DNA from: Sporosarcina psychrophila
GTDB taxonomy: Bacteria; Bacillota; Bacilli; Bacillales_A; Planococcaceae
NCBI RefSeq assembly: GCF_001590685.1
Contig: NZ_CP014616.1
Location: 1,487,001-1,551,000 of the forward strand
Direction: 5' to 3'
Length of the DNA stretch: 64,000 nt
Shown: positions 1 to 64,000 of the stretch, piece after piece
Numbering within the stretch: the first letter of the stretch is position 1
Layout: each line of letters opens with the position of its first letter
Position numbers and translations under genes: made by a program
Notes under the pieces: model-generated
Databases searched by the model: none
The model's input: only the letters and a program-made list of their open reading frames with translations
What the model was told of the DNA's origin: nothing

Positions 1-1
1 C

Positions 2-784
2 ACTCTAGCTATCAATAAAAAAAGAGCTTACGAGTTACTTGGCAAAATTCCGGAAATAATTGCGAACAGCTTTCACATTTTACAGGAAGAGGAACAAATC
101 CTTCCGTTGAAAGAATTGTCATACAGTGCTAATTTCCTTTATATGATTACGGGGAGGAAACCGACAGAGTTGGAAGAATCTATTTTTGACCAGTCGCTAC
201 TACTTTATAGCGAGCACGAAATGCCAAATTCCACCTTCACCGCAAGGGTAATTGCCTCGACGTTTTCGGATTTATATGGTGCATTGACTGGAGCGGTTGC
301 TTCTTTAAAGGGCTATTTACATGGAGGAGCGAATGAAGCAGTCATGAATATGCTTTTAGAGGCTGGTTCTGTTGACGCATTTGAATTGTTATTAGAAAAG
401 CGTTTACGTGATAAAGAGAAAATTATGGGGTTTGGTCATCGAGTCTATATGAAAAAGATGGATCCAAGGGCCTTGGTAATGAAGGATGCTTTAAAGGAGT
501 TATGTGCGCTAAAGGGTGACGATCTCCTTTACCGAATGTGTGAGGCGGGAGAAACCATAATGGAGAGAGAGAAAGGACTTTATCCAAATCTAGATTATTA
601 CGCGGCACCGGTATATTGGATGCTGGGCATTCCAATCCCATTATACACACCAATCTTTTTTGGTTCGAGAACAGTAGGATTGTGTGCGCATGTTATTGAA
701 CAACATGAAAATAATCGTTTATACCGTCCAAGGGTTCATTATATAGGCGAACGACACAGCATTCATTCAACTGGGGAGTTGTAA
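2..784 (+). CDS. prpC: 2-methylcitrate synthase / citrate synthase family (5' partial)
   Basis: The frame is open from the window edge, so the N-terminus is missing; about 260 C-terminal residues are present. The family condenses oxaloacetate with propionyl-CoA (or acetyl-CoA). The citrate synthase catalytic landmarks are visible: the His of LHGGANEA, the His of GFGHRVY, and the Asp of YPNLDYY, followed by the CoA/citrate-site Arg in FFGSRTVG. Assignment to methylcitrate synthase rather than the TCA enzyme rests on context: prpD/mmgE and prpB follow in the same direction. The gap to the next gene is 82 bp with no obvious terminator, so one operon is likely. A citrate synthase with dual specificity (MmgD-like) is equally possible. 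Confidence 0.9.
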   Translation, partial: TLAINKKRAYELLGKIPEIIANSFHILQEEEQILPLKELSYSANFLYMITGRKPTELEESIFDQSLLLYSEHEMPNSTFTARVIASTFSDLYGALTGAVASLKGYLHGGANEAVMNMLLEAGSVDAFELLLEKRLRDKEKIMGFGHRVYMKKMDPRALVMKDALKELCALKGDDLLYRMCEAGETIMEREKGLYPNLDYYAAPVYWMLGIPIPLYTPIFFGSRTVGLCAHVIEQHENNRLYRPRVHYIGERHSIHSTGEL

Positions 785-866
785 CTGGCCGTTCACGACA
801 ACAGCGATACACTAGGCATCACTTAGTACTATTCTAAACAAATTGAAAGCGGAAAGGAAGAGTTAG

Positions 867-2303
867 ATGTTGAAATTGAAAGAACAAATGACAATGGATA
901 CACTGATAGAGGAAATTACGGACTATGTTTTAAATAAAGAAATTACAAGCGAGGAAGCATATAAGACAGCACATAATGTGTTAATAGATACAATCGGGTG
1001 TGGAATATTGGCATTAAGCTATCCGGAGTGTACGAAATTACTAGGACCTGTAGTACCGGGTACTATTGTTCCAAATGGCAGTCGTGTACCTGGTACATCG
1101 TATGTACTGGACCCGGTCCAAGGCGCATTTAATATTGGCTGCATGATACGATGGCTCGATTATAATGACACATGGTTAGCTGCTGAATGGGGTCATCCGT
1201 CCGATAATTTAGGTGGCATTTTAGCTACAGCGGATTATCTAAGCCGTTTACGTCTCTCGGAAGGAAAAAAACCACTTGTTGTACGTGATGTATTGGAAAT
1301 GATGATTAAAGCACATGAAATTCAAGGCGTACTGGCATTAGATAATAGTTTGAACCGTGTTGGACTTGACCATGTTCATTTCGTCAAAATTGCTACAACT
1401 GCGGTCGTCACCAAAATGCTTGGCGGGGGACGTACAGAAATAAATAATGCGTTGACAAATGCCTGGATTGATGGCGCAAGCCTTAGAACGTATCGTCATG
1501 CACCTAATACCGGTTCACGAAAATCGTGGGCAGCAGGAGATGCAACGAGTAGGGGTGTACGACTGGCGATGATGGCAATGACAGGCGAAATGGGTTACCC
1601 GACAGCGCTATCCGCTCCGGAGTGGGGATTCCAAGATGTTTTATACAATCAAAAGGAATTAACACTGGCACGTCCTTTAGACTCTTATGTGATGGAGAAT
1701 ATACTGTTTAAAGTATCGTATCCAGCCGAGTTCCATGCGCAAACAGCGGCGGAATGTGCCATTATCCTGCATCAGGAGATAAAGGAGCGACTTGATGATA
1801 TTGAAAAAATTACAATCACGACACATGAATCTGCTATTCGGATTATCGATAAAGTAGGTCCGCTTAACAACCCCGCTGACCGTGACCATTGCATCCAATA
1901 CATTACGGCACTTGGTTTACTATATGGCGATGTTGTTGCAGATCATTATGAAGATGACGTGGCAAATGACTCACGAATCGATCAATTAAGAAATAAAATG
2001 ATTGTCGTAGAGGACGAGCAGTATAGTAAAGATTATCTCGATCCGAGCAAGCGCTCGATCGCCAATGCTGTTCAAGTTACATTTAAAGACGGTTCCACAA
2101 CAGAGAAAGTTGTAAGTGAGTATCCGCTTGGTCATCGCTTTAGAAGAGAGGAAGCTATTCCTCAAATACGCGAGAAATTTTCGGCTACATTGATGACTCA
2201 TTACCCTGAAAAGAAGCGAACAGAAATAGAAGTGGCGTGCGAAAGCCAAAGTAAGTTAGAACAGATGAACGTCAAAGAATTTGTCGACTTATTTTTGCTT
2301 TAA
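867..2303 (+). CDS. prpD: 2-methylcitrate dehydratase (MmgE/PrpD family)
   Basis: A 478-residue protein of the MmgE/PrpD family, which dehydrates 2-methylcitrate to 2-methylaconitate in propionate breakdown. Length fits the family (about 470-485 aa). Typical segments are visible: an N-terminal helical domain with [13 protein letters not shown] and [11 protein letters not shown], and a C-terminal half with [14 protein letters not shown] and [11 protein letters not shown]. The ATG at 867 follows a GGAAAGGAAGAG stretch; a second in-frame ATG lies 7 codons on. It sits between prpC and prpB, 12 bp upstream of prpB, so co-transcription is very likely. Cytoplasmic. Confidence 0.93.
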
Positions 2304-2315
2304 GAGAGGAGGGAA

Positions 2316-3230
2316 ATGACAATGGCGTGGATTGTTGATCAACAATCATCACAAGAGACATTAGCTAAGAAATTCCATTCAATCATGCATGCATCAGGAA
2401 TCGTTCAAATCCCTGGTGCGCATGATGCGATGGCAGGGCTTATTGCACGAGATGCCGGATTTTCTGCACTCTATTTATCGGGGGCCGCCTATACGGCTAG
2501 TCGTGGTTTACCAGACTTAGGGATTGTGACGTCAACTGAAGTTGCGGAGCGAGCAAGGGATATAGTGCGTGCTACCGATTTACCGCTGCTTGTTGATATA
2601 GATACAGGTTTTGGTGGTGTATTGAATGTAGCAAGGACAGCCCGTGAAATGGTAGAAGCGAATGTCGCAGCAGTACAATTAGAGGACCAACAGTTACCTA
2701 AGAAATGTGGCCATTTGAATGGAAAGAACTTGGTTTCTACTGAAGAAATGGTGCAGAAAATAGTAGTGTTGAAACAGGTTGCACCAACACTTCTTATTGT
2801 TGCGAGAACAGATGCGCGCGCAGTGGAAGGTTTAGAGCAAGCGATTGATAGAGCGAAGGCATATGTGGAAGCGGGTGCGGATGCTATTTTCCCGGAAGCT
2901 CTTCAATCAGAAGAGGAATTCAGACTGTTTGCCAAAGAGATTTCGGTTCCTTTGCTTGCAAACATGACTGAGTTTGGAAAAACACCCTATTATAGCGCCG
3001 ATGAATTTGCTGAAATGGGTTTCCAAATGGTAATTTACCCAGTCACATCATTAAGAGTTGCTGCCAAAGCCTATGAACGTGTTTTTGAGAAAATCATCAA
3101 TGAGGGCTCACAAGAACAAGCACTTTCTGATATGCAAACGAGAAGTGAATTATACGTTACTATTTCTTATGATGAATTTGAAGCATTGGACGAGTCAATA
3201 GCGAAGACCGTATTAACAAAAGAGCAGTAA
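2316..3230 (+). CDS. prpB: methylisocitrate lyase (PrpB/YqiQ)
   Basis: A 304-residue member of the isocitrate lyase/PEP mutase superfamily. It cleaves 2-methylisocitrate to pyruvate plus succinate, the last step of the methylcitrate cycle. The metal-binding DIDTGFG motif is at residues 94-100 and the active-site loop KKCGHL at 129-134, with the catalytic Cys at 131. The start ATG is preceded by AGAGAGGAGGG with good spacing, 12 bp after prpD. It ends the operon: a 16-bp stem with a T tract follows within 75 bp. An aconitase for methylaconitate hydration is not in the window and is presumably elsewhere. Confidence 0.95.
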   Translation: MTMAWIVDQQSSQETLAKKFHSIMHASGIVQIPGAHDAMAGLIARDAGFSALYLSGAAYTASRGLPDLGIVTSTEVAERARDIVRATDLPLLVDIDTGFGGVLNVARTAREMVEANVAAVQLEDQQLPKKCGHLNGKNLVSTEEMVQKIVVLKQVAPTLLIVARTDARAVEGLEQAIDRAKAYVEAGADAIFPEALQSEEEFRLFAKEISVPLLANMTEFGKTPYYSADEFAEMGFQMVIYPVTSLRVAAKAYERVFEKIINEGSQEQALSDMQTRSELYVTISYDEFEALDESIAKTVLTKEQ

Positions 3231-3241
3231 TACTGAATAGC

Positions 3242-3304
3242 GGCGATGATTCGTTCTTTAAGGCATGGAGGTAAGACCTGCTGGAGAATGGATCATCGCC
3301 TTTT
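3242..3304 (+). terminator. rho-independent terminator after prpB
   Basis: A 16-bp stem (3242-3257 with 3285-3300, two G-U pairs) with a long loop of 27 nt, followed by TTTT. It separates the prp genes from the downstream regulator gene. Confidence 0.75.
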
Positions 3305-3332
3305 CACATTATCAAAAGGTGGATGATGAGAA

Positions 3333-5105
3333 ATGGTAAAAGAAGATTATTATAGGGTTAAAGAATGGATGAGCGAATATCCGCAAGTGTTGACAAAGGA
3401 CCTTGAAATCGGAGAAACATTACGTTTGCTCTCCGAAGGACATTGTTCGGAACTGCCAGTTGTGGATCATGAACGACTAATCGGAGTCGTCACAATAGGG
3501 GATTGCCTTGCTACTATTAAGAGTGGAATAGGTTGGAATGAACCGATTAACTCTATTATTAGTGCAGTCTTCCAATCGGTGAATGAAGATTTCTCCGTGA
3601 AGCAATTGGATGGATGTCCAACCTATGTCGTATGTGAGAAGACAGGCATGCTCCAAGGAGTAATCACACAAATAGAACTGCTGAAGATTAATCAAGCCCT
3701 TTTTCAACGACTTGAAAAATCAAAGGAGACAATCGAGTGGTATACACTATGTTTTGATACGGCTTATGAAGGATTGACGATTGTAGATGAAGCGGGTGTG
3801 ATTCAATTGTTTAATGAAAACTATAGCCGCTATGTTGGCGTGACTAAGGAGGAGGCTATTGGCCTTCCAGTAGAAAATGTTATTGAGAATACAAGGATAC
3901 CAATTGTCCTTAGAACGGGTATCCCTGAGCGTAATCAAATCCATTGGCTGCAGGGGCAAAAAATGGTTGTTCACCGAATGCCGATTTGGAAAAATGGTCG
4001 TATTATTGGGGCCGTCGGTATGCTTATTTATGAAGGCGTTTCTGAAGTCCAGCAAATTATCACTCAAATAGATTTGTTAGAGCAACGAAAAGGGAGTGAA
4101 ACGTCGATTGAGGTGAGCAAAGTTGCTGCACAGAAACGGTTCACTTTTGAAGATATTCTCGGAGAGAGTCCCGCCATATCTAATACAAAGAAGCTTGCAA
4201 GAAAGGCAGCACAGTCTAAGGCTCCCGTTTTGATCACTGGGGAAAGTGGTGTTGGAAAAGAGCAATTTGCAAGGGCGATACATGATACGGGTAAGATGAG
4301 CAGTGGACGTTTTATCAGTGTTAATTGTGCAGCAATTCCCGAGAACTTAATCGAATCAGAGTTATTTGGCTATATGGAAGGTGCGTTTACAGGTGCGAAA
4401 AAAGGAGGGAAACCCGGAAAATTTGAGCTTGCTCACATGGGAACAATTTTCTTGGATGAAATTGGTGACATGCCCCTTGCGACACAGGTGAAAATTCTTA
4501 GGGTGATTCAGGAAAAAGAGGTGGAACGGATTGGTGGAACTGAACCGATTCAGGTCCAGTTCCGGATTATTACAGCTACAAATAAAAATCTTGAAAAAAT
4601 GGTGAGGGAAGGCGAGTTTAGAGAAGATTTATATTATCGGCTTCACGTGATCCCCTTGAATATTCCTCCACTTAGGGAGCGGAAAAGCGATATCCCACTG
4701 ATTATTTCCGCACAGCTACCCACTCTTTGTCAAATGTACGATAGTGAGGGGAAAACGATTGATAAGGAAGTCATGCAACTATTCTTTCGATATCATTGGC
4801 CAGGGAATGTACGCGAGTTAATTAATGTATTGGAAAGATTATTTGCATTGACAAGCGAATCCCATATTAAAATGAGTGATTTGCCAAACGAATTTTTTCG
4901 AATAGAAAAGAAACAAGAATATATGACTATTTCCTCGTCGTTAAGCGAAAGAAATGAAGTAAGACAACTTGTGCATGAGGAAGAAGAGAAGAATATCATT
5001 GAAAAAGTATTAAGAGAAGTAAGCGGGAACAAGTCGGAAGCGGCTAAACGTCTCGGCATTACAAGAGCAACTCTTTATAATAAACTATCTCGTTATCAGT
5101 TATAA
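3333..5105 (+). CDS. sigma-54-dependent transcriptional activator (CBS-PAS-AAA+-Fis HTH)
   Basis: A 590-residue enhancer-binding protein. Residues about 1-125 form a tandem CBS pair (ligand sensing), 130-235 a PAS domain, 275-500 a sigma-54 AAA+ ATPase, and the last 35 residues a Fis-type helix-turn-helix (NKSEAAKRLGITRATLYNKL). Walker A is GESGVGKE near 302, the sigma-54 contact loop GAFTGA near 349, and Walker B LDEIGD just after. The architecture is like B. subtilis BkdR, the activator of branched-chain keto-acid catabolism. Sequence 98 bp after its stop matches a -24/-12 promoter upstream of the acyl-CoA dehydrogenase operon, so it probably activates that operon and possibly the prp genes. 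The ligand is unknown. Confidence 0.93.
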   Translation: MVKEDYYRVKEWMSEYPQVLTKDLEIGETLRLLSEGHCSELPVVDHERLIGVVTIGDCLATIKSGIGWNEPINSIISAVFQSVNEDFSVKQLDGCPTYVVCEKTGMLQGVITQIELLKINQALFQRLEKSKETIEWYTLCFDTAYEGLTIVDEAGVIQLFNENYSRYVGVTKEEAIGLPVENVIENTRIPIVLRTGIPERNQIHWLQGQKMVVHRMPIWKNGRIIGAVGMLIYEGVSEVQQIITQIDLLEQRKGSETSIEVSKVAAQKRFTFEDILGESPAISNTKKLARKAAQSKAPVLITGESGVGKEQFARAIHDTGKMSSGRFISVNCAAIPENLIESELFGYMEGAFTGAKKGGKPGKFELAHMGTIFLDEIGDMPLATQVKILRVIQEKEVERIGGTEPIQVQFRIITATNKNLEKMVREGEFREDLYYRLHVIPLNIPPLRERKSDIPLIISAQLPTLCQMYDSEGKTIDKEVMQLFFRYHWPGNVRELINVLERLFALTSESHIKMSDLPNEFFRIEKKQEYMTISSSLSERNEVRQLVHEEEEKNIIEKVLREVSGNKSEAAKRLGITRATLYNKLSRYQL

Positions 5106-5123
5106 ATGCATACTGCTAAATAG

Positions 5124-5163
5124 AAGCGTCAATTTGTCTAGTCACTTAGACAGTTGGCGCTTT
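5124..5163 (+). terminator. hairpin terminator after the sigma-54 activator
   Basis: An inverted repeat AAGCGTCAA..TGTCTA / TAGACAGTTGGCGCTT with a 5-nt loop, then TTT. Because it lies about 45-80 bp upstream of the sigma-54 promoter, it might alternatively serve as an activator-binding palindrome. Confidence 0.6.
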
Positions 5164-5202
5164 CCATAGCTTAGAAACATCTGTGTTCCGTCCGAGATTT
5201 TA

Positions 5203-5220
5203 TTGGCATGCAACTTGCAA
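5203..5220 (+). promoter_or_regulatory. sigma-54 (-24/-12) promoter
   Basis: TTGGCAT-GCAAC-TTGCAA matches the sigma-54 consensus TGGCAC-N5-TTGCW with one deviation (T for C in the -24 element) and exact GG/GC spacing. It lies 30 bp upstream of the acyl-CoA dehydrogenase start and directly downstream of a sigma-54 activator gene. This is a reading of the sequence; no transcription start was measured. Confidence 0.8.
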
Positions 5221-5249
5221 TATATAACATTGAATGGAGGGAATGAGAA

Positions 5250-6977
5250 ATGGAGCAGATACAACACTTAATCTCAGATACTAATTTAACAAATAGTAGT
5301 ATGACTTATTCCTATTTTACACCCGAAGATTTTACAGACGACTATGAAATGATTGCTAAAACAACCAAACAATTTCTGAAACTGGACGTGAAGCCTCAAC
5401 TTGAAAAAGGTTTGTCGATAGAAAATCAAGATGTTCGTGTACTTTTTGAAAAAGCTGGGGATATTGGTCTTCTTGGTATTGAAGTCCCGGAAGCCTATGG
5501 TGGTTTTGAGTTAGGGAAAATGGTTGCAGGTCTCGTTGCAGAGATAATGGGTGCGGCCGGCTCATTTAGCGTTTCGTTTAATATTCATGTTGGTGTTGGT
5601 ACATTGCCATATGTCTATTTTGGTACAGCAGCCCAAAAGGAAAAGTACTTACCGAAATTGACAAGTGGGGAATGGATTGGTGCTTACGCCTTGACAGAGT
5701 CGAATGCAGGGTCGGATGCTTTGAATTCGAAAACAACTGCCGTCTTGAACAAAGGAGGGACGGATTGGATATTGAATGGTGAAAAGCAATGGATAACGAA
5801 TGCCCATCTCGCTGATTGTTACGTAGTGTTTGGAAAAATAGCCGAAGGTATGACTGCATTTATCGTAGAGCGAACATTTGAAGGAGTGTCAGTTGGACCT
5901 GAGGAAAAAAAGATGGGGATTAACGGTTCTTCTACTGCTACTCTTATTTTGGAAGACGTCAAAATACCTGTTGGAAACGTCCTGGGGGAAATTGGGAAAG
6001 GGCATCATATTGCTTTGAATATTTTAAATATGGCTCGTTTGAAACTTGCATTTGCCAATATCGGAACGGCAAAGCATGCATTACATCTATCAGTAGCTTA
6101 TGCGAAAGAGCGAAAGCAATTCAGCAAAGCATTGATTGGCTTCACGATGATCCAAGAAAAGGTAGCCAATATGGCAGTACGAATCTTCGGTGCAGAAAGT
6201 GCGGCATACCGAACAGCGGGGGAAATGGATGAAGCGCTTCAATCTGTTGATTCGGAAGAGGAGTTAGTAAGAATTGTCGCTGACTTCATGATTGATTGTG
6301 CAATAAATAAAGTGAATAGTTCAGAAGCCCTTGATTATATTGTTGACGAGGCAGTGCAAATCCACGGGGGATATGGTTATATGCAGGAATATGAAGTAGA
6401 AAATTTATATCGCGATGCACGAATCAATCGGATTTTCGAAGGGACGAATGAAATTAATCGTCTTGCAATTGCTAAAGGTGTACTGAAAAAAATCGAAAAG
6501 GGGCAACTATGGTCTGCAAAAAACGAAGTGGACAATCGGACGCATGCTTTGACGCGGCATTACGGCTACTTAGTAAAGGCAAAACAACTTATCGGAATTG
6601 TCGTGAAAGCGCTTGCTGGACCTTTAGGGAAATCAATTGAAGAGGAACAAGAGTATTTAGGATTACTAGCCAGTATGAATGAAAGGCTATTCATCATGGA
6701 ATCTGCTTTGCTAAGGACTGAGAAGGCACTAATTAAAAATGGGGAATCCGAGGAAAAAAGGAAGATGCTAATGTCCGATGTCATTTGTGAAGAGGGGTAT
6801 CGAAGTATTCAAACAGCAGCTATTTCGTTTGTATCAAGTGCTCTACCCGATGAGGAAAGTCGTGGGCTTATGCTGATGGAAATTCAAGCAATCTCAGCTC
6901 CGCTTTACAGTAATATGTTTATCAAGAAGAGAGAAATTGTTCAAGGAATAATAGAAAGCGCTCGATATAACGTCTAA
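5250..6977 (+). CDS. acyl-CoA dehydrogenase (long form, C-terminal extension)
   Basis: A 575-residue FAD flavoenzyme that would oxidise an acyl-CoA to the 2-enoyl-CoA. Family signatures are present: YALTESNAGSDA in the middle domain and YRDARINRIFEGTNEI, whose Glu in the FEGT segment is the usual catalytic base. About 170 residues follow that motif, as in the FadE/YusJ-type long dehydrogenases (about 590 aa) rather than the 380-residue isobutyryl-CoA dehydrogenases. It is first in an operon with 3-hydroxyisobutyrate and methylmalonate-semialdehyde dehydrogenases, so isobutyryl-CoA is the likely substrate, but sequence alone does not decide this. Start: ATG after GGAGGGAATGAGAA. Transcription is probably from the sigma-54 promoter at 5203. 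Confidence 0.92.
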   Translation: MEQIQHLISDTNLTNSSMTYSYFTPEDFTDDYEMIAKTTKQFLKLDVKPQLEKGLSIENQDVRVLFEKAGDIGLLGIEVPEAYGGFELGKMVAGLVAEIMGAAGSFSVSFNIHVGVGTLPYVYFGTAAQKEKYLPKLTSGEWIGAYALTESNAGSDALNSKTTAVLNKGGTDWILNGEKQWITNAHLADCYVVFGKIAEGMTAFIVERTFEGVSVGPEEKKMGINGSSTATLILEDVKIPVGNVLGEIGKGHHIALNILNMARLKLAFANIGTAKHALHLSVAYAKERKQFSKALIGFTMIQEKVANMAVRIFGAESAAYRTAGEMDEALQSVDSEEELVRIVADFMIDCAINKVNSSEALDYIVDEAVQIHGGYGYMQEYEVENLYRDARINRIFEGTNEINRLAIAKGVLKKIEKGQLWSAKNEVDNRTHALTRHYGYLVKAKQLIGIVVKALAGPLGKSIEEEQEYLGLLASMNERLFIMESALLRTEKALIKNGESEEKRKMLMSDVICEEGYRSIQTAAISFVSSALPDEESRGLMLMEIQAISAPLYSNMFIKKREIVQGIIESARYNV

Positions 6978-6993
6978 AATATGGGGGGACTCG

Positions 6994-7896
6994 ATGATGA
7001 AAATTGGCATGATCGGCTTAGGGAATATGGGAATGCCCATGGCGAAAAACTTACTGGAATCTGGATTCACTGTTTATGGAAATGACCGAAGTGAATTAGC
7101 TGAAACTGTATTTCAGCAAGCGGGCGGAATAATTGGTCTTTCTGCAATACAAATGGCAGGATGTTGCGCTATTATTTTGACGAGTTTACCATCAACAGCC
7201 GCGGTGGAATCAGTTTATTTAGGAGAAGCAGGGTTGATTCACCAAAGCGATGAAAATATTCTTTTGATTGATACGAGCACTGTTTCGCCGGAAGTGAATC
7301 GCCGCATAAGCGAGGAAGCACAAGCGAAAGGAGTTGCTTATTTAGCCGCACCAGTCAGTGGGGGTGTGATAGGTGCGGAAAATCGGACATTGACATTTAT
7401 GGTTGGTGGCCGAGCGGTGGACTATGAGCGTTCATTACCAATTATTTCAGTACTAGGCGAAAATTTGTTTCATGTGAATGAGCGAATTGACAGTGGTACA
7501 ATTGCAAAATTGATAAATAATCTGCTCATCGGTTTCTATACCGCAGGGGTGAGTGAAGCGTTGGCATTAGCAAATGAAAATAACATGGACATGAACAAGC
7601 TTTTTGATATGTTAAATGTTAGCTATGGACAGAGTCGAATATATGAACGGAACTTCAAATCATTTATCGAAAATGAGGAGTATGAACCGGGATTTGCGCT
7701 GAAGTTATTACGAAAAGATATGGGATTCGCATTGCAATTGGCAGAGAGTAATCAGTTGCATCTCCCAATCAGCCAAGCCCTTTTTGCAGTTTATGAAGAA
7801 GCGGAACATGCGGGATTAGCGGAAGAGGATATGTCAGCTTTGTATAAAAGAATTGGACATCAAAAAATAGCATTTACAATAGGGGGATTGAAATAA
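6994..7896 (+). CDS. mmsB: 3-hydroxyisobutyrate dehydrogenase
   Basis: A 300-residue beta-hydroxyacid dehydrogenase that oxidises 3-hydroxyisobutyrate to methylmalonate semialdehyde with NAD. It has an N-terminal Rossmann motif (GMIGLGNMGMPMAKNL), the substrate-binding SGGVIGAENRTLTFMVGG segment near 120, and the catalytic Lys in KLINNLL near 170. It starts 17 bp after the dehydrogenase gene with GGGGGA upstream (ATG-ATG pair, either may be used), and its stop abuts the start of the next gene. Cytoplasmic, valine degradation. Confidence 0.93.
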   Translation: MMKIGMIGLGNMGMPMAKNLLESGFTVYGNDRSELAETVFQQAGGIIGLSAIQMAGCCAIILTSLPSTAAVESVYLGEAGLIHQSDENILLIDTSTVSPEVNRRISEEAQAKGVAYLAAPVSGGVIGAENRTLTFMVGGRAVDYERSLPIISVLGENLFHVNERIDSGTIAKLINNLLIGFYTAGVSEALALANENNMDMNKLFDMLNVSYGQSRIYERNFKSFIENEEYEPGFALKLLRKDMGFALQLAESNQLHLPISQALFAVYEEAEHAGLAEEDMSALYKRIGHQKIAFTIGGLK

Positions 7897-9357
7897 ATGA
7901 CTACAACAACTATAAAGCAAATGAAAAATTGGATTAACGGTGAATGGGTGGACTCATCTGGTACTGAAACGGAAACAGTTTCTAATCCAGCAACAGGTGA
8001 AACAATTGCTTATGTACCACTATCTACAAAGAAAGACGTCGATGCTGCAGTGGAAGTGGCAAAACAAGCTTTTCTATCGTGGGCCGATATACCAGTTCCG
8101 AACCGTACGCGTCTTCTGTTTACTTACTTGCAAAAGTTGGAGGAACATAAAGAGGAGTTAGCACAGATTATTACGATGGAAAGCGGAAAAACATTGACAG
8201 ATGCAAGAGGGGAAGTGCAAAGAGGGATTGAGGTAGTGGAACTTGCTACGTCAGCGCCTAGCATGATGATGGGAGAAGCTCTACCAAATATGGCTACCGG
8301 TATTGACGGATCTGTCTGGCGCTACCCGATTGGAGTTGTCGCAGGGATCACTCCATTTAATTTCCCGATGATGGTGCCCCTCTGGATGTTTCCACTCGCA
8401 ATTGCTTGCGGGAATACATTTGTCCTTAAAGCATCTGAAAGAACGCCCGTTTTAGCGGGACATCTTGTTGAATTATTTCACGAATCCGGTTTCCCGAAAG
8501 GTGTCTTAAGTTTGGTGCATGGGGGAAAAGAAGTGGTGAACGGTTTACTGGAGCACCCAGATGTCAAAGCAATTTCTTTCGTTGGATCAGAACCGGTTGC
8601 AAAACATGTGTATGAAACGGGTACGAAATACGGTAAACGTGTTCAGGCGCTTGCTGGTGCAAAGAATCATGCGGTCGTCATGGCGGACTGTCATCTCGAA
8701 AAAACAGTTCAAGGAGTTATTGGTGCAGCGTTTGGCAGTAGCGGTGAGCGTTGTATGGCTTGTTCGGTCGTTGCAGTTGTTGATGAAGTTGCAGATGATT
8801 TTATGGAGCTACTTGTTGCAAAAACGCGTGAATTATCAGTAGGAGATGGACGTTATAAAGAGAACTTTGTTGGCCCCCTTATTCGCAAATCGCATAAAGA
8901 ACGTGTGCTTAGTTATATAGAGAGTGGTATAGCTGATGGGGCTTCGCTGATTGTCGATGGTCGAGAAATAGATAGTCAACTGGCAGAAGGAAATTATCTC
9001 GGAGCGACTATTTTTGATAACGTGAACAACGAAATGAAAATTTGGCAGGAAGAACTCTTTGCTCCAGTGTTAAGCATTGTGCGTGTGAAGGATTTAGAAG
9101 AGGGAATTGCGCTGACAAATCAATCGAAGTTTGCCAATGGAGCGGTCATTTATACGGGAAGTGGTAAAAGCGCTCAAACGTTTCGTGAAAAAATTGATGC
9201 GGGTATGATTGGAGTAAATGTGAATGTACCTGCACCAATGGCATTCTTCTCTTTTGCCGGGAACAAATCTTCGTTCTACGGAGATCTCGGCACAAATGGG
9301 AAAGACGGGGTACAGTTTTATACGCGTAAAAAAGTTGTAACGGAGCGCTGGTTCTAA
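7897..9357 (+). CDS. mmsA: methylmalonate-semialdehyde dehydrogenase (CoA-acylating)
   Basis: A 486-residue aldehyde dehydrogenase superfamily protein of the MmsA/IolA type. It converts methylmalonate semialdehyde plus CoA and NAD to propionyl-CoA and CO2. It has the cofactor segment [17 protein letters not shown], typical of the MMSDH branch, and the catalytic Cys at residue 286 within [12 protein letters not shown]. Malonate-semialdehyde dehydrogenase (IolA) is the main alternative; the neighbouring 3-hydroxyisobutyrate dehydrogenase favours the valine role. Its ATG follows the previous stop codon with no gap, implying translational coupling. The propionyl-CoA product is the substrate of the adjacent prp genes. 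Confidence 0.94.
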
Positions 9358-9371
9358 GAAAAGAATTGAAA

Positions 9372-9404
9372 AAAGCCGAATTCCTTTTTGGGGGATTCGG
9401 CTTT
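9372..9404. terminator. bidirectional terminator between convergent operons
   Basis: AAAGCCGAAT..ATTCGGCTTT stem with A tract on the left and T tract on the right. It lies between the plus-strand mmsA and the minus-strand hydrolase gene, so it can serve both. Confidence 0.8.
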
Positions 9405-9410
9405 CTATAT

Positions 9411-10445
9411 TTAGTCAGCAATGAAAAAGCCGTTGACCATTTCATTCGAAACAGATGAAATGTGTGGATACTTATAGCAAGGTGCTAAATCTTTATCAAT
9501 CAAGACAGAGCGAACTCCTTCGAAAAAGTCTTCGTGTTTCATGAAGTTCATTGCAAGAATAAGGTCTGTGGCAAGGCATTCTTCCAATGTTTTTTGTTCG
9601 CCGTCAATTAACTGCTTTAGTGTCACTTTTAATGATACAGGTGATTTCGTACGCATTGTTTCTATGGCTTCTTTCGCGAATGAAGTATCATTTTCCCCTA
9701 AGGCATCGAAGAGGGATTCTATCGTCGTCTGAGAGAAATGGTCGTCTATGTCTTTTTGCAAAGATACTAGTTTGCCTTCATCCGGTGCGGTTGATGTGTA
9801 TTTTGCGAGCAATGTGTCAATGGTTGTTTGCTCCCATTTCCTTCCCTCCAATTCATCGATGAAAAGCAGGAGTTTTTCATGAGACATAAAATGATCTGCT
9901 CCATTTATATACAGTACATCTGCAGCTTTTAATTGTGTAGCCGTCAATGCTAAATATCTTCCGATGAATCCCGGAGCCTTATTTAAAAAATAGGCGGCAC
10001 CTACATCTGGGAAAAAACCAATTGTCATTTCTGGCATTGCCCAAACGGTACGCTCGGTAACGATTTTAATAGAAGCACCATAAGTTAAACCTACGCCGCC
10101 TCCCATGACAATACCATCTAAACAAGCAATGATTGGTTTAGGGAATTGGGCAATGGATAAATCTGTTTGATATTCTTCTGTGAAAAAGTCGTTTGCTTTT
10201 TGGAGACCATTTTCACTATTTTTCGCTTCATATAATGTTTTAATATCTCCGCCGGCACATAAACCTTTTGTTCCTGCACCTTTGATTATGACAGCTTTGA
10301 CACGTTCGTTTGTCTTCCAATCTGTTAATTTTTCCCTGATTGCTTGAACCATCGCGAAGGACAGTGAGTTTAAAGCTTTCGGCCGATTGAGTAAAATTGT
10401 AGCAACTCCATTGTCGCTTATTGAAAAAAGGACTTCTTCTGTCAT
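9411..10445 (-). CDS. 3-hydroxyisobutyryl-CoA hydrolase
   Basis: A 344-residue crotonase-fold thioesterase that frees 3-hydroxyisobutyrate from CoA in valine degradation. The crotonase oxyanion segments are GLCAGGDIKTLY and GIVMGGGVGL, followed by MPEMTIGFFPDVGAAYFL. The C-terminal FFEGVRSVLIDKD and the 344-residue length are characteristic of HIBCH rather than of 260-residue enoyl-CoA hydratases. It is 15 bp downstream of an enoyl-CoA hydratase on the same strand, which would supply 3-hydroxyisobutyryl-CoA. ATG start with an AAAAGGGG-type ribosome site just upstream. Confidence 0.93.
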   Translation of the reverse strand: MTEEVLFSISDNGVATILLNRPKALNSLSFAMVQAIREKLTDWKTNERVKAVIIKGAGTKGLCAGGDIKTLYEAKNSENGLQKANDFFTEEYQTDLSIAQFPKPIIACLDGIVMGGGVGLTYGASIKIVTERTVWAMPEMTIGFFPDVGAAYFLNKAPGFIGRYLALTATQLKAADVLYINGADHFMSHEKLLLFIDELEGRKWEQTTIDTLLAKYTSTAPDEGKLVSLQKDIDDHFSQTTIESLFDALGENDTSFAKEAIETMRTKSPVSLKVTLKQLIDGEQKTLEECLATDLILAMNFMKHEDFFEGVRSVLIDKDLAPCYKYPHISSVSNEMVNGFFIAD

Positions 10446-10460
10446 TGTTCACAACCCCTT

Positions 10461-11246
10461 TTACGTATGTTTAAATAGCGGTTTTCTTTTTTCAATAAAT
10501 GCGTGTACACCTTCCTTGGCATCGTCTGTTAAAAACAGTTCAGCAAAATTGTTACGTTCCCGTTCTAGCCCATTTACTAAGGATTCATTTGCTCCCTGTA
10601 TGATACATTCTACAGCTCGCGTGATGCTGGTCATACTCTTACCGTCTACAAATGCTTTGGCAATCGTTTTAGCAGTTGGCAAAAGATCTTCTGGGGAAAC
10701 GACTAATTGGATAAGTCCAGCTTCCTTTGCCTCGTCGCCGTTAAGTTGTTTGCTTGTTAAAATTAGTTCCAATGCAGTGGCTGTACTGGTTATCCTGCTC
10801 AATCTTTGCGTTCCGCCGAACGTAGGGATAAGCCCAAGTTGAAGCTCGGGTAATCCCAGTTTGGCTGCAGATACGGCAATCCGGTAATGGCAGCTCATAG
10901 CCAATTCCAATCCTCCACCAAGACAAGCACCATTAATGGCTGCGATAACGGGTTTTTTCATCGATTCTATTTCGTTGCAAATTGCTTGTCCCGCTGTGGC
11001 CATTGCCAATCCTTTCTGGTCGTCACCTAGTGCGTCAATGAATTCTTTAATATCAGCACCGGCAACAAAGAAGCGACCTGCCCCAGTTAAAATAATCGCT
11101 TTCAACTTATCATCATTGGCAAGACATTTAAAAACCTCTCTTAGTTCGGCAATGCATGCTGTTGACAATGTATTGGCTGGTGCATGGTCTATTTCCACGA
11201 TTGCAATGTCATCTTCAATCAGTAGATTTGTGAAATTTCTTGACAT
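10461..11246 (-). CDS. enoyl-CoA hydratase
   Basis: A 261-residue crotonase-family protein that adds water to 2-enoyl-CoA; in this setting probably methacrylyl-CoA to 3-hydroxyisobutyryl-CoA. Visible motifs are GRFFVAGADIKEF (oxyanion hole), NGACLGGGLELAMSC with the first catalytic-Glu region, and LPELQLGLIPTFGGTQRL with the second. The ribosome site AAAGGAGTGG sits upstream of the ATG. It begins a two-gene minus-strand operon with the hydrolase. Its upstream DNA is occupied by a MITE-like element whose end abuts the ribosome site. Confidence 0.92.
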   Translation of the reverse strand: MSRNFTNLLIEDDIAIVEIDHAPANTLSTACIAELREVFKCLANDDKLKAIILTGAGRFFVAGADIKEFIDALGDDQKGLAMATAGQAICNEIESMKKPVIAAINGACLGGGLELAMSCHYRIAVSAAKLGLPELQLGLIPTFGGTQRLSRITSTATALELILTSKQLNGDEAKEAGLIQLVVSPEDLLPTAKTIAKAFVDGKSMTSITRAVECIIQGANESLVNGLERERNNFAELFLTDDAKEGVHAFIEKRKPLFKHT

Positions 11247-11265
11247 GATTTTTCCACTCCTTTAT

Positions 11266-11374
11266 TAACTATATATGTTGACATAAAGAATCCACTCAAC
11301 AACGCTTGGCCTCCCTATGAGGCGCCTTCGCTGGTGATTATATAGAATCATTAGTTCAATATATATATTAGTTA
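11266..11374 (-). mobile_element. MITE-like element copy 1
   Basis: About 109 bp with AT-rich imperfect inverted ends (TAACTATATATGTTGACATA on the left; the right end is its approximate complement). On the minus strand it shares GCGAAGGCGCC and TTCTTTAT-N-TCAACATATATA with copies at 51.1, 60.1 and 60.9 kb. It encodes no protein. The element directly abuts the ribosome binding site of the enoyl-CoA hydratase gene, so that gene's promoter must lie in or beyond it. Confidence 0.5.
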
Positions 11375-11428
11375 TGCAATTATCATGCCAGTCTAAAGAG
11401 TGTGTAGTAGGAATGTTTAATTAATATG

Positions 11429-11462
11429 GAACTGTAAAACTGTCTAGACAGTTTTACAGTTC
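11429..11462. repeat. perfect 34-bp palindrome
   Basis: GAACTGTAAAACTGT-CTAG-ACAGTTTTACAGTTC is a perfect palindrome over all 34 bp. It lies in the 520-bp gap between divergent operons. There is only a weak T tract after it, so a terminator role is doubtful; a dimer-binding site or a cruciform is possible. The remaining DNA to about 11630 shows no gene I can support. Confidence 0.7.
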
Positions 11463-11637
11463 TTCGTCAGATGAAAGTTTTCGTAGTCGGGAGATTTTCA
11501 TCGGTTGAAGCCTGTGAACTGAAATCTAATCAGGGAATCTACGGATGCTGTTGGTATGGCTTTATAGGGGTTATTTTTCAAAAAAATATTTTTTTCTTTA
11601 CTTTTGGTTTTAGATGTTCTACTATGAAGTTAGTAAA

Positions 11638-11732
11638 GTTTCCTGAGGGAAACAATAATGTAATTCATTTTTTTGCCTATAAAGTTTCCCTAGGGCAAAA
11701 AAAATTTGGATTTAAAGTTTCCCTTGGGAAAC
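11638..11732 (+). promoter_or_regulatory. three MntR-like operator boxes
   Basis: Three 16-bp near-palindromes upstream of the metal importer: GTTTCCTGAGGGAAAC (11638-11653), GTTTCCCTAGGGCAAA (11684-11699) and GTTTCCCTTGGGAAAC (11717-11732). The second, read on the other strand as TTTGCCCTAGGGAAAC, closely resembles the B. subtilis MntR box (TTTGCNTNAGGGAAAC type). Spacing is 46 and 33 bp. The family assignment follows from this match and the importer downstream; the mntR gene is not in the window. Confidence 0.7.
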
Positions 11733-11768
11733 TCCGGCATATAAATAGATATATGGAGGTGTGTAAAT

Positions 11769-12509
11769 ATGAAAGATGCAATTGTAGTTTCGAATTTGCA
11801 TGTGTCGTATTTCGGAAAAGAAGTGCTACATGATATAGAGTTCACGATATCAAGTGGGAAATCAGTTGGAATCATTGGACCGAATGGAGCAGGGAAGTCC
11901 ACTTTGCTTAAAGTGTTACTAAATTTGATTTCAAAAGATAAAGGGGATATTACAATCCTTGGTTCCACGCTGAAAGAGGTCCGTAAACGAATTGCTTACG
12001 TTCCGCAGCGTAGTACAATCGATTGGGATTTCCCGATTACAGTCAAAGATACAGTTCTTATTGGTACGTATCCGACAGTTGGATTATTAAAAAGGCCAGG
12101 GCGAAAGGAAAGGGCATTGGCTCTGAAGTGCCTTGAAAAGGTTGATATGATCGAGTTTCAGGATCGGCAAATTGGAGAATTATCTGGCGGTCAGCAGCAG
12201 CGTGTTTTCCTGGCTAGAGCACTTGCTCAGCAGGCAGATTTGTTTTTACTCGATGAACCATTTGTTGGAATTGACGCAACGAGTGAAGAGATGATTGTGA
12301 AGATTTTAAAAGAGTTGCGCGATGAAGGAAAAACAATCATCGTCGTCCATCATGATTTGAACAAGGCGGAAAAATATTTTGATGAACTGTTGTTGTTAAA
12401 CAAGGAGTTAATTGCGAAGGGCAGTGTGAAAGAAGTGTTTACGCCTCAAATGATTTCAAAAGCATACGGCGGACAATTATCGTTTTTAGATGGGGTGATG
12501 GCGAAATGA
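11769..12509 (+). CDS. mntB: manganese/zinc-type ABC transporter ATPase
   Basis: A 246-residue ABC ATPase. Walker A is GPNGAGKSTLLK near 38-49, the signature LSGGQQQRVFLARAL, Walker B DLFLLDEP, and a switch His in VVHHDLNKAE. Sequence and order (ATPase, permease, binding lipoprotein) fit the cluster-9 metal importers for Mn, Zn or Fe (TroB/MntB/MtsB). Mn is favoured by the MntR-like boxes upstream. ATG preceded by ATGGAGGTGTG. Its stop overlaps the next start (ATGA), so it is translationally coupled. Cytoplasmic face of the membrane. Confidence 0.92.
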   Translation: MKDAIVVSNLHVSYFGKEVLHDIEFTISSGKSVGIIGPNGAGKSTLLKVLLNLISKDKGDITILGSTLKEVRKRIAYVPQRSTIDWDFPITVKDTVLIGTYPTVGLLKRPGRKERALALKCLEKVDMIEFQDRQIGELSGGQQQRVFLARALAQQADLFLLDEPFVGIDATSEEMIVKILKELRDEGKTIIVVHHDLNKAEKYFDELLLLNKELIAKGSVKEVFTPQMISKAYGGQLSFLDGVMAK

Positions 12510-13366
12510 TGCATTTCATCGAGGCAGTTATGCAATATGGTTTTCTGCAAAAAGCGCTTATTACATCGGTGATGGTTGGTATCATTAGTGGCGTCATTGG
12601 CTGTTTTATTATTTTAAGAGGAATGGCCCTGATGGGGGATGCGATATCTCATGCCGTATTACCAGGTGTCGCAATTTCTTTCATGCTAGGTATCAATTTC
12701 TTTATCGGAGCGGTAATAACGGGTATTTTAACAGCTATCGGTATAGGATTCATCAACCAGAACAGTCGTGTGAAAAATGATTCTGCGATTGGCATCATGT
12801 TTACTGCTGCATTTGCCGCTGGGATTATCCTTATCACATTTATGAAGAGTAGTACAGATTTGTATCACATCCTGTTTGGGAATGTGTTGGCGGTCAGACC
12901 TTCTGATATGTGGATGACACTAATAGTTGGTATTTTCGTGTTGTTAAGTGTGTTTATATTTTATAAAGAGTTGCTTGTCAGTTCGTTTGACCCGATTATG
13001 GCTCAAGCATATGGGCTTCCGACTAAGATGATCCATTACTTTTTAATGGTTCTATTAACACTTGTTACGGTCGCATCGTTACAGACAGTGGGCATCATAT
13101 TAGTCGTTGCGATGCTTATTACACCCGCTTCGACAGCTTATTTATTAACTGATCGGCTGTCTGTCATGATAGTCATTTCAGCTGCATGTGGAACGATTTC
13201 GGCGATAATTGGTTTGTATTTGAGCTTTACGTACAATCTTGCATCTGGCGCAACAATCGTACTCGTCGCAACCGCTTTATTTTTCTTAGCATTTATATTC
13301 TCACCGAAACAAGGTTTATTGTGGAGAGCTATTCGAACAAATAAACAAAAATCAGCCGTTTTATAA
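12506..13366 (+). CDS. mntC: manganese/zinc-type ABC transporter permease
   Basis: A 286-residue integral membrane protein with about 8-9 hydrophobic segments. Family marks include GMALMGDAISHAVLPGVA near 35-52, conserved in ABC-3 metal permeases, and the AMLITPASTAYLLTDR segment near 205. It overlaps the ATPase gene by 4 bp. Only one permease gene is present, so the channel is presumably a homodimer, unlike B. subtilis mntABCD, which carries two. The last gene of the operon follows after 33 bp. Confidence 0.92.
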   Translation: MMHFIEAVMQYGFLQKALITSVMVGIISGVIGCFIILRGMALMGDAISHAVLPGVAISFMLGINFFIGAVITGILTAIGIGFINQNSRVKNDSAIGIMFTAAFAAGIILITFMKSSTDLYHILFGNVLAVRPSDMWMTLIVGIFVLLSVFIFYKELLVSSFDPIMAQAYGLPTKMIHYFLMVLLTLVTVASLQTVGIILVVAMLITPASTAYLLTDRLSVMIVISAACGTISAIIGLYLSFTYNLASGATIVLVATALFFLAFIFSPKQGLLWRAIRTNKQKSAVL

Positions 13367-13399
13367 AAGGTAATTCAAAATAGAAGGGGAAGATTGTGA

Positions 13400-14332
13400 A
13401 TGAAAAAAAGTATGCTATTGTTTGCGCTGGTTGTTGTTGGAGTCTTGTTGTCGGCATGTAACCAAGGGGCGACTGCTCCAAAAGAGAAGGGTGAAAAACT
13501 GCAAGTCGTTGCGACGTATTCGATTGTCTACGATATTGTGAAAAATGTCGGGGGAGATTTGGTCGATGTTCACAGCCTTGCACCGATTGGATCAGATCCT
13601 CACCAATATGATCCACTTCCGGCAGATGTCGCTTTGACGACAGATGCAGATGTTGTTTTTTATAACGGGCTAAATTTAGAAGAAGGAAATGCATGGTTTA
13701 CTAAATTGATGGAAACCGCTGGAAAAGCGGGGGAGGATGCGCCGGTATTTCGTGTAAGTGAAGGGGTTGAACCGATGCTCCTCAGTTCGAAGGACCATTT
13801 AGGGGAAGAAGATCCCCATGCTTGGCTTGACGTGCGCAATGGCATCAAGTATGTAGAAAACGTGCGTAAATCCCTGAAGAAAATTGATCCAGAAAATGCA
13901 GACATCTATGATGAAAACGCGGATGCATATATCACTGAACTCAAAGCCCTTCATGAAGAAATCGTGGAGAAAATGAACAAGATCCCAGAAGAACGACGGA
14001 TACTCGTGACGAGTGAAGGTGCGTTCAAATACTTCTCCAAAGCGTATGATTTTAATGCAGCCTACATTTGGGAAATCAATTCACACCATGAAGGAACACC
14101 TGAACAGCTGACAACTATCATTGCAACTATCAACGAGGAAAAGGTTCAAGCATTATTTTTAGAAACAAGTATCGATCCACGTAGCATGGAGATGGTATCA
14201 AGGGAAACGAATGTGCCGATTAAAGGGAAAATCTTTACGGACTCTCTAGGGAAACCTGGTGATGATGGCGATACGTATGTGAAAATGCTAAGATGGAACG
14301 CAGACATGATTTATAGTGGTTTGAATCAATAA
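13400..14332 (+). CDS. mntA: metal ABC transporter substrate-binding lipoprotein
   Basis: A 310-residue exported protein with an N-terminal signal and lipobox LLSAC (Cys at about residue 20), anchored to the outer face of the membrane. Cluster-9 metal ligands are recognisable: His in SDPHQYDP, His in EEDPHAWLDVRN, Glu in SEGAFKYF, and Asp in ETSIDPRSME. That His-His-Glu-Asp set is typical of Mn/Fe binders (MntA, PsaA, MtsA) rather than Zn binders with a His-rich loop, which is absent. ATG after GAAGGGGAAGATT. A terminator follows at once. Confidence 0.93.
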   Translation: MKKSMLLFALVVVGVLLSACNQGATAPKEKGEKLQVVATYSIVYDIVKNVGGDLVDVHSLAPIGSDPHQYDPLPADVALTTDADVVFYNGLNLEEGNAWFTKLMETAGKAGEDAPVFRVSEGVEPMLLSSKDHLGEEDPHAWLDVRNGIKYVENVRKSLKKIDPENADIYDENADAYITELKALHEEIVEKMNKIPEERRILVTSEGAFKYFSKAYDFNAAYIWEINSHHEGTPEQLTTIIATINEEKVQALFLETSIDPRSMEMVSRETNVPIKGKIFTDSLGKPGDDGDTYVKMLRWNADMIYSGLNQ

Positions 14333-14342
14333 CAAAATGATG

Positions 14343-14385
14343 AAGCAGCCAGGACTTTTTACTTCAAAAGTCCTGGCTGCTTTTT
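14343..14385 (+). terminator. rho-independent terminator after mntA
   Basis: AGCAGCCAGGACTTTT / AAAAGTCCTGGCTGCT perfect stem followed by TTTTT. Confidence 0.88.
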
Positions 14386-14402
14386 GGTGGAAATAGTTGT
14401 GT

Positions 14403-14528
14403 CGGTGATAACCTAATCCATGGCGGTGATAAGTCCGTTTGAGCCGGTGATAACCCAATCCGTGGCGGTGATAACCTCGTTTGAGTCGGTGATAACACAA
14501 TCCATAACGGTGATAAACTCAGTATAAG
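14403..14528. repeat. tandem array of six 21-bp half-repeats with alternating tails
   Basis: CGGTGATAA begins at 14403, 14424, 14445, 14466, 14487 and 14508, an exact 21-bp period. Tails alternate between a CCCAATCC(G/A)TGG type and a CTCGTTTGAG type, giving a 42-bp super-period. It fills the gap between the mnt terminator and the thi operon end. No coding sense. Confidence 0.85.
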
Positions 14529-14540
14529 CTTGTTTTTTTG

Positions 14541-15518
14541 TTAGTCCATATTAATGAAAATCCCATCAAGATTTGCTTCGTTTTTCAATAATCCGGTTTC
14601 TGACATCCAATCGGCAGTTGCTTGCCATGCCTGTTCATCCTGCTCACCAAACGTACCAGGTGCTGTCATTTTCGGAAGAAGAATCGAAAGTGACTCTCTT
14701 TCAACAACCTCGACGAGTGGGAAATTCGCTTCATCCTGGTATTTTAGCAAGATAGATAGCGCTTCTTCAGGATCTTTCTCCATATCATCAAAGGCTCTTC
14801 CGGCAGCGCGCCAAAATGCTTCGATGTTCTTTTGGTCTTTCTTCCACGTATCGTCACTTGTCACAACAATAAGTTCATAAAACGAAGGTATTTCGAAGTC
14901 TGTCGGGTCAATATAGCCTGTTGGAAATCCTTCATATTCAAGTAGCGGTACTTCATGATTAATATATGCCCCGATAACAGCGTCTGCTTTTTTTGAAATC
15001 AATGCAGAATTTAATTCAAACCCCACATCGACCATGTTTACTTTACCGTAGTCTGCACCATCTGCTTTCATCATTGTTTCTAGTATTGCTTCGTTCAAAG
15101 GGATTCCTGAATAGCCTACAGTTTTTCCTTCTAGATCTTTTGGTGACTCGATACCACTTTCTTTTAAAAATGCTACGTGATTCAATGGCGAACGAACGAG
15201 AACGCCGACGGATTTAATGCCGATATTCTGTTCAGACTTTGCAATTATAACGTCAGGCTGATAGGTGATGCCCATAGTCACTTTTCCTGCTGCTGCAAGG
15301 TTAATAGGATCAGTCGGACTTGCGGGGAACTTGATATCCAGTTCAATGCCTTCATCTTTGAAATAACCTTTTTCCTCCGCAACATAAAGGAAGCTATGTA
15401 CAGCATTAGGATACCAATCAAGCATGATACTTACCTTTTCTGTTTTTTCATTAGCATTGCACGCGCTGAGCAATAGGATTAGCGCAAGACTTGTAAGTGA
15501 TAATGTGATTTTCTTCAA
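14541..15518 (-). CDS. thiY: thiamine-precursor ABC transporter substrate-binding lipoprotein
   Basis: A 325-residue exported protein with signal peptide and lipobox LLSAC near residue 20. It belongs to the NMT1/THI5-like family, opening with MLDWYPNAVHSFLYVAEEKG, the typical pyrimidine-binding start of ThiY. It would capture an aminopyrimidine such as N-formyl-4-amino-5-aminomethyl-2-methylpyrimidine or HMP outside the cell. The start overlaps the permease stop by 4 bp. It is the last gene of a TPP-riboswitch operon. Exact ligand cannot be read from sequence. Confidence 0.9.
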   Translation of the reverse strand: MKKITLSLTSLALILLLSACNANEKTEKVSIMLDWYPNAVHSFLYVAEEKGYFKDEGIELDIKFPASPTDPINLAAAGKVTMGITYQPDVIIAKSEQNIGIKSVGVLVRSPLNHVAFLKESGIESPKDLEGKTVGYSGIPLNEAILETMMKADGADYGKVNMVDVGFELNSALISKKADAVIGAYINHEVPLLEYEGFPTGYIDPTDFEIPSFYELIVVTSDDTWKKDQKNIEAFWRAAGRAFDDMEKDPEEALSILLKYQDEANFPLVEVVERESLSILLPKMTAPGTFGEQDEQAWQATADWMSETGLLKNEANLDGIFINMD

Positions 15519-16255
15519 TTTTTAATCCTCCATTTTAACGTTCGATTTTCAATAATGGTAACGCTGATGAATAGCCCGATTCCGACGGCACTCAGTACAA
15601 AGATGGGTGCGAAAACAGCTGCACCATCGAACTGCGTCATCATACGCCTACTGAAGTAACCAAGGCCTGCCTGCGCCCCTAACCATTCTCCGATTGCAGC
15701 GCCAATTACACTTAGTGTCACAGCGACTTTCATTCCAGAAAAGAAATGAGGGAGGGCAGTTGGTACGGAATATTTATAGAAAATATCCTTTTTTGAAGCA
15801 CCCATCGTCAAAAAAAGTTCTTGTATATCTTTTTTTCCTGACGATAAACCATCGAATGTATTCACTGTTATCGGAAAAAATGTGATGAGCACAGTAACAG
15901 CAACTTTGCTCCAAATTGTGTAACCAAACCACAGTACAAAAATAGGTGCAAGCGCAATAATAGGAACCATTTGAGATGCAATGAGAATTGGATAGAGCGC
16001 TTTTCGTATGCCTGGACGGGAAGACATTAGCACTGCAATTGCTGTTCCTGAAATAATCGAAATGGCTAGGCCGATAATAATCGTCATCAAAGTAACCGGT
16101 AGATGTTTCAACAATAATACTTCCCTCAGTTCCCAAAAACGTATAAAAATTTGTATAGGGGAAGGGAGAATGAACGCTTTACCGTAAAGGCGTGCACCCA
16201 ACTCCCAGATACTTAGAAATCCTGCAATGATTACTAAGGAAGCCGTATTTTTCAC
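15515..16255 (-). CDS. thiX: thiamine-precursor ABC transporter permease
   Basis: A 246-residue permease of the SsuC/TauC/ThiX type with about six membrane spans. The inner-membrane EAA-like loop is MGASKKDIFYKYSVPTALPH near 150-170. It overlaps the genes on both sides by 4 bp, so the three transporter parts are translationally coupled. Its role follows from ThiY, ThiZ and TenA in the same operon and the riboswitch upstream. Confidence 0.9.
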   Translation of the reverse strand: MKNTASLVIIAGFLSIWELGARLYGKAFILPSPIQIFIRFWELREVLLLKHLPVTLMTIIIGLAISIISGTAIAVLMSSRPGIRKALYPILIASQMVPIIALAPIFVLWFGYTIWSKVAVTVLITFFPITVNTFDGLSSGKKDIQELFLTMGASKKDIFYKYSVPTALPHFFSGMKVAVTLSVIGAAIGEWLGAQAGLGYFSRRMMTQFDGAAVFAPIFVLSAVGIGLFISVTIIENRTLKWRIKN

Positions 16256-17001
16256 AGCGAAACCTCACTTCTGAGCTTGCCGATAAGCAGTTCTTTTAGC
16301 TCGAGCATTTCAGCGCGATGTAAATCGTTTCTTATTCGAGGTCTTTCAAGAGGCACTTCGATTTCCACGAATGAAGTGACAGGTTTGTTTTGCAACAGAA
16401 AAATACGGTCTGACAGAAACAGTGCTTCCTCTACGTCATGTGTGATGAAAAGGACAGTTGATTTGCGCTTTTCCCACAGATTGATTAGCCACTCTTGCAT
16501 AGCCAGTCGGGTGATGGCGTCGAGTGCTGAAAACGGTTCATCCAACAATAGTAGGGAATTGCCAGAAAGAACAGCGCGTAAGAAAGCGACGCGCTGCTTC
16601 ATTCCACCCGAAAGTTCTCCTGGATAGTTATCCTCTGTTCCACCAAGACCGAACTCTTCTAATAATGGTTGTACTTGTTCCTTGGCGGCCTTCTTATCTA
16701 ATCCGGCTACTTCAAGCGGAAGACATGCATTTTCTAAAATGGTTCGCCAAGGCAGTAACAGATCTTGTTGTGGCATATAGCCAACCTTTCCGAGGCGCTG
16801 ACTATTTGGATTTCCTTCAAGAGAAATGGTACCCCTTGAGGGTTCATCTAACCCGGTTACAAGACGAAAAATAGTACTTTTCCCGGAACCGCTCACACCA
16901 ATTATCGAAATAAACTCACCGGGAAGAATGTTGAATGTCAGATTATCGAGTATGCTGTTGCCTGAATGGTACGTGAATGAAACACCGTCAAACGATAGCA
17001 T
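16252..17001 (-). CDS. thiZ: thiamine-precursor ABC transporter ATPase
   Basis: A 249-residue ABC ATPase with Walker A GVSGSGKSTIFR, signature LSGGMKQRVAFLRAV, Walker B LLLLDEPFSALD and switch His in FITHDVEEA. It is closest in style to the SsuB/TauB/ThiZ group. The start overlaps the end of tenA by 14 bp. It energises ThiX and ThiY. Confidence 0.9.
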   Translation of the reverse strand: MLSFDGVSFTYHSGNSILDNLTFNILPGEFISIIGVSGSGKSTIFRLVTGLDEPSRGTISLEGNPNSQRLGKVGYMPQQDLLLPWRTILENACLPLEVAGLDKKAAKEQVQPLLEEFGLGGTEDNYPGELSGGMKQRVAFLRAVLSGNSLLLLDEPFSALDAITRLAMQEWLINLWEKRKSTVLFITHDVEEALFLSDRIFLLQNKPVTSFVEIEVPLERPRIRNDLHRAEMLELKELLIGKLRSEVSL

Positions 17002-17680
17002 TTATCATTTCAACTCCAGGCCACATTTGTTTTGTATTTGCCATATCCCAAAACATATATTCATAACGAGTTGTATTGAGGAAGATCTCCTCGAGCTTTA
17101 ACAGTTCATGCTCCGGTTTTCCTTCTGCTGATTTGTTCATTAAATCAATACACCAGCCCGCAAGTTCCTTGAATTCATCCGAAGAATACATCTGAATCCA
17201 ATCGCCATATAACGAGTGATCGGCAGCACCTGGAATAGCATTTAGCTCCTTACCGATTTCCCAGTAACTCCATGCGCAAGGAAGCAGAGCAGCCATCACT
17301 TCCGCAACGGTTCCATTTTGACAGACGTGTAACATGTAGTGTGTATAGGCAAGAACAATTGGTGACGGCTTAGCGTTTTCAAGTTCCTGTTCAGAAATGC
17401 CGAACCGCAGTGCGTAGCTTCGATGCAGGGCCATTTCCTTGTTCAGCGTCCCATCGAGTAGTGTCGCGAATTTGCCCATCGTTTCCAAGTCGTCGGCTTT
17501 TACAGCCCCAATCGCAAACAGTTTTGCATAATCAATCAAATACAAGTAATCCTGTACCATATAAAACCTGAATTTATCCGGATCAAGCGTCCCATCGCCA
17601 ATTCCTTGTACGAACGGATGGCTATGATTCTGTCTCCAGATTGGTAACGTCTTTTCTAACAAACGGTCAGTGAACTTCAT
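16988..17680 (-). CDS. tenA: aminopyrimidine aminohydrolase TenA
   Basis: A 230-residue all-helical TenA/THI-4 protein. TenA hydrolyses the amine of 4-amino-5-aminomethyl-2-methylpyrimidine to HMP for thiamine salvage. Typical elements are HPFVQGIGDGTLDPDKFRFYMVQDYLYL near 20-50, AALLPCAWSYWEIG near 130-143 with the catalytic Cys, and the C-terminal FWDMA. It is the first gene after the TPP riboswitch. The deformylase YlmB that works with it in B. subtilis is not in the window. ATG with GGGAGTG upstream. Confidence 0.94.
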   Translation of the reverse strand: MKFTDRLLEKTLPIWRQNHSHPFVQGIGDGTLDPDKFRFYMVQDYLYLIDYAKLFAIGAVKADDLETMGKFATLLDGTLNKEMALHRSYALRFGISEQELENAKPSPIVLAYTHYMLHVCQNGTVAEVMAALLPCAWSYWEIGKELNAIPGAADHSLYGDWIQMYSSDEFKELAGWCIDLMNKSAEGKPEHELLKLEEIFLNTTRYEYMFWDMANTKQMWPGVEMINAIV

Positions 17681-17712
17681 GATTCCAACACTCCCTTTGT
17701 ATTCTTGAAAAC

Positions 17713-17745
17713 CAAAAAACCCACTCCTTGAAGAAGAAGTGGGTT
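17713..17745 (-). terminator. tenA: riboswitch-controlled terminator in the thi leader
   Basis: On the minus strand AACCCACT .. AGTGGGTT followed by TTTTT, between the TPP aptamer and tenA. It is the expected expression platform: termination when TPP is bound. Confidence 0.85.
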
Positions 17746-17794
17746 GTAGACAATCAAAAGTATCCCGGAAAATAGACCGGCAGAATTATTGTGT

Positions 17795-17886
17795 CAGCAC
17801 CTCTTCCTTACGCTGGTATTAACCAGTTCAAGTTATAAGGGTCAAGGCACATGCCTCTCTCAGCTCTGTTAGAGCACCCCTAGCGG
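17795..17886 (-). ncRNA. TPP riboswitch (THI element)
   Basis: The minus strand contains the conserved THI-box features in order: GGGGTGC, CTGAGAG, the ACCCTTATAACTTGAACTGG segment, and GGTTAATACCAGCGTAAGGAAG. Those form the pyrimidine- and pyrophosphate-sensing arms. It controls the tenA-thiZXY operon and is followed by a terminator hairpin, so control is probably by transcription termination. Confidence 0.96.
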
Positions 17887-17914
17887 TGGATCATATGAAA
17901 TTGGACTCATCCCC

Positions 17915-17944
17915 ATTATAAGCATATTAAAAATAGAAGGTCAA
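17915..17944 (-). promoter_or_regulatory. sigma-A promoter of the thi operon
   Basis: Minus strand TTGACC, 18-bp spacer, TATAAT. It lies about 30 bp upstream of the riboswitch start, the usual arrangement. Confidence 0.8.
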
Positions 17945-18041
17945 CCTTAACTTTGTGAAAAGTTAGAAAGGAATGTATGTTTCCTTTTACGAGAATTATC
18001 CTGTAAAGTAGAAAGAAAAAGTATTGAAGGGGGAAATGAAT

Positions 18042-19199
18042 TTGAAATTTTTCCATACAGCGGACTGGCATTTAGGCAAGCTCGTTCAAGGTATATATAT
18101 GACAGAAGGACAGCGTTATGTGCTTGATCAATTTGTAGAGGCAGTCAAAAAAGAGAAGCCAGATGCGGTCGTTATCGCAGGCGATTTGTATGACCGTGCG
18201 GTGCCACCTACAGAAGCGATTGCACTACTTGACGAAGTGCTTGGAAAAATCACTATGGAACTTGGAATACCTGTCCTTGCGATTGGAGGAAACCATGATA
18301 GCCCGGGACGCCTCCATTTTGGAAGCGGATTGATGCGAGTAAATGGCTACCATATTGCAGGTCAGATGACGAAAGTAATCGAACCGGTCGTTTTGTCAGA
18401 TGACTACGGTGAGGTTCATTTCCATCTCGTACCATTTGCGGATCCTTCTGTTGTAAAACATTTGCACGAAGATGAAACGATTGTGAACCATAACGATGCG
18501 ATGAAGAAAGTGACGGCAACTATCCGTGAACAAATGGCAGAGGGGGTCCGACATGTATTTGTTGGACATGCTTTTGTGACACCTCACGGAGAAAGTGAAA
18601 ATAACACGAGTGACTCCGAACGACCGTTGGCAATTGGTGGGGCAGAATATGTGTCGGCGCATCTTTTCGAAGGATTTAATTATACTGCACTTGGCCACCT
18701 ACATCAGGCACATTATGTGTTAAATGAAACAGTGCGATTTGCGGGTTCGCCAATGAAATATTCGATTTCAGAAGAACATCATAATAAAGGGTTTCTAATT
18801 ATCGAACTTGATGCTGCAGGGCAGGTATCTGTTGAGAAACGGGAGTTGAAGCCAAAGCATGATATGCGGACGGTTGTAGGGACGATGGAAGATATTTTGT
18901 TGCACCCAGTAAGTGAGGATTATGTTTTTGTTAAATTGCTAGATGAGACACCGGTTTTATTCCCGATGGAAAAAGTACGGTCAGTCTATCCGAACGCGAT
19001 GCATGTTGAGCGTAAAGTGCTCATGCTGACCGCAAATGCGGTTGATGAACAACGTATGGAACATGGGAAGCATGATGATTTAGCACTCTTTAAAGCATTT
19101 TACGAAGAGATGAAAGGAGAAGCGGCAGACGTAGAAACGGAGACCCTCTTTTCAGAAGTGCTCCATGAAGTTATGCACAAGGAGGGGACACAGCTGTGA
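18042..19199 (+). CDS. sbcD: exonuclease SbcCD, nuclease subunit D
   Basis: A metallophosphoesterase subunit of the SbcCD (Rad50-Mre11 type) complex, which cleaves hairpins and protein-blocked DNA ends. Mn-binding motifs are HTADWHLGK at the N-terminus, IAGDLYDRAVP, GGNHDSPGRL and the later VGHAF..TALGHLH. I chose the TTG at 18042: it gives the family start MKFFHTADWHLG and lies 8 nt from AAGGGGG, whereas an ATG at 18036 is only 2 nt away. That gives 385 residues, a normal length. Its stop overlaps the sbcC start. Confidence 0.94.
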   Translation: MKFFHTADWHLGKLVQGIYMTEGQRYVLDQFVEAVKKEKPDAVVIAGDLYDRAVPPTEAIALLDEVLGKITMELGIPVLAIGGNHDSPGRLHFGSGLMRVNGYHIAGQMTKVIEPVVLSDDYGEVHFHLVPFADPSVVKHLHEDETIVNHNDAMKKVTATIREQMAEGVRHVFVGHAFVTPHGESENNTSDSERPLAIGGAEYVSAHLFEGFNYTALGHLHQAHYVLNETVRFAGSPMKYSISEEHHNKGFLIIELDAAGQVSVEKRELKPKHDMRTVVGTMEDILLHPVSEDYVFVKLLDETPVLFPMEKVRSVYPNAMHVERKVLMLTANAVDEQRMEHGKHDDLALFKAFYEEMKGEAADVETETLFSEVLHEVMHKEGTQL

Positions 19200-22100
19200 G
19201 ACCAATTCAATTAATGATGACGGCATTTGGACCATATAAAGGGACGGAAACGGTCGATTTCAGGGAATTGAAAGACAATCGACTCTTCGTTATTTCAGGA
19301 GCTACTGGTGCGGGGAAAACCACGATATTTGATGGGATTTGTTTTGCGCTATATGGTCAGGCGAGCGGAGAAGATCGAACGGATAATCGTGCGATGCGAA
19401 GCGACTTCGCAGACGACGCAGTTCAAACGACCGTTGAATTGACGTTTGACATTCATAATCGAACGTACCGCATCATGCGGCAAATACCGTATGTCAAACA
19501 GGGGAACAAGTCCGAAACGTCTGCGCGCTGCGAGTTCTATGAACTGACGGAAGACGGGGAGGTACCACTTGTCGACAGGCAGATTGTATCTGAAATTAAC
19601 AAGAAGGTAGAAGAACTAATCGGCTTTACACAAGCACAATTCAGTCAGATTGTTATGCTGCCGCAAGGAGAGTTCCGAAAGTTTCTAACGTCTGATACAG
19701 AAAATAAAGAAACAATCATGCGGAAAATATTTAAAACAGATAAGTACCGTGAAATAGTGGAGCAGCTAAAAGGGAAGAAAGACAGCGCACAAGCGACTCT
19801 GACGAAAGAGATGCAACAGAGCGAGGGGCATATTGGACAAATAGCGACCTTACTGCCCGAGCGTGAGTCATCGGTCTTTACTGTTCTTGCGAATGAACAT
19901 TACAATGTGAATCAAGTCGTTCAAGGATTAGAAGAAGAATTTGCGTTTTATCAAGACAAGACGGTTGTTGTTAAAAAGAGTTACGATGAAGTTTATGCAA
20001 AACATACAAAAATGCAAGAAATGTACCACGCCGCGAAAAGTATGAATGAACGTTTTATTGAACTACGTCAAAAAGAATTATCGTTAAATAAGTTAACGGA
20101 ACAGTTGCCAATTGTGGAACAAAAAGAGCAACAAATAGCCGACGCAGAGCGAGCTGTTTCAATCGGTGAACTTGAGATGCAATTACTCAAATTGAAAGAA
20201 GAAACTGCCACGAAAGCAGGTAATCTTAAGAATGCGAAGGAAGCAGTCCAGATAGCAACAGAAAAAATGGAACTTGCTGGAGAGCATTTTCGAGTGGAAG
20301 AAGCAAGAAAAACTGACCGTGAAAAGCTGACGGAAAGTTTGATACGACTAAAAGATTTCCTTCCGGCTGTTTCAAGTTTGGCATCGAAGGAAACTGCTCT
20401 TGGTGTGATGAAAAAAGAAAACAATCATTTGGAAAAAGAACTTGGGAAAACCGTTAGAATGACAGATGAAGAAACGAAGAACTTGGAAAAAGTGAAAGTA
20501 GAAATCGAGATGTTTGAAGTGGGACAAGTTCAGTACGATGAACGTATCGATCAACTAAATGAAACGATTGAAAAGTGCAAACTACTGGATGAATTCATTG
20601 CCATTCGAAATCGGATACACGTATTGGAACAAGGAAAGAATGATCACGAGGCGCGTTATGAGAAAAGTAAATCGGAATACGATGCAGTAGAACAACTTTG
20701 GCTAAATAACCAAGCAGCTATGTTGGCTGAGTCTTTAAAAGACGGGGAATCCTGCCCGGTATGTGGGAGTGAACATCATCCCGCTAAATCGCATAAAACA
20801 ATTGAAGTAACCATTTCAAGGGAAAAGCTGGAAGTGGAGAAAGAACGGCTGAAAGAAGTCGAGGGGCAATTCCGAACCGCGGCTATTACCTACCAAAATA
20901 CAATCGAGCAGTTAACTGATAAAGAAAATGAAATGAAGCGGTTAGCTATAGAAAAGGATAATAATAATTTACATGAGGTAAAACAGAAGCTAGAAGCGGA
21001 AGTGGCTAAGCTTCGCGCAGATCGAAAATTGCTTGTTAATCTGAAAGTGGAATTGAAAAAGAAAGAAGTAATTACAGCGCAAATCGTGGCGCAGAAAACT
21101 GAAATGGAACGTGCATTGTTTCAACAAAAATCGTCCTATGATACACAACTAGCCCTGTTTAACATGACATTACAAACGATACCCGAAGATGTACGGGTAC
21201 TAGCCACGCTTCAGGAGCGGATTGCTGAAACTGAAAAGAAAAAAGAAGAATTAGATTACGCTTGGGAAGTAGTCCAGAAAGTGCGTGAGGAAACGAGCGA
21301 GAAGCTGGGGTCGGCGAAAGTAGCAGAAATTCATGCTGGGGAAACCTTGGAAGAAGTTGTAGGGAAGAGGGGGCAGGCGGAAAGTAGATTCAAAAAAGCA
21401 TTAGAAGAATCGGCATTCCCAACAGAACAGGCTTATCGTGAGGCGAAAATGCAAGAAGTTGACCGCATTTTGTTGAAAGAAAAAGTGGCGGTATTCAAAC
21501 AACAACTTTATAGTTTACGCGATGCAGTAGGGGAGTTACGGGTACTGCTTGAAGGGAAAGAAGTGGTGGATTTGAGCGATTTGGCAACGAAAGTGGCCAA
21601 ATTGAAAACTGATTATGAAGCCGCTCTTACTGACTATAATGCTTCTTCAGAATATGAAAAAAACGCATTCAGTTTGAAGGAGAAACTTGTACAGTCATCC
21701 GTAACAGTGATTGAACTTGAACGAATATATGGGAAAATCACAGACCTTTACGATATCGTAAGAGGACAGAACGGTTTGAAGTTGTCATTCGAACGCTATA
21801 TTCAAATCGAATACTTGGAACGTATTATCCAATCGGCGAATGAACGTTTGAAAGAAATGTCGAACGGGCAGTTTGTCTTAATCCGCAGTGACCGTCAGGA
21901 AGTACGAGGGAGACAAAGTGGACTGGGTCTCGATGTATATGATGCTTATACAGGGCAAACACGTGACGTGAAGACATTGTCAGGTGGCGAAAAGTTCAAT
22001 GCCTCTCTCTGTCTAGCACTTGGTATGGCAGATGTCATTCAAAGTTTCCAAGGTTCGGTGTCAATTGATACGATGTTTATTGACGAAGGATTCGGGTCAC

Positions 22101-22273
22101 TTGATGAAGAGTCGTTGAACAAAGCAATTGACACATTAATTGATCTGCAGAAATCAGGTCGTATGATTGGCGTCATTTCTCACGTTGAAGAACTGAAAGC
22201 TGCATTCCCTGCGATTCTCGAAGTGAAAAAAGCAAAAGAAGGCCATAGTCACACGAAGTTTATTATTAAATGA
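19196..22273 (+). CDS. sbcC: exonuclease SbcCD, ATPase subunit C
   Basis: A 1025-residue SMC-like ATPase. The N-terminal Walker A is GATGAGKTTIFD; two long coiled-coil arms flank a zinc-hook CPVC near residue 520 (CPVCGSEHHP); the C-terminal part has the signature TLSGGEKFNASLCLALGMAD and Walker B MFIDEGFGSLDEE. It folds back so both ends form one ATPase head that binds SbcD. GTG start overlapping the sbcD stop (GTGA). Length matches the family. Confidence 0.96.
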   Translation: MRPIQLMMTAFGPYKGTETVDFRELKDNRLFVISGATGAGKTTIFDGICFALYGQASGEDRTDNRAMRSDFADDAVQTTVELTFDIHNRTYRIMRQIPYVKQGNKSETSARCEFYELTEDGEVPLVDRQIVSEINKKVEELIGFTQAQFSQIVMLPQGEFRKFLTSDTENKETIMRKIFKTDKYREIVEQLKGKKDSAQATLTKEMQQSEGHIGQIATLLPERESSVFTVLANEHYNVNQVVQGLEEEFAFYQDKTVVVKKSYDEVYAKHTKMQEMYHAAKSMNERFIELRQKELSLNKLTEQLPIVEQKEQQIADAERAVSIGELEMQLLKLKEETATKAGNLKNAKEAVQIATEKMELAGEHFRVEEARKTDREKLTESLIRLKDFLPAVSSLASKETALGVMKKENNHLEKELGKTVRMTDEETKNLEKVKVEIEMFEVGQVQYDERIDQLNETIEKCKLLDEFIAIRNRIHVLEQGKNDHEARYEKSKSEYDAVEQLWLNNQAAMLAESLKDGESCPVCGSEHHPAKSHKTIEVTISREKLEVEKERLKEVEGQFRTAAITYQNTIEQLTDKENEMKRLAIEKDNNNLHEVKQKLEAEVAKLRADRKLLVNLKVELKKKEVITAQIVAQKTEMERALFQQKSSYDTQLALFNMTLQTIPEDVRVLATLQERIAETEKKKEELDYAWEVVQKVREETSEKLGSAKVAEIHAGETLEEVVGKRGQAESRFKKALEESAFPTEQAYREAKMQEVDRILLKEKVAVFKQQLYSLRDAVGELRVLLEGKEVVDLSDLATKVAKLKTDYEAALTDYNASSEYEKNAFSLKEKLVQSSVTVIELERIYGKITDLYDIVRGQNGLKLSFERYIQIEYLERIIQSANERLKEMSNGQFVLIRSDRQEVRGRQSGLGLDVYDAYTGQTRDVKTLSGGEKFNASLCLALGMADVIQSFQGSVSIDTMFIDEGFGSLDEESLNKAIDTLIDLQKSGRMIGVISHVEELKAAFPAILEVKKAKEGHSHTKFIIK

Positions 22274-22283
22274 GTTAATCTTA

Positions 22284-22317
22284 TGTCCGTTTGCATGTTC
22301 GATCATGCAAACGGACA
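22284..22317 (+). terminator. hairpin after sbcC (weak terminator)
   Basis: A perfect 14-bp stem TGTCCGTTTGCATG / CATGCAAACGGACA with a 6-nt loop. The downstream tract is ATTATTATAT rather than a T run, so termination may be weak. Confidence 0.55.
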
Positions 22318-22358
22318 ATTATTATATCGAAAATAGTATTATAATTTGTTTATTGATA

Positions 22359-22373
22359 ATATATCAGAAAAAT
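22359..22373 (+). promoter_or_regulatory. possible CodY-like site upstream of brnQ
   Basis: ATATATCAGAAAAAT matches 11 of 15 positions of the CodY consensus AATTTTCWGAAAATT. Such matches are frequent by chance in AT-rich DNA; support comes only from brnQ/braB genes being known CodY targets. Confidence 0.3.
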
Positions 22374-22507
22374 CAATGTTTTATTATTCTTTTTAACATA
22401 ATAAATTGCCATTATTATATTGCATTTTGTAAAGGAAAAGAGTATTATTAATTCAGCGATATATTGCATACGTGTAATGTTATTTACATCAAGGGGGAAC
22501 TGAAGTT

Positions 22508-23863
22508 ATGCAAAAGAAGTTATCATTTTCATCGTATCTTGCCATTGGCTTGATGCTATTCGCACTATTTTTTGGAGCAGGAAATCTTATTTTTCCAGCA
22601 CAGCTTGGGCAATATGCTGGAACGAACATGTGGCTAGCTGTTCTTGGGTTTTTAATTACTGGAGTAGGGCTTCCATTTCTCGGCATCTTAGCGATGGGCT
22701 TCTCGGGGAGCCAAAATTTACAGCAACTTGCAAGCCGGATACATCCAGTTTATGCAGTTGTTTTCACATCACTTTTATACTTAACAATTGGTCCATTCTT
22801 CGCCGCACCACGTACAGGTGCAGTCGCATTTGATATTGGAATCTCTCCGTTTATTAGCGCGGAATATATGCAGATTGCTACAATTATCTTTACTTTATTG
22901 TTCTTTGGTCTTACATTGTGGTTATCATTAAATCCCGCGAAAATCGTTGACCGTGTAGGTAAAATCCTTTCACCAGCACTCATCGTACTTTTGTTCGCTT
23001 TGTTGGTTATGGTTATTGTAAAACCAATGGGTGTAATTCAATCACCGCAAGGCGATTATACAAGCGGAGCGTTAATAAAAGGCGTTATGGAAGGTTATAA
23101 CACAATGGACGCACTCGCTTCATTGGTCTTCGGGATTATCGTCATTAACGCAATCCGCTCGATGGGTGTGACGAATAAACGTGAAATTCTAATGGCGACA
23201 GCAAAAGCAGGTGCGATTGCGACTACATTCCTTGCGATTATCTATGTAGGAATTGCTTACTTAGGGGCGACGAGCACAGAGTTATTTGGACTCTTTGATA
23301 CGGGCGGACCTGTATTAAGCGGTGCATCATCTCATTATTTGGGGACATTTGGATTGGTTATGCTCGCTGTAGTAATCCTACTCGCATGTTTGACTACGAG
23401 TATCGGACTGATTACTGCATGTGGTGAATATTTCAATACAATTATGCCGAAAATTAGCTACAAAGTTTTCGTTATTTTCTTCTCAACATTCTGTTTCGTT
23501 ATCGCGAATTTTGGATTGGCGAATATCATTACGTATTCGATTCCGGTATTGATGTTCTTGTATCCGTTGTCAGTCGTTTTAATGATTCTGACATTCCTGT
23601 CACCGCTATTCAACCATGCTCGTGTAGTGTATGTATCAGCAACGGTCGTTGCATTTATGATTAGTATTATTGATGGATTTAAAACACTTTGTAAATCACT
23701 TGAGATAGCGTATTTTGATTGGTTAGCCCCAATTATATCCTTTTATGATCGTGTACTTCCTTTCTATGAGGAAGGGCTTGGTTGGCTTTTACCGGTACTC
23801 GTTGTCATACTAATAACCGGAATAGCCGCACGCATTCGGAAAAAACCTACAGTAGAAGTATAA
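22508..23863 (+). CDS. brnQ: branched-chain amino acid transporter BrnQ
   Basis: A 451-residue membrane protein with about 12 hydrophobic segments that imports leucine, isoleucine and valine with Na+ or H+. The opening LMLFALFFGAGNLIFPAQLG and later GPFFAAPRTGAVAFDIG are hallmark LIVCS-family segments. ATG with AAGGGGGAAC upstream. Its presence fits the valine-degradation genes in the window, though it is not adjacent to them. Upstream DNA is very AT-rich and holds a possible CodY-like site (22359-22373). A strong terminator follows. Confidence 0.95.
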   Translation: MQKKLSFSSYLAIGLMLFALFFGAGNLIFPAQLGQYAGTNMWLAVLGFLITGVGLPFLGILAMGFSGSQNLQQLASRIHPVYAVVFTSLLYLTIGPFFAAPRTGAVAFDIGISPFISAEYMQIATIIFTLLFFGLTLWLSLNPAKIVDRVGKILSPALIVLLFALLVMVIVKPMGVIQSPQGDYTSGALIKGVMEGYNTMDALASLVFGIIVINAIRSMGVTNKREILMATAKAGAIATTFLAIIYVGIAYLGATSTELFGLFDTGGPVLSGASSHYLGTFGLVMLAVVILLACLTTSIGLITACGEYFNTIMPKISYKVFVIFFSTFCFVIANFGLANIITYSIPVLMFLYPLSVVLMILTFLSPLFNHARVVYVSATVVAFMISIIDGFKTLCKSLEIAYFDWLAPIISFYDRVLPFYEEGLGWLLPVLVVILITGIAARIRKKPTVEV

Positions 23864-23865
23864 TA

Positions 23866-23899
23866 AAAAGCCGGTTCCTCACTGAGGAACCGGCTTTTT
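23866..23899. terminator. terminator after brnQ
   Basis: AAAAAGCCGGTTCCTC / GAGGAACCGGCTTTTT perfect stem with a 3-nt loop; A and T tracts on both sides. Confidence 0.9.
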
Positions 23900-23959
23900 A
23901 TTATACTTTGACGCGTCTGTTGATTAACTATTTATTGTCATAAAATACTGGTGAGTAGG

Positions 23960-24185
23960 GCTTGGGAAAATCCATTTTCACTGGATCATTTCCGGTTCGC
24001 TTTTGGCGAACTATTCATGACATATTTACCGAGAGGCAAGTGTGGCTAGAAATAACATTGTCATTTCTAGCCACACTTTTGGGGAGGAATTGCAGTTCAT
24101 TCCATCCTAGGTAATTCTGTTACGAATAGTTGCCTGTCGCATACCTACACATCAAGACCTCTCGGTAATCGTATAGAGGTCCTCC
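23960..24185. other. hairpin-rich intergenic region
   Basis: A 375-bp gene-free gap that holds several inverted repeats: 23965-23993 (GGAAAATCCA / TGGAT-C-ATTTCC), 23994-24011 (GTTCGC / GCGAAC), a perfect 16-bp stem at 24038-24053/24063-24078 followed by TTTT, and 24156-24182 (GACCTCT / AGAGGTC). TTACCGAGAGG at 24026 is also repeated inverted at 24158-24168. No gene or known RNA family recognised; the 24038-24080 stem could be a terminator. Confidence 0.5.
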
Positions 24186-24274
24186 GATCCAAAGCAATTC
24201 AAACATAACTGTACACAAAGCGTCTAGTGTTTGATCAAGTTATTTACTGTTTTTTGGGTTAATCAATACATGTG

Positions 24275-24937
24275 TTAATTTGATTTGAGAGAATGAAATT
24301 CTTCAATCGCACGTAGCCAGTTTCCACTCATAATTGAGGAAACAGCTATAGGATCCCGTTCTTTCATTGAATTGATAATTTTATCATGCTCATCAATCGA
24401 TTTTTCAGTTAAGATAATAGAGTTATGGAAGAATAATCTTCTGACATGTGCTTGAAGTGAAGCGACCATAGTTATGATGTATGGATTGTCCGCTGCGTCA
24501 ACGATAATCTGATGAAACTCTTCGTCGATTTTTAAAGCAGAAAAGTAATCTTCAGTATAGACTGCATGGGCAAATATTCTATTCGTACTTTCAAGTAAGG
24601 CGATCGTCTCTTCTGTAAGCTGCGGGATTGCAAGTTCAGCGGATAAGGCTTGCAATGCTGCGAGGGGGGGAAGGAGGTCTGTGATAGATTCTTTATCGAC
24701 TTCCGTTACTTGCGTTGCCTTCCCAGGATACATTCTCACAAACCCTTGCACTTCAAGCAATTGCAACGATTCACGAATAGGTGTCCTGCTAACCCCGAGC
24801 GCCCCGGCAAGTTCTGTATCGTTTAACTTTTCACCTGGATGTAATGTGCCATCTATAATCCATTGCTGGAGTTGGTTAAATGCATTTTCCTTTGCGGAAA
24901 TTCGAAGTGGCTTCGTATGATCTGTCGGTACCGGCAT
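24275..24937 (-). CDS. GntR-family transcriptional regulator (FCD domain)
   Basis: A 220-residue FadR-subfamily repressor. An N-terminal winged helix (residues about 12-75: LHPGEKLNDTELAGALGVSRTPIRESLQLLE) is followed by an all-helical FCD effector domain with metal/ligand His residues such as DEEFHQIIVDAADNP and HVRRLFFHN. FCD proteins usually sense carboxylic acids. The neighbours (brnQ, a VanZ-like protein) do not identify the target, and the minus-strand gene stands alone. ATG start; ribosome site GGATGGTG moderately placed. Confidence 0.9.
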   Translation of the reverse strand: MPVPTDHTKPLRISAKENAFNQLQQWIIDGTLHPGEKLNDTELAGALGVSRTPIRESLQLLEVQGFVRMYPGKATQVTEVDKESITDLLPPLAALQALSAELAIPQLTEETIALLESTNRIFAHAVYTEDYFSALKIDEEFHQIIVDAADNPYIITMVASLQAHVRRLFFHNSIILTEKSIDEHDKIINSMKERDPIAVSSIMSGNWLRAIEEFHSLKSN

Positions 24938-25015
24938 TTTGAATCACCATCCTGTATTTGTCATTATTGCTCTAGTATACAATAAAGTAAGGTCAGTTGG
25001 AAGATATGCAATATA

Positions 25016-25603
25016 TTACGAGTGAATTTTTCTGTTTTTAAAAAGATGGTTTGTCTTCGGAAAGCGTTTTTTCATAACAATGTACACGTAGTAACCAATC
25101 ATACTACCTAGTGTGTTTAACCATAAATCATCAATATCGCTACTTCTGGCTTGGGACAACTGCGTTATTTCGATAAAAAGAGATATGCTTAACCCAATCA
25201 AACAAACTTTCCAAAATCGATTGAATTTGCTCCATAATAAAGGAATCATAAAACCAATGGGCATGAAAATGCATATATTACCTAAAAAATTTATAATAAA
25301 TGGCTGCCAGAAATTCAATTCCGTAATGGCATAATAATTATCTTGAAAAACCCTGAAAGGAATAAGATTTACATTCGAAAATGAGCGTGTAACGACCGGT
25401 CCTGTATAAAGAAACGTCAGGATTGTTTGTGAAAATAACGCCGTCATGAATAATAAAAAGATGACAACACCAATTTCATGGTAGACATGAAGTTTCACGT
25501 ATCCGCGTATTTTATTGTAAATGATGCGGGTGATGAGGATGATTGGCAAAGCGATGAATAGATAAGGAATCATTTCTGCGATATACCCTAAGATTGTAGT
25601 CAT
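25016..25603 (-). CDS. VanZ-like membrane protein
   Basis: A 195-residue membrane protein with about five hydrophobic spans. The VanZ-like signature is present: NLIPF early, FLGNICIFMPIGFMIPLLW in the middle and SLFIEITQL..RSSDIDDLWLNTLGSMIGY near the end. VanZ itself gives low teicoplanin resistance; most chromosomal relatives have no known role. I prefer the ATG at 25603 because AAGGTGGA lies 4-8 nt upstream; a GTG 9 nt earlier overlaps that site. The GNAT gene ends 15 bp upstream, so the two may be co-transcribed. Confidence 0.85.
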   Translation of the reverse strand: MTTILGYIAEMIPYLFIALPIILITRIIYNKIRGYVKLHVYHEIGVVIFLLFMTALFSQTILTFLYTGPVVTRSFSNVNLIPFRVFQDNYYAITELNFWQPFIINFLGNICIFMPIGFMIPLLWSKFNRFWKVCLIGLSISLFIEITQLSQARSSDIDDLWLNTLGSMIGYYVYIVMKKRFPKTNHLFKNRKIHS

Positions 25604-25618
25604 TAAATCCACCTTATT

Positions 25619-26137
25619 TTATGTAATGTCGCGCTTATATTTCAGAGAGATATCTTGATCCTCTTTAGAAGTTCCATATGCAAGTTCTTCATGCTGGAAG
25701 ATGAATCCGCGAGCCTCATAGAAGGGAATGCCATAATGGTTTCCTTTGGCGACGGAAACCCATTGTTCATTTGCGCCATACGTATATTTCTGTATTTTAG
25801 TAAAGAAGTCGAGAAGTCGTGTGCCAATACCCATTCCTCGCATTAAAGGGTCTAAATAAAAGACATATACTTCTCCAGCAGTTTTACTAGTCATTCCGCC
25901 GCCGATAGCACCGACGATTTTTCCATTTGACTCAGCAATGAAATAACCGTGCCATTGTTCATTAATAGAGACGATTTCTTGCTCAATACGTTGCACGCTG
26001 TAATATTGGTCAATTATTTTAGTAATATAATCCTTGGAATAAAGCTTGTCGTATGTAAACCATTGACTCGTTATAAGTATGTCAGTTATGGCCGCGGCAT
26101 CGTTCCTTGCCGCTCTACGAATAGTAATCGTCTTCAT
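25619..26137 (-). CDS. GNAT-family N-acetyltransferase
   Basis: A 172-residue acetyltransferase. The acetyl-CoA pyrophosphate loop is visible as MRGMGIGTRLLDFF near 110-123, after the beta-strand VYVFYLDP, and the late GIPFYEARGFIFQHEE matches the family C-terminus. The start MKTITIRRA at 26137 is preceded by AGAGGTG at proper spacing; an upstream in-frame ATG at 26170 has no ribosome site. The substrate cannot be predicted. Confidence 0.88.
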   Translation of the reverse strand: MKTITIRRAARNDAAAITDILITSQWFTYDKLYSKDYITKIIDQYYSVQRIEQEIVSINEQWHGYFIAESNGKIVGAIGGGMTSKTAGEVYVFYLDPLMRGMGIGTRLLDFFTKIQKYTYGANEQWVSVAKGNHYGIPFYEARGFIFQHEELAYGTSKEDQDISLKYKRDIT

Positions 26138-26198
26138 TGCAGACACCTCTTTGCATGTAATAATACACATACTGATTGTAATGGTAAAGACAGCTTTC

Positions 26199-26215
26199 TG
26201 TAATGTTCCTGTAAT
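26199..26215 (+). promoter_or_regulatory. WalR (YycF) box
   Basis: TGTAAT-GTTCC-TGTAAT matches the WalR consensus TGTWAH-N5-TGTWAH at every position. It lies 49 bp upstream of the LysM-3D gene. B. subtilis yocH, a LysM-3D gene, is a known WalR target, which supports the call. Confidence 0.75.
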
Positions 26216-26263
26216 AGTCGATTGCTATTATAAGTATAGACTAAATAGCAGGGAGTAGAGTAA

Positions 26264-26860
26264 TTGAGAAAATTATTAATGACCCTCATTCTTACGATTG
26301 CATTATTGGTCAGCGGAGCAGATGTAAGCTGGGCAGCATCGCCAAATTACACAGTTAAAAAAGGTGATTCGTTATTCACGATATCTAAGATGCATAACGT
26401 ATCCATTTCCAAATTAAAATCATGGAACAACTTGAAGTCAAATATAATTCAGCCGAACATGAAGCTGAAAGTCGCTTCTGGGGCAAAAGTAGTTAAAAAA
26501 GCAGCAGCACCGAAAAAAGTGGTTAAATCAGTTGCGAAAACACCATCTCGATCCGATTCTGATAATGTTGTCAAAGAATTCACTGTTTCGGCCAGTGCAT
26601 TTACGGCCAATTGCAATGGATGTTCAGGAGTAACAAAAACAGGTATTAATCTGAAAAGTAACCCGGATGTCAAAGTCATTGCTGTTGACCCAAGTGTCAT
26701 TAAACTCGGAACTAAGGTATATGTGGAAGGCTACGGATATGCAATCGCCGGTGATACGGGAAGCGCAATCAAAGGAAACAAGATTGATGTATTTTTCCCG
26801 ACAAAAGAGGCAGCGTATAAATGGGGTCGTAAAAACGTGACGATAAAAATACTGAATTAA
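26264..26860 (+). CDS. LysM and 3D domain cell-wall protein (YocH-like), copy 1
   Basis: A 198-residue secreted protein: signal peptide (residues 1-26, ending near WAAS), one LysM peptidoglycan-binding domain (28-72, YTVKKGDSLFTISKMHNVS), a Lys/Ala/Ser-rich linker, and a C-terminal 3D domain with the three Asp landmarks (AVDPSVI, AGDTGSAIKG, IDVFFPT). 3D proteins are thought to act as wall lytic transglycosylases. TTG start at 26264 with GGGAGTAGAG upstream. A diverged tandem copy follows. A WalR-like box lies upstream, suggesting control with cell-wall growth. Confidence 0.92.
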   Translation: MRKLLMTLILTIALLVSGADVSWAASPNYTVKKGDSLFTISKMHNVSISKLKSWNNLKSNIIQPNMKLKVASGAKVVKKAAAPKKVVKSVAKTPSRSDSDNVVKEFTVSASAFTANCNGCSGVTKTGINLKSNPDVKVIAVDPSVIKLGTKVYVEGYGYAIAGDTGSAIKGNKIDVFFPTKEAAYKWGRKNVTIKILN

Positions 26861-26865
26861 ATGAT

Positions 26866-26903
26866 AAAGCGCCAACTTTCCGATTGGAGGGTTGGCGCTT
26901 TTT
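26866..26903 (+). terminator. terminator after LysM-3D copy 1
   Basis: AAAGCGCCAAC .. GTTGGCGCTTTTT stem-loop with T tract. It separates the two LysM-3D genes into distinct transcripts. Confidence 0.88.
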
Positions 26904-26972
26904 ATGCGTCGATTTACAGTCAAAGTGTGCACTTAATCTTGCTTGCTCTTTGTAATGAAAAAGACAACTCGT

Positions 26973-26989
26973 TGTAATGTTATTGTCAT
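26973..26989 (+). promoter_or_regulatory. WalR-like box (one mismatch)
   Basis: TGTAAT-GTTAT-TGTCAT: first half perfect, second half one mismatch (C for W), correct 5-bp spacer, 50 bp upstream of the second LysM-3D gene. The position mirrors that of the box before the first copy. Confidence 0.6.
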
Positions 26990-27039
26990 ACAACTTGGGC
27001 AAGCTGTCTCCTGAGAATAAAATACAAGGAGACGAGTAA

Positions 27040-27621
27040 ATGAAAAACATACTTTTGACATTAATCCTGACGATTGTCTTATTAATTAGCGGAGCAAATG
27101 AGGGTTTCGCTTCATCAGCAACGTATAAAGTCAAAAAAGGCGATACATTATACAAAATCTCTCAAATGCATAATACAACAGTAGCGAAATTGAAGTCGTG
27201 GAATAATTTGAAATCGGATCTCATTTTCCCGAATCAAAAACTTAGTATCGGTTCAAACGCTAAGAAATCTAAGAAAGCAGCTGATAAGCCCGCATCAAAA
27301 GCTGTATCACGGTCAACGTCTACGAATGCCGTCAAAGAATTTACCGTCTCGGCAACTGCATATACAGCTTATTGTAATGGTTGTTCCGGTATCACAAAAA
27401 CGGGCATAAATTTAAGAAAAAACTCAGATCTAAAAGTGATCGCCGTCGATCCGAATGTTATTAAACTTGGAACGAAAGTACACGTAGAAGGGTACGGATA
27501 CGCGATTGCTGGTGATACTGGAGGAGCGATTAAAGGAAATAAAATTGATGTATTTATACCTACGAAAAGCGAGGCCTATAAGTGGGGGCGAAAAAATGTC
27601 AAAATAACAATAGTCGAATAA
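27040..27621 (+). CDS. LysM and 3D domain cell-wall protein (YocH-like), copy 2
   Basis: A 193-residue paralogue of the preceding gene with the same layout: signal peptide to about residue 25 (GFASS), LysM (YKVKKGDTLYKISQMHNTT), basic Ser/Lys linker, and 3D domain (AVDPNVIKLGTKV, AGDTGGAIKG, IDVFIPT). The pair differ most in the signal and the linker. ATG with AAGGAGACGAG upstream. It has its own WalR-like site and terminator, so the two duplicates can be regulated separately. Confidence 0.93.
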   Translation: MKNILLTLILTIVLLISGANEGFASSATYKVKKGDTLYKISQMHNTTVAKLKSWNNLKSDLIFPNQKLSIGSNAKKSKKAADKPASKAVSRSTSTNAVKEFTVSATAYTAYCNGCSGITKTGINLRKNSDLKVIAVDPNVIKLGTKVHVEGYGYAIAGDTGGAIKGNKIDVFIPTKSEAYKWGRKNVKITIVE

Positions 27622-27633
27622 TCACTATCAAAG

Positions 27634-27663
27634 CTTGCCTGATCGATTAGGCAAGTTTTTTTT
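27634..27663 (+). terminator. terminator after LysM-3D copy 2
   Basis: CTTGCCT .. AGGCAAG with an 8-nt loop then eight T residues. Confidence 0.88.
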
Positions 27664-27666
27664 ATT

Positions 27667-27823
27667 GTCTAGGAAATCATGAAATCTCGTACTGTGGATA
27701 AGTTGTAACGTAGAGATTTTACGTCTAGACTCCAGCGCCTAGCCCCTCGAGTCACTTCTGGCCTGTAGGTAAAGGCAAAGAGCGCTTGTCGGGGATGAAC
27801 AGGCGCTTACGCTTTTGTTCTTG
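27667..27823 (+). repeat. dispersed structured repeat, type 1 (internally deleted copy)
   Basis: Shares its first 60 bp (GAAATCTCGTACTGTGGATA onward) with 45480-45540 and then the standard GTCTAGACTCCAGCGCCTAG .. GGCAAAGAGCGC .. CGCTTTTG element. The right arm of the inner stem is missing between GGCAAAGAGCGC and TTGTCGGGG, as if deleted between short GCGC repeats. Confidence 0.75.
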
Positions 27824-27832
27824 AAAGGATAA

Positions 27833-28037
27833 GTTTTTAGATTTGGAACAGTGTCTAGACTTCAGGCGTTAACCGCTCTAGTTATAAGTAATCTAGCTAT
27901 GTGTCAAAGAACACCACGTCGTGCTTGCAAGGATGCAGGTATGCAGTCGTTGCGACATGATGTCGCGAACTTAGACTGCCTTCTCTTTGTCCGACTTATA
28001 CCTGTCGCGTCTTAAAGGGAGCCTTTCGCTTTTCTTA
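27833..28037 (+). repeat. dispersed structured repeat, type 2
   Basis: About 205 bp related to 54097-54489. Outer ends are GTGTCTAGACTTCAGGCG and CCTTTCGCTTTTCTT; the inner hairpin ends in GTGTCAAAGAACACC. It carries an added block (TGCAAGGATGCAGGTATGCA and GTCGTTGCGAC) also seen at 54.38 kb. It precedes the sensor kinase gene by about 120 bp. Confidence 0.75.
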
Positions 28038-28156
28038 TTGAAGTAAAGGAGTATGAAACATAAAATGTATAATACATATCGGTACATTGCTATTCATAGC
28101 CCTGTCTGCTATATTTCGTATTCACCTATTAATCGAACTTTAAGGAGTTTCAAGCA

Positions 28157-29821
28157 ATGATCTATTTCCAAAAAAGTGACATAAAAAATCCCCATATCAA
28201 ACCAAATGTAACAGTTAATTTGAAATTGAAAATGATTCTTCTCATTGGTATATTAATCATCGCAATCGTCTTGGTCATCGGGGTCTTTATGAATTATTTT
28301 ATATCTGATATGTTAGAAACGCAGATGGGAGATCGGGCGCTCGGCGTTGCTGAAAGCGTTGCACATATCCCCGAACTGGTTAATGCATTTAAGGATGACA
28401 ATCCTGCGTCAATTATCGGTCCGATTATTGCACCAATTCAAGAGGTGACTGGCGCTGAATTCATCGTCATCGGAAATGCGGAAGAAATAAGGTATGCTCA
28501 CCCTATAGCCGCTAAAGTCGGAGGGAAAATGATGGGGGAAGACAATGAGCGGGCATTAGTGCGTGGTGAATCGTACCTCTCAAAAGCGATCGGCTCATTA
28601 GGCAGCTCATTAAGGGCGAAAGTACCCATTTACCTTGACGGGAACATTGTCGGTGTCGTATCTGTCGGTTTTTTAGCTAATGATATGCAAACTATAATCC
28701 ATAACTATAATAGTCAGTTATGGATTGTCTTGTTGCTCATTGCAGGAGTTGCAGTTATCGGTGCAATCATCATTGCATCGTATATTAAAAAAGTATTATA
28801 TGGATTAGAACCAGAGGAAATAACCCATTTGCTGATCCAAAAAGAAACGATTCTTCAGTCGACGCATGAAGGGATTATTGCATTAAATCAAAATGGAATG
28901 ATCACGATGATAAATTCTGCTGCACAACTTTTATTATTCGATAAACAGATTGCATCAGATTATTACGTTGGTAAAAAAATACAAGAAGTATCTCCAATTG
29001 AACATTTATCCGTGTTGTTGAATGACGTAAACGGGCTATCTGATAAGGAAATAGTGATAGGTAATAACAGTGTTTTCATAAACACTGTTCCAATCTACTT
29101 TGAACAGCTGTTCATCGGGACGGTATCCACTTTTAGGAACAAGACTGAAATTGAGTCGTTAACGAAGGAGCTGACTCGGGTTAAACAATACGCAAATGCA
29201 TTAAGGGCCCAAACCCATGAATTCTCAAACAAGCTACATATGATACTCGGCTTACTACAACTGGGAAAGAAAAAGGAAGTTATTGATTATATTCAAAAAG
29301 AAAGTAACTTGCAAAAAAACTGGATTCGTATATTGATAAGGAAAGTAGCAGATCCGCTAATAAGTGGAATTTTATTAGGGAAATTAAATCAGGCGAATGA
29401 ATCAGGTATAGATTTGGTAATTCACCAGGATAGTATATTGGAAAATCAATTATCTGAGAAGAAAAGTGAGGTGTTATTGACAACAATAGGGAACCTAATT
29501 GATAACGCAATGGACGCAGTGAAAAAGAATCCTTCCTCAAACCGAAAGATATCGATTTTTTTCACTGATATAGGTGATGATATCATTTTTGAAATAGAGG
29601 ATTCAGGAGAAGGAATTACTGAGAAGCTAGCTCAAAAGATATTTGAACAAGGATTTACTTCGAAAGAAGGCACGAATCGTGGTTTCGGGCTTGCTTTGAC
29701 GAAACAGCTAATAGCCGAAGTGAATGGAGCACTCTATTTAGAAGAAGGAGAGCTGGGTGGAGCTTGTTTTGTTGTCTCCATACCGAAAAATCCACGTGAA
29801 GGGACAGAAAACAATGCGTGA
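28157..29821 (+). CDS. sensor histidine kinase, CitS/DcuS/MalK type
   Basis: A 554-residue membrane kinase. Membrane span 1 is near 23-48 and span 2 near 185-208, enclosing an extracytoplasmic PAS-like (Cache) sensor of about 135 residues with ARALVRGESYLSKAIGSLGSS, typical of C4-dicarboxylate/citrate sensors. A cytoplasmic PAS (about 225-325) follows, then the H-box RAQTHEFSNKLHMILGLLQLG and an ATPase with NLIDNAMDAV and GEGITEKLAQKIFEQGFTSK. It overlaps the response regulator gene. A CitM-type transporter lies downstream, so citrate is the probable signal. Confidence 0.93.
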   Translation: MIYFQKSDIKNPHIKPNVTVNLKLKMILLIGILIIAIVLVIGVFMNYFISDMLETQMGDRALGVAESVAHIPELVNAFKDDNPASIIGPIIAPIQEVTGAEFIVIGNAEEIRYAHPIAAKVGGKMMGEDNERALVRGESYLSKAIGSLGSSLRAKVPIYLDGNIVGVVSVGFLANDMQTIIHNYNSQLWIVLLLIAGVAVIGAIIIASYIKKVLYGLEPEEITHLLIQKETILQSTHEGIIALNQNGMITMINSAAQLLLFDKQIASDYYVGKKIQEVSPIEHLSVLLNDVNGLSDKEIVIGNNSVFINTVPIYFEQLFIGTVSTFRNKTEIESLTKELTRVKQYANALRAQTHEFSNKLHMILGLLQLGKKKEVIDYIQKESNLQKNWIRILIRKVADPLISGILLGKLNQANESGIDLVIHQDSILENQLSEKKSEVLLTTIGNLIDNAMDAVKKNPSSNRKISIFFTDIGDDIIFEIEDSGEGITEKLAQKIFEQGFTSKEGTNRGFGLALTKQLIAEVNGALYLEEGELGGACFVVSIPKNPREGTENNA

Positions 29822-30521
29822 AACAATTCAAGTATTAATAGTGGAAGACGACTTTAGAATTGCTGAAATAAATCGTCAATTCGTCAATCGGGTAGATGGG
29901 TTTACTGTCATGGAAGTTGTTAAAACTGCGGAAGAAGCATTGATTTTATTGCGGAACAAAGCGAAGTTGCCACATCTAATTTTATTAGACGTCTATATAC
30001 CTGATACCGAAGGATTGAGTCTGTTTTGGCAATTACGAAAAGAGTTCACTGAAATTGACGTCATTATGGTGACTGCAGCTAAGGAGGTAACGACCATTGC
30101 TGAAACGTTACGTGGCGGAATCTTTGATTATATTGTGAAACCTGCAGATTTCATCCGTTTTGAACAGACGTTGAAACGTTTCAGTAATCAGCACGTCCTT
30201 TTGACTTCAAGGGAAGAGCTTGAACAAGATGAAATCGATTGGTTGACAGGTTTGCAAACATCCCAAAAGATTGAAACTGTTGCGATAGGAAAGTTACCGA
30301 AAGGAATTGACCAAATTACATTAGATAAAATAAAAGATGTTATACAGGAAACCGATAATTCTGGCGTTACGGCAATGGACGCTGGCAAAAGAGTGGGGGT
30401 AAGTCGATCAACCGCAAGACGTTATTTAGAGTATTTAGTGTCGGTTAAGGAAGCAGAAGCACAATTAAAATATGGAGACATCGGGCGGCCTGAACGAAAA
30501 TACATACCGTGGACAAAATGA
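29814..30521 (+). CDS. response regulator, CitT/DcuR type
   Basis: A 235-residue regulator: receiver domain (1-120, acidic pocket VEDD, phospho-acceptor Asp in LILLDVYIPD, Lys in IVKPADF) and a C-terminal DNA-binding domain with helix-turn-helix AMDAGKRVGVSRSTARRYLE near 190-210. I start at the ATG at 29814 (MRETIQVLIVEDD), which overlaps the kinase stop by 8 bp; earlier in-frame starts would add residues absent from the family. It is expected to activate the citrate transporter gene 220 bp downstream. Confidence 0.93.
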   Translation: MRETIQVLIVEDDFRIAEINRQFVNRVDGFTVMEVVKTAEEALILLRNKAKLPHLILLDVYIPDTEGLSLFWQLRKEFTEIDVIMVTAAKEVTTIAETLRGGIFDYIVKPADFIRFEQTLKRFSNQHVLLTSREELEQDEIDWLTGLQTSQKIETVAIGKLPKGIDQITLDKIKDVIQETDNSGVTAMDAGKRVGVSRSTARRYLEYLVSVKEAEAQLKYGDIGRPERKYIPWTK

Positions 30522-30647
30522 ACAAAACACACAGAAAGATCAATAATGTTTTTACTTAATTAAACTTATTTTTCTAACCTCTTTATGATAAGTTTCTGAG
30601 TATAGAAAACTTTGAAAAAGAGAGGGATCATTTTGTCTGTCGAAACA

Positions 30648-30726
30648 AATTTTCAATCGTTGTGAAAATTGATGTATCCGCTTACACTATGTGAACTTCC
30701 TTTTCATTAGTAAACAGCCGTTTACT
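30648..30726 (+). promoter_or_regulatory. two palindromes upstream of the citrate transporter
   Basis: AATTTTCA-N7-TGAAAATT (30648-30670) and AGTAAAC-AGCC-GTTTACT (30709-30726), both perfect. The second ends 4 bp before the ribosome site AGGAGG. They are candidates for binding of the adjacent response regulator or a catabolite regulator; the second could also form a hairpin near the ribosome site. Confidence 0.5.
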
Positions 30727-30740
30727 AGAAGGAGGAAATT

Positions 30741-32078
30741 ATGCTTAGTATTATTGGTTTATTTACAATACTCATTGTTGTTGTGCTACTTATAAGTGGC
30801 AAAGTCTCTCCAATTGTAGGGCTAGTACTTGTTCCGATAGTGGGGGCGTTCAGTGCAGGATTCAACTTCGAACAAATTGGTGAGTTTTTCACAAGTGGAA
30901 CGCAATCTGTCTTCAGTGTTGCTGTCATGTTCATTTTTGCGATACTGTTTTTCGGAATCATGCAGGATGTAGGGGTATTCGACCCTCTCATTGATAAGAT
31001 GATATCACTTACTCGTGGAAATGTTATTGCAGTGGCTGTTGGTACTGTCATCATTGCTGCAATCGCTCATTTGGACGGTTCAGGAGCCTCGACGTTCCTA
31101 ATTACAATCCCCGCTTTGCTCCCGTTATATAAAAAGTTAAAGATGAGTCCCTATTTGTTGCTCATGTTGGTCGGAACAAGTGCAAGTGTAATGAATATGG
31201 TTCCTTGGGCTGGCCCGTTAGGAAGAACCGCGGCAGTGCTTGATATGGATGTCACTGAACTGTGGAGACCACTCATTAAGATTCAAATAATCGGCCTAGT
31301 ATTATTAGTTGTTTTGGCAGTTTTACTTGGACTTCGTGAAAAACGTCGCATCGCGAAAAACATATTAGCGGATGAAAAATCCATGTCCGTAGATGACTCA
31401 CTTGAATTGCCGGTAAATGTTAATCAGGGTCAAGATACGGTCGCGGAAAAGTTATTGAGCCGACCAAGGTTTTATTGGGTAAACGTCATATTAGCAATCA
31501 GTGTAATCGGTGTTTTGGTCTGGGGCGTAATTCCAGCTGGATTCGCATTTATGATTGGGGTCAGTATTGCTTTACCTATTAACTATCCTAATATACAGGA
31601 CCAGATGTCGCGCATAAAAGATCATGCACCAGGTGCGATTCTTATGGCGACGATCATTTTGGCCGCAGGTTCGTTTTTAGGTATTCTAAATGGGACGGAT
31701 ATGTTGAATTCGATTGCAAAAGATCTTGTGACTGTTTTGCCAGCATTCATCATTCCATATTTGCACATCATCATAGGAGTGCTCGGTGTTCCATTCGATT
31801 TACTGCTAAGTACGGATGCCTATTATTTCGCATTGCTTCCGATTGTCGATCAGGTTGTAACTGGTTTTGGAGTATCTTCACTCTCTGTCGCTTATGCTAT
31901 GATTATCGGAAATATCATTGGAACGTTTGTCAGTCCTTTATCTCCGGCTCTATGGCTTGCACTAGGATTGGCAGGGCTTGAAATGGGCCGTCATATCCGT
32001 TATTCATTTATGATGATGTGGGGTTTCAGTGTTGTTCTATTGGCAATCGCTATTGTGATCGGTGTTATTAAAATCTAA
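30741..32078 (+). CDS. citM: citrate/metal-citrate transporter (CitMHS family)
   Basis: A 445-residue membrane transporter with about 12 hydrophobic segments and a longer hydrophilic loop near 205-240. Family landmarks are AIAHLDGSGASTFLITIPALLP near 112-133 and STDAYYFALLPI with IGNIIGTFVSPLSPALWLALGL in the C-terminal half. CitM-type proteins carry divalent metal-citrate complexes with H+. The CitS/CitT-type pair upstream supports a citrate substrate. ATG with AGAAGGAGG. A TTCG-loop terminator follows. Confidence 0.93.
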   Translation: MLSIIGLFTILIVVVLLISGKVSPIVGLVLVPIVGAFSAGFNFEQIGEFFTSGTQSVFSVAVMFIFAILFFGIMQDVGVFDPLIDKMISLTRGNVIAVAVGTVIIAAIAHLDGSGASTFLITIPALLPLYKKLKMSPYLLLMLVGTSASVMNMVPWAGPLGRTAAVLDMDVTELWRPLIKIQIIGLVLLVVLAVLLGLREKRRIAKNILADEKSMSVDDSLELPVNVNQGQDTVAEKLLSRPRFYWVNVILAISVIGVLVWGVIPAGFAFMIGVSIALPINYPNIQDQMSRIKDHAPGAILMATIILAAGSFLGILNGTDMLNSIAKDLVTVLPAFIIPYLHIIIGVLGVPFDLLLSTDAYYFALLPIVDQVVTGFGVSSLSVAYAMIIGNIIGTFVSPLSPALWLALGLAGLEMGRHIRYSFMMMWGFSVVLLAIAIVIGVIKI

Positions 32079-32090
32079 GTTTAAAATTGA

Positions 32091-32124
32091 AAAACAATTT
32101 TCCTTCGGGGAAGTTGTTTTTTTG
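32091..32124 (+). terminator. terminator after citM
   Basis: AACAATTTTCC-TTCG-GGGAAGTTGTT stem with the stable TTCG tetraloop and a run of T. Confidence 0.88.
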
Positions 32125-32201
32125 TTGTTTGAATAGTTTTCGAAACTGACTGGGTGACTGTGATTCAGTCAATTCGGATGATACAATAAAGAAAAAGATG
32201 A

Positions 32202-32447
32202 GTGGGAGTAGAAGTCTCGGAAATAGATTTCGATATATTTGTGCTCATAAAAAATTTGGAGAAAATCGAGCTGTGCTTTCTGAACGAGTCATTAATCGTC
32301 GACTGTAACAATGAGGGGAATTGATTCGGGACCAATCTCTCAGAATTAAGGGATGCTATCCAATTCATAGAGTAAGTACAGGAGCCGTTAAAAAAGAGCG
32401 ATTTCAAAGAATGGTTGAAATACATGCAGGAGGGGTGGAATAAATGA
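32202..32447 (+). pseudogene. decayed small reading frame coupled to the SDR gene
   Basis: Reading one frame from 32202 gives 81 residues that look protein-like (IDFDIFVLIKNLEKIELCF, LSELRDAIQFIE, KKSDFKEWLKYMQEGWNK) but is broken by TGA at 32322 and TAA at 32373. The final TGA overlaps the ATG of the next gene (ATGA), the usual sign of a coupled upstream cistron. I do not recognise the family. An extended -10 (TGATACAAT, 32179-32187) just upstream suggests the region is now only a leader. Alternatives are an untranslated leader or sequencing errors. Confidence 0.45.
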
Positions 32448-33169
32448 ACGTCTATATTATTACAGGTGTGTCAAAAGGGATTGGATTTGAACTTGCAAAG
32501 CAGCTAGGTAGTGAGGGGCATTTCGTCATCGGGATTGCACGCACGATAAGTAAACTAGACGGTGTAAAATTCATTAGAGCAGATCTTTCTGAAACGGAGA
32601 AACTGGAAGCGGTAATGGATGAGATAATCACTGTTTTCCCACGAGAAGCGGTGTCATTCACACTTATTAATAACGCTGGAATGGTTGACCCTATTGGATT
32701 AATGGGTGCTATAAATGCGGAAGATATAACAAAAGCAGTAGCATTAAATTTGACGGCACCAATTATTTTATCCAATACATTTATTGGGGCTTTGAAAAAC
32801 TTCAAAGGAGTGAAGCGAATCGTCAACATCTCATCTGGAGCAGGCCGCAATGCGTATGAAGGATGGGGAGCATATTGCACAACGAAAGCGGGACTTGATC
32901 ATTTCTCGCGTGTTGTCGCACTTGAGCAGGGGAGCGCGGAACACCCAGTAGACATCGTTTCTATCGCGCCGGGGATTATAGATACTGGAATGCAGGAAAC
33001 CATTCGGGGAAGTAAGGAAGAGGCATTCCCTCTCCTTGATCGTTTTATAGACTATAAGGAAAAAGGGTTGTTAAGCAGTGCTGAACAAACTGCTGGCCAA
33101 TTGATTGCATTTATGGTGAATGAAGACTTCAAAACAGTAGGTGCGATTGCTGATTTACGGGATTTTTGA
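32444..33169 (+). CDS. yueD: short-chain dehydrogenase (YueD-like, benzil/sepiapterin reductase type)
   Basis: A 241-residue NADP(H) reductase with Rossmann motif TGVSKGIG at residues 7-14, LINNAG, catalytic Ser in VNISSGAGR, and the catalytic pair in YCTTK. It is similar to B. subtilis YueD, a benzil reductase of the sepiapterin-reductase group. The physiological substrate is unclear. ATG with GCAGGAGGGGTGG upstream, overlapping a broken upstream reading frame. No neighbour suggests a pathway. Confidence 0.87.
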   Translation: MNVYIITGVSKGIGFELAKQLGSEGHFVIGIARTISKLDGVKFIRADLSETEKLEAVMDEIITVFPREAVSFTLINNAGMVDPIGLMGAINAEDITKAVALNLTAPIILSNTFIGALKNFKGVKRIVNISSGAGRNAYEGWGAYCTTKAGLDHFSRVVALEQGSAEHPVDIVSIAPGIIDTGMQETIRGSKEEAFPLLDRFIDYKEKGLLSSAEQTAGQLIAFMVNEDFKTVGAIADLRDF

Positions 33170-33184
33170 CACTGAAGTTAGAAG

Positions 33185-33650
33185 CGAGCAAATAGCGTTG
33201 CGTCCCGATCATATAACTGGATTGCCGATCAAATAACATTGCGTGTCGATCATATAACTGGATTGCCGATCAAATAACGTTGCGTCCCGATCATATAACT
33301 GGATTGCCGATCAAATAACGTTGCGTCCCGATCATATAACTGGATTGCCGATCAAATAGCGTTGCGTGTCGATCATATAACTAGTTTGCCGAACAAATAG
33401 CATTGCGTGTCGATCATATAACTAGTTTGCCGATCAAATAGCGTTGCGTGTCGATCATACAGCATTGCGTCCCGATCATATAACTGGATTGCCGATCAAA
33501 TAGCGTTGCGAACCAATCATATAACTGGTTTGCCGATCAAATAGCATTGCGTCCCGATCATATAACAGGTTTGCCGATCAAATAGCATTGCGTCCCGATC
33601 ATATAACTGGATTGCCGATCAAATAGCGTTGTGTCCCAAGCATATAAGCT
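33185..33650. repeat. large tandem array with 41-bp period (alternating 20/21-bp halves)
   Basis: About 22 half-units. Half A is CGATCAAATAGCGTTGCGTCC, shown here as CGATCAAATA + GCGTTGCGTCC (21 bp); half B is CGATCATATAACTGGATTGC (20 bp). They alternate strictly except near 33453, where B is cut after CGATCATA and joined to an A tail. Starts such as 33206, 33226, 33247, 33267, 33288 and 33308 show the 20/21 spacing. Non-coding; it lies between convergent genes. Confidence 0.9.
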
Positions 33651-33681
33651 GTTCAATCAATCAGAAACTAAAAAACAACAG

Positions 33682-33727
33682 AAAAAAGGTTGCCCCTGAT
33701 TTTATTTCAATCGGGCAACCTTTTTTT
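33682..33727. terminator. bidirectional terminator
   Basis: AAAAAAGGTTGCCC .. GGGCAACCTTTTTTT with A and T tracts, between the repeat array and the convergent ytqB. Confidence 0.88.
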
Positions 33728-33728
33728 G

Positions 33729-34316
33729 TCATTCAACTAGTTTTACTGTTATAAAATCCTTCATCTTTTCCATCGCTATCAAAAACGGGGGATTATTTCG
33801 CTGATTGATCATTTCATAACGAATGACATGGACATCAGCCTGGTGTAAGTTTTTTACATAAGCCAGAAGTGCATCCCGCTCTTCTCCGCCACCTTCATGT
33901 CCATCATAGACAGCAACTGCTATGATACCGCCTTTTTTCAGCAACCCAAGCATTGTATGGATTGCTTTGATTGTAGAGTCGGCTTTTGTAACAATTGACA
34001 AATCTTCACTATGCGGCAAGTAACCAAGGTTGAACACGGCGCAGCCAATTTGTCCGCTAACATATTTTTCAACGTTTGCATGACTATCCAATATTAGTGA
34101 CACGCGTTCACTTAAATTACCGAGTCGTTCGGCTGTTGAGTCGAGTGCTGCCTGTTGAATATCGAATGCTAAAACATGTCCATTTTCACCGACGAGATCA
34201 GCTAAAAAGAGTGTGTCGTTGCCGTTGCCGGTAGTTGCATCAACAACGGTTTCACCAGCATTGACTGTTTCACTAAATAATTGTCTTGCGAAGGGAAGAA
34301 TGCGATGTAGCTTCAA
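33729..34316 (-). CDS. ytqB: class I SAM-dependent methyltransferase YtqB
   Basis: A 195-residue methyltransferase annotated in the family as a putative rRNA methylase. SAM-binding motif I is VVDATTGNGNDTLFLA near 23-38, followed by VLAFDIQ and a GCAVFNLGYLPHS motif (NLGY in place of NPPY). TTG start at 34316, overlapping the ytqA stop (TTGA), so the two are translationally coupled as in B. subtilis. The substrate is not established from sequence. Confidence 0.9.
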   Translation of the reverse strand: MKLHRILPFARQLFSETVNAGETVVDATTGNGNDTLFLADLVGENGHVLAFDIQQAALDSTAERLGNLSERVSLILDSHANVEKYVSGQIGCAVFNLGYLPHSEDLSIVTKADSTIKAIHTMLGLLKKGGIIAVAVYDGHEGGGEERDALLAYVKNLHQADVHVIRYEMINQRNNPPFLIAMEKMKDFITVKLVE

Positions 34317-35272
34317 ATCAATTCTACCGCCCCTGCATAATGTTTCCCTTGCCAGCTGTCACGACGTTCGAGTTCTTTGTCTATGCCATTCAACACTTCC
34401 CATTTCGTGACGCTCCACATTGGGCCAATCATTAATTCAATTGGACCATCACCTGTAATGCGGTGGACAATCATTTCTGGTGGAAGAATTTCAAGTTGGT
34501 CAGCAACTAGGTCAATGTATTCTTGTTTCTCCAAGAATTCAAGTTGGCCTTTTTCGTATTGTTTCACCATTGGCGTTCCTTTAAGTAGATGAAGAAGATG
34601 GATTTTGATGCCTTGAACATCGAGTTTTGCAACTTCACGTGCCGTTTCCATCATCATGTCATAATCCTCAAGCGGTAAGCCGTTGATGATATGTGTGCAG
34701 ACACGAATACCGTGTTTGCGCAATTTCTCGACACCTTCAACGTAGGATTTGAAATCATGGGCTCTATTGACAAGGTTTGCCGTTTTTTCGTGGACAGTTT
34801 GTAGGCCAAGTTCAACCCATAAATAAGTTCGTTCATTCAGCTCAGCTAAATACTCGACAACATCGTCAGGTAAGCAGTCTGGACGAGTTGCGATTGATAA
34901 TGCAACGACGCCTTCTTGCGCTAATGCCGCTTCGAATTTTTCTTTTAACTTTGGAAGCGGGGCATGCGTATTTGTGTATGCCTGGAAATAGGCCATGTAT
35001 TTGCCATCTTTCCATTTCTTGTGCATTCTTTCGCTGATTTCTGCAAATTGGACGTCGATTGGATCGACTCGGTCCCCGGCGAAATCTCCAGATCCTGCAA
35101 CGCTGCAAAATGTACAGCCACCGAAAGCAACAGTGCCGTCCCGGTTCGGGCAATCAAATCCAGCGTCAAGCGCAACTTTCATTACTTTGAATCCGAATTC
35201 ATCTTTTAAGTGACGTGACCATGTATGATAGCGTTTCCCCTCAGTAGGGAAAGGTAAGTTTAATTTATCCAC
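34313..35272 (-). CDS. ytqA: radical SAM protein YtqA (TIGR01212 family)
   Basis: A 319-residue radical SAM enzyme of unproven function. The iron-sulfur cluster region is FDCPNRDGTVAFGGCTFCS near 35-55, with C-x(11)-C-x2-C spacing that suits this subfamily, then GSGDFAGDR. Residues about 60-270 form the TIM-barrel core. I choose the GTG at 35272 (MDKLNLPFPTEGKRYH) because AGAGGAG lies 8 nt upstream; earlier starts add 18 residues without a ribosome site. First gene of the ytqAB operon. Confidence 0.9.
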   Translation of the reverse strand: MDKLNLPFPTEGKRYHTWSRHLKDEFGFKVMKVALDAGFDCPNRDGTVAFGGCTFCSVAGSGDFAGDRVDPIDVQFAEISERMHKKWKDGKYMAYFQAYTNTHAPLPKLKEKFEAALAQEGVVALSIATRPDCLPDDVVEYLAELNERTYLWVELGLQTVHEKTANLVNRAHDFKSYVEGVEKLRKHGIRVCTHIINGLPLEDYDMMMETAREVAKLDVQGIKIHLLHLLKGTPMVKQYEKGQLEFLEKQEYIDLVADQLEILPPEMIVHRITGDGPIELMIGPMWSVTKWEVLNGIDKELERRDSWQGKHYAGAVELI

Positions 35273-35418
35273 TTTATTCACTCCTCTAACAGCTAATTGT
35301 ATCATGTTTTTCCGTACTGGCATCATCTGAATTATGGAACTTATTTTATGGGTCTTGTCTGAATGTAGAAAAAGTCATACACTTTTACTGACTTTATATA
35401 TGGACGGAGGCGTAGGGT

Positions 35419-36606
35419 ATGCCTAAAAAAGTATGGCTTCTCGTGATTGGAATGTTCATTAATGTCATGGGAAACTCGTTTCTATGGCCACTAAATACGA
35501 TTTATATGCACGATTATTTAGGGAAATCGCTTTCTGTCGCTGGACTTGTCTTGATGGCTAATGCAGGAGCTGGTGTCGTGGGCAACTTGCTTGGCGGTTA
35601 TTTATTTGACCGGATAGGTGGATTTAAGTCTATCATGGCTGGAATCATCATTTCAATCATCGGCCTTGTTGGCCTTGTATTTTGGCATGACTGGCAACCA
35701 TACATCTGGTTTTTGACGCTTCTAGGTTTCAGTGGGGGTCTTATTTTTCCAAGTATGTATGCGATGATGGCGACGCTTTGGCCGGAGGGCGGCAGGAAAG
35801 CTTTTAACTCGATTTACCTGGCCCAAAACGTCGGTGTGGCGATTGGGCCAGCCTTAGCAGGACTTGTCGCTTCGGTCAGTATTGACTATATTTTCCCTGC
35901 GAATTTGGTGTTTTATGTGGTCTTTTTCTTTATCGCTTTCTTCGGTTACCGCAAACTTGAAATTGCACCTGATCGTCACACAAGTGTCATTAAGGAGAAT
36001 AAGAAAATTCGTCAAAAAGCACCTTTTTATGCGCTACTTATCATTTCAGGCGGTTATCTGATTATGTGGCTTGTCTATTCCCAGTGGATGACGACAATTT
36101 CTACCCACTCATTATCACTTGGTATTTCATTGAAACAATATAGTTTGTTATGGACGATAAATGGATTGCTGATTGTGATTGGACAACCAATCATTAAGCC
36201 AGTCATCTCTAGGTTGGAAAATAAAATAAAAACGCAAATAATTATCGGGATTGTTATTTTTAGTATTTCTTATATTGTAGTCAGTTTTGCAGCTTCATTT
36301 ACAATGTTCATTGTTGCAATGGTGATTGTGACGTTTGGGGAAATGTTTGTCTGGCCGGCTGTGCCGACCATTGCGAGCCAACTTTCTCCTAAAGGAAGGG
36401 AAGGCTTTTATCAAGGAATTGTCAATTCCTTTGCGACAATGGGGCGGATGTTTGGGCCATTTATTGGAGGAATTCTTGCAGACCAATATGGTATGCAAGT
36501 GATGCTATTCATATTGACAGCATTTATGATCATTCCAATCATCACTAGCTTGCTATACGACCGGCCCATTAAAAAAGCCGGCTATCAACCGGAAAGCCGC
36601 TTATAG
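35419..36606 (+). CDS. major facilitator superfamily transporter (YttB-like)
   Basis: A 395-residue, 12-span MFS exporter. The loop 2-3 motif [18 protein letters not shown] near 55-72 matches the MFS motif A pattern, and a related segment recurs in the second half ([15 protein letters not shown]). Substrate unknown; the family includes putative multidrug exporters. ATG with ACGGAGGCG upstream. Its promoter region is shared divergently with ytqA. The terminator begins inside the last codons. Confidence 0.88.
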
Positions 36607-36621
36607 GCTTTCCGTTTTTTT
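36591..36621 (+). terminator. terminator overlapping the MFS gene end
   Basis: GGAAAGCC-N7-GGCTTTCC followed by G and T7. The left arm lies within the last codons of the gene. Confidence 0.82.
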
Positions 36622-36718
36622 CTGTGCGCTACTATCATTGCAACATTCGGTAGAGTTTGATTTAATTGAGAAGAAGGATTATTACGTAAGTTTTAAAAGA
36701 TTCAAAGGGGGATGTAAA

Positions 36719-37405
36719 ATGAAGCCGATTTATTCATCAGCGAAAGAGGCGGTTGCACAGATTGAAGATGGTGCAACATTAATGGTTGGGGGATTTGGAC
36801 TAGTAGGAATTCCGGAACAACTCATTCTAGCACTTGTTGAAAAAGGTGTGAAAGACTTAACGGTTATTTCAAATAACTGCGGAGTCGACGAGTGGGGACT
36901 TGGACTACTATTGAAAAATAAACAGATTAAGAAAATGATAGGCTCATATGTTGGTGAGAATAAAGAATTCGAACGTCAGGTACTATCAGGTGAAATTGAA
37001 GTTGAGTTGACGCCGCAGGGAACACTTGCAGAAAAGATTCGTGCTGGTGGCGCTGGTATACCGGCATTCTTCACGCCGGCTGGTGTTGGAACGCTCGTTG
37101 CGGAAGGGAAAGAGATCCGTGTCTATGATGGTAAAGAGTATGTTCTTGAAGAGGCGCTTCGTGCGGACTTCTCACTTATTCGTGCAGCAAAAGCCGACAA
37201 GTTCGGCAATTTGATTTACAACAAGACCGCACAAAACTTCAATCCAATGATGGCGGCTGCAGGGAAATTCACAATTGCAGAGGTGGAGGAAATCGTGGAA
37301 ACGGGCGATCTTGATCCAATGACGATTCATACACCTAGCATTTATGTCCAAGGACTTCTACAGGCGCAACAAGAAAAACGAATTGAGCGTCTGACGACTC
37401 GCTAA
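36719..37405 (+). CDS. scoA: 3-oxoacid CoA-transferase, subunit A
   Basis: A 228-residue alpha subunit of a succinyl-CoA:3-oxoacid (or acetate:acetoacetate) CoA-transferase. It has the N-terminal [19 protein letters not shown] glycine-rich CoA-site motif and the later [12 protein letters not shown] and [17 protein letters not shown] segments. I start at ATG 36719 with AAAGGGGGA at good spacing; upstream in-frame ATGs have no ribosome site and no family counterpart. Subunit B follows 18 bp later. Probable role: acetoacetate use, or CoA transfer for short-chain acids. Confidence 0.92.
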
Positions 37406-37423
37406 GGAAAGGGGAATTGTGAT

Positions 37424-38083
37424 ATGGGAGAAGTGAATGTAAGGGAACGAATCGCAAGACGGGCTGAAAAGGAAATCGAGGACGGCAACTACGTCAATCT
37501 TGGAATTGGTATGCCAACGCTCGTTGCTAATTATATATCACCTGAAAAAACAGTCGTACTTCAATCAGAAAATGGATTGTTAGGTATTGGACCTTATCCG
37601 GCAGCTGATGAAGTTGATCCGGATCTTATTAACGCGGGAAAAGAAACTGTTACATCTATTCCAGGTTCAGCATATTTTAACAGTGCTGAATCATTCGCGA
37701 TGATTCGCGGAGGACATGTCGATGTTGCCATACTTGGCGCGATGGAAGTGTCTGAAAAAGGGGACTTGGCTAACTGGATGATTCCTGGCAAGATGATCAA
37801 AGGAATGGGCGGTGCGATGGATCTTGTTCATGGCGCGCGAAAAATTATCGTTATTATGGATCACGTTGCGAAAGACGGCTCTGCGAAGATTAAGAAAGAA
37901 TGTTCACTTCCGTTAACAGGAAAAGCGGTCGTCCATAAAATCATTACAGAACGCGCATTGATTGACGTGACAGCCGATGGACTGGAATTGAAAGAAGTGT
38001 TCGAAGGATTCACTATTCAAGAAGTCATTGATTCGACAGAAGCGGTGTTAATTGTGAAGGATGTTATTGAAGGCGTAAAATGA
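37424..38083 (+). CDS. scoB: 3-oxoacid CoA-transferase, subunit B
   Basis: A 219-residue beta subunit. The catalytic Glu sits in the signature [12 protein letters not shown] near 45-56, which forms the glutamyl-CoA intermediate. [16 protein letters not shown] opens the domain, and [19 protein letters not shown] is conserved in the family. ATG with AAGGGGAATTG upstream. It acts as a complex with subunit A. A T-box leader for leuS begins within 60 bp, with its own promoter. Confidence 0.93.
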
Positions 38084-38086
38084 TTG

Positions 38087-38115
38087 TTGTTAAAGTGGCA
38101 TGATTCGGGTAAACT
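38087..38115 (+). promoter_or_regulatory. promoter of the leuS T-box transcript
   Basis: TTGTTA, 17-bp spacer, TAAACT; placed just before the T-box leader. The match is moderate. Confidence 0.5.
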
Positions 38116-38129
38116 AATAGCAATAGCTT

Positions 38130-38372
38130 TGGTGTTGAAGAGGAGTAGTAATCTTTACTGTCGTTTATTAGAGAGCAGGCGGTTGGTGGAAGCCTGTACG
38201 ATAGAGATGAACTCGCCTTGGAGCCTGCATTGGTGAATTATTTGATTTACTAACCCGTGCCGTTTTCCGCGTTAAGGAGTCAAGTTGGGCGGCTTTGTCG
38301 TCAATTTGGGTGGCACCGCGGGAATTATACTACTCTCGTCCCTTATCTTTTTAAGGGACGGGAGTTTTTTGT
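38130..38372 (+). ncRNA. T-box riboswitch, leucine-specific
   Basis: Leader with stem I elements (GAGGAGTAGTAATC, then AGAGAGCAGGCGGTTGGTGG), a specifier loop reading GAA-CTC-GCC with CTC (Leu) at 38212-38214, the T-box GGGTGGCACCGCGGG at 38308-38322, and a terminator stem CTCTCGTCCCTTA / TAAGGGACGGGAG followed by T6 (38332-38376). Uncharged tRNA-Leu would stabilise the antiterminator and allow leuS expression. Confidence 0.95.
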
Positions 38373-38409
38373 TTTTAGTGCTTTTCTACTTATCAAGGAG
38401 GAATTTTAA

Positions 38410-40827
38410 ATGAGTTATAATCACGGACAAATTGAGAAGAAGTGGCAACAGTACTGGAAAGACAATAAAACATTCAAAATGATGGATGATCCGTCTAAAC
38501 CGAAATTTTTTGCGCTTGATATGTTTCCATATCCATCAGGTGCTGGACTACACGTCGGGCATCCGCTTGGCTATATCGCGACAGATATTTTGAGCTCATT
38601 CAAACGGAAGCAAGGCTTTAATGTCCTGCATCCGATGGGCTGGGATGCATTTGGCCTTCCGGCAGAGCAATACGCGCTTGATACAGGTAATGATCCTGCC
38701 GAATTCACCGCGAAAAATATCGCAACGTTCAAGCGTCAAATGAATGATCTTGGTTTTTCTTATGACTGGGACCGTGAAATTAATACGACAGATCCATCTT
38801 ATTACAAGTGGACGCAATGGATTTTCATCCAACTTTACAATAAAGGCTTAGCTTACGTCGATGAAGTAGCTGTTAACTGGTGTCCAGCACTAGGTACAGT
38901 TCTTGCGAATGAAGAAGTAATCGATGGCAAGTCAGAACGTGGCGGCCACCCGGTTGAGCGTCGTCCAATGCGCCAATGGGTATTGCGAATTACAAATTAT
39001 GCAGACCGTCTTCTTGAGGATCTTGATGAACTTGATTGGCCGGAAAGCTTGAAAGACATGCAACGTAACTGGATTGGTCGTTCAGAAGGGGCACAGCTGA
39101 CTTTCGAAATTGACGGAACTGATTTGTCATTTGAAGCATTTACAACACGTCCGGATACAATTTTCGGAGCGACGTATGCAGTGCTTGCACCAGAATTAAA
39201 ACTTGTTGAAAAAGTGACGACTGCAGAACAAAAGGATGCAGTTGAAAAATACCTAAACGAAGTGAAGATGAAGAGTGATCTTGAACGTACAGATCTTGCA
39301 AAAGAGAAGACGGGTGTCTTTACGGGAGCTTACGCAATTAACCCTGCAAGCGGCGAGAAGATGCCAATTTGGATTGCAGACTATGTTCTTGCAACATATG
39401 GAACAGGCGCGATTATGGCGGTTCCAGCACATGATGAGCGTGACTATGAGTTTGCAAAAGAATTTGATCTGCCAATTATTGAAGTTGTAGCAGGCGGCGA
39501 CGTTTCTGCTGAAGTATATGTTGGAGATGGAAAACACGTCAATTCAGGTTTCCTTGATGGATTACTCAAAGATGAAGCAATCGAAAAAGCAATCGCATGG
39601 TTTGTTGAAAAAGGCAAAGGCGATAAAAAAGTTACATTCCGTCTTCGTGACTGGTTGTTCTCAAGGCAACGTTACTGGGGCGAGCCGATTCCAATTATCC
39701 ATTGGGAAGATGGCACAATGACACCTGTTGAAGAAGCAGATTTACCGCTCGTATTACCAGTAACGGATAATATTAAACCAAGCGGAACGGGCGAGTCACC
39801 ACTTGCAAACATCGATGAATGGATAAATGTGACTCATCCAGAAACAGGGATGAAAGGTCGTCGCGAAACGAACACGATGCCACAATGGGCGGGTAGCTGC
39901 TGGTATTACTTGCGTTACATCGATCCGGATAACGATGAAATGATTATCGATCCTGAACTTGCGAAACGCTGGTTGCCTGTAGATATCTACGTAGGTGGAG
40001 CAGAACACGCAGTTCTACATCTGCTTTACGCACGATTCTGGCATAAAGTGCTTTATGATATCGGAGTAGTTCATACGAAAGAGCCATTCCAAAAGCTGTT
40101 CAACCAAGGGATGATACTTGGTGAAGGTAATGAGAAGATGTCGAAATCAAAAGGCAATGTAGTTAATCCAGATGATATCGTTCATTCACACGGAGCTGAT
40201 TCACTTCGCCTTTATGAAATGTTCATGGGGCCTTTGGAAGGTTCAAAAGCATGGACGACGAATGGTCTTGACGGAGCTCGTCGTTTCCTAGATCGTATCT
40301 GGCGCCTGTTCGTCAATGAGGATGGATCACTTAGCACGAAAATCGGTGGAAAAACGGGCGGATCGCTTGAGAAAGTTTACCATCAAACTGTGAAAAAAGT
40401 GACGGAAGACTTTGAAGGAATGCGTAATAATACAGCAATTTCTCAGATGATGGTCTTCATTAACGAAGGCTATAAAGTGGATTCGATTCCAAAAGAATAT
40501 GTTGAAGGCTTTGTTAAAATGGTAGCGCCAGTTATTCCGCATCTTGCAGAAGAGTTATGGGAGAAGTTGGGTCATAGCGATACAATTACGTATGAACAAT
40601 GGCCGACATTTGACGCATCAAAACTGGTCGATGATACAGTTGAAATGGCTGTTCAAATCAACGGCAAAGTACGTGCGAAAATCGTCGTATCGAAAGACGT
40701 TACGAAGGATGATCTAGAGAAGCTTGCACTAGAAGATGAAAATGTGAAAGTACTTCTTGAAGGCAAAGAAGTGAAAAAAGTCATCGCGATTCCAGGAAGA
40801 CTGATTAATATTGTTGCAGTAGGTTAA
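38410..40827 (+). CDS. leuS: leucyl-tRNA synthetase
   Basis: An 805-residue class I synthetase that charges tRNA-Leu. The HIGH motif appears as [14 protein letters not shown] near residue 42-55, a CP1 editing domain with [12 protein letters not shown] near 235, and [15 protein letters not shown] near 578. The length equals that of other Bacillales LeuRS. ATG follows AAGGAGGAATTTTAA. Regulated by the leucine T-box directly upstream. A strong terminator follows. Confidence 0.98.
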
Positions 40828-40832
40828 AAAAG

Positions 40833-40874
40833 AAAATCCGCGTAAGAGGGTTGGCCCTCTTACGCGGATTTTTT
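40833..40874 (+). terminator. terminator after leuS
   Basis: AAAATCCGCGTAAGAGGG-TTGG-CCCTCTTACGCGGATTTTTT: an 18-bp perfect stem with a T tract. The A tract on the left may also serve ytfP on the other strand. Confidence 0.92.
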
Positions 40875-40943
40875 GTTGTCCAGTATCGGATAGCTGTAGT
40901 TTAGTTCGTACAATCTATAATAAAGTTTTTCCATAATCAACGT

Positions 40944-42227
40944 TTATAGATCAGTCGCATATTCTCCTGCATTCATCCCAGCAATCCTGCCGGTAACAAG
41001 TGCGGAAGTGATATTATAACCGCCTGTATAGCCGTGAATATCCAAAATTTCACCGCAGAAGTAAAGACCTTCCTTCTTGCGGGAACCTAATGTCTTCGGA
41101 ACGATTTCTTTTACGGATACTCCGCCGCCTGTGACGAATGCTTTTTCAAGTGGCTGCGTACCATTGACGTTCATTGGGAATGCTTTCAATAATTTAGCTA
41201 ATGCCCTAATCTTTTCTACTAGCATCTGAGCTCCAGTTTCAGCCGGATCAATTCCTGCCCGGTCGAATAAAAATAGCATCCAACGTTCAGGCACAATCCC
41301 TTTTAATACATTCTTCACTGCTTTTGTTGAATCTTCTTTTAGTGTGGTATTGAGCAGTTGGAATACTTTTTCTTCATTGAGCTCGGGCATTGAGTCAATT
41401 CTCATCTCAACGGGCTTGTTGCCGTTTTTCATACGTTCTTTCACAACAAATTGACTGCATCTTAAAATGGCAGGCCCGCTTAAGCCGAAATGGGTGAACA
41501 ACATGTCCATCTGATGTGTGATAAGATTCTTACCTTTGGCGTTAAGGACGGATACTGCCACGTCACGAAGCGCAAGACCTTGTAGATCCTTTGAAACAAT
41601 GAAAGGTTCATTTGATAATAAAGGTACTTCTGTCGGATAAAGTTCCGTCACGGTATGTCCGGCTTTTTCTGCCCATGGATAACCGTCTCCTGTTGAACCG
41701 GTTTGAGGAACTGCTTTTCCCCCGACCGCTACAACAACAGCGTGTGAACGGATCTCTTTGCCAGAATCGAGTCTGACACCTAGAATTTGCTCTTCATCCA
41801 TCAAAAGTTTTTTAACGCGCGTTTCTAATCTCACTTCAACATGTAAGCGATCCATTTCTGTCAGCAATGCATTGACTACATCTTTTGCTTTGTTCGACAC
41901 TGGAAACATTCTGCCATGATCTTCTTCTTTCAACGGAACGCCAAGACCTTCGAAAAAACGAATGATGTCTTCATTATTGAAAACGGAGAAAGGACCATAT
42001 AAAAATCGCCCGTTCCCTGGAATGTTTTTAACGATTTCTTCTTGTGACAGGCGATTCGTAACGTTACAGCGCCCGCCCCCTGAAATGGCCAATTTAGTGC
42101 CAAGTTTTTTTCCTTTTTCTAGAAGGAGAACTTTCCTTCCGTTTTCAGCAGCGGCAATGGAGGCCATCAATCCTGATGGTCCCCCGCCAATGATGATGAC
42201 GTCTACATCAACATGGTTAGTAGTCAT
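40944..42227 (-). CDS. ytfP: FAD/NAD(P)-dependent oxidoreductase (YtfP/YhiN, BaiN-like family)
   Basis: A 427-residue HI0933-like flavoprotein. The N-terminal FAD site is [28 protein letters not shown] near 11-38, followed by the family motif [14 protein letters not shown]; the C-terminal FAD segment is [15 protein letters not shown] and [17 protein letters not shown]. Function in Bacillales is unknown. The location next to leuS is conserved. ATG start at 42227. Confidence 0.9.
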
Positions 42228-42496
42228 TGTGTTATCAAGCCTTTCGGTAATGGATTATTAAATAACAGTTTAACACAGCATCATTGAAAAATAGTAGGGG
42301 CGGTCAAAATGGAAGAAAATATAACGACGGCATGTGGTACAATTAAAAATGGTTTAACAATAAAACTTTCAAGAATAGTGCGAGTAGAAGTGTTTGCAAA
42401 CTTCTTTCCCAAGACTGGGATAGTGCCTGTGATAAATTGGAATGATGAGGAAGCAGAGTAGAGTTGCTTTGACGAAGAATAGGAAGAGGGTACGGA

Positions 42497-42817
42497 ATGA
42501 CTAGAGAAGTAAATAGCCAAGTTGAACAGCATATAAGTCAGCCAGAGGGATATCAAGAGCAGTCGTATCCAACGAGCGCGGAGAACGAGAAAATAAGACA
42601 CGATGCTTTTCAACACAAAGAGTGTCAGCGCATCTATCATAAATTGATTAGCCATGCAGGGGGAATGGATGTAGTCAGAAAAGGTAGGAGATTGATTGCG
42701 AAAAAAATTGCTACCACATGCTTCCTAAACTCAACAGAGCCTGACTATGAAGAATTTAAGCAAGGTGTACTGATTGCTAACGAAAACATTAAAATAAAAC
42801 GAGATGAATCATACTGA
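42497..42817 (+). CDS. hypothetical 106-residue protein
   Basis: A small hydrophilic protein that I do not recognise. Support for being real: ATG preceded by AAGAGGG at 7 nt, an extended -10-like sequence (TGGTACAAT) about 150 bp upstream, and a good terminator 35-90 bp downstream. The N-terminal third is Gln/Glu-rich (QVEQHISQPEGYQEQSYP); the rest is mixed and charged with two Cys (KECQRIYH and ATTCFLNS). No signal peptide or membrane span. Confidence 0.55.
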   Translation: MTREVNSQVEQHISQPEGYQEQSYPTSAENEKIRHDAFQHKECQRIYHKLISHAGGMDVVRKGRRLIAKKIATTCFLNSTEPDYEEFKQGVLIANENIKIKRDESY

Positions 42818-42850
42818 GTTTACCTAGTAATTAGAGACACATACAGAACA

Positions 42851-42904
42851 AAATTAGGCTGCCTTTTCTCCAGAATCCAGTGGAGATGGGTAGCCTGATT
42901 TTTC
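42851..42904 (+). terminator. terminator after the 106-residue gene
   Basis: AATTAGGCTGCC.. TTCTCCA / TGGAGA..GGGTAGCCTGATT long imperfect stem followed by TTTT. Confidence 0.75.
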
Positions 42905-43095
42905 TTTGGCGACTGCCCGCTTTTTTTACTGGTCTGTACGTTTGACTAACTAATTATCATATGATGACGTCATATATAATGGAAACCACACTTTCAGTTT
43001 TTCTCTATTCCACACTAATGACGGATATACATTGTGAAAAGCGTCGTCTGGGGGTAAACTGTTAAGTAGATTTAGGGAGAATGGAAGGATCAAAC

Positions 43096-44706
43096 ATGTC
43101 ATCAAATCTTGTAAAAGGGACCTTTATACTGACAATAGGTCTATTTTTATCGAAAGCGCTTGGACTATTATACGTTATTCCATTTTACGCAATCGTTGGG
43201 AAAGAAAGTATCGGTCTCTATCAATATGCATACATCCCTTACAATATCGCGTTAGCTATCGCGATATCAGGAGCACCACTTGCGATTTCAAAATTCGTAG
43301 CAAAATATAATGCTCGTGGCGATTATGCAACTGGACGGAAATTGTTAAAGTCAGGGATGCTTGTGATGGCAGTCACAGGAATACTTTCCTTTTTAACGCT
43401 GTACTTTTTAGCTGAACCGATTGCGAAACTTGTTCGTAAAGATGATGAACAAATCTTCACAATTGAAGAGATTGCAAATGTGATTCGCTGGGTCAGTTAT
43501 GCACTGCTTGCCGTTCCACTTATGAGTATCGTGCGAGGCTTCCTACAGGGCAATCAAAAAATGATGCCGACTTCGGTTTCTCAGTTAGTAGAACAGGTTG
43601 TGCGAATTATTGTCGTTCTGGCAGGAGCGTTTATTGTCGTGAACTTCATGCATGGATCTCCGAAAACTGCAGTGAACTTCGCGGTATTTGCGGCGTTTAT
43701 CGGGGCGCTTGCGGGTCTCGCTGTCTTGTTCAAGTATTGGAAAAGTTATAAACCAGAATTCGACCATCTTCTTGCGAACAGTACTTCATCAAGTGACGTT
43801 TCATTCAAAGACATGTACAAAGAAGTATTTGCTTATATCTTGCCCTTCGTCCTGGTAGGGGTTATTAATCCCCTTTATCAATTCGTTGATATGATTACTT
43901 TTAACGAGGCGATGTCTTCAATCGGCTTTGCAAAGGTAACTGACATCTATTTAACGATGCTAAACTTTTTAACGCATAAAGTCGTCATGATACCAGTCAT
44001 GATTGCGACAGGATTTTCAATGGCTCTTATTCCGGTCATTACAAGTTATTATGCGAAAAATGATCAAAAAGGGATTACAAATTCACTTGATCAGACCTAT
44101 CAGATTATGCTGTTCTTGACGGTACCAATCGTTATCGGATTAATCGTTTTGTCAAATGAGTTCTACCAATTTCTATATGAAAAAGATGCAATGGGTGCAG
44201 AGATACTAGCGAATTATGCCCCGGTCGCGATTTTATTTGGCTTATATACGGTGACAGCAGCCATTTTGCAAGGCATCGACCGACATAAATGGATAGTTTT
44301 CACTTCGTTACTCGGACTGTTTTTCAAACTGGTACTGAATATACCGCTCATCAAAATATTTGAAACGAATGGTGCCATTATGGCGACTTCAATTGGCTAT
44401 ACAGTCGCGGTAGGCATTAATATCGCCATCATTACTAAGACCCTTAATTACAGGTCGAAAATGGTGTTTAGAAGACTTATCCTTATCGCTATATTAAATG
44501 TCATTATGTTAATAGCTGTCACATTTACACTGAAAGGTCTGACAGCAATCAGTCCTGCCGACGGAAAAATGCAGTCTATCTTGTATATTTTGATATGCGC
44601 TACTGTTGGTGCTGCAATTTACGGTTATCTATCGCTTAAAACGGGTCTCGCACAGAAATTATTCGGAGAGCGATTGACTAGATTTACCAATAAATTAGGC
44701 TTTTAG
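43096..44706 (+). CDS. ytgP: MurJ-type lipid II flippase / polysaccharide transport protein YtgP
   Basis: A 536-residue MOP/MVF-superfamily membrane protein with about 14 spans. B. subtilis YtgP (MurJ) helps flip lipid II during peptidoglycan synthesis. The opening LVKGTFILTIGLFLSKALGLLYVIPFY (two runs of the family motif) and the GISGAPLAISKF-like segment near 60 are typical. I choose ATG 43096 (MSSNLVKG) because GGAAGGAT lies 6 nt upstream; the ATG at 43081 is very close to its own weak site. A pseudouridine synthase gene follows after 10 bp. Confidence 0.92.
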   Translation: MSSNLVKGTFILTIGLFLSKALGLLYVIPFYAIVGKESIGLYQYAYIPYNIALAIAISGAPLAISKFVAKYNARGDYATGRKLLKSGMLVMAVTGILSFLTLYFLAEPIAKLVRKDDEQIFTIEEIANVIRWVSYALLAVPLMSIVRGFLQGNQKMMPTSVSQLVEQVVRIIVVLAGAFIVVNFMHGSPKTAVNFAVFAAFIGALAGLAVLFKYWKSYKPEFDHLLANSTSSSDVSFKDMYKEVFAYILPFVLVGVINPLYQFVDMITFNEAMSSIGFAKVTDIYLTMLNFLTHKVVMIPVMIATGFSMALIPVITSYYAKNDQKGITNSLDQTYQIMLFLTVPIVIGLIVLSNEFYQFLYEKDAMGAEILANYAPVAILFGLYTVTAAILQGIDRHKWIVFTSLLGLFFKLVLNIPLIKIFETNGAIMATSIGYTVAVGINIAIITKTLNYRSKMVFRRLILIAILNVIMLIAVTFTLKGLTAISPADGKMQSILYILICATVGAAIYGYLSLKTGLAQKLFGERLTRFTNKLGF

Positions 44707-44716
44707 GAGGAATAAA

Positions 44717-45436
44717 ATGCGTTTGGATAAATTATTGTCGAACATGGGATTTGGTACGCGAAAAGAAGTAAAGATTTTGATGAAAAAAGGTTCCGTACGG
44801 GTTAATGAAGTGGCAGTGAAAGATGCCGCACTGCATGTAGATACAGTGAAGGATGAAGTAACGGTACTGGGTCAAAAAGTCGTCTATAAAGAATTTATGT
44901 ACCTAATGATGAATAAGCCACAAGGAGTTTTGTCTGCTACTGAAGATAAAAGGGACCAGACAGTTATTGATTTATTAGATGAAGAATATAACATTTTTGA
45001 AATGTTTCCTGTTGGAAGGTTAGATAAAGACACAGAAGGTTTTTTGTTGCTGACGAATGACGGAAAACTTGCGCACAACTTATTGTCACCCAAAAAAGGG
45101 GTACCGAAAACGTATTATGCTCATATCGAAGGAATTGTTACAGAAGAAGATACCAAGCAGTTTACAGAGGGTGTTACTCTGGATGATGGCTATGAGACGA
45201 AGCCTGGTCAGCTGCGCATATTGAAATCAGCGGATATTTCCGAAATCGAGTTGACGATTACGGAAGGGAAATACCATCAAGTCAAGCGAATGTTTGAAGC
45301 GGTTGGTAAGCAAGTTGTTTACTTAAAACGCTTATCGATGGGGCCTTTATCTTTGGATGAAACTTTAGCGCTTGGATCATACCGAGAATTGACGGAAGAG
45401 GAATTACAGCAACTCATGCAAATTTCTGGAAAATAA
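44717..45436 (+). CDS. ytzG: 16S rRNA pseudouridine synthase, RsuA family (YtzG)
   Basis: A 239-residue enzyme with an N-terminal S4 RNA-binding domain (residues 1-60, MRLDKLLSNMGFGTRKEVK) and a pseudouridine synthase domain with the catalytic Asp in VGRLDKDTEGFLLLTNDG near 100. RsuA modifies U516 of 16S rRNA; RluB/E/F relatives modify other sites. ATG with AGGAGGAAT. Ten bp after ytgP, so probably co-transcribed. Confidence 0.93.
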   Translation: MRLDKLLSNMGFGTRKEVKILMKKGSVRVNEVAVKDAALHVDTVKDEVTVLGQKVVYKEFMYLMMNKPQGVLSATEDKRDQTVIDLLDEEYNIFEMFPVGRLDKDTEGFLLLTNDGKLAHNLLSPKKGVPKTYYAHIEGIVTEEDTKQFTEGVTLDDGYETKPGQLRILKSADISEIELTITEGKYHQVKRMFEAVGKQVVYLKRLSMGPLSLDETLALGSYRELTEEELQQLMQISGK

Positions 45437-45437
45437 A

Positions 45438-45474
45438 AAGGGCTGAGCCGTTTAAGAATACGGTTCAGCTCTTT
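45438..45474 (+). terminator. terminator after the pseudouridine synthase gene
   Basis: GGGCTGAGCCGT .. ACGGTTCAGCTC stem followed by TTT. Confidence 0.75.
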
Positions 45475-45479
45475 ATTGT

Positions 45480-45702
45480 TTGTCTAAAAATAATGAAATC
45501 TCGTACTGTGGATAAGTTACCATTTGAAAATTTCACGTCTAGACTCCAGCGCCTAGCCCCACACGACGCGGGTCATGCAGTTTCTGTCTTGCTGATTAAA
45601 GGCAAAGAGTGCTTTTATCAGCAAGGCTACCGGGAGGGATTGAACTTGCATCCCTCCTACTTTTTGGGGCTAAACAGGCGTTTCCGCTTTTGTTATATAC
45701 AG
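45480..45702 (+). repeat. dispersed structured repeat, type 1
   Basis: Begins with the same 60-bp flank as 27667 (GAAATCTCGTACTGTGGATA), then GTCTAGACTCCAGCGCCTAG, an inner stem CTTGCTGAT .. ATCAGCAAG capped by AAAGGCAAAGAGTGCTTTT, and ends in AGGCGTTTCCGCTTTTG. An extra GGGAGGGATTGAACTTGCAT block with CCCTCC forms a second small hairpin on its 3' side. Confidence 0.75.
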
Positions 45703-45707
45703 GCTCC

Positions 45708-45762
45708 AAGCGCCAGCTCCCTTATACCTACGTGAAGCAGGTATGAGAGCTGGCGCTTTTTG
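45708..45762. terminator. long hairpin terminator before ytzE
   Basis: AAGCGCCAGCTC .. TACCT / AGGTA .. GAGCTGGCGCTTTTT. It lies at the 3' end of the convergent ytzE and could serve either strand. Confidence 0.65.
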
Positions 45763-45783
45763 CTTTTCTAGGTCATGTGCGGG

Positions 45784-46005
45784 TCACGAAGATAACTTCA
45801 CTTTTTTTGCTGTCGTCGTCCATTTACCGCGTACCGGGCTCATAATGAGCTCGTTGTATTCAAGGACATTTAAATCCCTTTGGACCGTACGGTGAGTGAT
45901 GCCAAATTCTTCGACCAGGTTTTCGGTAGTTACAGTGCCATTATCAAGGATATAAAAATAGATATCCTTTATGCGTGTAAGCATACGATCAGTTGCAGGT
46001 TTCAA
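45784..46005 (-). CDS. ytzE: DeoR-type HTH protein (YtzE-like)
   Basis: A 73-residue protein that is little more than a DeoR-type helix-turn-helix (VTTENLVEEFGITHRTVQRDLNVLEYNELI), with no effector domain. I choose the TTG at 46005 (MKPATDRMLTRIKDIY): it matches the conserved start of the family and has AAGGGGTG upstream, while a longer ATG-started version would add 11 residues not typical of YtzE. Function unknown; the neighbourhood (ytgP, pepV) is conserved. Confidence 0.85.
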   Translation of the reverse strand: MKPATDRMLTRIKDIYFYILDNGTVTTENLVEEFGITHRTVQRDLNVLEYNELIMSPVRGKWTTTAKKVKLSS

Positions 46006-46276
46006 GTGTGGAATCACCCCTTCATCTTCATTTTCCAAAAAGGTTTGGTCATGAGACTTATGAATGTTGCCTAAAGCACGTTGAAATTATCCCTGACGAC
46101 GCACATCCTTTCGAAAAAGTTGAAAAGTCAGATTAAATCTTCTGACAATACTAGTATAACGTATTCTCGTGAAGTTTGCATGAATTTTATTGTAAAGAGT
46201 CTGTAAAAGATGATTCCTCTTTATTTTCTTGGGCTAACGTGTGAAAATAGACTTATTGTGAAAGAAGGTGCCTTGA

Positions 46277-47683
46277 ATGTCTAATTGGGAAAATGAAGCT
46301 TTAAAAAGACAAGAATCTCTGCTAGCTGATTTACAAAGTTTAATCGCTATCCCTTCTGTACTTGATGAAAGTGCGGCAACTAAAGATTTACCATTCGGAC
46401 CGGAACCAAAACGTGCACTTGACTGGCTGTTAGAAGAAGGTCGAAAAGCGGGAATGCTTGTGAAAAATGTAGATAATATGGCGGGGCATATTGAGATGGG
46501 GGGAGGGGACGAACTCATCGGGATCCTTTGCCATGTCGATGTCGTGCCAGCAGGAAGTAATTGGATACATGAGCCGTTTGGCGGTACTATCGAGGACGGA
46601 AAGCTGTTTGGTCGTGGTGCCATTGACGATAAAGGACCGACTATAGCCGCTTGGCATGCGATGAAAATAGTCCGGGATTCAGGTATCACGATGAACAAAC
46701 GAGTGCGGCTCATTATCGGAACAGATGAAGAAAGTGGTTTTCGATGTGTGAAGCGCTATTTTGAAAAAGAAGAAATGCCAACTATTGGATTTGCGCCAGA
46801 TGCTGATTTCCCCATCATTAACGCCGAAAAAGGAATTGCTTCTATCCTGTTTAAACAAAAGGTAGTAATTTCAGATGGACAACTATTGCTATTCAAGTCA
46901 GGAAATAGGACAAATATGGTGCCAGATTATGCAGAGGCACACCTGGCAGAGGAAGTTGTATTTGACAATGAACAGTTTGTTACATTTTTGAATATTCATG
47001 ACGTAACAGGGGGAGTTTCCACTGATAGTGGTAAGACCATCATCAGTTTGAATGGAAAATCAGCACATGCAATGGAGCCAGATAATGGCGTCAATGCCGC
47101 CGTCCTACTTGCTTCTTTCCTGAATCGCATATTGAAAGAAGGTCAATCAAAAGACTTTACACAATTCATGTTTGATGCATTTGCTAATGAATCTCGAGGA
47201 CTGTTCTTAGGTTTGGCGTTCAATGATGAAATGTCAGGCGATACAACGCTGAATGCGGGTATCGTGACATACAATCCCACAAGTGGTGGGGAAATTAATG
47301 TTAGTATGCGTTATTCAGTCAGCTATCTATTTGAAGAGAAAATGACGACATGTATGAAACGGTTAACGGAAACACCTTTTTCGGTCGATATTGGATCGAA
47401 CTCTGCACCGCATCATGTGGACGCAAACGACCCCCTTATTCGGACGTTGCAAGAAGTGTATACTGATCATACTGGAGAACATGCGGAACTATTGGCAATC
47501 GGGGGAGGAACGTACGCACGTGTCCTTGAAAAAGGGGTTGCTTTTGGTATGCTATTTCCTGGCAGGGAAGACGTAGCTCATCAGGCAGATGAATATGTTT
47601 ATATAGATGATTTAGTGAAAGCAACTGGGATCTATGCAGATGCAATCAGCCGACTCGTATCTGAAAAAACGGAAGGGGAATAA
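46277..47683 (+). CDS. pepV: dipeptidase PepV
   Basis: A 468-residue M20-family zinc dipeptidase that cleaves dipeptides in the cytoplasm. Zinc ligands and catalytic residues are visible in LCHVDVVPAG (His, Asp), GRGAIDDKGPT (Asp), GTDEESGF (catalytic Glu plus ligand Glu), APDADFP and the late IGGGTYAR. Length fits PepV (about 465-470). ATG with GAAAGAAGGTG upstream. Two bp separate it from dat, the usual Bacillales pairing. Confidence 0.95.
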   Translation: MSNWENEALKRQESLLADLQSLIAIPSVLDESAATKDLPFGPEPKRALDWLLEEGRKAGMLVKNVDNMAGHIEMGGGDELIGILCHVDVVPAGSNWIHEPFGGTIEDGKLFGRGAIDDKGPTIAAWHAMKIVRDSGITMNKRVRLIIGTDEESGFRCVKRYFEKEEMPTIGFAPDADFPIINAEKGIASILFKQKVVISDGQLLLFKSGNRTNMVPDYAEAHLAEEVVFDNEQFVTFLNIHDVTGGVSTDSGKTIISLNGKSAHAMEPDNGVNAAVLLASFLNRILKEGQSKDFTQFMFDAFANESRGLFLGLAFNDEMSGDTTLNAGIVTYNPTSGGEINVSMRYSVSYLFEEKMTTCMKRLTETPFSVDIGSNSAPHHVDANDPLIRTLQEVYTDHTGEHAELLAIGGGTYARVLEKGVAFGMLFPGREDVAHQADEYVYIDDLVKATGIYADAISRLVSEKTEGE

Positions 47684-47685
47684 GG

Positions 47686-48540
47686 ATGACAGTATACTTT
47701 ATTGATGGACAGTTTACAGAACGTGATGGATTGGCTATTTCGATTGATGATCGCGGTTATTATTTTGGTGATGGCGTGTATGAGGTAATTAAAGTATATG
47801 GTGGAGAATTATATACTGCGGAAGAACATATTGATCGTTTATTTCAAAGTGCTACGAAGATAAAGATGACAATCCCTTATGCTGAAGTACAATTGATGGA
47901 GATTGCCCGTGAATTAGTGGCGAAAAATAATATTTTGGTTGGACACGTTTATATCCAAGTGACACGGGGATCCGCACCAAGGATGCACCAATTCCCTGAT
48001 CCGACAGTCCCACCAGTTGTGACTGGATATGCAATTAACAACCCAAGACCTATGAGGGGCATAGAAAACGGAGTTGGGGTCAAGTCAGTAGCGGATGTCC
48101 GTTGGCTGCGTTGCGATATTAAAAGCCTTAACTTGCTTGGCAATGTTCTCGCTAAGCAAGAAGCGCATGAAGCGGGTTGTATAGAGGCATTGCTTCACCG
48201 TGACGGTGTTGTTACCGAAGGTTCTGCATCGAATATGTTTGGGGTAAAGGGTGGAACAGTCTATACTCATCCTGTGACAAATCTTATTTTGAATGGAATT
48301 ACGCGTCAAGTTGTACTGGGGCTGTGTGAAGAGCAAGGAATTCCTGTCGTCGAGAAATCCTTTACAATAGATGAAGCTTTTGAAATGGATGAATTTTTCT
48401 TAACGTCAACGACATCTGAAGTAACGCCAGTCATTTCAATCGACGGACGTCCTGTAGGCTCGGGAATATTGGGACCATTGACAATGAAGTTACAAAAAGC
48501 ATTCAGCTCGCAAATCCCATCTTTTATAGCAGATGAATAA
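47686..48540 (+). CDS. dat: D-amino-acid aminotransferase
   Basis: A 284-residue fold-type IV PLP enzyme that makes D-glutamate/D-alanine for the cell wall. The PLP Lys is in NLLGNVLAKQEA near 145-156, the phosphate-binding and cofactor segment TEGSASNMFGV near 178-188 and the TSTTSEVTPV loop near 240. ATG after GGAAGGGGAATAAGG. Coupled to pepV. Confidence 0.95.
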   Translation: MTVYFIDGQFTERDGLAISIDDRGYYFGDGVYEVIKVYGGELYTAEEHIDRLFQSATKIKMTIPYAEVQLMEIARELVAKNNILVGHVYIQVTRGSAPRMHQFPDPTVPPVVTGYAINNPRPMRGIENGVGVKSVADVRWLRCDIKSLNLLGNVLAKQEAHEAGCIEALLHRDGVVTEGSASNMFGVKGGTVYTHPVTNLILNGITRQVVLGLCEEQGIPVVEKSFTIDEAFEMDEFFLTSTTSEVTPVISIDGRPVGSGILGPLTMKLQKAFSSQIPSFIADE

Positions 48541-48572
48541 TAATGTATAGTATGTGATTGGAGTGAATGGAC

Positions 48573-49553
48573 ATGGCGCAACTTGTTAAACTGCTTGACT
48601 ATGTCTCCCGTTACGAGCAAGATCTTACGCGTTATCCTTCGCAGTATATCCGTTTGAAAAGGTATCAATGGGAACGTATGAAGACCCAGTGGGAAAGTGG
48701 AGCTGATTTATCAGAATGGCAACAGGATATTAAAGAGGTAGTAGAACCGGAAGAGAACAAATGGTTTTCTCCTCTACTTCGGGTCTTCGGCCAACGTAAA
48801 GATGTTGAGGCAGAGCAAGATCACGACAATAGCGAAGATGAAAAAGGTGATGAGGAAGAGAATTTTGGATTTAGTCCAAATCTGATTCATAATCCCTCAA
48901 GTCTTGAGCACTTAAGAAGACTTTATTTGGATCAACTATTTCATTTTCAAATCAAGTGGGCAAGTTCGACGTTAATGGACAAGTCAAGGGTTGAATCTCG
49001 CTTTTTCCGAGATCCACTGTTACGAAGTTTCGCTCAGAATCTTCCGGATAATTATTTGTTGTTCTATTATCCAATCTTACTACTGAAGAAAGCACCTGTT
49101 GAACTAGACATTATCCTTGTGACACCTGTTGAATGCATGTGTATTACGGTGCTTGAGAAAGAAGACGTTGCAGCGTTTAGTGGGAGCGGGGACAGATTCT
49201 GGTTAAAGAAGCTTGGGGAAAAAGAAACGAAATTTCTAAGCCCGCTTATAGCACTGAACAGAACTGAAAAGATTGTTTCGAGTATATTGAAAGCACAAGG
49301 AATCGATTTTCCTGTACGTAAATATTTGATTTCGCGTAACGGGTATATCGATCACCCAGGTTCAGCATTCGATGTTGATATTATCGATAGACGGTCATAT
49401 GAGGACTGGTTTTCTGCACTTCAGAAATTGCCGGTTCCGATGAAATCTACGCAATTCAAAGCGGGCCAGGCAATACTTGACATGGGGCAAACCACTTCAA
49501 TAAGCAGATTATTTGGCGATGAAGAACAACCAGAAGATGGCAATAACCTATAA
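48573..49553 (+). CDS. NERD-like domain protein of unknown function
   Basis: A 326-residue cytoplasmic protein. The C-terminal half (about 150-300) resembles a nuclease-related (NERD) fold: ELDIILVTPVECMCITVLEKED followed by a charged region and LNRTEKIVSSILKAQGID. The classical catalytic Asp/Glu set is not clear to me, so nuclease activity is uncertain. Residues about 85-105 are a very acidic linker (EAEQDHDNSEDEKGDEEE). I choose the ATG at 48573, 9 nt after GGAG, over the ATG at 48567. It stands between dat and trmB, where B. subtilis has other genes. Confidence 0.7.
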   Translation: MAQLVKLLDYVSRYEQDLTRYPSQYIRLKRYQWERMKTQWESGADLSEWQQDIKEVVEPEENKWFSPLLRVFGQRKDVEAEQDHDNSEDEKGDEEENFGFSPNLIHNPSSLEHLRRLYLDQLFHFQIKWASSTLMDKSRVESRFFRDPLLRSFAQNLPDNYLLFYYPILLLKKAPVELDIILVTPVECMCITVLEKEDVAAFSGSGDRFWLKKLGEKETKFLSPLIALNRTEKIVSSILKAQGIDFPVRKYLISRNGYIDHPGSAFDVDIIDRRSYEDWFSALQKLPVPMKSTQFKAGQAILDMGQTTSISRLFGDEEQPEDGNNL

Positions 49554-49572
49554 ATAGAAAAGAGTGTATATA

Positions 49573-50220
49573 ATGAGGCTTCGTAATAAACCATGGGCAA
49601 GAGACTACATGGCAGAACACCCAGATATCCTATTAGCTGAACCAGAAAAAATGATGAATGGATGGCATACCCTGTTTGGTAATGGCAATCCAATACACAT
49701 TGAAGTTGGATCAGGTATGGGCCAATTTATAATTGGTATGGCTGTTGCCAACCCGGATGTGAATTATATTGGCATTGAGCATTTTGACAACGTTATCGTA
49801 TCTGCGCTTGAAAAGGCTGTTGAAGCAGAAAAGCCATCAAATTTACGACTATTCCGTGCAAATGGAATGGACCTTGCAAAGATCTTCCACAAAGGGGAGA
49901 TAGATAGGGTGTATTTAAATTTTTCTGATCCGTGGCCGAAAACGAGAAATGCGAAAAGAAGATTGACGCATGAAACATTTTTAAAACTTTATGAAGAGGT
50001 ACTAGCAGAAGGTGGAGAAATTCACTTTAAAACAGATAACCGTCTGTTGTTCGAGTACTCACTCGTCTCAATGTCTCAGTACGGTATGAAGTTAGGTTTT
50101 GTATCACTTGATTTGCATGCAGAGATGCCGGAAGATAATATTATGACGGAATATGAAGAGAAGTTTTCAGCAAAAGGACACCCGATATACAGACTTGAAT
50201 CACATTTTACTAATTCTTGA
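49573..50220 (+). CDS. trmB: tRNA (guanine-N7)-methyltransferase TrmB
   Basis: A 215-residue enzyme that methylates G46 in the tRNA variable loop. SAM motif [17 protein letters not shown] is near 43-59 and the TrmB signature [20 protein letters not shown] near 115-135. I start at ATG 49573 ([12 protein letters not shown]), which matches the family start; the in-frame ATG 9 nt earlier is closer to the ribosome site AAAAGAGTG. The gap to the preceding gene is about 20 bp. Confidence 0.95.
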
Positions 50221-50253
50221 TAGAAACAAGTAAGGGAATGGGGGAATGTTTCT

Positions 50254-51099
50254 GTGGATACTTATACATTTCATGATATGACGTTGACATGGCTGGATGG
50301 TAGTGGCAATTTTTTAGACGGCGGAACTATGTTTGGGGTTGTTCCAAAAGCACTGTGGTCAAGACGTTATGAAGCGGATGAACAAAACCGTATTAAAATG
50401 AGAAACGATCCGATTCTCATTCAGTATAAAGGAAAAAATATATTGATTGACACAGGGCATGGAAAAGGGAAACTCAGTGAGAAAATGATGAAGAATCTAG
50501 GCATAGTTGAAGAGGCAAGGGTTGAGGGGGATCTTGCTGAGCTCAGTTTGTCGCCAGAAGACATCGATATTATTCTCATGACGCACTTGCATAATGATCA
50601 TGCAGCGGGTTTGACGGAATTACGCGAAGGGGATTTTGTTTCTGTATTCCCAAATGCTGAAATTTACGTTTCACAAATCGAATGGGATGAAGTACGTAAT
50701 CCGAATATTCGTTCCAGAAATACATATTTAAAAGAGAACTGGGAGCCTGTTGAGCAGCAGGTGAAGACATTCGAAGGAAGCATTACAATCATGCCAGGAA
50801 TCGAAATGATCCATACAGGCGGTCATAGCGATGGTCATAGTATTATTAAATTGACACAGCATGGTGAGACGATTCTTCATATGGCTGATATTATGCCTAC
50901 ACAAGCACATAGTAATCCGTTGTGGGTTCTGGCTTTTGATGATTACCCAATGACGTCAATCTTTGCTAAAGAGAAATTGATGAAAGAGGCGCTTGCTGGG
51001 GGCTATAAGTTTACGTTTTATCATGATGCCTATTATAGACTTGTAAAATGGGATGCTAGCGGAAAAGAAATCATCGAATCCGTTACAGTTTCTAGTTAG
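50254..51099 (+). CDS. ytnP: MBL-fold metallohydrolase (YtnP-like)
   Basis: A 281-residue metallo-beta-lactamase-fold hydrolase. The metal-binding motif is LMTHLHNDHAAGL near 108-120, with further ligands in HTGGHSDGHS and HMADIMPT. B. subtilis YtnP is reported as a quorum-quenching lactonase; this protein is similar in length and motif. GTG start with GGGGGA 8 nt upstream; an overlapping ATG is in another frame. No signal peptide. Confidence 0.88.
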   Translation: MDTYTFHDMTLTWLDGSGNFLDGGTMFGVVPKALWSRRYEADEQNRIKMRNDPILIQYKGKNILIDTGHGKGKLSEKMMKNLGIVEEARVEGDLAELSLSPEDIDIILMTHLHNDHAAGLTELREGDFVSVFPNAEIYVSQIEWDEVRNPNIRSRNTYLKENWEPVEQQVKTFEGSITIMPGIEMIHTGGHSDGHSIIKLTQHGETILHMADIMPTQAHSNPLWVLAFDDYPMTSIFAKEKLMKEALAGGYKFTFYHDAYYRLVKWDASGKEIIESVTVSS

Positions 51100-51203
51100 G
51101 TTGGGTTAAAGAATTCCATTAATTTCGCTCCCGCGCTCGGGATGCTTCCCGCCTTAAGCCTGATCGCTGCACGTCTTTATAAGCTCAACATATATAGCCA
51201 TTG
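51094..51203 (+). mobile_element. MITE-like element copy 4
   Basis: About 110 bp, the most diverged copy. The right end GTCTTTATAAGCTCAACATATATAG shares TCTTTAT .. TCAACATATATA with copies at 11.3, 60.1 and 60.9 kb; the left end is TAGGTTGGGTTAAAGAATTC. Its interior is GC-rich with small hairpins. It begins inside the last codons of ytnP. Confidence 0.4.
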
Positions 51204-51210
51204 GTTAATT

Positions 51211-51258
51211 AAAAAACCGTCACCCTACCAGAGGAGTCTGGGAATGTGACGGTTTTTA
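51211..51258. terminator. bidirectional terminator
   Basis: AAAAAACCGTCAC .. GTGACGGTTTTT between the convergent ytnP and ytzB genes. Confidence 0.85.
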
Positions 51259-51287
51259 TTGATATATATAGACTTCGGCGCATTGTT

Positions 51288-51602
51288 TTAAGCTTTTATG
51301 AGTTCAACGACTGTACCCGTTTTTGCATCTGCTGCAAATTCGAATTGTTCCAGTTCGCCTTCTTTAATGCGTGATATGCCGCCGCGGTAAACGTCCATTG
51401 TAATGACTTTGTTTGTGAAAGGCTCAGTTTTCATGACGATCCATGAACCATCTATCGGACCTTCATTTTTAAAAGCATCTTTAATTGTGTTTAGAACAGA
51501 GTCTGCTGAAACATTTTGGTTAACTCGATCGATTGTTTCGCTGACAACAATACCAGCCGCAACACCCGTTAATACTCCTGCTAGGAAATCTGATACTTTC
51601 AT
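51288..51602 (-). CDS. ytzB: PepSY-domain small protein (YtzB-like)
   Basis: A 104-residue protein. The N-terminal 30 residues contain a short hydrophobic stretch (FLAGVLTGVAAGIVV), probably a signal or anchor, followed by a PepSY-like fold (DSVLNTIKDAFK, GSWIVMKTEPF, VITMDVYRGGISRI). PepSY proteins are often extracytoplasmic inhibitors of peptidases. It is next to ytoP as in B. subtilis. ATG with TAGGGGG upstream. Confidence 0.75.
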   Translation of the reverse strand: MKVSDFLAGVLTGVAAGIVVSETIDRVNQNVSADSVLNTIKDAFKNEGPIDGSWIVMKTEPFTNKVITMDVYRGGISRIKEGELEQFEFAADAKTGTVVELIKA

Positions 51603-51779
51603 TCTTTTTACCCCCTATAGTCGGTATTTCAAACAGTGTACCACAATTTTACTTATCTTTGCCAAGCCAGTCTATTGAAATAGTAATTCGATTTCCGAAT
51701 TAAACGATGGAAAGTTTCTGAATAATCGACTACACTATATACAGTAGGTACATATATGAAAAGTGGGAGGAACTATTTA

Positions 51780-52853
51780 ATGCAAAAAGATACACTTGAA
51801 ATGTTTAGGACTTTGACCGAACTTCCGGGTGCCCCTGGGAATGAACATGCAGTTCGTGGTTATATGCGTGGAGAACTTGGGAAGTATTCTGATGAATTGA
51901 TCCAAGATAATCTGGGGGGTATTTTTGGCGTTAGAAAAGGGCCTGAAGACGGCCCGCGTATAATGGTTGCGGGTCATATGGATGAAGTTGGATTTATGGT
52001 TAGTCAGATCACGGATAACGGAATGATTCGTTTCCAACCGCTTGGCGGATGGTGGAACCAAGTACTACTAGCGCAACGCGTTGAAATTATTACGGATAGC
52101 GGTCCAGTTATTGGTGTCATTGGTTCGATTCCGCCGCATTTGTTAAGTGATGAAGTACGAAATAGACCAATGGATATAAAAAATATGCTTATCGATATTG
52201 GTGCAGACGATAAAGAAGATGCGAAGAAAATCGGCATTCGTCCAGGTCAGCAAATTGTTCCAGTAAGCCCGTTCACTCCGATGGCGAATGACAAGAAAAT
52301 ACTTGCTAAAGCTTGGGATAATCGCTATGGTTGCGGACTCGCAATCGAATTGTTAAAAGAAGTGCACGGTGAAAAATTGCCGAATAACTTGTACTCCGGG
52401 GCAAATGTTCTCGAAGAAGTTGGACTTCGTGGTGCTGCGGCAGCCGCAACGATGATCAATCCGGATTTATTCTTTGCGCTAGATGCAAGTCCAGCAAATG
52501 ATGCCACGGGTGACAAAAATGAATTCGGTCAACTTGGAAAAGGGACATTACTCCGGATTTTTGACCGTTCTATGATAACTCACCGCGGTATGCGCGAATT
52601 CATCCTTGATATGGCAGAGACCCATAATATTCCTTATCAGTATTTCCTCTCACAGGGGGGGACGGATGCAGGACGGGTCCATACGTCGAATGAAGGTGTT
52701 CCAAGTGCTGTCATTGGTATTTGTTCACGCTACATCCATACATCGGGATCTATCATTCACACCGACGACTACGCAGCAGCAAAAGAGCTTCTTGTGAAAC
52801 TTGTTAAAGCATGTGATAAGACAACTGTAGCAACGATTAAAAGTAACGTATAA
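51780..52853 (+). CDS. ytoP: M42-family glutamyl aminopeptidase (YtoP)
   Basis: A 357-residue cobalt/zinc aminopeptidase of the PepA/FrvX type. Metal ligands and catalytic residues are in [12 protein letters not shown] near 60-71, [12 protein letters not shown] near 175, the catalytic Glu of [13 protein letters not shown] near 208, and the final His of [11 protein letters not shown] choose the ATG at 51780, which has GGGAGGAA 7 nt upstream; the in-frame ATG at 51756 has none. Monocistronic, with a terminator after it. Confidence 0.93.
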
Positions 52854-52865
52854 TTATAAACTGAA

Positions 52866-52907
52866 ATCCGTCCTTGCGCTATTAAATGGCGTAGAGGACG
52901 GTTTTTT
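52866..52907 (+). terminator. terminator after ytoP
   Basis: CCGTCCTTGCGC .. GCGTAGAGGACGG followed by T6. Confidence 0.82.
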
Positions 52908-52929
52908 ACTTGGATGGAGGAGAATATGG

Positions 52930-53451
52930 ATGGAATTTATGATAGGATCTACGAACCCTGCAAAAGTAAAAGCAGTTAAGGAAGTTTTGGCAATTCATTT
53001 TCCGCAGGCACTTATTGCTGAGACTGAGGTAGGGTCAGGTGTTTCAGACCAACCTTTTAGTGATGATGAAACTAGGCTTGGTGCAATTAATCGTGCACTA
53101 CGCGCAGCGGGGAAGGAAGCAAGTGCAATTGGGATCGGGCTGGAAGGAGGTGTCCGGATTCTTGAGGGACAGATGTATCTCTGTAACTGGGGTGCGTTGA
53201 CACTTCCTGATGGGACGAGGTTTACAGCAGGAGGTGCACAGATTCCATTACCGAAAGAAATTGCGGATGAGTTGATGGCTGGGAAAGAACTGGGTCCGGT
53301 TGTCGATACTTATTTCAAGTTGAGCGGAATTCGGATGAAGGAAGGAGCTATCGGTATGCTGACTGCGAACGCGGTAAAACGCGATGAACTATTCGTACAT
53401 ATTTTACAGCTTTTGGTGGGACAATATAAATACCATCTGCAATCCCAGTAA
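52930..53451 (+). CDS. DUF84 non-canonical purine NTP phosphatase
   Basis: A 173-residue member of the YjjX/DUF84 family, which hydrolyses ITP and XTP. The nucleotide-site motif GSTNPAKVKAVKEVL opens the protein, with the SGVSDQPFSDDETRLGA segment near 37 and GIGLEGGVR near 70. ATG at 52930 with GGAGGAGAAT upstream; an ATG 3 codons later is also possible, and another ATG 4 nt before is out of frame. Between ytoP and a lipoprotein gene. Confidence 0.88.
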   Translation: MEFMIGSTNPAKVKAVKEVLAIHFPQALIAETEVGSGVSDQPFSDDETRLGAINRALRAAGKEASAIGIGLEGGVRILEGQMYLCNWGALTLPDGTRFTAGGAQIPLPKEIADELMAGKELGPVVDTYFKLSGIRMKEGAIGMLTANAVKRDELFVHILQLLVGQYKYHLQSQ

Positions 53452-53550
53452 ATATCGAAGTGCTTGATTGCAACGTGTTTTGGTTGCAAGTAATCCGTAA
53501 CAACATTAAAATGATAAATAGTGTTTAAATTAATGATTGGGGGAAATCGA

Positions 53551-54066
53551 ATGTTCCGAAAATGGAAATTCATATTCCTGTTGACGATATCTGTATTAAC
53601 GCTTGTAGCATGTGGTAAAACGCTTGACGAAAGTGCAACTTCAGGAGTCGAAGCGGCGAGAGAAGCATTTCACTCGAATGATAAAAAACGTACTGAAGAG
53701 ATTGACGGCATTAAACTATATCTACCTGCCGGATTTAAGATGAATGATAAGTCAGATGCACAAAATATCGTCTTTACGAAAAAAGAAGAAACATTTATCC
53801 TTTTTGTCAATCCAAATGAAAAAAATGACAGTAAACTGTTTTATGATTTGCTTCTTGCTGATAAAAGTAAAGAAATTGTCGAGCAGGCAACGTTTACGGA
53901 TGAAGGCATTTTTGGTTTTGCGGCGGTAATCAAAAGCGGCAATGACGATGTTGAGCTTATGACGAGCGTGGGCGGATCAAAAATGACGACAATGACGAAA
54001 AAAGGAAACATCGAAGAAAACCTAGCAAGAATGATGGAAATCGTGCGTTCTATTAATCAAGAATAG
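53551..54066 (+). CDS. putative lipoprotein of unknown function
   Basis: A 171-residue exported protein. The signal peptide ends in a lipobox LTLVAC (Cys near residue 21), so it is likely anchored to the outer membrane face. The mature part is mixed alpha/beta and charged, with DGIKLYLPAGFKMND and KKEETFILFVNPNEKND. I do not recognise a family. ATG at 53551 has GGGGGA 7 nt upstream; upstream in-frame codons have no ribosome site. The repeats at 54.1 kb follow. Confidence 0.8.
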   Translation: MFRKWKFIFLLTISVLTLVACGKTLDESATSGVEAAREAFHSNDKKRTEEIDGIKLYLPAGFKMNDKSDAQNIVFTKKEETFILFVNPNEKNDSKLFYDLLLADKSKEIVEQATFTDEGIFGFAAVIKSGNDDVELMTSVGGSKMTTMTKKGNIEENLARMMEIVRSINQE

Positions 54067-54096
54067 ATGCAATTTTCCGAGAAAAGGTAAGAGGGT

Positions 54097-54237
54097 TTAA
54101 GTTTTTCGACACGGAACAGTGTCTAGGCTCTAGGAGCCAGCCGCTCGGGTCATAAGCAATCCAGCTATGTGGCAAAGTGCGCCACGTCGCTGGATTGACT
54201 TATGCCCGTCGCGTCTAAACGGCGCCTTGCGCTTTTC
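54097..54237 (+). repeat. dispersed structured repeat, type 2, copy a
   Basis: GTGTCTAGGCTCTAGGAGCC .. GCAATCCAGC-N-TGTGGCAAAGTGCGCCACG-N-GCTGGATTG .. GGCGCCTTGCGCTTTTCTA. The inner stem has a different sequence from type 1 but the same GGC-AAAG-NRC-GCC cap. Confidence 0.8.
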
Positions 54238-54489
54238 TAAGTGTCTAGGCTCCAGGCGCCAGCCGCTTGGAGGCCCACAGGAGGTGGGGTCACGTAGCCA
54301 TTGCCGCAGGACGCGGCGTACTTAGGCTAGGTTCCTTGAAAGCAATCCAGCTATGTGGTAAAGTACGCCACGTCGTGCCTGCAAGGATGCAGGTATGCAG
54401 TCGTTGCGACAGGACGTCGCGCTCTTAGACTGCCTTCCCCTGAATCGACTTATGCCTGTCGAGTCTAGAAGGCGCCTTACGCTTTTCAT
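54238..54489 (+). repeat. dispersed structured repeat, type 2, copy b (with insert)
   Basis: Starts GTGTCTAGGCTCCAGGCGCC, contains GCAATCCAGC and GTGGTAAAGTACGCCAC, plus blocks absent from copy a (GCCGCAGGACGCGGC; TGCAAGGATGCAGGTATGCA with GTCGTTGCGACAGGACGTCGC, the latter listed in two parts: GTCGTTGCGAC and AGGACGTCGC). Ends AAGGCGCCTTACGCTTTTC. Related to 27833-28037. It lies directly upstream of ytpQ. Confidence 0.75.
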
Positions 54490-54510
54490 AATGAATGGAG
54501 GAAAAAATAG

Positions 54511-55329
54511 ATGAATTCTGCGCAGCTTGTTGAAATTTTAAAAGAGCATCTTCCATCTGAACATTTCAAGTGGCGATTTGACCGGAAAACGGATAAGGTT
54601 CGTCTAGAGCATTCGGTTCTAAAAAAAGGGATGGATATTTCACTCCCGGAAATTCTTGTGAAATATGAACAGAAAAAAGAGGCGGCAATAAAAGAAATAG
54701 TTTATACAATTGGTGAGACGTTTAAAGCGATGGAAAAAGAACAATCAATAGGATTCTCTGATAGTACGATTATTTATCCTGTGATCAGGTCTTCATCGTT
54801 TCCGAAAGAATCTGCTGTAGGACATCGTTTTCTTATGAAGGACCATACGGCTGAAACGTGTATCTATTATGCACTTGACCTTGGAACTACCTACCGGTTA
54901 ATTGATGAAAGTATGTTGGAGTCTCTTGGTATGTCTGAAACGGAGATAACAGAGTCTGCATTATTCCGTGTAAGAGCATTACCGACCGCGATGAAGAAGG
55001 ATGAAGTCTCGGGTAACATCTATTACTTTGTCAATAATAACGATGGTTATGATGCTAGTAGAATATTGAACAGCACATTTCTGAAAGAGATGGAAGCGAA
55101 AATCGAGGGTCATATGACTGTTTCTGTCCCACACCAAGATGTACTAATTATTGGTGATATCCGGAACGATACGGGGTATGATGTACTTGCGCAAATGGCT
55201 ATGCATTTCTTTACCACTGGCACTGTACCGGTTACATCTTTATCATTTATCTATGAAGATGGAAAACTTGAACCAATTTTCATTATGGCTAAAAATCGTT
55301 TAGCAAGAAGGGAAGGAAAGAAAAAGTGA
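54511..55329 (+). CDS. ytpQ: DUF1444 protein YtpQ
   Basis: A 272-residue cytoplasmic protein of the DUF1444 family, function unknown. It shows the ordered alpha/beta pattern of the family with VYTIGETFKAM and the central YALDLGTTYRLIDESM. ATG with ATGGAGGAAAA upstream. Its stop overlaps the ytpR start (GTGA), so the two are coupled, as in B. subtilis. No catalytic motif could be identified. Confidence 0.88.
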   Translation: MNSAQLVEILKEHLPSEHFKWRFDRKTDKVRLEHSVLKKGMDISLPEILVKYEQKKEAAIKEIVYTIGETFKAMEKEQSIGFSDSTIIYPVIRSSSFPKESAVGHRFLMKDHTAETCIYYALDLGTTYRLIDESMLESLGMSETEITESALFRVRALPTAMKKDEVSGNIYYFVNNNDGYDASRILNSTFLKEMEAKIEGHMTVSVPHQDVLIIGDIRNDTGYDVLAQMAMHFFTTGTVPVTSLSFIYEDGKLEPIFIMAKNRLARREGKKK

Positions 55330-55931
55330 ATATTTTTTATAACATAAATGGTGTTGGAGATGTGTTGCTTGTGCAGCTTGCACTTACACGTCCAGAATCT
55401 ATTGTAACTAAGTCACAAGGGGATGTTACGTTAATCCATGACGAGGTTACTGGAGAATTAACTGCATTTAACCTATTCAATGCATCATCTTACGTGAAAA
55501 ATGAAGCAGTCGGGGAAGTTGAGCTGACTGAAGAGGTGGCAGGGCAATTGCAAGACGCACTTCTAAAGAATGGCGTAGAGATTAAACTTGACATAGACTT
55601 TACACCAAAGTTTGTTGTAGGACATATTTTGACAAAAGAAAAGCATCCGAACGCCGATAAGTTAAGTGTTTGCACGGTCGATGTTGGCAGTGAAACAGTT
55701 CAAATTGTCTGTGGAGCACCGAATGTGGATGCGGGCCAGAAGGTTGTTGTCGCGAAAGTTGGAGCTGTTATGCCATCTGGAATGGTCATTCGTGATGCAG
55801 AATTGCGTGGGGTTCCATCGGCTGGAATGATTTGCTCAGCAAAAGAACTAGGTTTGCCTGACGCGCCTGAAGAAAAAGGGATTTTAGTACTAGATTACAA
55901 TGCTGTTACTGGTGAAATCTTCACAAAATAA
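55326..55931 (+). CDS. ytpR: tRNA-binding domain protein YtpR
   Basis: A 201-residue protein. Residues about 95-200 form a tRNA-binding (EMAP/PheT-N type OB-fold) domain with FVVGHILTKEKHPNADKL and QIVCGAPNVDAGQKVVVAKVGAVMP, ending in GMICSAKELGL. This resembles the N-terminal part of the PheRS beta subunit, but as a free-standing protein. GTG start overlapping ytpQ. Role in tRNA handling is inferred from the domain only. Confidence 0.9.
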   Translation: MNIFYNINGVGDVLLVQLALTRPESIVTKSQGDVTLIHDEVTGELTAFNLFNASSYVKNEAVGEVELTEEVAGQLQDALLKNGVEIKLDIDFTPKFVVGHILTKEKHPNADKLSVCTVDVGSETVQIVCGAPNVDAGQKVVVAKVGAVMPSGMVIRDAELRGVPSAGMICSAKELGLPDAPEEKGILVLDYNAVTGEIFTK

Positions 55932-55937
55932 GAGCAC

Positions 55938-55967
55938 GAAAAACGTACCGGTTTGGTACGTTTTTTT
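55938..55967 (+). terminator. terminator after ytpR
   Basis: AAAAACGTACC .. GGTACGTTTTTTT short perfect stem with a T tract. Confidence 0.88.
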
Positions 55968-56043
55968 GTTTTCATAAATTGATTTGATTTTGTCGTGTCA
56001 GTACTGTTAAAATAGAGTGATTGACATGAAAAGAGTGATAGTC

Positions 56044-58635
56044 TTGAGTTGGTTTAAAACAATAGTAGACCGGTTATTTGGACCGGATGAAGACAATAAT
56101 AAAGTGGAAACAGAATATGAAAAAACTGAAAATGAAATTGACGAATCATTAAATAAAAATGAAACTAGTAACAACACATCATTTCGCTTTCCGATTATCT
56201 CAGATGCAGAAATATATGGTTGGGACGATGAATCTGTTACTGAAGTAGATTATCCGAAATACACAACTAAAAATAAAGATGCGGACGATAATTATGAAAC
56301 GAAACCACTTTCCGAAAATGCTAAATGGCCAAGTGATAACAGAACAGTCAATATCTTTAGGGCTGATTCATTACAAAAATATGGCGTAAAAGAGAAAGAA
56401 AAAAGAAGTTCTTTCTCCTCCACAAAAAAGGCTCTTCAGGAGGAACTTCCACCGAAAGTGAATGTGACGGTACAAAAACGTTCCAGTAAGCCATTTACAC
56501 CGACCGCAGTACCTTCGCCCGTTCATGGATTTATTAATCCAAGGAGAGAAGTAACGACACCTTTAAAAACGGAAGAAGTGAAGTTGCAGCCACCGGAAGA
56601 AAAGGTAGTTGTTACAGAATCACAGTTGACAAAGACGGATGAATTTTATTATGAAAATGAAAAAACGAGTAGTATACCAATTTTGAACGAGGACTTTGTG
56701 ATTGAAAATGACAGCAGAGAACTCACATCTAGTGAGATAGAGCCGCTAAAAGTTGAAGTCTACGAAACTGAAACGACAGTAACTGAGGACGAAGAGACCG
56801 TAGTATTGCCAGATGCCATAGAGCTTTCTAAGGATGAATTTGCTACAATCAAATCACTAGTGATTGAAGAGGACTTTAAGGGAATTATTTCGGATGAAGT
56901 GGACCATACTAAGGATGCGTTACCTGATGTAGAGGCTGAAGTAAAAGTAGAGCCCTCTCCAGACATTCCAGAATTGGTAGAACAACAAAGTCAAGTAACA
57001 AAAAAAGAACGGACTGTTCCATTCAATGTATTGATGTTGAAGTCCGATAAAGAGAAGCTAAAAGTAGTAGAACCTTTAAGTGTGAAAGTTCCAAATGAAA
57101 GCAAAAAAGTAACTATCTCTGAGCCGATAAGTACGAAACCTTTGGTCGACATTCGAGAAGAGGTTTTGGTAGAGACGAAAGAAATAGCTGGCGAAACCTT
57201 AGAAGAAGAGGAACCTTATTACGCATTCCCGTCACTGGATTATCTGATCCCCCCTGAATCACAAATCGAAGATACAGAGTGGCTGGAATCGCAATCTGAA
57301 AAGCTTGAGGAAGCGTTGTCGCACTTTGCGGTTAAAGCGACCGTTATCGAAGCGATGCAAGGTCCGACAGTCACTCGTTTTGAACTGACTGTCGGAGTGG
57401 GGACTAAAGTGAGTAAAGTACGTAATTTAACAGATGACCTAAAATTGGCGCTAGCAGCCGAAGATATTCGTATCCAAGCACCGATTCCCGGAAGAAGTTC
57501 CATAGGAATTGAAATTCCAAATCGGAAGACAAGACCTGTTCGGATATCCGAAGTTATTGCGACGGAACAGTTCAGAGCTTCCACGTCTCCCCTTGAGGCT
57601 GTGCTTGGATTAAGCCTAACTGGAACACCAGTAACCTTAGATCTCCGCAAGATGCCACATGGTATGATTGCTGGGGCTACAGGTTCAGGTAAATCCGTCT
57701 GCATTAACTCGATTTTGGTCAGTTTGCTTTACAAAGCTACACCAACAGACTTGAAAATGATGCTGATTGACCCTAAAATGGTAGAACTTGCACCATTCAA
57801 CGGCATACCACATCTAATTAGTCCCGTGATTACGGACGTCAAAGCTGCAACTGCTGCACTAAAATGGGCAGTGGCGGAAATGGAAAGACGTTACGAGCTG
57901 CTTGCTCATGCAGGTGTGAGGGATATCGAGCGTTACAATAAAGCAGTTGTAGAAAGTCGTCGGTTCTCTTTGAAGATGCCTTATCTTTTAATTGTCATTG
58001 ATGAACTTGCAGATTTAATGATGATGGCGCCGGCAGATGTCGAAGTATCAATTAGTCGAATTGCACAAAAAGCACGTGCATGCGGTATCCACTTGATCAT
58101 CGCGACACAGCGTCCTTCTGTCGATGTTATTACAGGTACAATCAAAGCGAATATCCCAACACGAATCGCATTTTCAGTTTCATCACAAATCGATTCTAGG
58201 ACAATAATTGATTCCCCTGGAGCAGAAAGGCTTCTTGGGAAAGGTGACATGCTATACATTGGAAATGGACAATCTTCTGGCGTTCGACTACAAGGTACAT
58301 TTGTCACGGATGAGGAAATAGAGCGTATAATAGAACACGTTCGGAATGAGGCAACACCAGATTATTTATTTGGCCAAGAAGACCTTCTTGCAAGTAGTAT
58401 TGAAGAAGAAGGAGCCGATCCACTTTTTGAAGAGGCTTGTCTCTTTATCCATGAAACAGGCAGTGCATCAACGTCTCTGTTACAACGTAATTTTAGTATC
58501 GGATACAATCGAGCCGCCAAACTAATGGATCGAATGGAGAAAAGTGGATTCATCTCAGGGCCGCGGGGAAGTAAGGCACGTGATGTCTTTTTGACAGAAA
58601 GTGATCTCGATCGACTTACAGATCGTATAGAATAG
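56044..58635 (+). CDS. sftA: FtsK/SpoIIIE-type DNA translocase SftA
   Basis: An 863-residue soluble translocase that moves chromosomal DNA away from the closing septum. Residues 1-400 are a low-complexity, acidic, Glu/Thr/Val-rich region with no membrane span, which separates SftA from SpoIIIE. The motor has Walker A GATGSGKSVCINSI near 550 and Walker B LLIVIDELADLM near 655, and the C-terminal winged-helix gamma domain (ETGSASTSLLQRNFSIGYNRAAKLMDRM, two adjacent motifs). I prefer the TTG at 56044 (MSWFKTIVDRLFG), which matches the family start, but an upstream GTG or ATG is possible. Confidence 0.92.
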   Translation: MSWFKTIVDRLFGPDEDNNKVETEYEKTENEIDESLNKNETSNNTSFRFPIISDAEIYGWDDESVTEVDYPKYTTKNKDADDNYETKPLSENAKWPSDNRTVNIFRADSLQKYGVKEKEKRSSFSSTKKALQEELPPKVNVTVQKRSSKPFTPTAVPSPVHGFINPRREVTTPLKTEEVKLQPPEEKVVVTESQLTKTDEFYYENEKTSSIPILNEDFVIENDSRELTSSEIEPLKVEVYETETTVTEDEETVVLPDAIELSKDEFATIKSLVIEEDFKGIISDEVDHTKDALPDVEAEVKVEPSPDIPELVEQQSQVTKKERTVPFNVLMLKSDKEKLKVVEPLSVKVPNESKKVTISEPISTKPLVDIREEVLVETKEIAGETLEEEEPYYAFPSLDYLIPPESQIEDTEWLESQSEKLEEALSHFAVKATVIEAMQGPTVTRFELTVGVGTKVSKVRNLTDDLKLALAAEDIRIQAPIPGRSSIGIEIPNRKTRPVRISEVIATEQFRASTSPLEAVLGLSLTGTPVTLDLRKMPHGMIAGATGSGKSVCINSILVSLLYKATPTDLKMMLIDPKMVELAPFNGIPHLISPVITDVKAATAALKWAVAEMERRYELLAHAGVRDIERYNKAVVESRRFSLKMPYLLIVIDELADLMMMAPADVEVSISRIAQKARACGIHLIIATQRPSVDVITGTIKANIPTRIAFSVSSQIDSRTIIDSPGAERLLGKGDMLYIGNGQSSGVRLQGTFVTDEEIERIIEHVRNEATPDYLFGQEDLLASSIEEEGADPLFEEACLFIHETGSASTSLLQRNFSIGYNRAAKLMDRMEKSGFISGPRGSKARDVFLTESDLDRLTDRIE

Positions 58636-58749
58636 TAAGGAGCCTTGCAATGCGGGCTGTAAATCAAAATACTTAACTGATAATTGTAGAGGGAATAAAC
58701 TAATGATATTTAATTAAGGGGAACAGAAATGATCCCGGGAGGTTGCATT

Positions 58750-60063
58750 ATGACGTTGTTCCATTTTACTGGCATTAAGGGCGCTGGAATGAGTTCGCTC
58801 GCCCAAATACTTCACGATTCTGAGAATGAAGTACAAGGTTCAGACGTGGAGAAATGGTTCTTCACAGAAGATCCGCTTCATGAAAGAAAAATAACTGTGT
58901 TGAAATTTGATGAAAACAATATTAAATCAGGAATGACAGTTATCGCAGGAAATGCATTTCCTGATAGCCATCCAGAACTTATAAGGGCTAAGGAACTTGG
59001 CCTCGAAATTATTCGATACCATGACTTTTTAGGAAAGTATATGGAGAAATTCATATCGATCGGAGTTACAGGCTCACATGGTAAAACATCGACTACGGGT
59101 TTGCTTGCTCATGTGTTATCTGGACATTCACCTACTTCCTATTTAATTGGAGATGGTACGGGAAGTGGCCCAGCAGACAGCGAGTACTTTGTATTCGAAG
59201 CTTGCGAATATAAAAGACATTTCCTGGCATACGAACCTGACTATGCGATTATGACAAATATCGATTTTGATCATCCAGATTATTTTAAGGATCTAGCGGA
59301 TGTGATGGACGCATTTGGTGAAATGGCACTCCGGGTGAAGAAAGCCCTAATTGCCTGCGGTGATGATAGACACTTGCAAAAAATTCAGGCCAATGTTCCA
59401 GTGCTCTATTACGGATTTGAAGAGTCGAATGATTTTGCTGCGAAAAATATCATCAAAACTGTGGAAGGTTCATCCTTTGATGTTTTTGTAAGGAATGAGT
59501 TTTATCATACGTTTACAATACCGCTGGCTGGGGATCATGCAATCTTGAATTCGCTAGGTGTAATTGCGCTCTGTCATTATGAAGGAGTAAAAGCGTCCAC
59601 TATTCAAGAAAAACTGTCTACTTTTCATGGTGTTAAAAGGCGCTTTACGGTAATGGAAATAGCAGATCGAATTATTGTGGATGACTACGCTCATCACCCT
59701 ACTGAAATCCAGGCGACATTGCAAACTGCGCAACAGAAATATCCTGACCGTGAAATTGTTGCGATATTCCAACCGCATACATTTACGCGGACCGCTGCCC
59801 TTTTGAATGAATTTGCGGAAAGTCTTTCAACTGCTGACCACGTCTATTTATGCGATATATTCGGGTCCGCACGTGAAAAGGCAGGTATTTTAACCATTAA
59901 TGACTTGATTAATATAATTCCGGGTGCAAAGCATCTTGATCTAGATGATAATAAATCACTTGAATCTCATGGAAACGCAGTATACCTCTTTATGGGGGCA
60001 GGCGATGTTCAGAAATACATGAGCGCATTCAAGTCTTACCTTGATAAAGAAGAAACGGTTTAA
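58750..60063 (+). CDS. murC: UDP-N-acetylmuramate--L-alanine ligase MurC
   Basis: A 437-residue Mur ligase that adds L-Ala to UDP-MurNAc with ATP. It has the N-terminal [14 protein letters not shown] uracil-binding motif, the P-loop [14 protein letters not shown] near 113, the central [13 protein letters not shown] and [10 protein letters not shown], and the C-terminal [11 protein letters not shown] and FQPHTFTR. I choose ATG 58750 because GGGAGG lies 6-7 nt upstream; the ATG at 58729 overlaps that site. It follows sftA as in B. subtilis. Confidence 0.96.
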
Positions 60064-60071
60064 CAGGACAC

Positions 60072-60173
60072 TATATAAGTTGAATGTATAGCATAGTTAT
60101 ATAAACAGCGAAGCCATCCCCTTGAGCCGCAACGAATTCGTTGAAATTCTTTATATCAACATATATATGAATT
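60072..60173 (+). mobile_element. MITE-like element copy 2
   Basis: About 102 bp between the murC stop and its terminator. Left end ATATAAGTTGAATGTATAG, core CAGCGAAGCC, right end ATTCTTTATATCAACATATATATG. The right end is nearly identical to copies 1 and 3; no coding potential. Confidence 0.5.
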
Positions 60174-60233
60174 AAAAACAGCTTGACCCTGGACGGGAAA
60201 GATTTAACTTGATCCAGGGCTAGCTGTTTTTTC
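60174..60233 (+). terminator. terminator after murC
   Basis: AAAACAGCTTGACCCTGGA .. TCCAGGGCTAGCTGTTTT followed by TT. It lies beyond the MITE-like element. Confidence 0.82.
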
Positions 60234-60392
60234 GTTTTGGGAATGAATAAGTTGTCACAAAAAATAAAATGAATTCTAGTTTGATGAAGGAAAATGAAGA
60301 CTAATGTCGAAGAAGTAATAATGTGTATAACGTTTATTTTACCTTTGACAAGGGTAGACAATGTTATATGAGTATTTGAAGGAGGCAGTACC

Positions 60393-60887
60393 GTGGAGAA
60401 TTTACTGTACATAGCGGCAATTGTCGCTGCAATCGCATTTTTGATTTTATGCATTAGTTTAGCGAGGACCCTATCCTCATTGAAGAACACATTACACAGT
60501 GTTTCTGGAACAATGGAAGGGTTGACAACTCAACTTGAAGGGGTAACAACGGAAACAACAGAACTTCTTCATAAAACAAATCAACTTGCAGAAGACATTC
60601 AGCAGAAAGCCGAAAAACTGAACACTGTTGTCGAAGCTGTGAAAGGCGTAGGCGAGTCTGTCACAGTACTCAATTCCTCCGTTAGAAGGGTTTCCAGCAA
60701 TATCGCTACAGAGGCAGAACGGAACAGTGACAAGATTGCACAAATCGTTCAATGGAGCAATGTGGTTATCGATATAATGGGTAAAGTAAAGGAACGGAAG
60801 ACAGGTAAGGCAAGCGCGAAAGGGTGGACTGTTTACAAGCCAGTACCAGGCCAAAAGAGATTGCCTAGCCCGAATAAAGGCAGATAA
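60393..60887 (+). CDS. ytxG: DUF948 membrane-anchored protein (YtxG-like)
   Basis: A 164-residue protein with one N-terminal membrane span (residues about 4-24) followed by a long coiled-coil-like region (LKNTLHSVSGTMEGLTTQLE) and a basic tail. DUF948 proteins are general-stress, envelope-associated proteins of unknown role. GTG start with GGAGGCAGT upstream. It pairs with ytxH downstream, as in B. subtilis, but here a MITE-like element separates them. Confidence 0.87.
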   Translation: MENLLYIAAIVAAIAFLILCISLARTLSSLKNTLHSVSGTMEGLTTQLEGVTTETTELLHKTNQLAEDIQQKAEKLNTVVEAVKGVGESVTVLNSSVRRVSSNIATEAERNSDKIAQIVQWSNVVIDIMGKVKERKTGKASAKGWTVYKPVPGQKRLPSPNKGR

Positions 60888-60892
60888 ATAGA

Positions 60893-61080
60893 ACTTAAAT
60901 ATGAAGTATTTAAGTTGAATATATAAATGCGTGTTTAAATTACGTGAAGGCGCCATAATTGGGGTAACCGAAAGCCCTAAGACTGTGGTGAAAGCTGCCT
61001 GGCTTAGGGCGAGAGGCATCTTCTAGCGTCGTAGCGGATACAATAGGATTCATTATTTCAACATATATATATAGACTTAA
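60893..61080 (+). mobile_element. MITE-like element copy 3 (long form)
   Basis: About 188 bp between ytxG and ytxH. Left TTTAAGTTGAATATATAAATG, then GTGAAGGCGCC, an internal 9-bp stem AGCCCTAAG / CTTAGGGC, right GGATTCATTATTTCAACATATATA. The right end abuts the ytxH ribosome site AGGAGGA by 6 bp. Confidence 0.5.
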
Positions 61081-61099
61081 AAAACAGGAGGAATTGGAT

Positions 61100-61816
61100 A
61101 TGAGTGAAGAAAACAAAGTGAAATCAAATAATAATGACCCACAATACAACCAGGGTGGTCAAGGTTATGAAAATGCGTATGGCCAACCATCATACCTACC
61201 GACAAATTATGATTATAACAAGGACTATACAGATTCTTTCTATGCTGAAAATGAAAGTTCAGGAGCGGGAAGCTTCTTAATGGGTGCACTTGTGGGAGGA
61301 GTTATCGGAGCAGCTGCGGCACTATTCTTGGCACCAAAAACGGGTAGTGAAATGCGAGGAAACCTTACAACTCAAGCAACTCAACTGAAAGATAAGAGTA
61401 TTGAAATCAGTTCTGTTGCGAAGGAAAAAGCTACAGAGCTAACTTCGGTCGCAAAAGAGAAGACTGGTGAATTATCGAAAACAATCCAAGAACAGTCTGG
61501 ACAACTTGTCGATAAAGTGAAATCGATGAAATCGAAAACATCTATGCCGATGGATGATGGAACAGCATCTTCTGAAGGCGAAGAGTCTATTGATTTCGTT
61601 GATACAGCTAAATCCAAAGTTGAAAATACTATTGAGGCTGGAGAAGAAAGTATTACAGCTACTGCAGAAGCTGTAAAAAAAGCAGTCGTGGGAAAAGCTA
61701 ATAATGCTGAGAAAGCTACAACTGGCAATAGTGATGTCTCTTATGGTAATAGCGAGAACCTTGGTAAAGATAAAATAACTAACCAGAACTATGTGTCAGA
61801 CATTCTTGAAAAATAA
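61100..61816 (+). CDS. ytxH: YtxH-domain protein
   Basis: A 238-residue protein. A short N-terminal Asn/Tyr/Gly-rich segment is followed by the YtxH glycine/alanine hydrophobic hairpin GSFLMGALVGGVIGAAAALFLAPKTGSE near 58-85 (one run of mostly small residues), then coiled-coil repeats (SVAKEKATELTSVAKEKTGE as two similar blocks) and an acidic tail. YtxH proteins are general-stress envelope proteins without known activity. ATG 61100 has AGGAGGA 6 nt upstream; the TTG two codons earlier is too close. Confidence 0.88.
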   Translation: MSEENKVKSNNNDPQYNQGGQGYENAYGQPSYLPTNYDYNKDYTDSFYAENESSGAGSFLMGALVGGVIGAAAALFLAPKTGSEMRGNLTTQATQLKDKSIEISSVAKEKATELTSVAKEKTGELSKTIQEQSGQLVDKVKSMKSKTSMPMDDGTASSEGEESIDFVDTAKSKVENTIEAGEESITATAEAVKKAVVGKANNAEKATTGNSDVSYGNSENLGKDKITNQNYVSDILEK

Positions 61817-61825
61817 AAAGTAATA

Positions 61826-61869
61826 GAAAAAAGTCCGTCTACTCAAATATGAGTAGATGGACTTTTTTT
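61826..61869 (+). terminator. terminator after ytxH
   Basis: AAAAAAGTCCGTCTACTCA-AATA-TGAGTAGATGGACTTTTTTT; nearly perfect stem with A and T tracts. Confidence 0.92.
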
Positions 61870-61895
61870 AAAGGTAAGCAAGTATAAATGTTCCT

Positions 61896-62529
61896 ACCAA
61901 GGCGTTTCCGCTTTTCTTGTTGTCTAGCTCCAGGCGCCAGCCCCTCGAGTCGCTTCGGTCTTGCAGAAAAGGCAAAGTACGCCTTTATCTACAAGACCTC
62001 CAGCGCTTGTCGGGTCTAACCGGCGTCTTCCGCTTTTCTTGTTGTCTATCTCCAGGCGCCAGCCCCTCGAGTCGCTTCGGTCTTGCAAAAAAGGCAAAGT
62101 ACGCCTTTATCTACAAGACCTCCAGCGCTTGTCGGGGCTAACCGGCATCTTCCGCTTTTCTTGTTGTCTAGCTCCAGGCGCCAGCCCCTCGAGTCGCTTC
62201 AGTCTTGCAGAAAAGGCAAAGAGCGCCTTTATCTTCAAGACCACCAGCGCTTGTCGGGGCTAACCGGCGTCTTCCGCTTTTCTTAGTGTCTAGACTTCAG
62301 CGCCTAGCCCCTCGAGTCGCTTAGGACCTCAAGTTAAAGGCAAAGAGCGCCTTTATCTTAAGGTCCTTCAGCGCTTGTCGGGTCTCCCAAGGCGCTTCCG
62401 CTTTTCTTATTGTCTAGACTTCAGACGCCAGCCCCTCGAGTCGCTTCGGTCTTGCAGAAAAGGCAAAGAGCGCCTTTATCTACAAGACCTCCAGCGCTTG
62501 TCGGGGCTAACCGGCGTCTTCCGCTTTTC
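61896..62529 (+). repeat. five tandem copies of the 122-bp structured repeat
   Basis: GTCTA starts recur at 61922, 62044, 62166, 62288 and 62412 (period 122, once 124). Each unit runs GTCTAGCTCCAGGCGCCAGC, CCCTCGAGTCGCTT, an inner hairpin GGTCTTG .. AAGGC-AAAGTAC-GCCTT .. CAAGACC, AGCGCTTGTCGGGGCT and ends CGTCTTCCGCTTTTCTT. Copy 4 replaces the inner stem by GGACCTCAAG .. CTTAAGGTCC. The array ends at the stop codon of the FtsA-like gene on the other strand. Confidence 0.92.
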
Positions 62530-64000
62530 TTACGTAAAACTAATTTCAAGTCTGTCGCCGCCGAAAATAGCATCGTTGAATCCGATTGGTGTGTCGTTTC
62601 GAAGCAGTTTATAATTACTTGATGGGTTTTCGGGTAAACTATAATCTGTAAACGCAAAGATGTCGCCAAAAGTAATAGGACTTTCACTTAGTGATACAAA
62701 ATCAAGATGATCCCCAGGTTTTACAATGGCAGATACTTCAGCACTATGCCCGTTTAAAGTAAAGGTAAGACGTGGTTTTTGAATTGTGACGGGTTCATTG
62801 TTGAATAGTACTGTTAGTTTATCGAACGCCTTTTTACCTATCTCAGCTACAACTTCATCTATGGTAGGGAATGGCGGTTTTTGGGTTGTAATTCGGTCTC
62901 CATCTTTCAGTACGTGCGATGGCTGCACCGAAGTCCCCATGATGAAGAACTCGTTGTTCTTTTTTTTCAAGGTGACCGTTCTTTTATTGACGGATACTGT
63001 GAAAAGATTGTCCTTTAAAAGGTCATTTCGATGTGCTTTTTCAAATACTGCCGCGACTGTCTTGGTGTGTGAAACTGTGATTTTATCACGGTCTTGTATC
63101 GATGTATCGATGCTTTTTAGAATTCCATTAATATGAATAAGGGGCTCCAATTGCACGGCAACTCCGTCCAACATTGCACTGATGGCTCTCATATCCTCAA
63201 CAAGGTCACGCACAGTCGCTATTGCGTTAGTACCATCACTGCCGGGAAGTAAGTTGATTGTATCTCCATTTTTAATGCAGTCTTTTGTACTTGCTTTTAC
63301 CCCATTTAATAGGATTGTTGAGGGGGTACCATGTTCTCCTGGTATTATTATATCATTGTCATTTACTGTTATCGTCATTCCAAGTCCGGGCATACCGTAT
63401 AGTTGACGGGCTTTAATGTTTGCTGCAAGGAGTGCATCACTGACGGTCATCTCTTTTAATTCGAAGAGTCGTAGCACCTTGTCATTTACGGACACGGACA
63501 TATAATGAATCGGCGCTCTTCTTGCTGCGATAGCGATACCGATTGGTGTGACGAGTTCTGGCGATGAAGCTATACCGGGTTCCAATGTAATTCCCGAGAG
63601 AGCATCCAACCCACGAATACCTACCCTGTTTTCGGGTAGTCCTAGGCATATACTAATTTCTTTTGTCAGCCCCGGCGTTAAACTACCGCCGCCAACAACC
63701 ATGACTGCTTTAGGGGAAACTCCATTGTTCAGGCGCTTGATTTCATCCGAAATGGATTTGGCAAGCCGATCTACAGCAGGTTTAATAATAGCGGTTACAT
63801 CACTTGAAGCAACATTATCTTCAAAGCCGAGAATGTCTGTCATGACAATTGTATCTTCTGTTGTAATACTTCTTTTTGCAGTCTCAGCAAGTTGGAAGTC
63901 AAGGAGATAATGGTTGCTGAGTGCTTCTGTAATTTCATCACCTGCAAGTGGCACCATTCCGTAAGCCACAACGGTGTTGTTATCGGTAATAGCTATATCT
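62530..64000 (-). CDS. FtsA/PilM-like actin-fold protein (5' partial)
   Basis: The C-terminal 490 residues of a protein that continues beyond the window (open frame DIAITDNNTVVAYGMVPLAG from the edge). The actin/Hsp70-fold signatures of FtsA-like proteins are visible: AYGMVPLAGDEITEAL, and the phosphate loop VMVVGGGSLTPGLTKEI. After about residue 150 of this part, several domains look like ubiquitin/ThiS-type or SLBB folds (NDNDIIIPGEHGTPSTILLNG, KDGDRITTQ, VKPGDHLDFV), not seen in canonical FtsA. In Bacillales such long proteins are annotated cell-division FtsA-domain proteins; the role is uncertain. Confidence 0.78.
   Translation of the reverse strand, partial: DIAITDNNTVVAYGMVPLAGDEITEALSNHYLLDFQLAETAKRSITTEDTIVMTDILGFEDNVASSDVTAIIKPAVDRLAKSISDEIKRLNNGVSPKAVMVVGGGSLTPGLTKEISICLGLPENRVGIRGLDALSGITLEPGIASSPELVTPIGIAIAARRAPIHYMSVSVNDKVLRLFELKEMTVSDALLAANIKARQLYGMPGLGMTITVNDNDIIIPGEHGTPSTILLNGVKASTKDCIKNGDTINLLPGSDGTNAIATVRDLVEDMRAISAMLDGVAVQLEPLIHINGILKSIDTSIQDRDKITVSHTKTVAAVFEKAHRNDLLKDNLFTVSVNKRTVTLKKKNNEFFIMGTSVQPSHVLKDGDRITTQKPPFPTIDEVVAEIGKKAFDKLTVLFNNEPVTIQKPRLTFTLNGHSAEVSAIVKPGDHLDFVSLSESPITFGDIFAFTDYSLPENPSSNYKLLRNDTPIGFNDAIFGGDRLEISFT

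Follow-up and report, generated by a model that had tools for sequence, protein, structure and literature searches.

Plasmid iterons are direct repeats with a step of about two helical turns. A CRISPR array has repeats of ~24-40 bp and unique spacers of similar length. The RacA sites and parS of Bacillus subtilis form origin-side clusters for a chromosome-organising protein, and are inverted or palindromic sites rather than long direct arrays. At the type II centromere parC, according to the accounts cited here, ParR of pSK41 binds 20-bp direct repeats (PMC9426499, PMC5016525). Of the chromosomal words and repeats, AIMS are reported as polar octamers that are biased to the leading strand and become denser toward the terminus (PMC5993296), and REP/BIME elements are described as palindromes in alternating orientation (PMC2817692). 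Here we describe chromosomal arrays of Sporosarcina psychrophila whose anatomy resembles that of centromere or iteron arrays. The starting point was a window of 64,000 nucleotides (contig NZ_CP014616.1, positions 1,487,001 to 1,551,000 of the forward strand) for which a first-pass annotation had reported two arrays with one layout. That observation is correct in detail and underestimated the scope of the phenomenon.

The two arrays of the window

The window array occupies 14403..14528 on the forward strand and is built of six 21-bp units, each a 9-bp head, CGGTGATAA, followed by a 12-bp tail. The heads start at 14403, 14424, 14445, 14466, 14487 and 14508, which confirms the exact 21-bp step claimed for them; the five head pairs at this distance compare with none in each of 100 dinucleotide shuffles, so that none is expected by chance. 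The tails had been said to alternate, giving a 42-bp super-period. Tandem Repeats Finder indeed scores a period of 42 (86% matches) above one of 21 (63%), and five tails alternate in the order CCTAATCCATGG, GTCCGTTTGAGC, CCCAATCCGTGG, CCTCGTTTGAGT, CACAATCCATAA; the sixth, ACTCAGTATAAG, fits the alternation poorly.

The upstream gene (13400..14332, forward strand) is of the ZnuA family (PF01297) and points toward the array, which starts 21 bp past its predicted intrinsic terminator (14344..14385, forward strand; 16-bp stem, 6-base loop and T-run, found by reading and by a scan). Between terminator and first head we read the stretch GGTGGAAATAGTTGTGT (14386..14402, forward strand), perhaps a decayed first unit; similar GGAAAT stretches also precede some arrays elsewhere. 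From the other side, a gene for an NMT1/THI5-like binding protein (PF09084; 14541..15518, reverse strand) converges on the array, which ends 12 bp before the 3' end of that gene. The neighbours are transport genes (ZnuA, ABC-3, ABC_tran and NMT1-type), and the array adjoins no parM/parR operon.

The second array of the window (33185..33647, forward strand) is composed of 20-bp and 21-bp units with CGATCAWATARC heads. Both arrays had been placed at convergent sites after a terminator. This holds in full for the array at 14403; the one at 33 kb does sit between convergent genes, but the terminator scan found none ahead of it, and a hairpin with a T-run, judged by eye, follows it. The two had also been regarded as independent sequences, which cannot be maintained: their heads, CGATCATAA and CGGTGATAA, differ at just two positions and, since the head types of the genome are related words, the two arrays look like dialects of one design. 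The window also holds a repeat of a different kind, a 122-bp tandem repeat of 5.2 copies at 61901-62531.

Number, orientation and gene context across the chromosome

A scan of the 4.67-Mb genome revealed many more arrays than the two of the window, so that the outcome named as refuting in the first-pass annotation, a genome with these two cases only, did not materialise. The exact pair CGGTGATAA-12-CGGTGATAA occurs 23 times and CGATCATA pairs at 20/21 bp occur 142 times, with no match in the reversed control of the former or in the control of the latter. In 33 stretches of 20 kb (660 kb) spread over the chromosome and chosen without regard to arrays, a Tandem Repeats Finder list judged by reading gave 14 arrays of the two-turn architecture, which scales to ~100 intergenic arrays per genome; the remaining sequence that we examined was taken around pattern matches and is enriched for arrays, so that only these 33 systematic stretches are unbiased. 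A third head type, GCCGTGACAGTT, is found in arrays 1118391, 3635172 and perhaps 4605341, and the head CGGTCATAA in two further arrays, 1069393 and 1264616. A very long 18-bp tandem repeat, TGACGCCGACGCAACTGG, with 97 copies (L031 2692-4436, genome 1002691-1004435), probably encodes a low-complexity protein. A coding repeat was rejected for the two-turn arrays: CGG TGA TAA holds stops on the head strand, and all 43 arrays examined in this genome are intergenic. The short ORFs predicted across six of these arrays are most likely spurious.

Heads are spaced almost exclusively by multiples of ~20.5 bp (20, 21, 41, 42, 62 and 82), as direct repeats, and no opposite-strand head was found within 130 bp of a head in the sequence examined. 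Isolated heads are no commoner than chance in the 33 systematic stretches (22, with ~29.5 expected), which excludes a dispersed single motif or DNA uptake sequence.

We then related the head strand to replication, with origins bracketed by GC skew rather than by dnaA. The skew changes sign at 2.32-2.60 Mb and between 4.62 Mb and 0.10 Mb across the record start. Among 40 CGATCATA- and CGGTGATAA-type arrays, heads lie on the leading strand in 34, on the lagging strand in 5, and are ambiguous in one, array 2584990 near the terminus (p 2e-6). Orientation counts omit the three GCCGTGACAGTT-type arrays, for which no objective choice of head strand can be made (two of the three carried a strand in the unfiltered context count given below). 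Genes are also leading-biased (230 vs 39 same-direction gaps), and the informative cases are therefore the convergent gaps, where the head is leading in 12 and lagging in 1. In same-direction gaps with the head against the genes, the fork is followed in 4 of 6. The complete genome of S. thermotolerans repeated this pattern: by hand count, 17 of 19 sites run with the fork, 1 against it and 1 is ambiguous. For 92 arrays of other species, 59 were leading, 14 lagging and 19 unclear by a rougher measure, the GC skew of a single locus of at most 8 kb; their convergent gaps, by the same local skew, are less one-sided (14:5, 2 unclear). The arrays also become sparser toward the terminus. Only 2 of the 142 CGATCATA pairs lie in 1.55-3.35 Mb, and S. 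thermotolerans, whose origin is at 0.42-0.55 Mb, has 63 of its 73 pairs in the surrounding 0.14-0.97 Mb.

The first-pass annotation had proposed a test for enrichment between convergent genes. With genes called by a purpose-written script rather than an established gene finder, and for 39 of the 40 arrays (one at the edge of the available sequence was left out), convergent gaps hold 13 of 39 arrays and make up 86 of 437 gaps, which is suggestive only (p 0.06). The avoidance of divergent gaps is clear (0/39 arrays vs 82/437 gaps, p 0.0007). Without the filter for short weak ORFs, the counts are 16/42 convergent and 1/42 divergent, instead of 13/39 and 0/39. Fork-following orientation, which the first-pass annotation missed, is a stronger rule than convergent enrichment.

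A predicted terminator stands ahead of 23/40 arrays, compared with 142/443 gene ends. This excess and the absence from divergent gaps would be expected if protein-bound arrays past terminators blocked read-through, chiefly between converging genes. Such a transcription barrier predicts either orientation in convergent gaps, however, where 12 of 13 arrays follow the fork, and it leaves the depletion near the terminus unexplained; we regard it as improbable. An action of the units within read-through RNA, as sites for Rho or an RNA-binding protein for instance, is still harder to credit. In favour of such an RNA-level element, the arrays are mostly 3' of a same-strand gene, the heads running in the direction of the upstream gene in 32/39. 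Most arrays with a predicted terminator nevertheless sit past it, the 20/21-bp helical step has no obvious meaning in RNA, and no Rfam family comes near threshold (in 14200-14700, no match near the gathering score). A conserved hairpin was rejected as well, the head strands showing no conserved fold; looking by eye only, we found no consistent pairing in which heads form loops and tails form stems.

Array growth, conserved heads and dialects among relatives

We compared tails at increasing distance. Within CGATCATA arrays, their identity reaches 0.71 at lag 2 and stays at 0.68 at lag 4, with 0.36-0.40 at odd lags, and it is higher at lag 2 than at lag 1 in 40 of 45 CGATCATA-type chains. The lag-2 excess indicates that alternation marks the copying of blocks of two units. 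The window array is a direct instance, since two relatives, L126 and L060, carry three units at its site. In the CGGTGATAA arrays of other species the effect is slight or missing, and single-unit duplication also occurs, some arrays repeating one unit (S. limicola L073). Two-unit alternation is a growth mode and no fixed design; it is strong in the main family here and not universal.

The heads behave differently. In three orthologous arrays, that is, gaps with an equal unit number in two species, 3/108 head positions differ between species vs 50/144 tail positions (p 5e-11). Across five genomes, information content approaches 2 bits in head columns and 0 in tails, apart from weak bits at -4 to -2 and +9; the head values are inflated by the 2 mismatches that the search for heads tolerated. 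Tails of neighbouring units are about as similar as tails from different arrays, both for the CGATCATA type (0.357 vs 0.343) and for the seven CGGTGATAA arrays of this genome (0.318 vs 0.350). The proposal that a shared constraint lies behind the one layout is borne out, many arrays keeping the 20/21-bp step and the heads while the tails change between species. Conserved heads clustered on one strand form the pattern that would be expected of a binding site recurring along one helix face.

Block duplication would equally be evident if the arrays were selfish or neutral minisatellites that change by slippage or unequal exchange, their orientation reflecting strand-dependent stability and no function. 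At the site of the window array, unit number varies among relatives, with 3 units in L126 (resembling the last three of the window array) and 3 in L060 vs 6 here; some arrays are near-perfect single-unit repeats; and by RNA energies, many CGATCATA arrays fold better on the complement than on the strand of the heads. Against this, neither strand of the seven CGGTGATAA arrays has a special fold (z -1.3 to 2.1), and CGGTGATAA arrays are polarised in S. thermotolerans too. Moreover, minisatellites explain neither conserved heads beside unrelated tails nor the common 20/21-bp step across dialects. We consider this explanation unlikely, but worth keeping in mind.

Beyond this genome, the CGGTGATAA pair was found at 118 loci at least. 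Named matches are mostly Sporosarcina species, Filibacter tadaridae and a Psychrobacillus; among the matches listed, those in unrelated taxa resemble, by eye, chance or coding repeats. Going by the named matches, the array-bearing family would be Planococcaceae, in which the CGATCATA pair is present in 20/250 genomes. In a sample of the order, CGnTnATAA three times at 21 bp, with one mismatch allowed, matched 78/261 genomes from 10/19 genera, some of the 78 with one match only, and the dialects CGCTGATAA and CGCTCATAA were seen in other genera of the family. The reversed-pattern control of this sample was not clean: in the two genomes followed up, G049 and G170, control matches belong to another array family, with the head GCGAGTATT. 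In a sample of the class, the exact pattern matched 9/348 genomes, of which 2, with 2 matches and 1 match, lie outside the family. Arrays of other dialects occur in other genera of the family and hardly outside it. Presence is patchy even within the genus Sporosarcina, which argues that the role of the arrays is not essential; in G002, G110 and G146, which scored zero in the order sample, 220 kb read contained no such array.

Several other repeats came to light in these searches. G049 and G170 are of the same family (genus g14), and their separate 21-bp arrays with GCGAGTATT heads have pyrimidine-rich tails and, in some arrays, near-identical units. The 21-bp repeats CGGTGATAACGTTCCATCAAA on several contigs of the Planctomycetaceae MAG Th196P3bin88 (L061, L062, L107, L118, L132 and L140) are possibly coding, open frames passing through both loci examined (L062 and L118), or an independent family. 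Records titled Arthrobacter beigongshangensis REN13 (L068 and L071) look mislabelled or mixed: the contigs have 41-42% GC, and kilobases of L068 align to Sporosarcina loci, with which L071 has array sequence in common.

Arrays stay at the same gaps between species, and the dialect at a gap can change. The CGATCATA-type arrays 157399 and 3649077 of S. psychrophila have counterparts of the CGGTGATAA type in Filibacter (L115), S. luteola (L043) and S. highlanderae (L044), with both flanks matching. Such a change is either conversion of the array or reuse of the same gap; both are compatible with altered recognition by a trans-acting factor, and neither proves it. Leaders of the form GAATTGTAGTCAAT or GGGAAATT..GGTCGAA recur ahead of the first head at different loci in S. 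luteola, S. koreensis and S. thermotolerans, and could represent either a specialised first unit or a boundary that was copied.

Direct repeats about two helical turns apart also look like plasmid-type iterons for a Rep_3 initiator, or decoys of these. This is largely refuted, since Rep_3 has no match in this genome; in the genus, 9/68 genomes match, with no relation to the arrays visible on comparison by eye. The window array has no match in the plasmid collection, and three-unit patterns of two dialects found 0 viral contigs. Rep_3 iterons or their decoys are accordingly very hard to believe in. Mobile-element cargo was likewise rejected, nothing similar being present in the plasmid and viral collections searched.

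A putative binding factor and described systems

The reading that we prefer is that the arrays are cooperative binding sites for a putative factor with a role linked to replication or to chromosome organisation. Judged from sequence patterns, this whole explanation is about as probable as all others together, and binding by itself is likelier than that. A sequence-specific DNA-binding factor would contact each head through the core CGnTnATAA and weak flanking bases; neighbouring bound heads would lie on one face of the helix, where binding would probably be cooperative, and the tails would be mostly spacer. Arrays would expand and contract by blocks, mostly of two units in the main family here. 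More speculatively, a bound array might form a polar nucleoprotein structure that is put to use, or tolerated, in a single orientation to the fork, and that helps to organise the chromosome near the origin or acts as a barrier past the ends of genes. The specificity of the factor might have shifted between lineages, and the arrays along with it.

We suggest, tentatively and with less than even confidence, that this is a family-wide system new to the literature: fork-oriented, origin-side two-turn arrays, a putative protein with a shifting dialect, and arrays converted or rebuilt at the same gaps. In open-licence literature without preprints we found no description of such arrays; an account may exist in a subscription journal. 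If bound as proposed, the arrays would provide a single chromosome with some 100 centromere-like platforms, whose built-in polarity refers to replication and whose recognition code varies from species to species. The joint change of a DNA-binding protein and its hundreds of sites could then be followed in a natural experiment, as could the reason for polar nucleoprotein structures on a chromosome. Even as selfish repeats and nothing more, the arrays combine fork-dependent orientation and two-unit growth at many sites and are a good test case for repeat dynamics.

Among described systems, CRISPR arrays are unlike those found here, in which 9-bp heads alternate with 12-bp tails that, in the main family, recur at lag 2. 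With RacA sites and parS of Bacillus subtilis the arrays have origin-side clustering in common, but they are long and direct where those sites are inverted or palindromic. Iterons differ in that the present arrays are many and chromosomal, in a genome with no Rep_3 protein. A leading-strand bias is common to the arrays and to AIMS/KOPS-like words; AIMS, as reported, are single words denser toward the terminus, whereas arrays are sparse there. REP/BIME elements, in the account cited above, also have many intergenic copies per genome, but are palindromic and alternating, in contrast to arrays without inverted head pairs within 130 bp. In form the arrays are also like parC/ParR as described in the cited accounts: both have tandem direct repeats with a helical step, the repeat sequence varies between families and sets specificity, and at parC the binding protein builds a higher-order complex (PMC9426499, PMC5016525). 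In those accounts parC occupies one site only, upstream of the parM/parR operon to which it belongs, whereas the arrays described here number ~100 and are dispersed along a chromosome.

Follow-up and report, generated by a model that had tools for sequence, protein, structure and literature searches.

Hairpin repeats of Sporosarcina psychrophila as probable modules of a BOX-like family of short mobile elements

Several families of short, folded, repeated sequences have been described in Bacillota. BOX elements of Streptococcus pneumoniae are described as having terminal inverted repeats and as duplicating their target, and an insertion sequence with similar ends has been proposed as their mobiliser (PMC3049150). 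Closer to the organism considered here, Bhal-1 and Bhal-2 of Bacillus halodurans are high-copy intergenic stem-loop families of 74-76 nt (PMC2267715), and the publication on Bacillaceae-1 (RF01690) presented it as a candidate RNA rather than a mobile repeat (Weinberg et al. 2010, PMC2864571). The repeats analysed in the present work resemble Bhal-1 and Bhal-2, when compared by description only, in being high-copy intergenic stem-loops. They lie in a stretch of 64,000 nucleotides of the S. psychrophila genome (hereafter the window, G000:1487001-1551000, where G000 is a single contig of 4.67 Mb). As argued below, we consider it likely that the repeat units are hairpin modules of short, non-coding, non-autonomous and modular mobile elements that move by the mechanism proposed here.

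A sequence-only reading of the window had reported five tandem copies of a structured repeat at 61.9-62.5 kb, and five tandem units of about 122 bp were indeed found at 61922-62529. TRF places the array at 61901-62531 (period 122, 5.2 copies, 88% matches) and each unit starts with GTCTA, at 61922, 62044, 62166, 62288 and 62412, in agreement with the five copies. The further units reported near 27.7, 27.8, 45.5, 54.1 and 54.2 kb were located at 27723, 27853, 45537, 54121 and 54243. The leader, the types of 3′ end, the nested Bacillaceae-1 matches and the mobility are additions to that reading. The array itself was rejected as a member of an Rfam family as no Rfam match to it was obtained, and RF01690 in particular gave no match in 61000-63500 at E<=5 (the Rfam gathering threshold is 35 bits). 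The features are listed in Table 1. It may be noted that the window also holds another intergenic tandem array with a 41-bp period at 33185-33647 (CGATCAAATAGCATTGCGTCCCGATCATATAACTGGATTGC), with resembling runs (GATCATATCC..) near G000:4216771-4217050, and a short tandem array with a 21/42-bp period at 14403-14516 (CGGTGATAACCCAATCCATGG). Also present are a T-box leader (38126-38346, forward strand) and a TPP riboswitch (17788-17891, reverse strand), both of them ordinary Rfam matches at the gathering threshold.

Table 1. Features of the repeat elements in the window (window coordinates).
Feature	Position	Strand	Remarks
Rho-independent terminator of the upstream gene	61827..61870	+	Inverted repeat 61827-61845/61850-61868, then T-run
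Leader type I remnant (AAGGTAAGCAAGTATAAATGTTC)	61871..61892	+	Aligned to leader consensus AAAGRTAAGAAAGTATAAGTTTTT
Partial unit, 3′ end only (CTACCAAGGCGTTTCCGCTTTTCTTG)	61893..61919	+	Match at G000:1548894-1548918
Type A hairpin unit 1	61922..62038	+	
Type A hairpin unit 2	62044..62160	+	
Type A hairpin unit 3	62166..62282	+	
Type A hairpin unit 4, divergent stem GGACCTCAAG/CTTAAGGTCC	62288..62406	+	
Type A hairpin unit 5, end = CTTTTCTTA, adjoins stop codon of convergent gene	62412..62529	+	
Leader type II + collapsed A unit + type-II 3′ end (GCTTTTGTT)	27664..27817	+	Absent in G009, G002
Leader type I + B unit with Bacillaceae-1 module (RF01690, minus strand 27924-27990)	27826..28034	+	Absent in G009, G002
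Leader type II + A unit with inserted E hairpin (GGGAGGGATTGAACTTGCATCCCTCC) + type-II 3′ end	45475..45692	+	Absent in G009, G002
Minimal hairpin, ends of same kind	45697..45768	+	Common to G009, G002
Leader type I + B unit, stem GCAATCCAGC/GCTGGATTG	54083..54237	+	
B unit with two Bacillaceae-1 modules (RF01690, minus strand 54274-54341, 54378-54444)	54243..54487	+	

The elements share one order of parts, namely a leader, hairpin units of type A, B or C, and a short 3′ end. The leader is either of type I (about 40 nt, consensus AAAGRTAAGAAAGTATAAGTTTTTCnACTTGGAACAGT) or of type II (about 60 nt, ..ATGAAATCTCGTACTGTGGATAAGTTGTAACATAGAGATTTCAC), while the units are about 118 nt long and are joined by linkers of 2-5 nt. 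The number of units per element varies from n = 0 to 5, some elements being a leader and a 3′ end alone. When up to 3 mismatches are allowed, the core of the type I leader has 59 matches in the genome as against 16 for the reversed control. The 3′ end CTTTTCTTA (C-type) goes with leader I in 35 of 38 cases and CTTTTGTT (G-type) with leader II in 5 of 6, though these latter cases are few. On examining the ends, an imperfect inverted repeat of 8-9 nt was found in the leader-I elements, between TAAGAAAG in the leader and CTTTTCTTA at the 3′ end; no terminal inverted repeat was seen in elements with the type II leader. Some elements also contain an inner hairpin GGGAGGGATTGAACTGCATCCCTCC, whose stem covaries and whose loop is fixed. 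In a search for an autonomous partner, none of the 30 top-ranking leader matches in the genome had a transposase gene following it.

Each unit forms one long interrupted hairpin, and folding of the five array units as single-stranded DNA gave z values of -3.4 to -5.2. From the outside inwards there is an outer stem (e.g. GGCGCC/GGCGTC), then AGCCCC/GGGGCT, then CGAGTCGCT/AGCGCTTGTCG, and a variable upper stem, with GGCAAAGNRCGCC at the apex. All four of the stems quoted earlier as differing between units yet remaining paired are present and paired; the apex described as common to all units is largely so, except in the unit at 27853, which reads GTGTCAAAGAACACCAC. For covariation analysis we used 55 A units from many species, made non-redundant at 90% identity and aligned by sequence only, and took the fold of one window unit as the structure. 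In this set 87% of the cells pair and both-side changes occur in 26 of the 37 pairs. These changes are found in 292 cells, as against 103 ± 11 in shuffled alignments (0 of 500 shuffles reach 292) and 46-62 when the structure is slid along the alignment. The 21 B units gave 109 both-side changes compared to 39 in the control. One pair of the outer stem, for example, is C-G in 24 sequences, G-C in 19, A-U in 3 and U-A in 2. The two arms thus change together and not independently in both the A and the B units. Compensatory pairing in the units therefore exceeds the controls, but covariation does not tell an RNA hairpin from a DNA hairpin.

Such strong covariation in A and B units is what would be seen if they were a functional structured RNA, i.e. 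a small RNA or a 3′-UTR element, transcribed from the minus strand like Bacillaceae-1 (which Rfam models on that strand) and selected for a cellular role. We therefore counted mismatch events in the paired columns of A and B units, taking the union of the folds of both strands and clustering at 80% identity, and treated the SAM riboswitches of the same genus alike. The riboswitches gave 14 G.T and 3 A.C, whereas the plus strand of the units gave 37 G.T and 59 A.C, which is opposite to the riboswitches and differs from their ratio (Fisher p 0.001; this and the following p-values are optimistic given the shared ancestry of the units). Since a selected RNA strand should show G.U far above A.C, RNA from the plus strand is disfavoured. 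On the minus strand the counts become 59 G.U and 37 A.C, and this excess of 1.6 to 1 over an even ratio (binomial p 0.03) favours the structured RNA; yet it is below the 14 to 3 of the riboswitches, a difference which alone is not significant (p 0.11). The mismatch pattern is thus compatible with either a DNA hairpin or a minus-strand RNA. Against a cellular RNA are also the uneven number of Bacillaceae-1 copies (0 in some genomes of one genus and at least 69 at the upper end), the difference of element sites between close congeners, and the interiors that are swapped or deleted at orthologous sites. We therefore judge a selected structured RNA to be clearly unlikely. The selection on a folded RNA or cruciform put forward in the sequence-only reading is supported in part: the paired stems bear out its structural side, while an RNA kept by selection is no more than a putative reading, the units being by our analysis modules of a recently mobile repeat. 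The cruciform named there, or a hairpin of single-stranded DNA, fits at least as well as RNA.

The mismatches are nearly symmetric between the strands, as expected of a process acting on DNA, and the paired changes may have a mutational origin in which the arms of a quasi-palindrome are corrected against each other by template switching; covariation would then be seen in any palindromic repeat, with no selection behind it. The outermost stem of the A units, which is the most variable and is still paired, would agree with such correction. However, the drift of the stem leaves bulges, loops and unpaired linkers conserved, and pure correction would also erase fixed mismatches and asymmetric bulges. 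As a contributing cause, which would be compatible with mobility, arm correction is possible though rather doubtful. It may be noted that the stem is better conserved after insertion than a dead copy would require, unless most copies are young or the arms are mutually corrected, and this counts against the units being modules of mobile elements.

The array unit has around 40 full or nearly full-length copies in the S. psychrophila genome, where one type A unit used as query gave 72 matching segments. The unit is found in many species of Bacillaceae and Planococcaceae. An exact pattern of its core is matched by at least 120 stretches from named genomes, and among the matches listed are Mesobacillus, Sporosarcina, Planococcus/Planomicrobium, Filibacter, Lysinibacillus, Cytobacillus, Neobacillus and one Anoxybacillus MAG. 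Two contigs of Sporosarcina sp. E16_8 have the unit, and in the congener G002 repeat matches lie at the far ends of two contigs (C93 and C94, ending at 4765 and 4417). The repeat was also seen in a record titled Chryseobacterium sp. ISL-80 (L059), while other listed ISL strains are Bacillus; a mistaken title or a mixed assembly may be behind this. The core pattern had 0 matches in 72,556 plasmids and 0 in 50,697 phages, and one exact match in IMG/VR contigs, on which grounds spread by plasmids or phages was rejected. At G000:2212258-2215380 (L048), a segment resembling an insertion sequence (ATGTCCGTAAAAAGAAGAACG..) starts within a repeat unit, with near-identical A units close by. No description of the exact sequence was found in the open-access literature searched by sequence words and topic, subscription journals being outside this scope.

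For the placement of the elements we compared three congeners, covering 278-344 kb in each, where matching places occur at about 25-53 per Mb. The array element lies directly behind the T-run of the terminator of the upstream gene. In G009 this terminator is followed directly by the end of the next gene with no element between them, and the element is also absent in G060 and G006, where the terminator has diverged, while G002 and G058 have different sets of modules at the same place. As the congeners are only about 85-91% identical near the array, these junctions are not those of a single fresh event, and at any one site gain and precise deletion look alike. More clean junctions were obtained among G000, G009 and G002, the remaining window elements being either empty in both relatives or different in content. 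At the five sites where junctions were read against empty congener sites, no target duplication of more than 1 bp was found. A leader-I element of G002 is present at the centre of a palindrome (TTAACTTGATTCAAGTTAA) that is uninterrupted in G009. Overall, a terminator-like hairpin with a T-run is present directly upstream in 24 of 38 complete leader-I elements, the T-run being a few bases away, as against 19 of 595 random positions (3%); the random positions include coding DNA and therefore part of this contrast reflects the intergenic location.

Within the elements, both the tandem arrays and the comparison of orthologous elements reveal that each module behaves as a block when it is duplicated, swapped or deleted. 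At G009:C46:129921 two near-identical B units are present, whereas the G002 ortholog has the same leader with one B unit and added hairpins, and the orthologs of the element at 54243..54487 in G009 and G002 are without both its Bacillaceae-1 modules. Because whole hairpins are exchanged as blocks, part of the difference between neighbouring units is not stepwise compensation. The range in copy number of RF01690 together with the difference of sites between congeners suggests a BOX-like mobile family as opposed to a conserved regulatory RNA. The position behind terminators, and the excess of elements between convergent genes (12 of 31 elements compared to 106 of 539 intergenic gaps), would also suit domesticated 3′-end elements serving the stability of mRNA or acting as a backup for transcription termination. 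But the element is missing at many orthologous genes, and convergent regions are also the places where insertions do least harm, hence we regard this role as highly unlikely.

To rationalize these observations by mobility, we propose that the elements would insert leader first and beside existing hairpins, mostly at the position immediately after the T-run of a Rho-independent terminator and once in the middle of a palindrome. Inside the elements the units would then be tandemly duplicated, deleted or altered by other hairpin repeats, notably Bacillaceae-1. Some enzyme would recognise the folded hairpin, probably as single-stranded DNA, cruciform DNA or minus-strand RNA; such recognition of the fold could account for stem sequences that drift while pairing, loops and end motifs are kept. 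If the host is affected at all, this would be a secondary matter.

A mobilising enzyme for the element family was not found. Y1 transposition involves hairpins, insertion next to a hairpin without target duplication and a T-rich target, and in all of these the elements are similar to it, which would make them REP-like palindromes whose movement depends in trans on a Y1 transposase (IS200/IS605 or RAYT). A Y1 protein is present in 45 of 61 congeners. However, PF01797 has 0 matches in G000 although control genomes did match, Y1 is absent from the high-copy congeners G031, G050 and G053, and Y1 copies are uncorrelated with element copies over the 61 genomes (rho -0.06, 0.05). Y1/RAYT was thus rejected as the general mobiliser, and we hold this route to be very improbable. 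A group II intron, an idea that came from the terminator targeting, was also rejected, as the maturase (PF08388) occurs once in G000 and in none of the high-copy G031, G040 and G050. The usual MITE moved by a DDE transposase is a poor fit in view of the lack of target duplication and the short imperfect terminal repeat. Going further, the elements may represent a class of mobile DNA for which the folded hairpin is the feature recognised, and which enters other hairpins or settles next to them with no duplication of the target. The enzyme would then be something other than Y1, a group II intron or an insertion sequence with matching ends, and Bacillaceae-1 and other hairpin repeats of these genomes would be further members of the class, inserting into one another; we put this forward as a speculation that is on balance unlikely.

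Bacillaceae-1 is a physical part of several elements, occurs in the same organisms and is also a high-copy repeat here. The nested RF01690 modules of the window score 63.1, 63.0 and 53.7 bits, and their strand is always opposite to that of the element. Apart from these modules, the A and B units do not match RF01690 even at E 5-10 (none at E<=10 in the B unit at 54121-54237), and RF01690 is also found solo and within other repeats. Its number per genome in the genus sample varies from 0 (e.g. G001, G003, G012 and G044) to at least 60-69, with no more than 69 candidates being scored. On examining 25 high-scoring copies, we found 2 enclosed by both ends of the element family and 7 with at least one such end nearby, and many of the remaining copies either stand alone or belong to two further repeat hairpins. 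One such hairpin, near G000:1688431, has a Bacillaceae-1-like module in its loop, as does its G009 ortholog, and in the G002 ortholog the hairpin is present but the module is missing. A hairpin family 'ATTACGCCTCGGCGTAATTGCGTCCAGATTTTGAAT..TTCAAAATCTGTGACATCCGCCGGAGGCTT' repeatedly hosts Bacillaceae-1, in the loop or beside a second stem (L315:1400-1650, L316, L317, L326 and L339), and a third host family 'CCCGATTGGTTCGGG .. CAGTGGGGGATGAAACCCCCACTGATTGAAGTTTCACTTTATT' has it inside (L329, L333 and L336, around position 1500). The nesting in these elements and in other hairpins, along with the solo copies, shows that Bacillaceae-1 is an independent repeat that also enters these elements. This supposed regulatory RNA therefore looks like a piece of mobile repeat DNA, and if it behaves as a mobile module, as is suggested here, the annotation of its many matches should change.

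The element family accounts for a large share of the intergenic repeats in an entire group of Bacilli from soil and sea. It also calls for caution, since strong covariation, which is the usual evidence for a functional RNA, can be produced by a hairpin that moves. Identification of the enzyme would tell whether insertion directed by hairpins exists beyond Y1 transposases and integrons.

On comparing the elements with known systems, they are like MITEs such as bcr1 of the Bacillus cereus group in being short, non-coding, high-copy, folded, intergenic and polymorphic in position, but they differ in having no target duplication, a short imperfect terminal repeat, an unconserved stem sequence and a modular interior. 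With REP/BIME sequences and their RAYT they share the palindromic, hairpin-based make-up, the intergenic location and the tandem clusters, except that Y1 is absent from G000 and uncorrelated in the genus. BOX of S. pneumoniae and the BOX-type repeats of S. suis are likewise non-coding and modular, with tandem inner modules in variable number between end modules, and in S. suis two types of end surround shared inner modules just as two leader types with mostly matching ends do here. Nested insertions, enrichment away from regulatory regions and the ability to fold as RNA are other points in common with BOX. The Sporosarcina elements differ from BOX in that no target duplication was seen and no such insertion sequence was found, and their inner units are hairpins of about 118 nt with hypervariable but paired stems. 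It is in architecture that the elements are closest to the streptococcal BOX elements, and we call them BOX-like in their working and not BOX elements, since they do not show the duplication of the target that is reported for BOX.
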